Of a stretch of 33,430 bases of DNA, positions 1 to 33,430 are shown piece after piece. Position 1 is the first letter of the stretch, and every line of letters starts with the position of its first letter. The notes beneath the pieces were generated by a model, which saw only the letters and a list, made by a program, of their open reading frames with translations, did not search any database and was not told the DNA's origin. The stretch comes from Desulfobacteraceae bacterium (lineage in GTDB: Bacteria; Desulfobacterota; Desulfobacteria; Desulfobacterales; JAABSP01): contig JAABSP010000057.1 of NCBI GenBank assembly GCA_011390345.1, forward strand, positions 1 through 33,430, written 5' to 3'. The position numbers and the translations under genes were made by a program.

Positions 1-241
1 GACCGGCGAGCGCATCTTTGTCCGGCCCCTCCTGGTAATCCCGGGCTGGTATGTGACCCGAAACGCCCCGGCCGGGGAAAACGATGTTGTGATTCTCAAT
101 GAAAAGCAGATCAAAGGATACATCCGGCGCAGGACATCCGCAAACAAACCCCTGCCGCCCAAGCAGATGGAACGGATCATCAACAGGCCGGAGGAAAAAT
201 CCCGGGATGTGGAACCGCAGGTGAGCCGGTACGATAAATGA
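1..241 (+). CDS. NERD-domain protein, C-terminal part (5' end outside window)
   Basis: The reading frame is open from the left edge and ends with VSRYDK and a TGA at 239-241. The visible part is the C-terminal half of a NERD (nuclease-related) domain protein of the kind that ends with an RDVEP motif. Positions 1-241 match 3727-3967 with only about six mismatches, so this is the left copy of a duplicated host segment. NERD proteins are predicted nucleic-acid-processing or DNA-binding proteins, often with N-terminal membrane segments; the catalytic half of this copy cannot be seen here. It is followed by intergenic repeat copy 1 and a small ORF that is also duplicated. Family assignment relies on the better-preserved right-hand copy. 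Confidence 0.65.
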   Translation, partial: TGERIFVRPLLVIPGWYVTRNAPAGENDVVILNEKQIKGYIRRRTSANKPLPPKQMERIINRPEEKSRDVEPQVSRYDK

Positions 242-281
242 TTCCCCGAAAAGATCCGGCCCGCCACGACCCGGAGGAACC

Positions 282-335
282 GTTGAACAGGGTTGCAATC
301 CTGAGAAGGTCTGTTGTAGAATCCGTTGTGAAGGT
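282..335 (+). repeat. Dispersed intergenic repeat, copy 1
   Basis: The element has two parts. The first is a near-palindrome, CAGGGTTGCAATCCTG at 288-303. The second is the invariant 15-mer TCTGTTGTAGAATCC at 310-324. The same layout recurs at 4011-4065, partly at 4501-4540, and at 6491-6540. It lies between the NERD tail and the small duplicated ORF. Confidence 0.75.
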
Positions 336-372
336 GGTTTGAGAAAGACCGTCTGAACAGGAAGGAGAACGG

Positions 373-612
373 ATGGATATCCGGCAAAAGCAGCGGAAAT
401 GGGCAAATGAATGGCAGACAGCAGCAGTATCGTTGAAAAAACTCAAAAAGGACGAACTTCGGGCAGATGATTATTATGAAAAGAATCGGAGGCTTTTGGA
501 TGAAATGCTTCAATATGCCCGTGACATCGGTTTAAAAAGAAGGGGCAGCGGCCTTGTGGAGCAGCAGCGGATCTTCAAACAGATCTATGAGATCATGAGC
601 ATGGAGAAATAA
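373..612 (+). CDS. Small conserved hypothetical protein (79 aa), left copy
   Basis: A 79-residue, highly charged and probably helical protein starting MDIRQKQRKWANEW. A strong Shine-Dalgarno (AAGGAG at 363-368) precedes the ATG at 373. It has no signal peptide, membrane segment or recognised catalytic motif. A paralogue at 4569-4880 is nearly identical through VEQQRIFK, after which the C-termini are unrelated. This copy ends QIYEIMSMEK. In both places it lies downstream of a NERD gene and the dispersed repeat, so the unit has been duplicated together. Function is unknown. The duplication and the good ribosome binding site argue that it is a real gene. Confidence 0.6.
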   Translation: MDIRQKQRKWANEWQTAAVSLKKLKKDELRADDYYEKNRRLLDEMLQYARDIGLKRRGSGLVEQQRIFKQIYEIMSMEK

Positions 613-668
613 GTGGAAAGCATTGCAATGAGGCAGGGGAATAATCGAGAGCATTCATCACCAATTTT

Positions 669-682
669 TTTTGTTGACAAAA
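669..682. promoter_or_regulatory. Short inverted repeat over the -35 of the methyltransferase promoter
   Basis: TTTTGT and ACAAAA arms (669-674 and 677-682) are separated by TG and overlap the -35 hexamer. It could be an operator for the HTH domain of the methyltransferase itself, but AT-rich DNA gives such repeats easily by chance. Confidence 0.25.
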
Positions 683-702
683 CCTAATTTTTTGCAGACA
701 AT
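674..702 (+). promoter_or_regulatory. Promoter of the methyltransferase gene (leaderless)
   Basis: TTGACA at 674-679, a 17-nt spacer, then GACAAT at 697-702 gives a good sigma70-type promoter. Transcription would begin about position 709-710, which is the A of the ATG at 710. The message would therefore have no 5' leader, a pattern known for several restriction-modification genes. This promoter also makes the upstream TTG codon at 671 an unlikely start. Confidence 0.6.
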
Positions 703-711
703 GTGTCACAT
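697..711 (+). promoter_or_regulatory. Half-operator (single C-box) at the methyltransferase start
   Basis: GACAATGTGTCACAT matches GACAATAAGTCACAT of the C-protein operator (3337-3351) at 13 of 15 positions. It covers the -10 hexamer and the start codon. A C-protein dimer bound here would block transcription of the methyltransferase, as the single-dimer site does in Esp1396I. Direct observation: the match and its position. Inference: repression. Confidence 0.6.
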
Positions 712-2110
712 GAAGATTTTTACAGACGGAACAGAGTTAAGAAAACTACGCAAGGAACTTGGTCTTAGTCAGTCTAAGCTTTCTGATCTAACTGGCTTGG
801 TTCAAGCAAGAATTTCTGGTTATGAACTAGGAAAAAATAGTTTGTCTGAAAATGAAGAGACTTTAGTTAGAAACACAATTGATAGTCTCGACATACATTC
901 TTTGAGAAAATTAAAAATAAAGCGTTATAAAAAACATGTTCGGAATGGAAATACCCTTGCTGATAGACTCCGCCGCAACTATTCTGTTACTGGCAGAAAT
1001 GCTGAATACTTATCTCTATTAAATGATTTAGAGTTAAATTTTTCAAAATCTTTATCAACTGAAGCACCAAAAGCACTTTCATTTTTTGCTGGTTGTGGAG
1101 GATTATGTTATGGAATAAGTGCTGCAGGTTTTAAAATAGCTGGTGCTTCTGAAATTCATGAAGGCTTCAGAAAAATATATTCTTTAAATTTTCCCAACAC
1201 AATACAATTAACCAATGATGTACGTCAATTCTCAGAAGAGGATTGCAGGGCGGTTTTAGAAAAAGAAAAAAATATTGACTTAATGATTGGCGGTCCTCCT
1301 TGCCAAGGATTTAGTCTTACCGGCAAGAGAGACCCCAAAGATGCAAGGAACTCATTGTTTTCAGATTATTTGAGGATTGCGGAAATAATTAAACCTAAAA
1401 TAATATTGATGGAAAATGTTAAACTATTGACTTCAATGAAAGACCCTGGCGGAAGTTTAGTTACTAAACGGATTTTATCAGAATTTTCCAGGATTGGTTA
1501 TAACGCAGATTTTTTTTGTGTTAATGCAAAAAGCTATGGCGTTCCTCAACATCGAGAGAGAATTATCTTTATCGCTATCCATCAGAATATTCAGAAGAAA
1601 CCTTCCATCCCACAACCCCAATGTGGTGAACAGGCTGATCTGTTTTGCGTCATAAAACCATTTTTTACTTTTGGCGATGCAGTATCTGACTTAGATTTCA
1701 TTGAGTCAGGTGAAAAATCAAAAAAAGACAAATTACATGAAGCGGTATCTCATCCAGAGCATGTAATTGAATGGTTGGTTGATGTTCCTGAAGGTTCAAG
1801 TGCCCATGAAAACATTGATCCCAAATTGAGGCCTCCTTCTGGTTATAATACTACCTATAAAAGGCAAGTTTGGAATGCACCTGGTGCAACAGTGGCTACC
1901 ACATTTGCTATGATTTCAGGATGCCGTAATGTCCATCCAATAGCAACAAGGTCTATTACAACAAGAGAGGCATTGCGCTTACAAAGTTTTCCGGATAGTT
2001 TTAGGTTTACAGGTAAAATGGGTGATATTAGAACATCAATAGGGAATGCTGTCCCTCCATTGATGGCGTATGCTTTTGGAAGACATATATTGAAAAATTA
2101 CATTTTATAA
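710..2110 (+). CDS. C5-cytosine DNA methyltransferase with N-terminal HTH domain
   Basis: Type II restriction-modification methyltransferase that transfers a methyl group from AdoMet to C5 of cytosine in its recognition site. Residues about 8-55 form an XRE/HTH_3 DNA-binding domain (LRKLRKELGLSQSKLSDLTG). The catalytic motifs follow in canonical order: I (FAGCGG, about 126-131), IV (GGPPCQGF with catalytic Cys about 198), VI (ENV, about 235), VIII (QHRER, about 280), then a target-recognition region, IX (RLQSFPDSF) and X (IGNAVPP). I start at ATG 710 (466 aa) because a promoter overlaps the upstream TTG at 671. HTH fusions to such enzymes (M.SsoII, M.MspI type) repress their own promoter. The gene converges on and overlaps the nuclease gene by 13 bp. 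It is visibly AT-rich compared with its neighbours, indicating transfer. Target sequence cannot be read from the protein. Confidence 0.95.
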   Translation: MKIFTDGTELRKLRKELGLSQSKLSDLTGLVQARISGYELGKNSLSENEETLVRNTIDSLDIHSLRKLKIKRYKKHVRNGNTLADRLRRNYSVTGRNAEYLSLLNDLELNFSKSLSTEAPKALSFFAGCGGLCYGISAAGFKIAGASEIHEGFRKIYSLNFPNTIQLTNDVRQFSEEDCRAVLEKEKNIDLMIGGPPCQGFSLTGKRDPKDARNSLFSDYLRIAEIIKPKIILMENVKLLTSMKDPGGSLVTKRILSEFSRIGYNADFFCVNAKSYGVPQHRERIIFIAIHQNIQKKPSIPQPQCGEQADLFCVIKPFFTFGDAVSDLDFIESGEKSKKDKLHEAVSHPEHVIEWLVDVPEGSSAHENIDPKLRPPSGYNTTYKRQVWNAPGATVATTFAMISGCRNVHPIATRSITTREALRLQSFPDSFRFTGKMGDIRTSIGNAVPPLMAYAFGRHILKNYIL

Positions 2111-3069
2111 AAATATCCGGCTTCCAAATTGAATTGGAGCTGAGCAGGATGCTGTTTTTGTCCTCCTCTTTGCATCTGGACTATTCCAAAACGAGGAGCT
2201 TCATGATATATTCCACTTGGATCTTTATATTGTCCTTTCTTCACAGAATATTTTTTCTTTTCGAACCCCCTATATTTTTTTGATAATAAAATTAAATCAT
2301 CAATACTATATAAAGCAAATTCTTGCGGGTCATTTTCCAATTTTTTGGTCTTGTGAAGGATAATTTCTGGAGTAAAAGGGTCATCTAAATATGCTTTCTG
2401 TAATAATAATCTGGTTATTTTATCTTGATAGGTTGTGAAAATATATTCAAATTCTATTCGACCTTTTTGAAAGGTTTCTTCCCAAAAAAAACGCCTTGGG
2501 TCAGTTTTTCGTTTTAAAAGTATTTTTTGATCATCTTGTGGTCTAAATCCGATATCTCCACAGAATTGTCGTAAAGCTTTTTCTCCTTCATCAGAAACAT
2601 CTATATTATTTCTTCTAAGCAGTTCACAAAAAGCATGGGCAGTAGTGAAATAAAGTTGGGCATTTGTGGGCGTTTTGTTGTTACATTGTTTAACTGATAT
2701 ACCAACAGTTTCAGATGTAAAATTTTTGCCATGTAAAGTAATCAGCACATCACTTTTGCATGCTTTAATTCTAACACCATTTATTTCAAGCCATTTTTTT
2801 CCATCTTCAGCGGTTGCAAGCGAACCTAATGCAACTGATTGTGCTTGTACGCAACTGTCCCACCCAAAATAATAAGTTACATAAGAAACTAAAGTCGCAG
2901 CAGGGTCTCCACAGAAAACATTGTTTTCTAGGTTTGAAGGAAATACCGGGTATTGTAGTTTGTTTATTCGTTCTGCAAGTTCGAATTCAAATTTATGTCC
3001 ACATTTGCGCCCTGTAATTCCTGCTTGAATCTGCGCTGCATGAATGAAATCGATAGGTTCCAGAGCCAT
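2098..3069 (-). CDS. Type II restriction endonuclease (putative)
   Basis: A 323-aa protein without an obvious named family. It is assigned as the restriction partner from its place: convergent with the methyltransferase and translationally coupled to a C protein. A plausible PD-(D/E)xK-like core is present: Asp107 in KSDVLI, followed by GISVKQ with Lys127, where Ser125 sits in the usual Glu position (a variant seen in some type II enzymes). Flanking lysine- and aromatic-rich segments are typical of DNA-cutting enzymes. Its ATG (3067-3069) overlaps the last base of the C-protein stop codon, so C and R should be co-transcribed and coupled. It shares the AT-rich composition of the island. Specificity is unknown; a non-nuclease accessory role is the alternative. 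Confidence 0.75.
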   Translation of the reverse strand: MALEPIDFIHAAQIQAGITGRKCGHKFEFELAERINKLQYPVFPSNLENNVFCGDPAATLVSYVTYYFGWDSCVQAQSVALGSLATAEDGKKWLEINGVRIKACKSDVLITLHGKNFTSETVGISVKQCNNKTPTNAQLYFTTAHAFCELLRRNNIDVSDEGEKALRQFCGDIGFRPQDDQKILLKRKTDPRRFFWEETFQKGRIEFEYIFTTYQDKITRLLLQKAYLDDPFTPEIILHKTKKLENDPQEFALYSIDDLILLSKKYRGFEKKKYSVKKGQYKDPSGIYHEAPRFGIVQMQRGGQKQHPAQLQFNLEAGYFYKM

Positions 3070-3296
3070 TAAATATCTTTTAGAAGTTCAGATACCGTAA
3101 TATTTAAGCTGTCTGCAAAAATACAAAGATTGGAAAAAGATAAATTCCTTTTACCTCTTTCTATTAAGCTGATATAGGTTCTATCAAATCCACAAATATC
3201 CGCTAATTCTTCTTGAGATAAATTTTTTAAATTTCTGTATCGGCGTATTTTTTCACCTAATTTTTCAAGTTTTTTTTGTGATGATGTATTTACCAT
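3069..3296 (-). CDS. Restriction-modification controller (C) protein, XRE family
   Basis: A 75-aa single-domain HTH protein. The helix-turn-helix region LSQEELADICGFDRTYISLIERGKRN (two parts: LSQEELADICGF and RTYISLIERGKRN) is typical of C.AhdI/C.Esp1396I-type regulators. I take the ATG at 3294-3296; upstream in-frame codons run through the operator and into the NERD remnant. A characteristic two-C-box operator lies 26-56 bp upstream. In known systems one dimer activates C and R transcription, a second dimer represses it, and a separate half-site represses the methyltransferase. This delays nuclease expression until the host is methylated. The stop codon overlaps the nuclease ATG by one base. 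Confidence 0.92.
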   Translation of the reverse strand: MVNTSSQKKLEKLGEKIRRYRNLKNLSQEELADICGFDRTYISLIERGKRNLSFSNLCIFADSLNITVSELLKDI

Positions 3297-3316
3297 AATA
3301 TGAGAACATAACCTGA

Positions 3317-3351
3317 ATGTTGACAAAAAGTCTACGGACAATAAGTCACAT
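3317..3351 (-). promoter_or_regulatory. C-protein operator with two C-boxes upstream of C-R
   Basis: Read on the minus strand, two 11-mers GACTTATTGTC (3337-3347) and GACTTTTTGTC (3322-3332) are separated by CGTA. The flanks TATGT and AACAT also resemble the Esp1396I operator as I recall it. On the plus strand the boxes read GACAAAAAGTC and GACAATAAGTC. The arrangement is the classical activation/repression switch of C-controlled systems. Confidence 0.8.
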
Positions 3352-3359
3352 ACTGCTTC

Positions 3360-3967
3360 ATGATCTTTCTCACCTGCCGTCTGATCCGGGATTACAACTC
3401 CCGAAGGATCAAACGCCTCGCATATGACGGAGAGGTCGCGGTCGGCCAGGAGCTGCAGTACCTGACGGATCATGTGGCCTTTCACGATTTTCAGGCCGGC
3501 ACCTTCAACATCGACCACATCCTTGTGGGCGCATCGGGCGTCTATGCCGTGGAAACCAAAGCCCGCAGCAAACCCGATGCCAAAGACCCGATGCCAAAGA
3601 TCGGATGAAAAACGCACAGGTCATCACCGACGGCAGAGAACTCCGGTTTCCCAAATGGACAGACCACAAGTCCGTAAAGCAATCTAAAGATGCCGCCATG
3701 TGGCTTTCCCAGTGGCTGCACCGGGAGACCGGCGAGCGCATCTTTGTCCGGCCCCTCCTGGTAATCCCGGGCTGGTATGTGACCCGAAACGCCCCGGCCG
3801 GGGAAAACGATGTTGTGATTCTCAATGAAAAGCAGATCAAAGGATACATCCGGGGCAGGACATCCGCAAACAAACCTCTGCCGCCCAAGCAGATGGAAAG
3901 GATCATCAATAAGCTGGAGGAAAAATCCCGGGATGTGGAACCGCAGGTGAGCCGGTACGATAAATGA
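3360..3967 (+). pseudogene. NERD-domain gene, 5'-truncated and frameshifted (right copy)
   Basis: Residues from YDGEVAVGQEL through FNIDHILVGASGVYAVETKAR give a clear NERD nuclease-related core (conserved D in NIDH, and E and K in VETKAR). The usual N-terminal membrane segments are absent: similarity begins where the AT-rich restriction island ends (about 3355). The frame then breaks. A 14-bp unit, CCCGATGCCAAAGA, is present twice in tandem (3573-3586 and 3587-3600), giving a stop at 3606-3608. The rest of the protein (about 3605-3967) continues in another frame. Removing one 14-mer restores KPDAKDRMKNAQVITDG. The C-terminal 241 bp are nearly identical to the left copy. The gene is presumably non-functional, unless the slippage is reversible or the ATGA overlap at 3605-3608 allows coupled translation of two halves. 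Confidence 0.85.
3573..3600 (+). repeat. 14-bp tandem duplication causing the NERD frameshift
   Basis: Two exact adjacent copies of CCCGATGCCAAAGA. Fourteen is not a multiple of three, so the extra copy shifts the frame. This is a typical replication-slippage footprint and is potentially reversible. Confidence 0.9.
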
Positions 3968-4010
3968 TGCCCGGAAAAGATTCGGCCCGCCCCGGCCCAA
4001 GCGCGAGCCG

Positions 4011-4065
4011 TTGAACAGGATTGCAATGATGAGGGGATCTGTTGTAGAATCCATTTTGAAGGCCG
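4011..4065 (+). repeat. Dispersed intergenic repeat, copy 2
   Basis: TTGAACAGGATTGCAATG, then TCTGTTGTAGAATCC at 4038-4052. The right arm of the palindrome is degenerate here. It forms the left border of the antitoxin/PIN module. Confidence 0.7.
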
Positions 4066-4122
4066 TTTCGGCTTTGTATGAAATCGGTCTGATTTCGCTC
4101 CAACGCATATCAGAGAATTATT

Positions 4123-4350
4123 ATGAAAGAAATACCAATATCTGAATTTATTGCCAACTGTCATTTTTTTCTGGAACAAGTGGAACAAAGCGGCCAACCC
4201 CTGACCCTGCTGAAGGACGGGTTGCCCTATACCTGCATTCTGCCCTGTTTTCCGAAGAAAAAAACCCTGTTTGGAATGCATAGCGGAAAAATCGAAATTC
4301 ATGGGGATATCGTTTCTCCCATCGATGTTGAATGGGATGCCATGAAATGA
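4123..4350 (+). CDS. Phd/YefM-type antitoxin
   Basis: A 75-aa protein with the Phd fold pattern: N-terminal MKEIPISEFIANCHFFLEQV with a following LTLLKDGLP segment (DNA-binding/dimer part), and a C-terminal FGMHSGKIEIHGDIVSPID tail typical of Phd-type partners of PIN toxins. Its stop TGA overlaps the ATG of the next gene (4347-4350), as in coupled toxin-antitoxin pairs. The toxin gene is internally deleted, so this antitoxin is probably an orphan. It may still autoregulate or neutralise related toxins elsewhere. The module is absent from the otherwise parallel left copy of this block. Confidence 0.8.
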   Translation: MKEIPISEFIANCHFFLEQVEQSGQPLTLLKDGLPYTCILPCFPKKKTLFGMHSGKIEIHGDIVSPIDVEWDAMK

Positions 4351-4484
4351 TTCTGCTGGATACCCATACCGCAGACCGATTTATCACCGCCACGGCTCAA
4401 AGTATTCATGCTGTTTTGATAACTGCGGACAGAGATATTCTGGCCTGGCCCGGTAATCTCCGCAGGCATAATGCAAAAGTTTAA
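4347..4484 (+). pseudogene. PIN-domain toxin (VapC-like), internally deleted remnant
   Basis: Only 45 codons remain. The N-terminal MILLDTHT carries the first catalytic Asp of PIN toxins. It runs directly, in frame, into a normal PIN C-terminus (ADRFITATAQ, LITADRDILAWPG). The middle roughly 80 residues, including the second acidic residue and the helical core, are missing. Family members are usually about 125-135 aa PIN ribonucleases. The start overlaps the antitoxin stop. The remnant cannot fold as a normal toxin. Confidence 0.8.
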
Positions 4485-4500
4485 GATAGCCGAACCTTTG

Positions 4501-4540
4501 AAGGGTCTGTTGTAGAATCCGTCATGAGGGCGGTTTGAGC
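4501..4540 (+). repeat. Dispersed intergenic repeat, copy 3 (partial)
   Basis: It contains TCTGTTGTAGAATCC at 4506-4520 and continues GTCATGAGGGCGGTTTGA, matching copy 1's right side, but lacks the palindromic half. It forms the right border of the toxin-antitoxin module. Confidence 0.65.
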
Positions 4541-4568
4541 AGGACCGTTTGAACAGGAAGGAGAACGG

Positions 4569-4880
4569 ATGGATATCCGGCAAAAGCAGCGGAAATGGGC
4601 AAATGCATGGCAGACAGCAGCGGGATCGTTGAAAAAACTCAAAAAGGACGAACTGCGGGCAGATGATTATTACGAAAAGAATCAAAAGCTTTTGGATGAA
4701 ATGCTTCAATATGCCTGTGACAGCGGTTTGAAAAGAGGGGGCAGCGGCCTTGTGGAGCAGCAGCGGATCTTCAAAAAGGCAGTTGCGCCGGGAAAAATTG
4801 AAAGGATCTGCCGTGAAGAGAGCGGTGGGAATCGCCCTGAAATCCATTCGCCGGAAGAATGCCCCGAAGATGAAACATGA
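4569..4880 (+). CDS. Small conserved hypothetical protein, right copy (103 aa, altered C-terminus)
   Basis: Paralogue of the 79-aa protein at 373-612, with the same AAGGAG ribosome binding site and near-identical sequence through VEQQRIFK. From there the frame reads a different tail of about 37 residues rich in Glu, Cys and Pro. Another frame over the same tail encodes a basic, amphipathic-looking stretch (RQLRREKLKGSAVKRAV), starting after the run of A's at about 4773-4777. A frameshift or a recombination junction there is therefore likely. Function unknown; no signal peptide or membrane segment. Confidence 0.5.
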   Translation: MDIRQKQRKWANAWQTAAGSLKKLKKDELRADDYYEKNQKLLDEMLQYACDSGLKRGGSGLVEQQRIFKKAVAPGKIERICREESGGNRPEIHSPEECPEDET

Positions 4881-4929
4881 AAGACACCATTGATTATGGC
4901 GGCTGCACTGCCGAAGGAGTTTGATTGAG

Positions 4930-5832
4930 ATGACCATCGAAGAGATATTGAAGGAACTGGAACGATACAGAGGCTATCTCCCCCGCGAAGCCCTGGCAGA
5001 AGCCGTTGAAAAGCAGGCGGAGATCACACCGGAACTGTTGAAGAACATTCAATATGTAATGGATCACCCAAAGATCCTGCGGGAAGACAAGCGTTACTTC
5101 GCGCACAACTACGCCATGTTTCTATTGGCGCAGTTCCGGGAACCGCGCGCCTATCCGCTGATCGCAGAGCTGTACAAGATTCCGGAAGATATTGCCTTTG
5201 ATTTTGCCAATGACATCATTACAGGGGATCTGGGCAGAATTCTGGCATCGGTCTGCAACGGCGATACCAGTCTGATAAAAGAATTGATCGAAAATGAGAA
5301 GGTGGACGAATTCGTAAGATCGGCCGGCATCAGTGCCCTCTGTGTACTAGTGGCGGTTCAGGAGAAATCCCGTGAGGAGATCATCGGCTATTTCAAGGAA
5401 CTCTTCGACAAGAAATTCGAAAGAACCCCGTTCTACACTTGGAATGTCCTGGTAGACCGAAGCACGCTGCTGTATCCGGAAGAGCTTCTCGAAGAGATTG
5501 AAAAGGCATACCGTGATGAACTGATCGAAACATTTCTCATGCCCTTTGATATGGTTGAAGAAGCCCTGGAAAAAGGAAAAGAGCAGGTCATCCTCGAATT
5601 GCAGGAGAACCCCGAATATTCTCTGATCGGGGATACCATCAGCGAATTGGAGAATGAGGCATTGTTCAAAACAAAGGAGGAGTCGTTTCCCTCCCCAAAT
5701 CCCGAATCCTCTCCGAAGGAGGAAGAAGAACCCCCACAGCAGCCCTATGTCAGAGAGACGAAAAAGATCGGCAGAAACGAACCCTGCCCCTGCGGGAGCG
5801 GGAAGAAGTACAAAAAGTGCTGCCTGAAATGA
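4930..5832 (+). CDS. DUF1186 domain protein with C-terminal SEC-C zinc motif
   Basis: A 300-aa soluble protein. Residues about 1-230 match the DUF1186 type ([52 protein letters not shown]), a helical repeat-like fold of unknown role. A Pro/Glu-rich linker (about 240-275) leads to a perfect SEC-C motif at the end: [22 protein letters not shown] binds one zinc through CxCx8CC and is shared with the SecA C-terminus and with many nucleic-acid or protein-interaction adaptors. I prefer ATG 4930 to TTG 4921 because AAGGAG at 4914-4919 is too close to the TTG. It follows the duplicated small ORF by about 50 bp, but nothing suggests a joint function. Confidence 0.85.
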
Positions 5833-5912
5833 GAATCGGGGGGCATAACCGGAAAATGAACCCGAATAGAAAAAAGTATGAGTGACATACAACCCCGACG
5901 GAACACTGAACT

Positions 5913-6464
5913 ATGATCTGGTGGATCATCATCGGCATTGTTGCACTGCTGCTTATTCGGTGGCTTCTGAAATTCCGCCGCCTGCTCCGGTGCTATGTAC
6001 CCAAACACTTCACCGAATTTGCCATCTCCCTGGCTGCCGCGGTTTCGGCCGCGCGCAAGGATATGCAGCCGCCTGAAGAGGGCGGGCTTATGGAGGATGA
6101 TGACCGGTTTTTCAGGACCACGGCCGGGATGTGGCTTTTCTATACGATTCAACAGCAGAATGGCGGATTTCTCCACTCTTTCATCTTTGGCATGAATCGC
6201 GGTCGGATGTGGCTGTCGCTCGGGGAGGATTTTACGATCTATTCCGCCAAACTGCTGGGGATCAACTTCAAACGGATGAAAATCCACTACACCACCGGCA
6301 ATGTCTTTCACAACACCTTTTTCCTCACCCACTCGCAGCAGCGCAGATTCGATCAGCGGATGATGCCGATTTATACGACCCGTAAAACCCCGGAAATCCT
6401 GAAGGAGTGTCAGCAATTGACCCCGGAATTGAAATACAAGTATGTGCCGATGAAGCGGATATGA
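5913..6464 (+). CDS. Membrane-anchored hypothetical protein (183 aa)
   Basis: One N-terminal hydrophobic segment (WWIIIGIVALLLIRWLL, about residues 3-19) is followed by Arg-rich positive residues, suggesting a single-pass inner-membrane protein with a cytoplasmic body. The rest is a soluble domain with no motif I recognise. Coding-like amino-acid composition and the absence of a longer competing frame support it. The start lacks a clear Shine-Dalgarno. It overlaps by ATGA (5913-5916) a 12-codon ORF beginning at 5878, so translational coupling to a leader peptide is possible. The downstream intergenic stretch carries repeat copy 4. Confidence 0.6.
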   Translation: MIWWIIIGIVALLLIRWLLKFRRLLRCYVPKHFTEFAISLAAAVSAARKDMQPPEEGGLMEDDDRFFRTTAGMWLFYTIQQQNGGFLHSFIFGMNRGRMWLSLGEDFTIYSAKLLGINFKRMKIHYTTGNVFHNTFFLTHSQQRRFDQRMMPIYTTRKTPEILKECQQLTPELKYKYVPMKRI

Positions 6465-6490
6465 GCTGATGAACGATAAGGTGTTGCCGC

Positions 6491-6540
6491 TTGAACAGGA
6501 TTGCAATCCTGCCAAGATCTGTTGTAGAATCCGTCATGAA
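6491..6540 (+). repeat. Dispersed intergenic repeat, copy 4 (most complete)
   Basis: It contains the perfect 16-bp palindrome CAGGATTGCAATCCTG (6496-6511) and TCTGTTGTAGAATCC (6518-6532), followed by GTCATGAA. It sits between the membrane-anchored unknown and the FAD dehydrogenase. Confidence 0.75.
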
Positions 6541-6619
6541 TGAGTATGCCGTTCTTTCTTCAATGAAAAAGAGTTGAGGCCATCATCCATTGACAACTAT
6601 CGGAGCATAAAAATCAATA

Positions 6620-8011
6620 ATGGCAACCCCAGAGAACACCTACGACGTCATCATCGTCGGCGGGGGCCCGGCCGGCCTCTTTGCCGCATATTATCTCTGC
6701 GAGCATTCCGATCTTTCGGTCCTCGTCATCGAGAAGGGAAAGCCGCCCCTCAAAAGGAAATGTCCGGTCAATACCACCCACAACTGCCGGGGCTGCCACC
6801 CTTGCAACATCCTCTGCGGCATCGGCGGCGCGGGGCTCTTTTCGGACGGAAAACTCAACTACATCCATAAGCTGGGAAAGACCGACCTCACCCAGTTCAT
6901 GCCCCGATCCGAATCCCAGGCCCTGATCGACGAGACCGAGGCGATCTTCAACCGCTTTGGGATGGACGGGCCTGTCTATCCCACGGATATGGAAAAGGCA
7001 AAAGAGATCCGCAAGCAGGCCAAGCGCTACGGCGTGGATCTTCTCATCATCAAACAGAAGCACCTGGGAAGCGATTCCCTGCCCGGCTACATCGCGCAGA
7101 TGGCCGAGTATATCCAATCCAAAGGCGTAGTCTTTCAAACCTCTGAAGAAGCAGAGAATCTCATTACCAAAGATGGCGCAGTGGAAGGGATCATCACGGA
7201 CAAGGGAACCTATCATGCCCCCAAAGTGATCCTTGCCCCGGGCCGGGTCGGTGCGGACTGGGTGGCGCGGATCGCGGAGAAGAACGGCATTGGCCTCTCC
7301 CACCGGGGCATCGAAGTGGGGGTGCGGGTGGAGGTGCATAACGATATCATGCAGGACCTCTGCGACGTCATCTATGACCCCACCTTCTTCATCCAGACCC
7401 AGAAGTACGACGACAGCACCCGGACCTTCTGCACCAACCACGGCGGCTTTGTCTCACAGGAGAGCTACCGGCACTTTGTCTGCGTCAACGGCCATGCCTA
7501 CCGGGACCGGAAATCGGAGAACACCAACTTCGCGTTCCTCTCCAAGGTGGTGCTGACCGAACCAGTCACCGACAACCAGGCCTATGGCGAGGCCATCGGC
7601 AACCTGGCATCGCTCATCGGTGGAAAGAAGCCGATCCTACAGCGGCTCGGGGATCTCAAGCGGGGCAGAAGAAGCACCTGGAACCGGGTCCGCAAGGGTT
7701 ATATCGAGCCGACCCTCACCCATGCGGTCTGCGGAGACATCGCAATGGCCCTGCCGGAACGGATCGTCCGGAACCTGGCCGAAGGGCTGGAGAAGCTCAA
7801 CTGCGTGGTCCCGGGGGTCTCCAATGACGAAACCCTGCTCTATGCACCCGAGATCAAATTCTTTGCCACACAGGTGGAGACGGACAATCATCTCCAGACC
7901 CGGATCAAAGGCATGTATGTGGCCGGCGACGGGCCCGGGGTCGCGGGAAACATCGTCTCGGCAAGCGCGACCGGGCTCATTCCCGCAAAGGCCATTGTCG
8001 CGGGAACCTGA
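6620..8011 (+). CDS. NAD(P)/FAD-dependent dehydrogenase (COG2509 type)
   Basis: A 463-aa flavoprotein. A classical FAD dinucleotide-binding motif opens the protein (DVIIVGGGPAGLFAAYYL, about residues 9-26), ending with the acidic VIEKG. A Cys-rich segment follows (CPVNTTHNCRGCHPCNILCG, about 50-70), where the pattern CxxCxxC could hold a metal or redox disulfide. Near the C-terminus GMYVAGDGPGVAGNIVSASATG is the second FAD-contact motif. This matches the uncharacterised FAD-dependent dehydrogenase family COG2509; substrate is unknown. A large perfect palindrome begins at its stop codon. The next gene follows by 44 bp on the same strand, so the palindrome lies between the two. Confidence 0.88.
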   Translation: MATPENTYDVIIVGGGPAGLFAAYYLCEHSDLSVLVIEKGKPPLKRKCPVNTTHNCRGCHPCNILCGIGGAGLFSDGKLNYIHKLGKTDLTQFMPRSESQALIDETEAIFNRFGMDGPVYPTDMEKAKEIRKQAKRYGVDLLIIKQKHLGSDSLPGYIAQMAEYIQSKGVVFQTSEEAENLITKDGAVEGIITDKGTYHAPKVILAPGRVGADWVARIAEKNGIGLSHRGIEVGVRVEVHNDIMQDLCDVIYDPTFFIQTQKYDDSTRTFCTNHGGFVSQESYRHFVCVNGHAYRDRKSENTNFAFLSKVVLTEPVTDNQAYGEAIGNLASLIGGKKPILQRLGDLKRGRRSTWNRVRKGYIEPTLTHAVCGDIAMALPERIVRNLAEGLEKLNCVVPGVSNDETLLYAPEIKFFATQVETDNHLQTRIKGMYVAGDGPGVAGNIVSASATGLIPAKAIVAGT

Positions 8012-8037
8012 GTGCGCAAAATCGATTTTGCGCACTC
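8010..8037. repeat. 28-bp perfect palindrome at the dehydrogenase stop codon
   Basis: The 14-nt arm GAGTGCGCAAAATC is followed immediately by its exact reverse complement. The stop codon TGA (8009-8011) lies at its left edge. A partial further copy of the arm (AGTGCGCTCC) is at 8044-8053. No T-run follows, so it is not a standard intrinsic terminator. Possible roles are an RNA processing or stabilising hairpin, or a dimeric protein site. Confidence 0.8.
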
Positions 8038-8055
8038 CGAAAAAGTGCGCTCCCC

Positions 8056-8922
8056 ATGAAAGGAGACATGCATCCGATTATAAAAGATCCTTGGGATCTG
8101 AAAAATCATATCCTCAAAACCCTCGCGGAAAAGGGAAGGCCCGAGATCCTTTTTCCGGAAAACGGGTTTGAAAAAAAGGCGATCCCCTCATCGGTGATGT
8201 TCCTGCTGGGCCAGGAGTGCGGGGGAGGCCGATTCGATCCCTGTCTGGTGTTGAACAAGCGCTCCCAGCGTGTGCGCCAGCCCGGAGATCTCTGCTGCCC
8301 TGGCGGCGGAGTTGAGCCCTGTTATGACTTTTACCTTTCAAAGATCCTCTCCCTTCCTCTCCTTCCGTCGGCGCGGTGGCCCTACTGGCGGCAGTGGCGG
8401 AGAAGATGGCCCAACCGAGCCCGTAAATTGGCGCTGCTGCTGGCCACGGGCCTTCGGGAGAGCTATGAGGAGATGCGGCTCAACCCTTTCCATGTCCGAT
8501 TTCTCGGGGGCCTTCCCCCCCAGCGGCTGATCCTCTTCTATCGATCCATCTATCCGATGGTGGGCTGGTTATCCCCAAAAGCAAGATTCATTCCAAACTG
8601 GGAGGTGGAGCAAATCGTCCGGATTCCCCTGCGCCACCTGCTGGACCCAAGCCGGTATGCGAGCTATCGCGTAACCTATGTGGGGCAGGAGGATCAACGG
8701 CAGGATGATTTCCCCTGTTTTGTCCACACCCGAGATGAGAGAACCGAGATCCTCTGGGGCGCGACCTACCGGATCACCGCGGCATTTCTGGATATCGTCT
8801 TCGACTTCCGGCCGCCCCCCCTACACAACCTTCCGGTGATCGCGGGCAGCCTGCGGAAAGCCTATTTTGCAAACCCCAGAGAGAGGGCACTGGCCGAACA
8901 GGCCCGAGACGAGTTTGAATAG
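8056..8922 (+). CDS. Nudix hydrolase family protein (CoA pyrophosphatase-like)
   Basis: A 288-aa protein resembling the NUDT7/CoAse branch: RVRQPGDLCCPGGGVEP corresponds to the usual GQISFPGG-type segment, and LRESYEEMRL to the REUxEE core that binds divalent metal. The two halves are separated by about 45 residues (an Arg/Trp-rich stretch including PYWRQWRRRWPNRARK), instead of the normal spacing. The terminal Gly of the Nudix box is Arg. Family members hydrolyse NDP-X compounds such as CoA or ADP-ribose. Here the insertion makes activity uncertain. Start may be 8056, or ATG 8068, which has AGGAG only 2 nt ahead. It converges on the yihY-like gene (16 bp between stops). Confidence 0.75.
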   Translation: MKGDMHPIIKDPWDLKNHILKTLAEKGRPEILFPENGFEKKAIPSSVMFLLGQECGGGRFDPCLVLNKRSQRVRQPGDLCCPGGGVEPCYDFYLSKILSLPLLPSARWPYWRQWRRRWPNRARKLALLLATGLRESYEEMRLNPFHVRFLGGLPPQRLILFYRSIYPMVGWLSPKARFIPNWEVEQIVRIPLRHLLDPSRYASYRVTYVGQEDQRQDDFPCFVHTRDERTEILWGATYRITAAFLDIVFDFRPPPLHNLPVIAGSLRKAYFANPRERALAEQARDEFE

Positions 8923-8938
8923 CCTTAAATCGGGAGGA

Positions 8939-10273
8939 TCAGATATCGGTGAGATGATGATTGGCCGATGATTGCTGGATCTCCTTTCTGAACTGCTCCA
9001 AAGAATTGGAGAGCACCTTCATCTCTTGGGTCTGGCGCAGTGGGATCTCTTCGGTGCCGTGATGATCCAGGGTATCGAGAATATAGCTGATGGTGAACAT
9101 CCGGATATCTTTTGCCGGCTGATACGAGACAACCCCTTCTTCCTCACCGAGAACTTCCGACAGTATCCCGGCCTCTGCAAAATCTTCCAGGATGCTTTTC
9201 ACCGGATGGTGCGGGCTCTCCAGGAGATTGGCCAGATCGTAGAGGGTCATGGCCGGCTCTCCCTTTTGGAAGGCACGGGTGATCAGGTGCATGATCCGCA
9301 GCGCGAGCAGGCTCCGGAATGCGGGGCTGATGGGCGCTGCTTTGGGCCTGAACTCGTATGTGTCGGCATTCTGAAAGGCAAATGAGAGCTGTGCCCCCAG
9401 CAGGAGGATCATCCAGCTCAACTGGAGCCAGACCAGAAAGAGGGGCAGCGCGGCAAAACTTCCGTAGATCGCATTGTAGCTGGCAACCCCTACCTGAAAC
9501 CGGATATAGGCCCACTGGGCCCCCTGATACAGGGTTCCGCCGACCACGCCGCCGAATATGGCCGCGGCAAAAGGAACGGCCGTATTGGGAATGATGATGT
9601 AGATCAGCGTCAGCAGAATCCAGAAGAGTACATAGGGGATCAGCTTAAGCAGAAAGAAGATGAAGGGGTTGAAGAGCATCAGCAAAGAGACGTCCTCTGC
9701 GATCCGGGTCACTTGCGCGGTGATATAGACGTTGAGGCTGCCGGACAGAATCAGGATCACCACAAAAAGAAACATGATGGTCATATAGTCGCTGAGGCGC
9801 CGGCGCCAGGAGCGCTGTGTCGGAACCTCCCAGATCATGTTGATCGATGTTTCGATATGGCTCATCACTTTGATCAGAGACCAGAACAGCACCAGCAGGC
9901 CGATTCCGGCAATGGCGCCGCCCTTGGTCTGATCCAGCATGTTGCGGGCCATCATTGTCACCCGGGCAAAAAGATTCTCCTGTCCCAGAAAATAGGGCGA
10001 GATCTGCTCTTCCAGTACCTTTTCGAACCCGAACCCCTTGGCGATGCCGAAGGCCATCGCCAGCAGAGGGACCACTGAAAGGATCGTATAAAAGGTGAGG
10101 GCAGATGCCCGCACCGGGCAGTCTTTGCGGATAAAGCCCCGGACCGCTAAAATCAGTATCCGCAGCAGCTTCAGGAAGTAGGATCTCCTTTTGGAAAGCT
10201 CCTGCCTCCGGATCTGCCAGACCCCCTCCTGGAGGAAATTTCGGCCATTTTGGAATTTTTCTCGTAAATTCAA
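8939..10273 (-). CDS. YihY/BrkB family inner-membrane protein
   Basis: A 444-aa protein. The region about residues 35-300 has six hydrophobic segments typical of the YihY/virulence factor BrkB family (formerly misnamed ribonuclease BN). It includes the signature DCPVRASALTFYTILSVVPLLA and the later SYNAIYGSFAALPLFLVWLQLSW. A soluble C-terminal region (about 320-430) looks like a winged-helix/MarR-like domain (LYDLANLLESPHHPVKSILEDFAEAGIL), a common extension in this family. Transport substrate is unknown. A small ORF lies 23 bp upstream on the same strand and may form an operon with it. Confidence 0.88.
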   Translation of the reverse strand: MNLREKFQNGRNFLQEGVWQIRRQELSKRRSYFLKLLRILILAVRGFIRKDCPVRASALTFYTILSVVPLLAMAFGIAKGFGFEKVLEEQISPYFLGQENLFARVTMMARNMLDQTKGGAIAGIGLLVLFWSLIKVMSHIETSINMIWEVPTQRSWRRRLSDYMTIMFLFVVILILSGSLNVYITAQVTRIAEDVSLLMLFNPFIFFLLKLIPYVLFWILLTLIYIIIPNTAVPFAAAIFGGVVGGTLYQGAQWAYIRFQVGVASYNAIYGSFAALPLFLVWLQLSWMILLLGAQLSFAFQNADTYEFRPKAAPISPAFRSLLALRIMHLITRAFQKGEPAMTLYDLANLLESPHHPVKSILEDFAEAGILSEVLGEEEGVVSYQPAKDIRMFTISYILDTLDHHGTEEIPLRQTQEMKVLSNSLEQFRKEIQQSSANHHLTDI

Positions 10274-10296
10274 TATCCATATCTTCCACAGTAATG

Positions 10297-10611
10297 TTAC
10301 ACAAGCCTCCGAAGCATCCGGATCAGCCCATGATACGGGTCCGCATCCTCGATTCGACGCCCCGGAAGAACCCCAAACTCATCCAGCATGAAAAAATCCG
10401 AAAATGAATCCTTTACAAGGAGCATGGGATTGGCTAAATAATCTTCAGGAAGAGAGAGCGAACCAAAGGTGAAATCGAGGCTATAGGGCTTGAGACTGAT
10501 ACCTTTGATCCTCGGTTGAGAGGGGATGGCCATGGATGCTTGCTGTTCTTCCCATAATCTGTTCTGCCGAAAAAAATGTTTACAAAGAATACCGGTTCCG
10601 ATATAGTGCAT
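10297..10611 (-). CDS. Hypothetical protein (104 aa) upstream of yihY-like gene
   Basis: A 104-aa frame with balanced composition (FGSLSLPEDYLANPMLLVKDSFSDFFMLDEFGVLPG) that reads like a real protein, ending in a basic helix (LIRMLRRLV). No family recognised, no signal peptide. The start is uncertain: no clear ribosome binding site precedes ATG 10611, and an internal ATG (MAIPSQPRIKG) is an alternative. It is divergent from the large repeat protein at 10674. Confidence 0.45.
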   Translation of the reverse strand: MHYIGTGILCKHFFRQNRLWEEQQASMAIPSQPRIKGISLKPYSLDFTFGSLSLPEDYLANPMLLVKDSFSDFFMLDEFGVLPGRRIEDADPYHGLIRMLRRLV

Positions 10612-10673
10612 TGTCTATGAATATCAGTACATAAGTCAATTGTTTTTTTGCTAAATTTTTTAAAGGGGATTTT

Positions 10674-12737
10674 ATGGCAAAAACGACTTCCAAGAAAAAG
10701 GGCACGACCAAGAAGAAGACGACGACCAAGAGCACAGCTAAGAAGAAGACAACAACCTCAACCCCCAAAAGTACAAAGGCAAAATCGACAGCCGCGCAGA
10801 AGAAGCCTGCCGCCAAGAAGAAGCCGACGATCAAAGAGCTTTTGGCAAAGAAGTTCGACACCTGGCAGCCGGAAACGCTATATGCGCCTCCGGCAGACGA
10901 TCCCGCGCAGAAGGAGGCGGTTGCTGCCCCCCCATTTGTGCCGAAGGAGATGGCAGAAGAGGTCCGGCCTCTGCTCTTCAAAAAGTTTGACCTGAGCGAG
11001 GGGGAACCGTCGCCCAAAAAGGCCGAGGCCCCCGCCAAAGAGAAGGCGGAGAAGAAAGCGCCGGAGCCCCGGAAAAAGGAGGAACCGGCCCCACAGAAAA
11101 AAGAGGAGAAGGCGCCGAAGATCGTCTCCCAGAGGGAGCTGCTTCAGAAAAAATTCGGCGCGTGGAAGCCCTCTTCTCCGTTCAAGCCGAACCCGCCGGT
11201 CCTAAAGGATCAAACTGCGCCGCCATTTGCGGATGGTGAGGATGGGGAGCGTATCCGCTCTCTTCTCATGAAGAAGTTCGATCTCAGCGATGCAGCGCCG
11301 GTTGAGCCGACACCGCCGCCAGAGGCCGAAGCCCCGCCGCGGGAAGAGAAAGCGCCGGTCCAAGCGCCGGAACCGGAAGCCAAAGCCCCGGAACCGGAGG
11401 CCGAACCGCCCAAAGCCGTCTCTCATAGGGAACTGCTTCAGAAGCGATTCGATGCCTGGAAGCCCTCTTCCTTTTTCAAACCAACGCCGCCGGCCCAGCA
11501 GGACTTTACCGCGCCGCCCATTGCGTCAGGCTCGGATGCCGAAAGAATCCGCTCTCTTCTGCTGCAGAAGATAGATCTGAGCGACATTCCGCCCCGGCCC
11601 CCAGCAGCGGAAGTTCCGGAAGCTGAGGTAGTGGATCAGAAGACCGAAGTTCCTGAAGAGGTCAAAACCGCGCCTGGAGAACCGGCTGTGGAAGAGGCCG
11701 TCGAGGAGAAGACCGACGCGGTTCCGGAAGCCGAGGTGGTTGATCAGAAGACCGAAGTTCCTGAAGAAGTCAAGACCGCGCTTGGAGAACCGGCTGTGGA
11801 AGAGGCCGTCGAGGAGAAGACCGACGCGGTTCCGGAAGCCGAGGTAGTGGATCAGAAGACCGAAGTTCCAGAAGAGGTCAAGACCGCGCCTGGGGAACCG
11901 GCTGTGGAAGAGGCCGTTGAGGAGAAGACCGACGCGGTTCCGGAAGCCGAGGTGGTGAATCAGAAGACCGAGGTTCCAGAAGAGGTCAAGACCGCGCCTG
12001 GGGAACCGGCTGTGGAAGAAGTGGTCGAGGAGAAGAAGGCGGAACAAGCAGAAGAAGATGTTGAAACCAGAGAAGCAGTACCTCCCCCAACCGTTAAGAA
12101 AGGATCGGATCCGATGGAAACCACGATGAAATTCTTTGCGGCCTGTCTTGCTGTTGTCTTTGCACTGATCCTCTGGGCCAGCTTCTCCAATGCTTCCAAA
12201 TACTATCTGGTCCCGGTTGATCAGGGCATGGAGATCTGGAAAGGCAGTTTCGCACCGCTGGGAAAAGAGCGGGTTGTCCGTCTTCCCGATGTCAGCGCGC
12301 CTGGAGCCATTCAGCCGGTCTACAGCCGGGAAGAGGTCTATCCGCTCGCGTTCGACTATTATATCAACAAAGCCGATGCCATTCTCGTGGCCCCGGGCAC
12401 ACCGAACTACGATGCAGTCGAGAAGAATCTGAATCGAGCCGTGGATTATTCGACAAAAGGCAATGCAAAGCTGGCCTTCTCAAAAATGAAGGATCTCCGG
12501 CTGATCATCCTCATGAACAAAGCCGATATCGCAGCAACGCGGGGCACCGAAGCCGGTCTCAAAGAGGCGCTTGCCTACCTGGAGCAGGCCGCGGCCTTTG
12601 ACGGAAATGATCTGCTCGATCTCAAGCGGACCAGCAAAGCTGAACTGATCGAAAGGAAGATCGAGGGAATCCGGTCCATGCTGCAGAATGTCCAGCAGCC
12701 CCCGGCCCTTGTTCCGGAGCCGACTCCTGCATCCTGA
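10674..12737 (+). CDS. Large repeat-rich single-pass membrane protein with Lys-rich N-terminus
   Basis: A 687-aa mosaic, with AAAGGGG upstream as ribosome binding site. Residues 1-50 are a histone-H1-like Lys/Thr/Ala tail. Three related modules follow, at about 52-110, 151-209 and 249-307. Each has ELLxKKFDxWxP, a Pro-rich spacer with APPF, and RxLLxKKFDLSD, separated by Pro/Glu/Ala linkers. Residues 314-457 are four near-identical 36-residue acidic repeats (VPEAEVVDQKTEVPEEV...). A transmembrane segment lies at about 485-507 (FFAACLAVVFALILWASF). The remaining 180 residues are a folded, probably periplasmic, TPR-like helical domain. The basic and acidic zones should lie in the cytoplasm. Function unknown; a scaffold tying a polyanion such as DNA to the membrane is conceivable. 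A strong terminator follows. Confidence 0.8.
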   Translation: MAKTTSKKKGTTKKKTTTKSTAKKKTTTSTPKSTKAKSTAAQKKPAAKKKPTIKELLAKKFDTWQPETLYAPPADDPAQKEAVAAPPFVPKEMAEEVRPLLFKKFDLSEGEPSPKKAEAPAKEKAEKKAPEPRKKEEPAPQKKEEKAPKIVSQRELLQKKFGAWKPSSPFKPNPPVLKDQTAPPFADGEDGERIRSLLMKKFDLSDAAPVEPTPPPEAEAPPREEKAPVQAPEPEAKAPEPEAEPPKAVSHRELLQKRFDAWKPSSFFKPTPPAQQDFTAPPIASGSDAERIRSLLLQKIDLSDIPPRPPAAEVPEAEVVDQKTEVPEEVKTAPGEPAVEEAVEEKTDAVPEAEVVDQKTEVPEEVKTALGEPAVEEAVEEKTDAVPEAEVVDQKTEVPEEVKTAPGEPAVEEAVEEKTDAVPEAEVVNQKTEVPEEVKTAPGEPAVEEVVEEKKAEQAEEDVETREAVPPPTVKKGSDPMETTMKFFAACLAVVFALILWASFSNASKYYLVPVDQGMEIWKGSFAPLGKERVVRLPDVSAPGAIQPVYSREEVYPLAFDYYINKADAILVAPGTPNYDAVEKNLNRAVDYSTKGNAKLAFSKMKDLRLIILMNKADIAATRGTEAGLKEALAYLEQAAAFDGNDLLDLKRTSKAELIERKIEGIRSMLQNVQQPPALVPEPTPAS
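11613..12044 (+). repeat. Tandem array of four 108-bp units inside the membrane protein gene
   Basis: Units start at 11613, 11721, 11829 and 11937, each exactly 108 bp (36 codons), with few substitutions. The 3' end of the last unit diverges (VVEEKKAEQ). The near-identity at synonymous positions points to recent expansion. Confidence 0.9.
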
Positions 12738-12750
12738 TTTTTGAACCATC

Positions 12751-12802
12751 TCCGATCTGGTAATCCACCGATTTTATAATCGGAATGGATTACCGGATCG
12801 GA
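12751..12802. repeat. Long imperfect hairpin downstream of the repeat protein
   Basis: TCCGATCTGGTAATCCA pairs with TGGATTACCGGATCGGA (17 bp, one G-U), and an inner CCGATT/AATCGG stem has a TTAT loop and a two-base bulge. No T-run follows. It may stabilise the transcript end or be a small mobile palindromic repeat. Confidence 0.7.
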
Positions 12803-12823
12803 CAGCCTCAGCAGATTCCAATA

Positions 12824-12869
12824 AAGCAGCTTTGAGGGGAAAACCTTCCTCCTGAAGCTGCTTTTTTTT
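12824..12869 (+). terminator. Rho-independent terminator
   Basis: A perfect 9-bp stem, AAGCAGCTT (12824-12832) with AAGCTGCTT (12855-12863), is followed by a T-run through 12869. It would end the transcript of the repeat-rich membrane protein. Confidence 0.85.
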
Positions 12870-13185
12870 GTTCTCCTCTTTGGATCGCCATCCCAACATC
12901 ATCCGAATATTTTTCAGCAACTGCTGAAATCTCAGTGGCTCAGATTTTCTCTCTTGCCAATCCCTTCCAAAAAAGAGACATTACCAAAAGGATCGATCTT
13001 TTTCAAAATGAGAATAGCGAGAATGGGTGATGTTTCTGAAAAAGTTTTTATTGACGATCCATCGATTTTCAGAGAGATTGAGAAGGAAAGCCCGGATGAT
13101 CCCTTGATTATAGAGAGAGGGACCGATGCATTGCCGCATCGAGAGAGCTAATGAGGACCGAGAGCAAAAACCGGAGGAAAAAACG
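12870..13185. other. Intergenic region upstream of the YfbK-like gene
   Basis: About 316 bp without a gene I can support. A 65-codon plus-strand frame (12954-13151) has no clear ribosome binding site and no recognised similarity. A small hairpin (TTTCAGC, loop AACT, GCTGAAA at 12912-12929) is present. The promoter of the downstream gene is probably here, but no convincing hexamer pair stands out. Confidence 0.5.
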
Positions 13186-14769
13186 ATGAAAAAACTGTGG
13201 ATTCTTGGGGGAATGTTGGTGCTTATGGCCATTGCCGCGTGTGGCCGTGATAATATGATGCTCGATGCGGAAAAGGCTTCCGCTCCCGCGGGTGCGATAC
13301 AGCCGATGGCGCTTACCGCAGCAGAACCGGGTCCTCAGCAGGAGATGAACACCGAATCCTATGAATACCTCCCGGAAAACGAATTCCTCCGGGTGAGCCA
13401 AAATCCGCTCTCTACCTTCTCCATCGATGTGGATACGGCCTCCTATGCCAACATCCGCCGCTTTATCCGCCAGGGAAAACTCCCCCCCAAGGATGCAGTG
13501 CGCATCGAGGAGATGGTCAACTATTTTGTCTATGATTATCCCGATCCCATTGGTGATTATCCCATTGCCATCAGCACAGAAGCGGCCGAGTGCCCTTGGA
13601 CCCCGATGCATCGACTGCTGCGGATCGGTCTGGCCGCAGAGGAGATGCCGAAGATAGCGACAAAGCCGAGCAATCTCGTCTTTCTGCTCGATGTCTCCGG
13701 CTCCATGAATGATCCGGACAAGCTCCCCCTGCTGAAGCGGGCCATGAAGATGCTGGTGCAGAATCTCGATGAGAAAGACCGGGTCGCGATTGCCGTCTAT
13801 GCCGGGGCATCGGGGCTGGTGCTGCCCTCCACCACCTGCCAGCCGGAGAACAAGGTCTATATCCTCTCTGCCCTGGAGGAACTCTCGGCCGGCGGCACCA
13901 CCCACGGCAGCGAGGGCATTAAGCTGGCCTATGATGTGGTGCAGAAGAACTTCATTCCCGATGGCATCAACCGGGTCATTCTGGCAACGGACGGCGATTT
14001 CAATGTCGGCGTCACAAACGAAGGGGATCTGGTGCGCCTCATCCAGGAGAAGGCCAAAACCGGCATCTTTTTGACGATCCTCGGCTTTGGCACTGGGAAT
14101 CTCAAGGATTCGACGATGGAAAAGCTCGCGAATAAGGGCAACGGCAACTACGGCTATATCGACACCATCACAGAGGCCAAGAAGATGCTGGTGGATCAGA
14201 TGGGCGGAACTCTTGTCACGGTGGCCAAGGACGTAAAGATCCAGGTGGAGTTCAATCCTGCGCAGGTGGCGGCCTACCGGCTCATCGGCTATGAAAACCG
14301 GCTGCTGAAGGATCAGGATTTCAACGATGACACCAAAGACGCGGGAGAGATGGGATCAGGCCACACCGTGACGGCACTCTATGAGTTGGTGCCGGCCGGC
14401 GTAGAGATGGAAATCCCGGGCACGGACCCGCTCAAGTATCAAAAAGCCTCCGATCTGAGCAATGCGGCCGACAGCGGAGAGCTGCTGACGGTGAAACTCC
14501 GGTACAAGAGACCGGACGCGGATGCCAGCAAGCTGCTCAATCTTGCGGTCAAGGATGTTGGGCTCGATTTTGAAAACACCGGGGAGGATTTCAAATTTGC
14601 AGCGGCTGTTGCAGGATTCGGCATGATGCTGCGGGATTCCCGGTTCAAAGGAGGGCTCACCTATGATGGGATCATCGAGATGGCAAGATCGGGGAAGGGG
14701 GAGGATCCTTATGGGTATCGGGCCGAGTTTATTTCTCTGGTGCAGACGGCTAAGGAGCTGGATCAATAA
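13186..14769 (+). CDS. YfbK-type von Willebrand factor A lipoprotein
   Basis: A 527-aa exported lipoprotein. The signal peptide MKKLWILGGMLVLMAIAACG has a lipobox with the acylated Cys at residue 19. An N-terminal YfbK-type region follows (LSTFSIDVDTASYANIRRFI, VRIEEMVNYFVYDYP). The VWA domain begins at about residue 160: MIDAS DVSGSMN, with later Thr in GGTTHGS and Asp in ATDGDFNVGV completing the metal site. The C-terminal part matches the DUF3520-like tail of YfbK proteins. I chose ATG 13186 because GGAGG lies seven bases upstream and a signal peptide starts there. Role is presumably metal-dependent protein binding at the cell envelope; partner unknown. Confidence 0.92.
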   Translation: MKKLWILGGMLVLMAIAACGRDNMMLDAEKASAPAGAIQPMALTAAEPGPQQEMNTESYEYLPENEFLRVSQNPLSTFSIDVDTASYANIRRFIRQGKLPPKDAVRIEEMVNYFVYDYPDPIGDYPIAISTEAAECPWTPMHRLLRIGLAAEEMPKIATKPSNLVFLLDVSGSMNDPDKLPLLKRAMKMLVQNLDEKDRVAIAVYAGASGLVLPSTTCQPENKVYILSALEELSAGGTTHGSEGIKLAYDVVQKNFIPDGINRVILATDGDFNVGVTNEGDLVRLIQEKAKTGIFLTILGFGTGNLKDSTMEKLANKGNGNYGYIDTITEAKKMLVDQMGGTLVTVAKDVKIQVEFNPAQVAAYRLIGYENRLLKDQDFNDDTKDAGEMGSGHTVTALYELVPAGVEMEIPGTDPLKYQKASDLSNAADSGELLTVKLRYKRPDADASKLLNLAVKDVGLDFENTGEDFKFAAAVAGFGMMLRDSRFKGGLTYDGIIEMARSGKGEDPYGYRAEFISLVQTAKELDQ

Positions 14770-14831
14770 ATAATTTTACGATAATAATCATCGAGATTGA
14801 TCTCGGCCGCATATGAATGGAGGGATGCAAT

Positions 14832-15068
14832 ATGGAAGAAATCATTGAAGTTTTTTTTGATGGTCATGTATTCAAACCGATTGGGAAGGTTGATCTGCTG
14901 CCGAATCGGCAATACAGATTACATATAGAAAAAAATCAAAAACATTTTGAAGATGCTTTTGATGTGTTGGAAAGGTTGACCGGAACTGTCGAAGGCCCTG
15001 AAGATTGGGCACTGAATCATGATCATTATCTCTATGGTAAACTGCTAAATAAAGAGTCAGATGAGTAA
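14832..15068 (+). CDS. Antitoxin (DUF104/AF2212-like) of a PIN toxin module
   Basis: A 78-aa protein starting MEEIIEVFFDGHVFKPIGKVDL, the short beta-rich N-terminus typical of DUF104-like antitoxins. A C-terminal LTGTVEGPEDWALNHDHYLYG motif is common in antitoxins paired with PIN toxins. GGAGGG at 14819-14824 favours ATG 14832 over ATG 14817. Its stop overlaps the start of the PIN gene (15061) by eight bases, a typical coupled arrangement. The downstream toxin is broken, so this antitoxin is probably an orphan. Confidence 0.75.
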   Translation: MEEIIEVFFDGHVFKPIGKVDLLPNRQYRLHIEKNQKHFEDAFDVLERLTGTVEGPEDWALNHDHYLYGKLLNKESDE

Positions 15069-15358
15069 GGACAGGATTTTTCTGGATACGGCATTTGTTA
15101 TCGCCCTGCTGAACCGCCGAGACAAATACCATGATCGGGCGAGATCCTTACTGAGCCAAGTCCGTTTTTCGGGTAGTGACAGTTGACACAGAACTGATGC
15201 ATAAGTCGATCGAACTTTATCAAAGCAGAAAAGACAAGGATTGGGGGCTCACGGACTGCATTTCCTTTGTTGTAATGAAGGAATCAAACCTTTATCTGGC
15301 TATGACGACAGATAAACATTTTCAACAAGCCGGATTTCGGCCCATTATGATCGATTAG
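15061..15358 (+). pseudogene. PIN-domain toxin (VapC-like), deleted and frameshifted
   Basis: The gene opens with a normal PIN N-terminus (MSKDRIFLDTAFVIALLNRRDKYHDRA, seen as two parts: DRIFLDTAFVIALLN and RRDKYHDRA) but stops after 41 codons at 15184-15186. A normal PIN C-terminus (VDTELMHKSIELYQSR, WGLTDCISFVVM, TTDKHFQQAGF) follows in another frame from about 15176 to 15358. About 40-45 central residues are missing at the join near 15170. The first Asp and the WGLTDC acidic site survive, but on separate frames. It cannot yield a normal toxin. Confidence 0.85.
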
Positions 15359-15383
15359 GATTCTCATAGAATAAGGAACATAA

Positions 15384-16379
15384 ATGTCAGTTTATACGAA
15401 TGAAAAGAAAACCGCATTACAGGCGGTCCGCAAAGCCGCAATCCTCTGCCGCAGGGTCCAGAACACCATCGACGTCGAATCGATCCAAAAGGATGACCGT
15501 TCACCGGTCACCACGGCCGATTTTGCCAGCCAGGCCATTATCAACACTGAGATTCGCGCGGCTTTTCCCGATGATCCCATCGTGGGGGAGGAGGCTTCGG
15601 ATGCGCTGAAGGCCGATCCTGCTCTTTTCGATAAGGTCTCTTCGCTGCTGGAGGGTCTTCTGGATGGAGATAAAAAAGATCCCGATATCCTGGCTGCCAT
15701 CGATGCGGCCCAACCTGCGCAGGTCGATTTTACGAAAAGGTACTGGACAGTCGATCCCATCGACGGAACCAAGGGATTTTTGCGGGGGGATCAGTTTGCG
15801 GTTGCACTGGCCCTGATCGAAAATGGCCAGGTGGCACTGGGGGTGCTGGGCTGCCCCAACTTCAAGATGAATGAGAAGGATGAAAACCCCGGCTATCTTC
15901 TCTGCGGAATAAAAGGGGAGGGGGCTTTTGCCTTTCCTCTGCTGGCGGACGGATCACTGGGGGAATCGATTGCCATCTCTGTTGATGCGATTACAGACCC
16001 GAAGGGGGCCCGCTTCTGCGAATCAGTGGAAAAGGCCCACGCGGCCCACGATGTCCATGAGCGGATCTCAAAGGCTTTGGGGATAACCGCTTTTCCCTGC
16101 CGCATGGACAGCCAGGCCAAATACGCCTCGGTAGCCTCGGGTGATGCCTCCATCTATCTGCGGCTGCCGAGAACGGCCGAATACCGGGAGAAGATCTGGG
16201 ATCATGCCGCGGGCAGCATCGTGGTGCAGGCGGCCGGGGGAGTTGTGACCGATTTTTCCGGGGCCTCTCTGGATTTCTCCTTGGGCCCGAAGCTGACCAA
16301 AAATCGCGGGATAGTCGCGAGCAACGGAAAACTTCACCCCAAGATCCTGCAAGCCATCAAAGATCACGGGAACGGCTAA
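15384..16379 (+). CDS. 3'(2'),5'-bisphosphate nucleotidase, HAL2/CysQ-like
   Basis: A 331-aa member of the inositol monophosphatase superfamily, close to the HAL2 (PAP phosphatase) branch. Metal-site motifs are intact: VTTADFASQ, GEEAS (about residues 68-72), WTVDPIDGTKGFLRGDQFA (about 122-140) and WDHAAGSIV near 273. The GTKGFLRG continuation is characteristic of PAP phosphatases rather than inositol phosphatases. Reaction: 3'-phosphoadenosine 5'-phosphate to AMP and phosphate, requiring Mg2+ and inhibited by Li+ in known relatives. It removes a by-product of sulfate assimilation or sulfotransfer. It is cytoplasmic and stands alone behind the broken toxin gene, convergent with the cNMP gene. 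Confidence 0.9.
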   Translation: MSVYTNEKKTALQAVRKAAILCRRVQNTIDVESIQKDDRSPVTTADFASQAIINTEIRAAFPDDPIVGEEASDALKADPALFDKVSSLLEGLLDGDKKDPDILAAIDAAQPAQVDFTKRYWTVDPIDGTKGFLRGDQFAVALALIENGQVALGVLGCPNFKMNEKDENPGYLLCGIKGEGAFAFPLLADGSLGESIAISVDAITDPKGARFCESVEKAHAAHDVHERISKALGITAFPCRMDSQAKYASVASGDASIYLRLPRTAEYREKIWDHAAGSIVVQAAGGVVTDFSGASLDFSLGPKLTKNRGIVASNGKLHPKILQAIKDHGNG

Positions 16380-16429
16380 ACGGTGAACGTAACCATTCAA
16401 GGGAGATTGGACCAGCGCGCCTGCGGCCT

Positions 16430-17455
16430 CTACCGCCCCTCGTCGATCCGGTTGAGCCCCTCCATGAGCAGCCAGATGAAATCGCCGATCTCCGGCAAGT
16501 TCTGGTCATGGTCAGGCAGCTTCGGAGAGAAGCGAAATGTCCCTTCCCGGGCCTTCAACGCCTGGAAAAAAGCATCTTTTCCGCTAAGATCCCCATATTG
16601 GGCCCGGATCAGATCCCCCTCCCGGAACGAAAATTCCCCCTTGACCTCCGGAAGATCCAGATGGAGTAGACCGGTTTTGAGGTTCTGGTTCAGCGTCTGA
16701 AAGAGTTCCGTTGCCGGAACATCCGTCAGACGCCCCCGCATCGCGCTCAGATCCTGGGCCCGCTCGATATTGCTGTTCTTCAGCCGCTGGGCCAGCAGAC
16801 GCATGAAGTAGTTCTGCAGCGGCGGGAACCGGTCAAGAAGTCTGCGGAAATCCTGTCCTTTGATATAGAGGAGCCAGGAGGGTTCCGCAGCCTTGACCGT
16901 TGCCCCGACCTCCTCTCCGCTCAGAAGGCTCATCTCGCCGAAGACCTCTCCTTTTTTGAGGTTCGCGATGACCACCTCGCCGCCATTCTCCTCTTCCAGA
17001 ACAGAGACACTGCCCGATACGATGATGTAAAGCCGGATGCCCGGCTCACTCTTTTGAAGGACGATTCCGTCTTTTGGAATTTTCTTGAGCTTGAGCCAGG
17101 AGATCACCTCTTCGAGTTCGGCCTCGTCTAAAGCCTGAAACATGGGAAAGGTCTTCAGCAGATTCACCATCTCCTTTGCGGTTGCGCCCTGATCCGATTT
17201 TACCTTTGACTTTTGAGGGGATTCCGGCGATCTGACTCGAACCCGGATCGATCCGACACATCCGGTCGAAGGGCCGCTGCAGCCGAAGTTCTCCGCCTCC
17301 CGGGCCTTCTGGATGTCAGCCGCAAACGTGATGCAGGCCGATTTCCCGCGGGGAAGGCGGAGGATTCGACCTTTCCGCTGGAATTGATCCCCTTTTTGAT
17401 ACAGCGGACAATCTTTGGCTTCAATGATAGTGAGAATTATTTCCGATCGATCCAT
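16430..17455 (-). CDS. cNMP-binding/DUF4388 regulator with Cys-containing N-terminus
   Basis: A 341-aa cytoplasmic protein with three parts. Residues 1-80 carry several Cys (CPLYQKGD, SACITF, FGCSGPSTGCVG), possibly a metal or redox site. About 95-225 is a Crp-type cyclic-nucleotide-binding beta-roll (MFQALDEAELEEV, IVSGSVSVL, LKKGEVFGEMSLLSGEE). About 245-335 is a DUF4388/PatA-like domain (ELFQTLNQNLKTGLLHLDL, FREGDLIRAQYGDLSGKDAFFQAL). No DNA-binding HTH is seen, so it is more likely a signalling or protein-interaction module than a classical transcription factor. It starts 7 bp after the VWA lipoprotein stop and is the last gene of the macroglobulin operon. Confidence 0.85.
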   Translation of the reverse strand: MDRSEIILTIIEAKDCPLYQKGDQFQRKGRILRLPRGKSACITFAADIQKAREAENFGCSGPSTGCVGSIRVRVRSPESPQKSKVKSDQGATAKEMVNLLKTFPMFQALDEAELEEVISWLKLKKIPKDGIVLQKSEPGIRLYIIVSGSVSVLEEENGGEVVIANLKKGEVFGEMSLLSGEEVGATVKAAEPSWLLYIKGQDFRRLLDRFPPLQNYFMRLLAQRLKNSNIERAQDLSAMRGRLTDVPATELFQTLNQNLKTGLLHLDLPEVKGEFSFREGDLIRAQYGDLSGKDAFFQALKAREGTFRFSPKLPDHDQNLPEIGDFIWLLMEGLNRIDEGR

Positions 17456-17462
17456 TTTCCGT

Positions 17463-18545
17463 TCAATTTTCCGTCAGATTGCAGCCCCCGGTAAAGCCGT
17501 CCGCGCAGAAGCAGGTGGTGATGGAACCGGTCATCTCGTTATAGACCGCCTCCACTGTCAGATCATGCGCGCCGCTCCGTTTGGGCGAGCAGTATTTCAG
17601 CAGATAATGGCTGTTGATATCCTCCCGGATCGTCCCCGCAATCTCCTCGAATTTGGGAACCAGCGCCTCCACATCCTCTGCATAGAGAAAACCGTCTCTG
17701 CCGATATCTTCGAGGACCTCGCTGTCGATCTCTCCGCCAAGGCCGATGGTGTAGACCGAAACCGCATTGTCTGCGTTGTTCACCGCAGCCAATGCATCCT
17801 CTTTTGTGCGCCGGGACGCCTGATCCTTGCCGTCGGTGAAGATCACGACGGAGCCGACCGCCACGGTCTCACCAAACTGGCCTGTCTTATCCGCGATCAG
17901 GTCCACGGCCTGTATGGCCGCGCCGTAGAGGTTGGTGGAGGAATCTTCGCTCATCTGTTCATGGATGTTGTCGATGCCGGAGATGAGGCGGGTGGTCTCC
18001 GTGTCAAAGGAGACGAGCTGGTGCGCCTGGGCCGCGCCGTCAAACCACCAGATGGCCATATCGACCTCGCGGTAGCTCTCTGCGTATTGAGCCGGCATCA
18101 CCGCATGGATAAAGTTTCGGGCCGCCTCCTTGAGCACAGTGAGGTTTTCGCTCTCCAGAATCGACCCGCTCAGATCCAGCAGAAGCAGGATGTGAGAGCG
18201 GAACTTTCCCGGCTCGTGCCGGATGGTCTGCTGGCTTTCGAATCGGGAGATGGTTTCTCCGTCCTCATAGATCCGGAAATTGTCAGGCGTGAGTCCCGTC
18301 AGGGGGACGCCCCCTTCGGTCTCCACCTTGAAGAGCATGGATACGATCGCGGGATTTTCCGTACTCTGACTTTCAAAAGTAAGGAAAAGGCCATTCTCCT
18401 CGGTCCATTCAACGCCTTCGCAGTCGCAGGTGGTCCCGCTGTTGCCATCGTTGTCACTGCCGCCGCATCCGCAGAAGAGAAAGGCAGGGCCGGTCATCAG
18501 AAGAAGAATCAAAAGAAAAAAGTTGTATTTTCGAACCGCTTTCAT
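17463..18545 (-). CDS. VWA-domain lipoprotein
   Basis: A 360-aa exported protein. A hydrophobic signal (FFLLILLLMTGPAFLF) ends in the lipobox-like FLFCGCG. A mature N-terminus rich in Gly, Asp and Cys follows. An Ig-like segment (about 60-105, LTGLTPDNFRIYEDGE) precedes a VWA domain (about 115-320) with MIDAS DLSGS, a Ser/Thr in DSSTNLYGA and FTDGKD. The C-terminus has four Cys (YCSPKRSG, TTCFCADGFTGGCN) that could form disulfides. GAGGT precedes the ATG. It is 30 bp downstream of the alpha-2-macroglobulin gene and 7 bp upstream of the cNMP protein gene, so the three are almost certainly co-transcribed. Probable role: metal-dependent adhesion to a partner, perhaps the macroglobulin. Confidence 0.9.
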   Translation of the reverse strand: MKAVRKYNFFLLILLLMTGPAFLFCGCGGSDNDGNSGTTCDCEGVEWTEENGLFLTFESQSTENPAIVSMLFKVETEGGVPLTGLTPDNFRIYEDGETISRFESQQTIRHEPGKFRSHILLLLDLSGSILESENLTVLKEAARNFIHAVMPAQYAESYREVDMAIWWFDGAAQAHQLVSFDTETTRLISGIDNIHEQMSEDSSTNLYGAAIQAVDLIADKTGQFGETVAVGSVVIFTDGKDQASRRTKEDALAAVNNADNAVSVYTIGLGGEIDSEVLEDIGRDGFLYAEDVEALVPKFEEIAGTIREDINSHYLLKYCSPKRSGAHDLTVEAVYNEMTGSITTCFCADGFTGGCNLTEN

Positions 18546-18575
18546 TTTTACCTCGTTTTAAGATTCGCTGCAAAG

Positions 18576-21500
18576 CTATTCGCTCGGTTTCATGTCCTCT
18601 GCCAAATGTTTTTTGTTGATGATGGTGATGGGAGCTGGGGTTTTTCCGATCCCCCGGATCTCGGGTCGATACATGGATTCGGCAAAAGGCGGCGGAACTT
18701 TGAAGGTTCCGGGACTCACGACACGGACCATATAGAAGAGATGGGTTGGGCCATGTTCATTGAGCCGGGCCGCGGCCGCATATCGATCATCCCGATACTC
18801 CTCATGAAGAATATCCGTCTCCTCCCGGAGATGCCAGAGGGAATCTTCGCCGATCTTGAAATCCTCCAGTTTCACCGCATGCTTCAGGTTCTGGTTCTCC
18901 GGTTCAAAGCCGGCAGGAAGAAAATCGACCACGAGTCCGTCCGGAATCCACTGGTTTGCATCGACCCGGAGATGAACCATCAGCAGCTCTCCTACCCCGA
19001 ATTCGTTCCGGGTGATCTCATTTCCCTCGAGGTCGTACAGGGTCCTGGTGAGGGCGATCTGGGAGGTGTCCGGCTCCGGAGGATTCTTGGTATAGCCGCT
19101 GATCACAGCCGAAACATAGAGCATACCTTCATGATTAGATATGAAGGTAAAACCCTTTTCCACCTGCGACAGATCCGGGGAGAGAAGTTTTGTTCCCTTG
19201 TGCGCGATCTTCTGTTCCGTCCCTCCCGTCATAAGGATTCCGGACCACTGTTGGTCCGCCCTGCCTTCAAATGCCAGTCCGGCCACGAGGATAGCGTACT
19301 TCTCCTGGGTGCTGAGCCATCGCCGGTCCCGCATTGCGTTTTCCATGTCCAGAAGTAGTTTGTCGAATCCCGGGGCCGGTTTTTCCTTTTCCATCAGCAG
19401 GGCCAGGGTCAGGGTCATGTCTCTCAGAGGGCTGCCGTAGTCGCCCCAGTAGGCATTCTCCTCCCGCCGTTTCCCGGCAGCCGTGGAAAGAGCCTCCCCG
19501 GCCCGCTTCCGGTCCCCCATGTTATACAGGGCAATCCCGAGATGGGCAAGGGGCAGGGGAGAGGCCGCACTCTTCTGGTGATGATCGTACAGGGTTCTCA
19601 GCGCACCCAGCGGCGCACGGTTCAGCTTGGAAAGGACATAGCCGGCATAGGCTCTTGCGGCAAATTCAATATGCTTCTGTTCGTCATTGGCCACATATTC
19701 CTGAACTCGCGCACCCTGGTTCACATAGGTTTCCAGGCGGGTCAACGCACTGTCGAGCATCTCTTCGGGAATGGAGACCCCTGCATCCCGGGCACTGAGC
19801 AGAAAATCGACCACATAGGGGGTGAGCCAGGGGGATTCGGGGCCTGTCCGGTTCCAGAGGCCGAAGCCGCCCGAGGGGAGCTGCATGGTCGAGATCCGGG
19901 TTACGGCACTGTTGAGCCGTTCGGCCCGTTCCTTGGGGCTGATGGCGGGAAGATCAAATTTTGCAATCACCTCCGGTGTTGCCAGCAGCAGGGGATATGC
20001 CCGGCTGGTAGTCTGCTCCAGACAGCCGTAAGGATAGGTGATCAGCCCCTTGAACGCATGGCGCAGGTCAAAAGGCGGCACTGTTGCGATTTTGAGGTCG
20101 ATCTCGGCCGTTGCCGGGATGAGATCCGAGACGAGCCGGTCATCCAGGGTCATCTCCTCGCCCTTTTCCAGCACCTGACGGATCTTTCGGGCCATGCCGG
20201 GATATCCGGGCCGCACCCCGATCTGCCACTCCCGGTCGATGTTGATGCCGCCGGCATCGGCCCGGAGGTGGATGGTGCTGGGCTCGAAGTCTCCGCCGGC
20301 CTTCACCGGAAAGCGAAGGGTCGTCTTTTCCCCGTCAGCCAAATGCAGGGTCCGCTCTCCGTCGGACAGGGTGAGCGGCTCCGCGGCCGTCAGGGTCAGG
20401 GAGATCTCTTTGGCCCCTCCGCTCATGTTGTGAAGATCGAGGGTGAAGAGGGTCTCATCGTCCGGGGCCAGAAATCTCGGGGTAGAGAGCTGCGTGACCA
20501 CCGGAGCCGCCACGGTAACATGGGTTTCGGCAGATCCGAAATGGGTCGGGCCGAATGCGACCCCCATGATCCGGAGCTGTCCGTTGAAATCAGGGAGGTC
20601 CAAGGTGATTTCGGCCTCTCCGTTTTTATCGAACTGCACGGGCCCCTGAAAGAGGGAGACGAGCTTCACCTTGGTCTCGGGCGGCTTGCCCGCGGCCAGA
20701 TCCGCATCTCCGCCGAAGCGGAGTTTCGCCACCTGGCCCTCCATGTATTCGATTACCTTGTTGTAGATGTCATGGGCTTCCACTCCGTAGCGACGCTGTG
20801 CGAAAAACCAGCCAAAGGGGTCCGGGGTCTTGAAATCGGTGATGTTCAAGATCCCCACATCGACCGCGGCAAGGGTGACGTAAAGGGGTTCATCCGGTAT
20901 GGGGCTTTGACCGCTCTCGTTTTGGAGCGATACCTGTACGGTCATCGGGTTATGGGGCGCGTTCTTCTCGGGCGCGGTGATCTTCATGCGGAGTTTTCGT
21001 TGGTCCCGGTCCAGGGGCAGATGAATCAGACCCACGGCCCGGTTCGGGGTGATCTTTTCGGCCGCATCGGCCGGCCGGAGGGCCACTGCGCTGATGTAGA
21101 GGTCATGGCTGTCCCACCGCGCGGAGACCGGGATCTCCACCACGGTTCCAGAAGCCGAAAGGGGCATCCGCTTGAGCCACAATGGCCATTCCCCCTCCAC
21201 CAGGATGATCCCCTCGCTCTCATGGGGCGGGATTACGGTCAGCCGGATGATGTCGCCGGTCCGGTAGGCCTCCTTGTCCAGGCGGAGGACCACCTCGTCG
21301 GGACGGGCCGCGGCCTTCTCATCGCCGCCGTACCACCAGCGGCCCACCTGGAATCGATAACTCGTGGAAACACCTGTCACCGGGTCATGGATCGACAGCA
21401 CATACTGTCCCCGGTTCAACTGGGTGGTGTACTGGGAAGGGCTGCCAGGCTCCAGTGTGATGGCATCGGTCAGATACTGGTAGTTCTTTTCGGAATACCG

Positions 21501-23495
21501 CTGCTCCCAGCCGGTGCTTTCGGAGTATTCCCAATAATAGTCCCGATCCTCTTTGGTCAGCGCCACCATCAGATTTTGGGCTTCGAGGAGATTTCCGTTT
21601 TCATCGATCTTGACCATCTCAAAGCTCACGGGCCCTTCATCTGCGTTATCATCGTCGAAAAGGGGGCGGATGCCGATGATCTCTTCCGCGGGCCAGATCT
21701 CTCTTCTGATATTTCGGGTGACTGGACGGCCCCCGGATTCGTAGAGGCTTGCGATCACATACGCGGAAAGGGGGCTTTCGATCTCCTTCCACGGACTTTG
21801 GACAGATATGGTGGCCTCGCCGCCGCTGTCGAGGCTCGTCTCCTCCAGCTCGAAATAGTCCCGGTACTCCTTGTCTGCGACCTTTCCGAAGAGAAAGCCC
21901 TTCAATCTACCCTCTTTGAAAAGGTCCCGATGGGCTTTGAGCAGCACCTTTGCCGTCAGCCGATTTCCCGCAGCCGGCGCGCCGTAGAGGTATTGGCCTG
22001 AGACATCGACCGTCAGGTCTTCTGCCGGCAGCAGGGGGCCCGATTCGGCCGAGAGGTCGAGCTTCATCCGCTCCGGCAGAAAGTCCTCGACCTGGATCTC
22101 GAAAACCGTCAGGGGTGTGCCCGATGCCGGATCGTCGAAGATTTTCAGGTTCCAGGTTCCGGTCTGCGCGTCGCCGGGGAGATCGATTTGGGTCTGATAG
22201 TAGCCGACGCGGTCGAGGTTTTCCGGATGCCAGACAAAGCTCTTCATCTCCCGGTTGTCGGGCCGGTAGAGCTTTGCGGTCAGGGGCAGCGGATCGATCA
22301 TTTGGCCGTCATGGTCCCGCAGCAGGCCCGATACAATGACCGGCTCCCCGGGCCGGTAGAGGTCTCTGGGGCTGTATGCGAAGAACTCCCGGCTCTTCTG
22401 GGGCCGGCCCCCGTGGTCGAACGCGCTCATGTCCAGTGCCGGAAGGTTCATGGGCAGGACGCTCAGGTTCTGGCCATGCGCGGCCGTGATTACCCGGACG
22501 CTGCTGCTCAGTTTGCCGGTGTATCGATACCGGCCCAAGGCATCGGTGGTTCCGGTCTGGAGAAGAGCGCCTTTGAGATTGTAGAAGGTAAGTTTGGCGC
22601 CCTCCACCGGTTCCCCCGTGGAAAGAGATGAGGCAAAGATCAAAGATTCGTTTTTGTAGATCCGGGCGTGCAGCGCGAGATCCGTGACGAGGAAATAGGC
22701 GGACGGATAGCTGTAATTATATTCTCCCGGCTCCCGCATCACCGCCAGATAGACGCCGGGCGGCTCCAGTTCCGGGATGTTTTCCACAGGAATATAGCGG
22801 ACCACTCTGCGGTTGTCCGGGGCATCGAGATCGAAGCGGCCCGCATAGACCAGCTCTCCCCGGGATTTGAGCTGATCCAGCCGGTAATACCCCTCCTTGC
22901 CCGCGGTCCGCTCCCAGTTGACAAATTCGGCAAGGGCCTTCGGGTTGAGTTGGAAGAACTCGATGTCGGCCTCTTCGATGTTGATGGTTACCACCGGAAG
23001 CCCGTCGGTCATCTTTGCGGGGAGCAGCAGGCCGTCGCTGGCAAAGCTTAGAATCGGAGAGATCTTTCGAGTTTCCACAACCTGGGAGGTCCGTTCCTGC
23101 AATGTATTGCCCTCAGCCGATGTCAGGGAGGGCATCACCGTCACCGTATACTCGGTCTCCGGCGCCACATGGGGAAAATAGAGGGTCCGGTTGTCATCTG
23201 AGAGGACCCATGCGCTCTTGAGCACATCCTGACCGTCGCTGATCCGCAGATGTCTGTCATGGCGGACCTTCGGGTCCAAGGGCTCGGAAAGAATGACCGC
23301 GATGGCTGAACCGCCCTGATAGGATCGTTCACCAATGTCGAGAAGGCGGAAGGCGGTCTCGTCGGATGGGCTCTTTTCGGAAGTGGCCGGCCGGCCGGCA
23401 ACCGGATCGGAAGCCCCCGGTGCCGTCGATGCATCGATAAGGAGCGGAAGGAAAAAAAGGGCAAGAATGCAGAGGTGTGCGGCGATTTTTTTCAT
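18576..23495 (-). CDS. Bacterial alpha-2-macroglobulin family protein with thioester
   Basis: A 1639-aa periplasmic protein. A signal peptide (LCILALFFLPLLIDASTA) has no lipobox, unlike E. coli YfhM. An Ig-like domain of the Big_5 kind (about 55-140) is followed by the macroglobulin domains. An MG2-type segment lies around 370-450 (SPRDLYRPGEPVIVSGLLRD) and bait-region-adjacent domains come after it. The thioester-containing domain holds YGCLEQTTS: Cys1158 and Gln1161 form the reactive internal thioester. A C-terminal receptor-like domain ends the protein. Such proteins trap invading proteases: bait cleavage exposes the thioester, which captures the attacker. The start has AGGAG ahead. Thioester types usually accompany pbpC (PBP1C); here the downstream partners are a VWA lipoprotein and a cNMP/DUF4388 protein. 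Confidence 0.95.
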   Translation of the reverse strand: MKKIAAHLCILALFFLPLLIDASTAPGASDPVAGRPATSEKSPSDETAFRLLDIGERSYQGGSAIAVILSEPLDPKVRHDRHLRISDGQDVLKSAWVLSDDNRTLYFPHVAPETEYTVTVMPSLTSAEGNTLQERTSQVVETRKISPILSFASDGLLLPAKMTDGLPVVTINIEEADIEFFQLNPKALAEFVNWERTAGKEGYYRLDQLKSRGELVYAGRFDLDAPDNRRVVRYIPVENIPELEPPGVYLAVMREPGEYNYSYPSAYFLVTDLALHARIYKNESLIFASSLSTGEPVEGAKLTFYNLKGALLQTGTTDALGRYRYTGKLSSSVRVITAAHGQNLSVLPMNLPALDMSAFDHGGRPQKSREFFAYSPRDLYRPGEPVIVSGLLRDHDGQMIDPLPLTAKLYRPDNREMKSFVWHPENLDRVGYYQTQIDLPGDAQTGTWNLKIFDDPASGTPLTVFEIQVEDFLPERMKLDLSAESGPLLPAEDLTVDVSGQYLYGAPAAGNRLTAKVLLKAHRDLFKEGRLKGFLFGKVADKEYRDYFELEETSLDSGGEATISVQSPWKEIESPLSAYVIASLYESGGRPVTRNIRREIWPAEEIIGIRPLFDDDNADEGPVSFEMVKIDENGNLLEAQNLMVALTKEDRDYYWEYSESTGWEQRYSEKNYQYLTDAITLEPGSPSQYTTQLNRGQYVLSIHDPVTGVSTSYRFQVGRWWYGGDEKAAARPDEVVLRLDKEAYRTGDIIRLTVIPPHESEGIILVEGEWPLWLKRMPLSASGTVVEIPVSARWDSHDLYISAVALRPADAAEKITPNRAVGLIHLPLDRDQRKLRMKITAPEKNAPHNPMTVQVSLQNESGQSPIPDEPLYVTLAAVDVGILNITDFKTPDPFGWFFAQRRYGVEAHDIYNKVIEYMEGQVAKLRFGGDADLAAGKPPETKVKLVSLFQGPVQFDKNGEAEITLDLPDFNGQLRIMGVAFGPTHFGSAETHVTVAAPVVTQLSTPRFLAPDDETLFTLDLHNMSGGAKEISLTLTAAEPLTLSDGERTLHLADGEKTTLRFPVKAGGDFEPSTIHLRADAGGINIDREWQIGVRPGYPGMARKIRQVLEKGEEMTLDDRLVSDLIPATAEIDLKIATVPPFDLRHAFKGLITYPYGCLEQTTSRAYPLLLATPEVIAKFDLPAISPKERAERLNSAVTRISTMQLPSGGFGLWNRTGPESPWLTPYVVDFLLSARDAGVSIPEEMLDSALTRLETYVNQGARVQEYVANDEQKHIEFAARAYAGYVLSKLNRAPLGALRTLYDHHQKSAASPLPLAHLGIALYNMGDRKRAGEALSTAAGKRREENAYWGDYGSPLRDMTLTLALLMEKEKPAPGFDKLLLDMENAMRDRRWLSTQEKYAILVAGLAFEGRADQQWSGILMTGGTEQKIAHKGTKLLSPDLSQVEKGFTFISNHEGMLYVSAVISGYTKNPPEPDTSQIALTRTLYDLEGNEITRNEFGVGELLMVHLRVDANQWIPDGLVVDFLPAGFEPENQNLKHAVKLEDFKIGEDSLWHLREETDILHEEYRDDRYAAAARLNEHGPTHLFYMVRVVSPGTFKVPPPFAESMYRPEIRGIGKTPAPITIINKKHLAEDMKPSE

Positions 23496-23601
23496 TTTTC
23501 TCTCCTGAAGGTTTTGGACATAGGTATCCGTCTGCTCCTGATGGATCTTCGGCGGGGCAGAAGAGAAGAGTGACCGGTAAGGAGAAGAGGTGGGCTGTCA
23601 G

Positions 23602-23946
23602 TCACTCCAGAAAAGAGAAGTCTTCAATCAGACTCTCGATGATGGACATCGTTTTTCGGGAGATTTGGGTAAACTCCAATCCGATGCCATAGAAATGCGG
23701 ATTGACATCCCTCTCACACCAGACGCTCTTGGCCTCGAAGGAGATCTGATTGTCCCCTTCGATCACATCCGGAAGCACCATCCGCAATTTAAAAGCCTTC
23801 CCCTTTTCAATGGGATTTTCGCTCGTCAGCATGATTCCTCTGGTGGAGATGTCCACCAATTGCCCGATGAGCTGGTCCGTATCTCTGTCGAAAACGCTGA
23901 GATAATAGATGAGATGACGCCGTTTTATCGTTCTTTTATCGACCAT
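23602..23946 (-). CDS. PilZ-domain protein
   Basis: A 114-aa protein. TIKRRHLIYYLSVFD holds the basic N-terminal motif and LVDISTRGIMLTSE the D-x-S-x-x-G motif that bind cyclic di-GMP in PilZ domains. The first motif is KRRH rather than the strict RxxxR, so binding is likely but not certain. The rest is a small beta-barrel (VWCERDVNPHFYGIGLEF). I start at ATG 23946 (MVDKRTIKRR); an upstream in-frame ATG at 23997 would add 17 residues without similarity. It lies 106 bp upstream of the macroglobulin gene on the same strand and may be its first operon member or a separate unit. Confidence 0.88.
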   Translation of the reverse strand: MVDKRTIKRRHLIYYLSVFDRDTDQLIGQLVDISTRGIMLTSENPIEKGKAFKLRMVLPDVIEGDNQISFEAKSVWCERDVNPHFYGIGLEFTQISRKTMSIIESLIEDFSFLE

Positions 23947-24035
23947 TTTCCCTGTCCCTGCAATCTGGCAATAGACATGCAAAGATGCAGCCTTCAAATG
24001 ATTTCAAAGACTGCATCCCATTGAAATTTTGAAGG

Positions 24036-24248
24036 CTACTCGTTCTGATATTTAAAGGAGAGGTTCAATCTTGCCCGAAAAGCGGTCACTTTTCCATTCT
24101 CCACCCGCAGATCGAGCTTGGAAACTTCTGCAATCCGAAGGTCTCTCAGGTTTTTGCCTGCGGTCTCCACCGCTATTTTGGCGGCCTCCTCCCAGGAAAC
24201 ATCGCTTGTTCCGACCAGCTCGATCACTTTGTAAACACTTGTGGCCAT
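24036..24248 (-). CDS. Dodecin family flavin-binding protein
   Basis: A 70-aa protein with the complete dodecin pattern: MATSVYKVIELVGTSDVSWEEAA, a central helix, and a C-terminal RARLNLSFKYQ strand. Dodecins assemble as hollow dodecamers storing or buffering riboflavin/FMN, and some bind CoA. The Trp in SDVSWEEA is the flavin-stacking residue. A very strong ribosome binding site (AGAGGAGG) precedes the ATG. A riboswitch was looked for upstream, but no FMN element was recognised. Confidence 0.93.
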   Translation of the reverse strand: MATSVYKVIELVGTSDVSWEEAAKIAVETAGKNLRDLRIAEVSKLDLRVENGKVTAFRARLNLSFKYQNE

Positions 24249-24477
24249 ATTTTCCTCCTCTTTGAAAACATTTTTACGGTTTGGGAAACTGATTTATGCC
24301 AAAGGATTGATTCAAGCTCTGGGGAAGGTTCCCTCACCTCCTTTCGGTTTCAGGTTCACCGCAGCAGGCCCTCCGCAGAGGGGCAAATGATGGAATGTTC
24401 AACACACTTTAATTAATACCAGAATCAAAAAAAAACCACAAGAAATCTCTTCCGGTTTTTCAGCATCCTCCCTTTTC

Positions 24478-24506
24478 TTGACAACCGTTGGGTTTTCACC
24501 TATTCT
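24478..24506 (+). promoter_or_regulatory. Promoter for the 86-aa ORF/OmpA-lipoprotein unit
   Basis: TTGACA (24478-24483), a 17-nt spacer, and TATTCT (24501-24506). A transcript from here has a leader of about 150 nt before the ATG at 24660. Confidence 0.55.
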
Positions 24507-24536
24507 GGCTTCTGTTATGAGTGCAGGGGCCTGGAT

Positions 24537-24603
24537 ACCGGCAACCCCCTCGGAAACGAGATGTCCGAGTCCGGTGTGCTGCCGCAACAGCCCGGGGCTG
24601 TTG
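24537..24603 (+). ncRNA. Candidate structured 5' leader
   Basis: ACCGG (24537-24541) can pair with CCGGT (24571-24575), enclosing CTCGGA (24549-24554) with TCCGAG (24564-24569). A competing stem, CTCG-GAAA-CGAG (24549-24560), has a GNRA tetraloop. A separate 8-bp stem, CAACAGCC/GGCTGTTG with a CGG loop, is at 24585-24603. It matches no riboswitch class I know; a role is inference. Confidence 0.35.
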
Positions 24604-24659
24604 AGAATCAAAGAAATGAACCATCTAAAATCATTAAAGATGAATGGTCAAAGAGGAAG

Positions 24660-24920
24660 ATGAAAGACGAAAGAGGCATCTACTACTATCCCTATCCTTC
24701 GAACCGGCGGGTGCGGATGTATGTAAGGGCAGATGATGAGGAAATCTGTTTTCGGCTCTGGAACGCGGATGATCCCGCGCTCTGGCTGGAACATGGCTGG
24801 GTTCCCTATTCGGCAATCCAGCAGGCCAGAAAGTTGTATACGAAAAAGGGCGGCTTTGATCCGAATCAGGCCTATGATATAAATGTGGCCCGGGCACTGC
24901 TCAAGGAGAAGAACGCTTAA
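24660..24920 (+). CDS. Small conserved hypothetical protein (86 aa)
   Basis: An 86-aa protein starting MKDERGIYYYPYPSNRRVRMYVR, with AAGAGGAAG just ahead of the ATG. Aromatic and acidic residues are dense (CFRLWNADDPALWLEHGWVPY), and a helical C-terminus ends ARALLKEKNA. There is no signal peptide, membrane segment or known motif. I have an impression of similar small proteins in other Desulfobacterota, but cannot name a family. It precedes the OmpA-family lipoprotein by 33 bp and probably shares its transcript. Confidence 0.75.
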   Translation: MKDERGIYYYPYPSNRRVRMYVRADDEEICFRLWNADDPALWLEHGWVPYSAIQQARKLYTKKGGFDPNQAYDINVARALLKEKNA

Positions 24921-24953
24921 ATAAACCCCAAGTTAAATGGAGGTGGATCAGCG

Positions 24954-25655
24954 ATGAAAAATTCCGTGTTGGCGCTTTTGGCAGTCGGTGGGATCATCCT
25001 TTTGAGCATATCGGGATGCGCATCAAAGGGATATATCGAAGAGCAGGTGGAGATGCTTTCCGTGCAGAACCAGGGGCTTGAGTCGGAGATCAGCTCCCTC
25101 AGAAGCGAGACCCGGCATAAGGTCGAAGAAATTCAGACTAAGGTCAAAACCTTTGAGACGGACCTGGCCGAGAATGAAAGGGATATCTCGATCATCCGGG
25201 ATGCGACCCAGCGGAATGCCGATGATCTGCAGCGGAGCCTCAACCTTGCCCAGGAGGCCCTGGATCGGGCCACTGCCGGGCAGCAGGTCAAGGGCAAGCT
25301 GCTCTATGAGGTGACCATGTCCGATGCGTCGATTCCCTTTGGGTATGATCAGACCAGGCTCTCCGAGGATGCCAAGGCCGGGCTGGATACCTTTGCCAAT
25401 GTCCTGCTGGGGGAGAACAGAGGGGTCTTTATCGAGATCCAGGGACATACCGACAGCATCGGGTCCGACAAGTACAACCTCGATCTGGGGGAGGCGAGGG
25501 CCGAGTCGGTGAAGCGGTATCTCTATCTCCAGCACGGAATTCCGCTGAACCGGATGAGTACTTTTTCTTATGGGGAATCCCAGCCCGTGACCGACAACAA
25601 GACCAAAGAGGGCAGGGCGCAGAATCGGCGGGTGGTTCTTCTGGTGATGGAGTAA
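24954..25655 (+). CDS. OmpA-family peptidoglycan-binding lipoprotein
   Basis: A 233-aa outer-membrane lipoprotein. The signal peptide ends LLSISGCAS, with the acylated Cys at residue 22. A coiled coil fills about 30-105 (EEQVEMLSVQNQGLESEIS). The OmpA C-terminal domain (about 125-233) has the diaminopimelate-binding pattern IEIQGHTDSIGSDKYNLDLG and ARAESVKRYL, ending GRAQNRRVVLLV. Pal-like proteins of this type tie the outer membrane to peptidoglycan. Strong ribosome binding site GGAGG. The architecture (lipoprotein, long coiled coil, OmpA) suits a spacer between membrane and wall. Confidence 0.93.
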   Translation: MKNSVLALLAVGGIILLSISGCASKGYIEEQVEMLSVQNQGLESEISSLRSETRHKVEEIQTKVKTFETDLAENERDISIIRDATQRNADDLQRSLNLAQEALDRATAGQQVKGKLLYEVTMSDASIPFGYDQTRLSEDAKAGLDTFANVLLGENRGVFIEIQGHTDSIGSDKYNLDLGEARAESVKRYLYLQHGIPLNRMSTFSYGESQPVTDNKTKEGRAQNRRVVLLVME

Positions 25656-25694
25656 AAGGACAAAGGGACCTGAAGGACGCAAAGGACATAAGAG

Positions 25695-25732
25695 ACCCCG
25701 GCCGAAGAATGGGGAGGTGGCCGCGTCGGGGT
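25695..25732. terminator. Possible terminator between convergent genes
   Basis: ACCCCGGCC and GGCC...CGGGGT arms form a GC-rich interrupted stem between the stops of the OmpA lipoprotein and the DtxR-type regulator. The following TTCAGGTTTCTTTC is only moderately T-rich. Confidence 0.35.
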
Positions 25733-25743
25733 TCAGGTTTCTT

Positions 25744-26247
25744 TCAGGTGCGTCGGTCCTCCCACTCTTTCAGACAGCGTTGGCACTGCTCAGGTTCCGG
25801 CGGGGTCTTTGAATAGAAGCCCACAAAGGCTTCGATCCAGTCCCTGCCGGTTCTGGGGCAGTAGTGGATGTATTCGATGAATTTGACCAGCCGGTCCACG
25901 GCCGCACGGTTCATGGTGTGTTCCATGCGGCAGGCGGTTTCCTGGGCCTCTTCCGGATCGAGCTGTAGCACGTTGGCCAGAAAATCATGGATCACCTCGT
26001 GGCGTCGGTGGATCTCCTTGGCAATAGCCTCTCCCTTCGGCGTCAGCGTAATGAAGCTGTACGGCTCGTAATTGACCAGCCCCTTTTCCCCGAGGCTCTT
26101 CAACGCACCCGATACTGACCCCCGCAGCACCCCCATCATCTCCGCGATATCCTTGACCCTGGCCACCTTGTTCTCCTTCTCTAAAGCCAGGATGGTCTCC
26201 AGATAATCCTCCAGGCTTTCCGACAGCCCGGTCTCCTGCTCAGACAT
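25744..26247 (-). CDS. DtxR/IdeR-family metal-dependent transcriptional regulator
   Basis: A 167-aa repressor. The winged HTH is at about 8-70 (SLEDYLETILALEKENKVARVKDIAEMMGV, as SLEDYLETIL then VARVKDIAEMMGV). The dimer/metal domain includes HRRHEVIHDFLANVL and TACRMEHTMN, equivalent to the Cys, Glu and His ligands of DtxR. The C-terminus has CPRTGRDW and CQRCL, extra cysteines that are unusual and could sense iron or redox. No SH3-like third domain. The start at ATG 26247 is set by GGAGGAAG just upstream. It is divergent from feoA, with a palindrome in between, so Fe(II)-dependent repression of the feo operon is the natural inference. Confidence 0.9.
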   Translation of the reverse strand: MSEQETGLSESLEDYLETILALEKENKVARVKDIAEMMGVLRGSVSGALKSLGEKGLVNYEPYSFITLTPKGEAIAKEIHRRHEVIHDFLANVLQLDPEEAQETACRMEHTMNRAAVDRLVKFIEYIHYCPRTGRDWIEAFVGFYSKTPPEPEQCQRCLKEWEDRRT

Positions 26248-26279
26248 TCTCTTCCTCCGAATCTTCAGGTTTTTCCGTT

Positions 26280-26308
26280 GTATTAGCACCCCTTACAAAT
26301 AAAGTCAA
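26280..26308 (-). promoter_or_regulatory. Promoter of the DtxR-type regulator gene
   Basis: On the minus strand, TTGACT (26303-26308), a 17-nt spacer and TAATAC (26280-26285), with TG two bases before the -10. Hexamer agreement is moderate. Confidence 0.4.
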
Positions 26309-26341
26309 TCCGAATATTTTTGGTTTTCATTTCGAAAGTTG

Positions 26342-26372
26342 TTGACAGTCATTAAAGTTTGGTGTACCAAAC
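26342..26372 (+). promoter_or_regulatory. feo promoter and palindromic operator
   Basis: A consensus -35 TTGACA (26342-26347) is followed by the inverted repeat GTTTGGTGTACCAAAC (26357-26372; 7-bp arms around GT), which covers where the -10 should be. A dimeric repressor bound here would block feoA transcription. The divergent DtxR-type protein is the obvious candidate. Confidence 0.65.
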
Positions 26373-26426
26373 AAATCCGAGTCGGATGAACTTTTGCACG
26401 CAACTTCGAAAGGAGAAAAGGATATC

Positions 26427-26660
26427 ATGGGACGGATCAATATGAGAGAGATGAAGGACAATCAGAGCGGCGTCATTGCCGGTGTCCGGGTGGGCGGAGA
26501 TCTGGGCCGGCGCATTCGGGACATGGGGCTCGTTACCGGGACCCCTTTTCAGGTTCAAGGGAGAGCGCCCCTGTACGACCCGGTGGCGCTTCGGGTGCGG
26601 GGCTTTGTGCTGACACTGCGGAACCGGGAGGCCGACTGCATCGAAGTGGAGGTGGAATGA
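26427..26660 (+). CDS. feoA: Ferrous iron transport protein FeoA
   Basis: A 77-aa SH3-like protein: VRVGGDLGRRIRDMGLVTGTPFQV and the closing VALRVRGFVLTLRNREA match FeoA. It is cytoplasmic and stimulates or docks on FeoB during Fe(II) uptake. ATG 26427 follows AGGAG; an upstream in-frame ATG would add an atypical tail. Its stop overlaps the feoB start (ATGA, 26657-26660), indicating translational coupling. Confidence 0.92.
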   Translation: MGRINMREMKDNQSGVIAGVRVGGDLGRRIRDMGLVTGTPFQVQGRAPLYDPVALRVRGFVLTLRNREADCIEVEVE

Positions 26661-28831
26661 TGGATATTCGCTTGGCACTGGCCGGCAATCCGAACTCCGG
26701 GAAGACGACTCTGTTCAACAGTCTCACGGGCGCGCGGCAGCATGTGGGCAACTATCCGGGCGTGACGGTGGAGCGCAAGGACGGGGTTCATACCTTGAAC
26801 GGCTACCGGTTTGCGATCACGGATCTGCCCGGAACTTATTCCCTCACGGCCTATTCCGATGAGGAGGTGGTGGCCCGGGATTTTCTGGTGGATGAACGGC
26901 CCGAACTGGTGGTCAATATCGTGGATGCCTCCAACCTGGAGCGGAACCTCTATCTGACGCTTCAGTTTCTGGAGATGGGGCTGCCGGTCTGCATCGCCCT
27001 CAATATGATGGATGTGGCCGAAAGCCGGGGGATCAGAATCGATACGGAAAAGCTCTCGCAGCGGCTCGGGGTTCCGGTGACGCCGGTCATCGCCCGAACC
27101 GGAAAGGGAAAGGCCGAGTTGATGGCGGCCGCCGGCGCGATGGCCGGAAAAGGGCAGGGGAGATCTCCGCTCTATATCTCATACGGCGAGGATATCGACC
27201 GGGCATTGCCGGCCATGACCAAAAGGATCGAAGAGAAGAGCTTTATGACCGAAAACTATCCGGCCCGCTGGATCGCCATCAAGTACATGGAGAAGGACCA
27301 ACAGATCCTGTCCAAAGGAAGAATGGCCGATCCGGAGTTGTCCGCGGAGCTGGAGAGGCAGGTTCAGGCGGTGGCGGATCACCTGAAAACGACCCTCGAT
27401 TCCGATCCTGAAGCGGTGATGGCCGATCATCGGTACGGCGCGATCCAGGGGCTGATCCGGGAGGGGATCCTGACCCGGGAGGATCGGGAGAACCGGATCT
27501 ACTTTTCGGATCGGATCGACCGGGTCGTCACCCATCGGCTCCTGGGTCCGATGATCATGCTGGTGATCCTCTGGGGGGTTTATCAGTTCACCTTCACCTA
27601 CAGCGAAGTCCCGGTGGGATGGCTGGAGGGGCTCTTTGCCGGGCTTGCCGATTTCGTCGATGCGCGGATGGCCGACGGGCTTCTCAAATCCCTGCTGATC
27701 TCCGGGATCATCGGGGGCGTGGGCGGAGTGCTCGGTTTCGTTCCCCTGATTCTCTTCATGTTCTTTGCCATTGCAGTACTTGAGGATACCGGTTATCTCG
27801 CGCGGGTCGCGTTCATGCTGGACCGGGTCTTCAGCTTCTTCGGCCTGCACGGCAGCTCGGTGATGCCCTTCATCATCTCCGGCGGGATTGCCGGGGGGTG
27901 TGCGGTTCCCGGGGTCATGGCGGCCCGGACCCTGAAGTCGCCCAAGGAGCGGCTGGCCACCCTGCTGACGGTTCCCTTCATGAACTGCGGCGCGAAGCTG
28001 CCGGTGATGGCACTGCTCATCGGGGCATTTTTTGCCCATCACCGGTCTCAAATGATGCTGCTGATCACCCTCATCGCATGGGTCGGCGCGCTCTTTGCGG
28101 CAAAGCTGCTGCGGAGTACCGTGATCCGCGGGGAGTCGTCGCCCTTTGTCATGGAGCTGCCGCCCTATCGCCTGCCCACTCTGAAGGGACTGCTGATCCA
28201 CACATGGGAGCGGGCCTGGCAGTATATCAAAAAGGCCGGGACCGTGATTCTGGCCATCTCGATCGTGCTCTGGGCCATGATGACCTTTCCGGGGCTGCCG
28301 GGGGAGGAGATCGAGCGGTTCGAAGAGCAGAAGGCCGCGGTCATGGCCGGTTCCGTGGAGGATGCGGCAGCGGCCATTGGGGCCATCGAGGCCCGGCAGG
28401 CCCAGGCTGCGCTGAAGCACTCTATTGCCGGGAAGATCGGTACTTCGCTGGAGAGCATCACCCGATGGGCCGGCTTTGACTGGCGGATCAACATCGCGCT
28501 GGTGGGCGGTTTTGCCGCAAAAGAGGTGGTGGTCTCTACCCTTGGAACCGCATATTCCATGGGAGAGATCGGGCCCGAAGAGAGCGGCTCCCTTTCCGAA
28601 ACCCTCAAAGCCGCGCCCGGTTGGAGCCCTCTTGTGGCCTTTTCCCTGATCCTCTTCACCATGTTCTATGCGCCCTGCTTCGTGACCACGGTCTGTATCT
28701 CCCGGGAGGCCGGATCATGGAAATGGGGGCTCTTTGCAGTGGTTTTCAATACGACCATCGCGCTGCTGCTGGCCATCGCGGTCTTTCAGATCGGATCGGC
28801 GCTGGGCATCGGTATCCGCGGCAATGGATAA
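26657..28831 (+). CDS. feoB: Ferrous iron transporter FeoB
   Basis: A 724-aa inner-membrane Fe(II) transporter. The N-terminal G domain has G1 GNPNSGKTT (about 10-18), G3 DLPGTYSLT and G4 NMMDVAE, followed by the helical GDI region. The membrane part has two Gate regions, the first with the GYLARVAFMLDRVF and FIISGGIAGGCAVPGVMAAR signatures, then the conserved PFMNCGAKLPV with its Cys, and a later GGFAAKEVVVSTLG. Length is normal and no domain is broken. ATG 26657 overlaps the feoA stop; the second ATG at 26660 is equally possible and better spaced from GGAGG. Iron supply matters in an anaerobe rich in Fe-S and haem enzymes. Confidence 0.96.
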   Translation: MMDIRLALAGNPNSGKTTLFNSLTGARQHVGNYPGVTVERKDGVHTLNGYRFAITDLPGTYSLTAYSDEEVVARDFLVDERPELVVNIVDASNLERNLYLTLQFLEMGLPVCIALNMMDVAESRGIRIDTEKLSQRLGVPVTPVIARTGKGKAELMAAAGAMAGKGQGRSPLYISYGEDIDRALPAMTKRIEEKSFMTENYPARWIAIKYMEKDQQILSKGRMADPELSAELERQVQAVADHLKTTLDSDPEAVMADHRYGAIQGLIREGILTREDRENRIYFSDRIDRVVTHRLLGPMIMLVILWGVYQFTFTYSEVPVGWLEGLFAGLADFVDARMADGLLKSLLISGIIGGVGGVLGFVPLILFMFFAIAVLEDTGYLARVAFMLDRVFSFFGLHGSSVMPFIISGGIAGGCAVPGVMAARTLKSPKERLATLLTVPFMNCGAKLPVMALLIGAFFAHHRSQMMLLITLIAWVGALFAAKLLRSTVIRGESSPFVMELPPYRLPTLKGLLIHTWERAWQYIKKAGTVILAISIVLWAMMTFPGLPGEEIERFEEQKAAVMAGSVEDAAAAIGAIEARQAQAALKHSIAGKIGTSLESITRWAGFDWRINIALVGGFAAKEVVVSTLGTAYSMGEIGPEESGSLSETLKAAPGWSPLVAFSLILFTMFYAPCFVTTVCISREAGSWKWGLFAVVFNTTIALLLAIAVFQIGSALGIGIRGNG

Positions 28832-28849
28832 TCCGGAGGAGGTATCGTG

Positions 28850-29038
28850 ATGGATGAGATTCTGGTCTATGTCATGGTGGCTGCGGCTGTTTTCTATGCA
28901 TTTCGAAGCCTGGTCAAAAGCTTTAAAAGCGGTAGCTGCAGTTGTTGCTCCTGCGATGCGCCTTCTTCAGGTTCCTGCAGCGGTTGTTCGCTGCAGGTTA
29001 CAATTGATAGTGAGGAGGCCGACGGGTCCGGCAGATGA
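28850..29038 (+). CDS. FeoB-associated Cys-rich membrane protein
   Basis: A 62-aa protein with an N-terminal membrane helix (ILVYVMVAAAVFYAFRSL) and a Cys-rich tail (SCSCCSCDAPSSGSCSGCS, eight cysteines). This matches the small FeoB-associated family often found right after feoB, sometimes called FeoC-like although unrelated to enterobacterial FeoC. Its role is not established; iron handling at the membrane is presumed. GGAGGAGG lies upstream; GTG 28847 is an alternative start. It is 18 bp after feoB and in the same operon. Confidence 0.85.
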   Translation: MDEILVYVMVAAAVFYAFRSLVKSFKSGSCSCCSCDAPSSGSCSGCSLQVTIDSEEADGSGR

Positions 29039-29175
29039 TCTTCTTTTTCTTTCAAAAAGTGCCCACATCCGGTAAAATGGAGCGTCAGTTGAAAAGACGG
29101 CTGAAGTTACAATTTGGTAAGGATTAGATTGGTTTTACGAATTTGTTAAAAAAGGAAAAGCGGATCATACGATAA

Positions 29176-30798
29176 ATGAATATCGGAATCTATACCTACG
29201 AAGAGTTCAAGGAGAGGGTGGCCGGGTTTCACGGATATCCGGCCCCCGGCGTTCTGATTGGCGGCTATATGGTGGAACTGGCCAAGGGCCGTCTGCCCCA
29301 GGGGACCCTTTTCGACGCGGTTGTGGAAACCCCGAAATGTCTGCCGGACGCGGTTCAACTGCTGACCCTTTGCAGTGTCGGCAACGGCTGGATGAAGGTC
29401 TTTCACCTGGGCAGATATGCCCTGTCGCTCTATGACAAATACACCGGAGAGGGGGTCAGGGTCTGGATCGATCCGGCTAAGCTTTCGATGTGGCCCGAGA
29501 TCCGGACCTGGTTTTTCAAGGAGAAGCCGAAAAAGGAGCAGGACAGTGCAAAGCTTTTTGACGAGATTCGAAGAGCCGGGGCATCTATCTGCAGCATCCG
29601 GCCGGTGCAGATTCAGGAGAATCTGCTGAGAAAGAGCAGCTTCGGGAGGATCGTCAACTGTCCCATCTGCCATGAAGCCTATCCTGCCCGGTTCGGCGCG
29701 ATCTGCCGGGGTTGTCAGGGGGAGGCGCCCTATCTTACCGGTCGAGGGGAGGATCGGCCCGAGCTGGTATCGATTCCGGTGCAGGAGGCTGTGGGCCAAA
29801 CCGCGCTGCACGACATGACCCGGATCGAGCCGGAGGTTTCGAAAGAACCGGCCTTTTCCGCGGGGCAGCAGATAACGGCCGGAGATGTCTGCCGGCTTCA
29901 GCGGATGGGCCGGAACCGGCTCTATGTGCAGGAGGCGGCTCTGGTCCAGGATGGATGGGTCCATGAAAACGATGCGGTCATGGCCTTTGCGGAATCGATG
30001 GCCGGGGAGGGGGTCTCTTACGATCCCCGTTCCAAGGAGGGGAAGATAAATTTCACGGCTGAACGGGATGGCCTCTTTGTCGTCGATCTCCATATACTGG
30101 AAGCTTTCAATCTGATTCCGGATGTGATGTGCGCGACTCGCCAGAGCCATTCCGTGGTTTCAGAGGGCCGCCCCCTGGCCGGAACCCGGGCCATCCCCCT
30201 CTATATCCTGAAGGAGCGATTCGATCATGCTGTGCAAGCCCTCGAAGCCGGAGAAGAGTCTCTTTTCTCGGTGCTGCCGATGCGGTCCGCAAATGTCGGC
30301 ATCCTGGTGACGGGAACCGAGGTCTATCAGGGGTTGATCGAGGACAAGTTCATCCCGGTGATCAAGCGGAAGGTAGAAAAGCTGGGGTGCAGGATCGCGG
30401 GAACCGACATTGTTCCGGATGATGAAAAGGCGGTGGCCGAGGGGACAAAGAAACTGATGGAGGCTGGTGCGGATCTGATCGTCACCACGGCCGGCCTTTC
30501 GGTGGACCCCGAAGATGTGACCCGGCAGGGGCTGATGAGTGCCGGGTTGACGGATATGCTCTACGGCGCGCCCGTGCTGCCGGGTACGATGCTGATGCTG
30601 GGACGGATCGGCACGGTTCAGGTGGTCGGTGTTCCCGCGTGCGCGCTCTTCTTCAAGACCACCAGCTTCGATCTGGTGCTGCCGAGACTGCTGGCGGACC
30701 TTCCTGTCACCCGCCTCGATCTGGCCAGGTTTGCCGAGGGCGGCTTCTGCCTCAACTGCAGGACCTGCACATTTCCCAAATGTCCGTTTGGGAAGTAG
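29176..30798 (+). CDS. FmdE-domain/molybdopterin-binding fusion protein
   Basis: A 540-aa cytoplasmic protein. The N-terminal half is FmdE-like (GFHGYPAPGVLIGGYMVELA, ETPKCLPDAVQLLTLCSVGNGWMKV, then KYTGEGVRVWID), with a zinc-finger-like CPICHEAYPARFGAICRGC at about 160-178. From about 370 onward lies a MoaB/MogA-type molybdopterin-binding domain (VGILVTGTEVYQGLIEDKFIPV, IVPDDEKAVAEGTKKLMEAGADLIVTTAGLSVDPEDVT in parts, LPGTMLMLG). The C-terminus adds a CLNCRTCTFPKCPFGK cluster. FmdE is named from molybdenum formylmethanofuran dehydrogenase operons; together these suggest delivery or insertion of the Mo/W-pterin cofactor. It lies 137 bp after the feo operon, with no strong ribosome binding site. 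Confidence 0.85.
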   Translation: MNIGIYTYEEFKERVAGFHGYPAPGVLIGGYMVELAKGRLPQGTLFDAVVETPKCLPDAVQLLTLCSVGNGWMKVFHLGRYALSLYDKYTGEGVRVWIDPAKLSMWPEIRTWFFKEKPKKEQDSAKLFDEIRRAGASICSIRPVQIQENLLRKSSFGRIVNCPICHEAYPARFGAICRGCQGEAPYLTGRGEDRPELVSIPVQEAVGQTALHDMTRIEPEVSKEPAFSAGQQITAGDVCRLQRMGRNRLYVQEAALVQDGWVHENDAVMAFAESMAGEGVSYDPRSKEGKINFTAERDGLFVVDLHILEAFNLIPDVMCATRQSHSVVSEGRPLAGTRAIPLYILKERFDHAVQALEAGEESLFSVLPMRSANVGILVTGTEVYQGLIEDKFIPVIKRKVEKLGCRIAGTDIVPDDEKAVAEGTKKLMEAGADLIVTTAGLSVDPEDVTRQGLMSAGLTDMLYGAPVLPGTMLMLGRIGTVQVVGVPACALFFKTTSFDLVLPRLLADLPVTRLDLARFAEGGFCLNCRTCTFPKCPFGK

Positions 30799-30820
30799 GA
30801 AACATAGAGGAAGTGTCTCA

Positions 30821-31132
30821 ATGAAAAAGGTTCGGACAAGCTCGGCCGCGCAAATTGGGCGCGGATTTGTCTTGCTCCGCTCTGTTTCAATGGGCATCAG
30901 CCAGTATCAATTGGCCAAAGATATCAGTGTACCCCCAAGACGCATCAATGAAATTGTTCATGGGAAAAGAGCCATTACTGCGGATACTGCTTTGCGCTTG
31001 GGACGGTTTTTCAGGATGTCACCGATTTTTTGGTTGAATCTTCAAACCCGCTTTGATCTTGAGAAGACCGAAGACCAACTTGCAGACCGGCTTGATAAGG
31101 AAATTCGTGTCCTAAGCGCAGACCGAGTTTAA
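30821..31132 (+). CDS. HigA-type antitoxin (orphan), atypical N-terminus
   Basis: A 103-aa XRE/HTH protein. From residue 24 it is a textbook HigA: MGISQYQLAKDISVPPRRIN, EIVHGKRAITADTALRLGRFF, then FWLNLQTRFDLEKTEDQLADRLDKEI (in parts). The first 23 residues (MKKVRTSSAAQIGRGFVLLRSVS) differ from the usual HPGEILLEEFL segment, so the N-terminus has been replaced or scrambled. ATG 30890 is an alternative start. HigB toxin genes normally lie just upstream; here the FmdE fusion gene ends 22 bp before. No toxin is present. Confidence 0.8.
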   Translation: MKKVRTSSAAQIGRGFVLLRSVSMGISQYQLAKDISVPPRRINEIVHGKRAITADTALRLGRFFRMSPIFWLNLQTRFDLEKTEDQLADRLDKEIRVLSADRV

Positions 31133-31201
31133 CAAGGCAATTCTCTCTCCTGGTGGGATTGATCCGGAGATGGGATTAGAGAGATCTTTCAGAGGAGGGG
31201 A

Positions 31202-31238
31202 GATCACCGATATCCGGTTCAGCAGCATATCGGTGATC
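31202..31238. terminator. Hairpin between convergent genes
   Basis: A perfect 12-bp stem, GATCACCGATAT (31202-31213) and ATATCGGTGATC (31227-31238), with a 13-nt loop, followed on the plus strand by CTTATTTT. It may end the antitoxin transcript, the PilY1-like transcript, or both. Confidence 0.55.
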
Positions 31239-31270
31239 CTTATTTTCCGCTTATCCTATTTCAGAATCGG

Positions 31271-33430
31271 CTAGTAGGTTGTCACCTCCCGCCACAGGGT
31301 TCGATTGCTGGAGCCGAATCGTTTCCCTCTCACCCGGTTGTTCATCTGGCCGCTGCCGATGATGTCGATATCGCCCGATGGCTTTCTGGCAAAGATATGC
31401 TCATCATAGATGACCGGGGTGACATTGACATTGTCGTTGACGCTGACCGTCTCCGGGCTGGGCGCGGCCGGGTCGTTCGTCTCCTCCAGTGTCATATCCA
31501 TCGAATAGACGCTCCCGGTGGCCGCGTCTGCCTGGAATCCCTCACACGGGTCTTCGGTCTCGGCCGTGGTGCTGCCGAAATAGATCTTTCCGGCCGATGC
31601 GAACGCGGATGCCCATATCCGCTCTCCGGCCGGCATCTCATAGAACCATTCAAGGTCTGCGCCTTCGCAGGTTCCTTTGTCGCTCTTGTCGGTATAGGCC
31701 AGGAAGTGGTACTTGGTATTCCCGACATTGATATCCTCATTCGCATAGGGGCTGTCGCCGGTTCCGAAGAAGATCCTGATCTGGTAGTCCGTCGAGCCGT
31801 TTAGGTTGTATTCATTGTCCACGATGACCGCGGGAGAGCCGTAGATGGCATGACCTCTGTCCCCTTCGGCAATCTCCTGCTCCTCATCCCCGAGATCATA
31901 GTTGAAGTCCCCGTTGATCACGCATTCGGTCACGGTTCCGGGGGTTTCGGCCTCGGGATCATCCGGCAGGGTCACTTTATAGAGGTTTCCCTTGTCTGTG
32001 CCGACATAGAGCCGGTCGATAAAGCCGTTGAAATCGGAATCGACCATCGCGGGCTGGCCGCTGATGACCCCTCCGATACCCGCGGAGTCGGAATCCAGAT
32101 CTATTTGGGTGATGGGGCTGCCGAGGTCAACCGGCAGAGAGATGGGCGTTCCGGTTCCGATGTCGATCATGAAGATGGAGGGGTATTGATCATCAGCCAC
32201 CTCTCCGGAGACGAAGAAGGCCGCCCATTTCGGGTTTCCGTCCGCATCCACTACCGGGCCCACCGCGGCTACCGCGGCTGACGAGCGGCTTCTGAAGAGA
32301 TCGGGATCGGTATATTCCCACATGAAAGCGGGGTTTTCCGGGTCCGTGACATCGAGGCAGAAGATCGAATCCCCGCCGTTTCCGAGAGCAGAGAGGACAA
32401 CCGTGCGCCATGCGCCGTCGGAATAGACATCCACGATGGTGGGCGAGGCATCCACAAATGCCTGATCCTCCTCCTTCAGCAGGTTGTTCTTCATCTTCGA
32501 CAGGAGGCTTGCAGGAATGAATGCCCAGAGTTCGTTTCCGGTTCCGTAATTGGGAACGCCTGCGTCATTCATCAGGAAGTATCCCCGATGTTCTTTGACA
32601 TTCGTATCCGGATTGTCGCCCCAGCGGAACTCTCCCGCATCAAATGCATGGAGCATGCCGTTTCTGGAGCCGACATAAATGACTGTGGGCCGTTTCTGCC
32701 GGGTGTCTTGAAGCAAATTGTCATCATCTGCCGGCTCACCGCGGAAGGTCATATAGGAATCCTTAAGATCTGTCGGGATATCGTCTCCGTAATACCAGTC
32801 CGGAATGCCGGGCGGTACCTGGAGTGCAGGGCTTGAATGATCGATGGGACCCAGAGGCCATGCCTTTTCGGTGACGCCGTCGGTCTTATAGCCGCGCACC
32901 CATTTGATCAGCAGATTTCTGTCAGAATCATCGATGGCTCCGTCCCCGTTGATGTCGCCATTGGAACCGGGGTACCGGTGGTTCAGGCCCAGCATGTCCT
33001 TTGTTATGGTGTCATTGTCGGCAGCAAAGCTCTGCAGGGCCGATGCGCCGGTAAAGGAGAGGGTGACATAGCTTGCGCTGGCATCGAAGACCGCATCGGC
33101 CGGCGGGGCTTCGCTCACCCGGAGTTCGAACGCGCCGGTGAACCGGTTGATGGAACCGATGCCGTTCTTGTCTCCTACCAGTTCCGTGGTGTATTTGTCC
33201 CGGAAGATCTCGATCTGGCCGTCGATGTCGAGGAGTATCCGCAGGGTTCCGGCCGCAAGTTCGCCGTTGGCCAGGGTTCCGGTGAAGACTTTGGTGTTGC
33301 TCACATGGCTCAGGGTGATGTCTGCGGTTCCCTCTTCCACATAGGTCTCTGTCACTGCCGGAAAATAGATGTTTCGGTCATCTACAGCCATATCCGCGAG
33401 CTGCTGGCCCGCGTCCCAGACTTCGCTTGT
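31271..33430 (-). CDS. PilY1-like pilus/adhesin protein, C-terminal part (5' end outside window)
   Basis: The frame is open at the right edge (SEVWDAGQQLADM precedes the internal Met at 33391), so the N-terminus lies beyond the window; about 719 residues are visible. The last 500 form a PilY1-type beta-propeller (PTVIYVGSRNGMLHAFDAGE, NELWAFIPASLLSKM, AWRTVVLSALGNGGDSIFCLDVT). It also has a calcium-loop-like segment, DSDFNGFIDRLYVGTDKGNLYKV. Ahead of the propeller is a dockerin/EF-hand-like motif, NGDINGDGAIDDSDRNLLIKW, inserted in the region before DHSSP. PilY1 proteins sit at type IV pilus tips, control retraction and surface sensing, and bind Ca2+. Other pilus genes would be expected to the right, outside the window. 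Confidence 0.85.
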   Translation of the reverse strand, partial: TSEVWDAGQQLADMAVDDRNIYFPAVTETYVEEGTADITLSHVSNTKVFTGTLANGELAAGTLRILLDIDGQIEIFRDKYTTELVGDKNGIGSINRFTGAFELRVSEAPPADAVFDASASYVTLSFTGASALQSFAADNDTITKDMLGLNHRYPGSNGDINGDGAIDDSDRNLLIKWVRGYKTDGVTEKAWPLGPIDHSSPALQVPPGIPDWYYGDDIPTDLKDSYMTFRGEPADDDNLLQDTRQKRPTVIYVGSRNGMLHAFDAGEFRWGDNPDTNVKEHRGYFLMNDAGVPNYGTGNELWAFIPASLLSKMKNNLLKEEDQAFVDASPTIVDVYSDGAWRTVVLSALGNGGDSIFCLDVTDPENPAFMWEYTDPDLFRSRSSAAVAAVGPVVDADGNPKWAAFFVSGEVADDQYPSIFMIDIGTGTPISLPVDLGSPITQIDLDSDSAGIGGVISGQPAMVDSDFNGFIDRLYVGTDKGNLYKVTLPDDPEAETPGTVTECVINGDFNYDLGDEEQEIAEGDRGHAIYGSPAVIVDNEYNLNGSTDYQIRIFFGTGDSPYANEDINVGNTKYHFLAYTDKSDKGTCEGADLEWFYEMPAGERIWASAFASAGKIYFGSTTAETEDPCEGFQADAATGSVYSMDMTLEETNDPAAPSPETVSVNDNVNVTPVIYDEHIFARKPSGDIDIIGSGQMNNRVRGKRFGSSNRTLWREVTTY

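Follow-up and report, generated by a model that had tools for sequence, protein, structure and literature searches.

The 33,430-nucleotide stretch of DNA analysed here (contig JAABSP010000057.1 of the Desulfobacteraceae assembly GCA_011390345.1), called the window, contains a compact type II restriction-modification set that consists of a methyltransferase (M), a restriction endonuclease (R) and a controller protein (C). The system is very probably C-controlled and wired like Esp1396I, with timed production of M, on/off switching of the C-R operon and repression of M. This reading builds on the observed genes and boxes, on the uniqueness of the M box in the assembly, on the conservation of its position and orientation, and on the conserved base-reading residues of C. 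The Esp1396I anatomy is now seen in another enzyme family, in the window and six further loci that together represent four named phyla (Thermodesulfobacteriota, Pseudomonadota, Acidobacteriota and Planctomycetota).

Gene content and layout

The features of the set are as follows.
674-679, + strand: predicted -35 of the M promoter, TTGACA; 7/7 loci with the M box have TTGAC at a spacer of 15-18 bp
697-702, + strand: predicted -10 element GACAAT of the M promoter, within the C-box; GACAAT in 7/7 loci with the M box
697-711, - strand: predicted single C-box (OM-like), GACAATGTGTCACAT on the + strand and ATGTGACACATTGTC on the - strand; match search, conservation
710-2110, + strand: M, C5 DNA methyltransferase with an N-terminal XRE-type HTH; profile matches, predicted structure
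737-847, + strand: HTH_3 domain of M, residues 10-46; Pfam match, predicted structure, conservation
2098-3069, - strand: R, type II restriction endonuclease with a predicted HinP1I/MspI-like fold; PADLOC REase_II, predicted structure
3069-3296, - strand: C, controller protein of 75 amino acids; PDB and PADLOC matches, alignment
3322-3332, - strand: predicted proximal C-box (OR-like), GACAAAAAGTC; overlaps the -35-like TTGTCA of C-R
3337-3347, - strand: predicted distal C-box (OL-like), GACAATAAGTC; the best conserved box of the family

The R and M genes are convergent and overlap by 13 bp, and the stop codon of C and the start of R overlap by one base. M contains a C5 DNA methylase domain (Pfam family E 1.5e-62), and its N-terminus matches HTH_3 with 28.6 bits (Pfam cut-off 23); the domain, to which an earlier note on this DNA had pointed, is real and conserved. 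The C protein matches the PADLOC Control_protein family (5.3e-19), and its nearest relatives in PDB are C.BclI and C.AhdI, with C.Esp1396I also among the matches.

R gave no Pfam or NCBIfam matches at E 0.001 and nothing of note in a sequence search against PDB. It matches PADLOC REase_II (2.1e-78) over nearly its full length. The predicted structure (mean pLDDT 83.7) resembles HinP1I (2fkc; E 4.1e-13, prob 1.00, TM by target 0.76, rmsd 5.5) and MspI (1sa3; E 1.8e-6, TM by target 0.41), and the model places R in the HinP1I/MspI-like branch with a PD-(D/E)XK fold. D107 and S125-x-K127, which we take to be the catalytic residues from the motifs of MspI and HinP1I, are invariant in 20/20 alignment rows.

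The C-boxes and the M promoter

The earlier note had placed two C-boxes upstream of C-R, at 3322-3332 and 3337-3347, and both were found there. It had also claimed that the site at 697-711 (GACAATGTGTCACAT) agrees with 3337-3351 (GACAATAAGTCACAT) at 13 of 15 positions and covers the -10 and the ATG of M; the agreement was confirmed, and the site overlaps the -10-like GACAAT and the first two bases of the ATG. The name half-operator holds in so far as the site corresponds to half of the two-box operator, but it is not a half-site, since 697-707 is a complete palindromic dimer site.

With 3337-3351 as the query and up to 3 mismatches allowed, 3 matches were found in the window versus 0.50 expected, a number reached in 0/100 shuffles. 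These are the query site itself, 697-711 (2 mismatches) and 2868-2882 (3 mismatches). In the whole assembly (199 contigs with 4,794,238 bases, 97.28% complete), GTGACNNATTGTC is present at just 2 places, 697-709 and 3337-3349, and the reversed-pattern control has 0 matches, so that the M box is unique apart from the distal box. The longer pattern GACAATNNGTCACAT, searched with up to 2 mismatches, gave 29 matches in the assembly and 11 in the reversed control. The two exact matches are the M box and the distal box, none has one mismatch, and all of the other 27 have two, so these two boxes stand clear of the background.

The M promoter of the window consists of a perfect -35 TTGACA, a 17 bp spacer and a -10-like GACAAT, followed by the ATG at 710-712. 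The consensus alone is weak evidence for this promoter, as 10 sigma-70-like sites were found in 560-3450 versus 10.2 expected. The arrangement of promoter and box recurs in 6 other loci, and in all seven the ATG lies 13-16 nt past the first base of the -10. This short distance predicts a leaderless mRNA; M is thus probably translated from such a transcript, with its ATG near the start expected from the -10. As a -10, GACAAT resembles TATAAT poorly, and the conservation seen at the box is partly that of the promoter.

Relatives of the system and conservation of the boxes

R was found in 1 of 247 genomes of the window's phylum, the window's own. It was also found in 2 of 72,556 plasmid records and in 0 of 50,697 phage records. 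At least 19 loci were found in species genomes, a lower bound because the scan needs exact peptide patterns. Among viral contigs, the R profile recovered 1 contig, a scan with a single R sequence gave no match, and a C-profile scan gave 3 loci. Two more diverged viral loci, L030 and L031, were found via M and contain relatives of R, with no recognised close C. The named loci belong to Pseudomonadota, Thermodesulfobacteriota, Bacteroidota, Ignavibacteriota, Acidobacteriota, Planctomycetota and Fidelibacterota.

Where C is close and the M start can be read, C and an HTH-fused M occur together in 18/18 loci, which makes the role of the fused HTH under C control directly testable. A search of plasmids with the HTH region retrieved just the two plasmids already in the set. 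In a survey of 82 viral loci (L028-L107, L114 and L115), 5 of 105 methyltransferase ORFs carried an HTH of the M type, as detected by a profile built from the window's M family that other HTH types would escape. One of these five has a close C (L029, which shares its contig with L027). In L082, a C-like gene (E 4.1e-22) is present together with a methyltransferase that lacks an HTH of the M type.

As for the composition of the alignments, L012 was left out of the C alignment as it has the same C as L011, L029 and L113 were left out because they share a contig with L027, and L006 and L007 were not part of the structure alignments. L018, in which C is replaced by another XRE protein, was excluded beforehand from the C counts. 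L024, in which the M and R frames appear broken, and L026, in which R matched residues 1-88 only and M is truncated, were retained in the promoter counts.

The two-box operator upstream of C-R is present in 22/22 loci with a close C gene. The distal box has the form (A)TGWGACNNATTGTC-CG in all 22, with minor deviations in the first bases and in one central base, and is followed by a second, less conserved box. Across 13 diverse loci, the operator is the sole conserved block from about 60 bp before it to about 35 bp after it; one column beyond it passes the 99% level (0.57 vs 0.55), which is about what chance would give. Column conservation in the same 13 loci revealed no second operator for M near C-R, and no site of the C-R operator type precedes the replaced C in L018.

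The M-promoter box was found in 7/23 loci with a readable M start (the window, L006, L007, L016, L020, L023 and L026), here called the box loci. This corresponds to 7/18 of those that also have a close C, and to 7/10 outside the XRE clade described below. The M proteins of the other box loci are 41-53% identical to the window's M, and position and orientation of the box are the same in all seven. Scored with a leave-one-out matrix against 60 simulated maxima per locus, the box exceeded the largest maximum in 5/7 (the window, L007, L016, L023 and L020), narrowly so in L020 (17.0 vs 16.8). The boxes in L026 (11.5 vs 14.4) and L006 (7.8 vs 11.4) score below the simulated maximum and are assigned by position and orientation, and in the upstream region of L006 another site scores better. 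The scoring used M starts that were some bases off for L017, L020, L026 and L031, which were corrected in the tree and the promoter alignment.

Of the 18 loci in which C is close and the M start readable, 11 lack the box, namely L008-L015, L017, L024 and L027. One mostly Bacteroidota clade, the XRE clade, has a separate XRE gene before M in place of the box. A small XRE-type reading frame with an uncertain start codon lies directly before M in L008-L014, and both of the frames compared with Pfam (L008 and L014) match HTH_31 and HTH_3. The contig of L015 is cut, but its remaining end resembles L008-L014. Upstream of the XRE frame, TAYATTTGCCANTANTTGTCAAGTC is conserved in L008-L014. L017, L024 and L027 have no M box and no substitute that could be named. 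By eye, an inverted repeat can be seen upstream of M in L027 and L032, two closely related sequences.

The window and the XRE clade are sisters in the R tree (100/97), and loci with the M box occur both within the window's clade and outside it; many inner branches are weakly supported in both of the trees computed. The simplest reading of these patterns is an old M box that was swapped for a separate regulator in the XRE clade, although it may instead have been gained independently. In L018, the XRE protein in place of C lacks the DRT helix (SQQYIS) and still matches PADLOC Control_protein (7.1e-12). Its M promoter keeps TTGACA while the box is degraded to GAGAATCAGTC, and its M keeps the HTH with QHLLS, as in four box loci. 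This joint change of C and box is a single case and suggestive only.

Control of the M promoter

In C.Esp1396I, R46 and T36 contact the G and C of GTC; the T36A exchange abolished measurable binding and R46A weakened it approximately 30-fold (PMC4041747). By our own reading of the numbering in that paper, R35, T36 and R46 align with R39, T40 and R50 of the window's C. R39, T40, Y41 and R50 are invariant in 21/21 aligned C proteins, while equivalents of R35, T36 and R46 are found in 0/23 HTHs of M. In the seven box loci, the 60 bp that precede the M -10 showed no other conserved element than the box and the -35. The box at 697-707 is therefore best read as the predicted site of C, and we consider the HTH of M an unlikely reader of it.

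The layout is that of Esp1396I, with C-R and M convergent, two adjacent C-boxes upstream of C-R, a single box on the M promoter at a transcription start expected from the -10, and a C of the controller family with R35/T36/R46-type contacts. C thus most likely turns C-R on and later off, and acts as a repressor of M. In Esp1396I, the C-R and M genes are convergent and OM lies at the transcription start of M, where C represses M in a manner termed unusual (PMC4041747). Upon entry into a new cell, M would be made at once from its own promoter (TTGACA-17-GACAAT), while C would build up slowly. C-R would be activated once the distal box (3337-3347) is bound by a C dimer, and would be shut down when another dimer binds the proximal box (3322-3332). 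Since the single box (697-707) covers the -10 and the start of M, C bound there would keep RNA polymerase off and lower M once R is made. Binding, activation, repression and timing are carried over from Esp1396I by homology. The earlier note had likewise proposed an Esp1396I-like circuit, with a C operator at C-R and a single site at M, and both the anatomy and the comparison support it, with conservation in divergent relatives.

The likeness of 697-711 to the distal box could in principle be due to chance or to promoter sequence without any function in C binding: part of the site is the -10 element, and sigma-70-like sites are no commoner here than in shuffles. We regard this as extremely improbable, since GTGACNNATTGTC occurs only twice in 4.79 Mb, position and orientation agree in seven loci, and GTCAC downstream of the -10, which promoter function would not require, is also conserved. 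The box could also be the operator of M itself, with its likeness to a C-box due to convergence or shared XRE ancestry and C inactive there. Both C and M are of the XRE type, and the box lies on the M promoter like the operators of self-repressing methyltransferases. However, GTGACNNATTGTC is shared with the distal C-R box, which is explained by the conserved contact residues of C and not by those of M. The XRE clade moreover keeps the HTH of M without the box, and in L018, one case only, the HTH is kept while C is replaced and the box is degraded. Such an operator is thus very unlikely.

The remaining alternative is that C binds the box and the HTH of M also acts on the M promoter, at the same box or at an unrecognised adjacent site, as the earlier note had proposed. 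HTH-fused C5 methyltransferases of the SsoII/Ecl18kI and EcoRII types repress their own genes (PMC12707154 and PMC6100179), and the M.SsoII operator AGGACAAATTGTCCT (PMC6100179) holds GAC...GTC, similar to a C-box. The HTH of M looks like a maintained domain rather than a relic: in a 14-row alignment that leaves out 9 of the 23 M proteins, its mean pairwise identity is 0.52 versus 0.24 for the linker (0.52, 0.62 and 0.72 for the first, middle and last parts of the catalytic domain), and residues 1-60 are confidently folded in the model (block pLDDT 80-87). Such conservation means that the HTH probably binds DNA somewhere. The present comparisons would overlook an operator of low conservation that co-varies with the recognition helix.

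The proposal that the HTH acts at this same promoter was nevertheless not supported. The promoter has no second conserved element, and the residues that read the box in C have no equivalents in M. An SsoII-like AGGACAAATTGTCCT operator is absent before M, and the one match in the window with 3 mismatches, at 25657, is at chance level. The recognition helix is VQARIS in the window and SQHLLS or similar in the relatives, and differs from KYGDRTIRRW in M.Ecl18kI, which also argues against placing M in the SsoII/Ecl18kI HTH subfamily. An inverted-repeat search of 600-715 was empty, a result that counts for little as the arms of the C-boxes are too short for that search and the C-boxes themselves were missed. 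Dual control is accordingly a minority possibility, at odds of well under one half, and a further effect of the HTH on transcription is plausible without a candidate site. In its full form, with a C dimer over the -10 and the HTH of M as two dedicated repressors on one M promoter and with turnover of M control across the family, we hold it to be rather doubtful. If true, the M promoter would sense both the R-linked regulator and the methyltransferase dose, and control of M would turn over between groups, one with a C-box and one with a separate XRE gene, while all of them retain the fused HTH.

Comparison with known systems

Repression of M by C proteins and self-repression by HTH-fused methyltransferases are both known, and a 2025 review treats the two as separate strategies (PMC12707154). 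No system with both a C protein and an HTH-fused methyltransferase was found among the literature matches listed. The search covered open-access literature only, and the apparent lack of precedent for the combination is thus weak evidence of absence.

In Kpn2I, as in the proposed circuit, C inhibits the M promoter. As described for that system, C binds upstream of the M promoter and over its -35 side, the M and C promoters are divergent and overlapping, and the C gene itself contains a further C site; the description mentions no HTH on the methyltransferase.

M shares with M.SsoII, M.Ecl18kI and M.EcoRII the combination of a C5 methyltransferase and an N-terminal HTH. In contrast to these systems, the window has a separate C protein. 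The HTH sequence and recognition helix differ from those of M.Ecl18kI of pECL18, the one HTH compared, and the SsoII-type palindrome is absent from the window. R and M are divergent in pECL18, whereas they are convergent in the window.

The closest likeness is to Esp1396I, with which the window shares the C-R operon convergent with M, the two C-R boxes, the single M box at the predicted start and the base-reading residues of C. The methyltransferases differ. The window's M, a C5 methyltransferase, has an N-terminal HTH, whereas M.Esp1396I is an adenine methyltransferase that is not known to carry one. The R of the window is HinP1I/MspI-like. The boxes differ in their centres, with NNATT in the distal and M boxes of the window and a central TATA in Esp1396I.

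Regulatory genes in the related loci

Among the relative loci that carry related M and/or C-R genes, L008-L015 form a mostly Bacteroidota clade without a C-box at M. In these loci, where the C-box of M is missing, a small, conserved XRE-type reading frame lies directly upstream of M in L008-L014, and also at the cut end of L015. A TTGCCA/TTGTCA pair is conserved together with this frame in the same seven loci and is placed behind an TATATTTG element upstream of M, which we take to be a -7-like element. The XRE-type frame of L008-L014 is predicted to encode a third HTH protein within that gene set.

In L018, another relative locus, a different XRE protein with the helix SQQYIS is found in place of C (4650-4871). 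This replacement protein still matches Control_protein, and the C-box at M is degraded. By eye, an inverted repeat, TACATACT...AGTATGTA, is located ahead of the gene for the replacement protein. The locus L024 contains an intact C and operator, while M and R were each matched as two separate pieces, as if broken; its C protein is perhaps a survivor of its own lost system.

Members of the window's M family were also identified on three IMG/VR contigs (L027, L028, and L032), with or without C-R. Inspection of the ORFs by eye places M next to apparent phage structural genes in all three, and in L028 its start, also judged by eye, is just 3' of a tRNA-like sequence.

Direct repeats around the gene set

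A gene for a NERD-domain protein (PF08378), located at 3360-3967, is broken into two frames, and a tandem 14-bp duplication, ACCCGATGCCAAAG, is found near the frame split (3572-3599). The M-R-C gene set is flanked by direct repeats (1-582 and 3727-4778).

Direct repeats flanking the M-R-C gene set
1-272 and 3727-3998, repeat pair 1, 96% match
308-582 and 4504-4778, repeat pair 2, 93% match

The right copy is longer by about 435 bp (4069-4503). Within this extra segment lies one short ORF whose product, on visual inspection, resembles an antitoxin; a Pfam search gave no match for it. The left end of the repeats is out of view because the contig begins at base 1. The arrangement resembles an insertion with a "long target duplication", a term that occurs in papers on RM systems.
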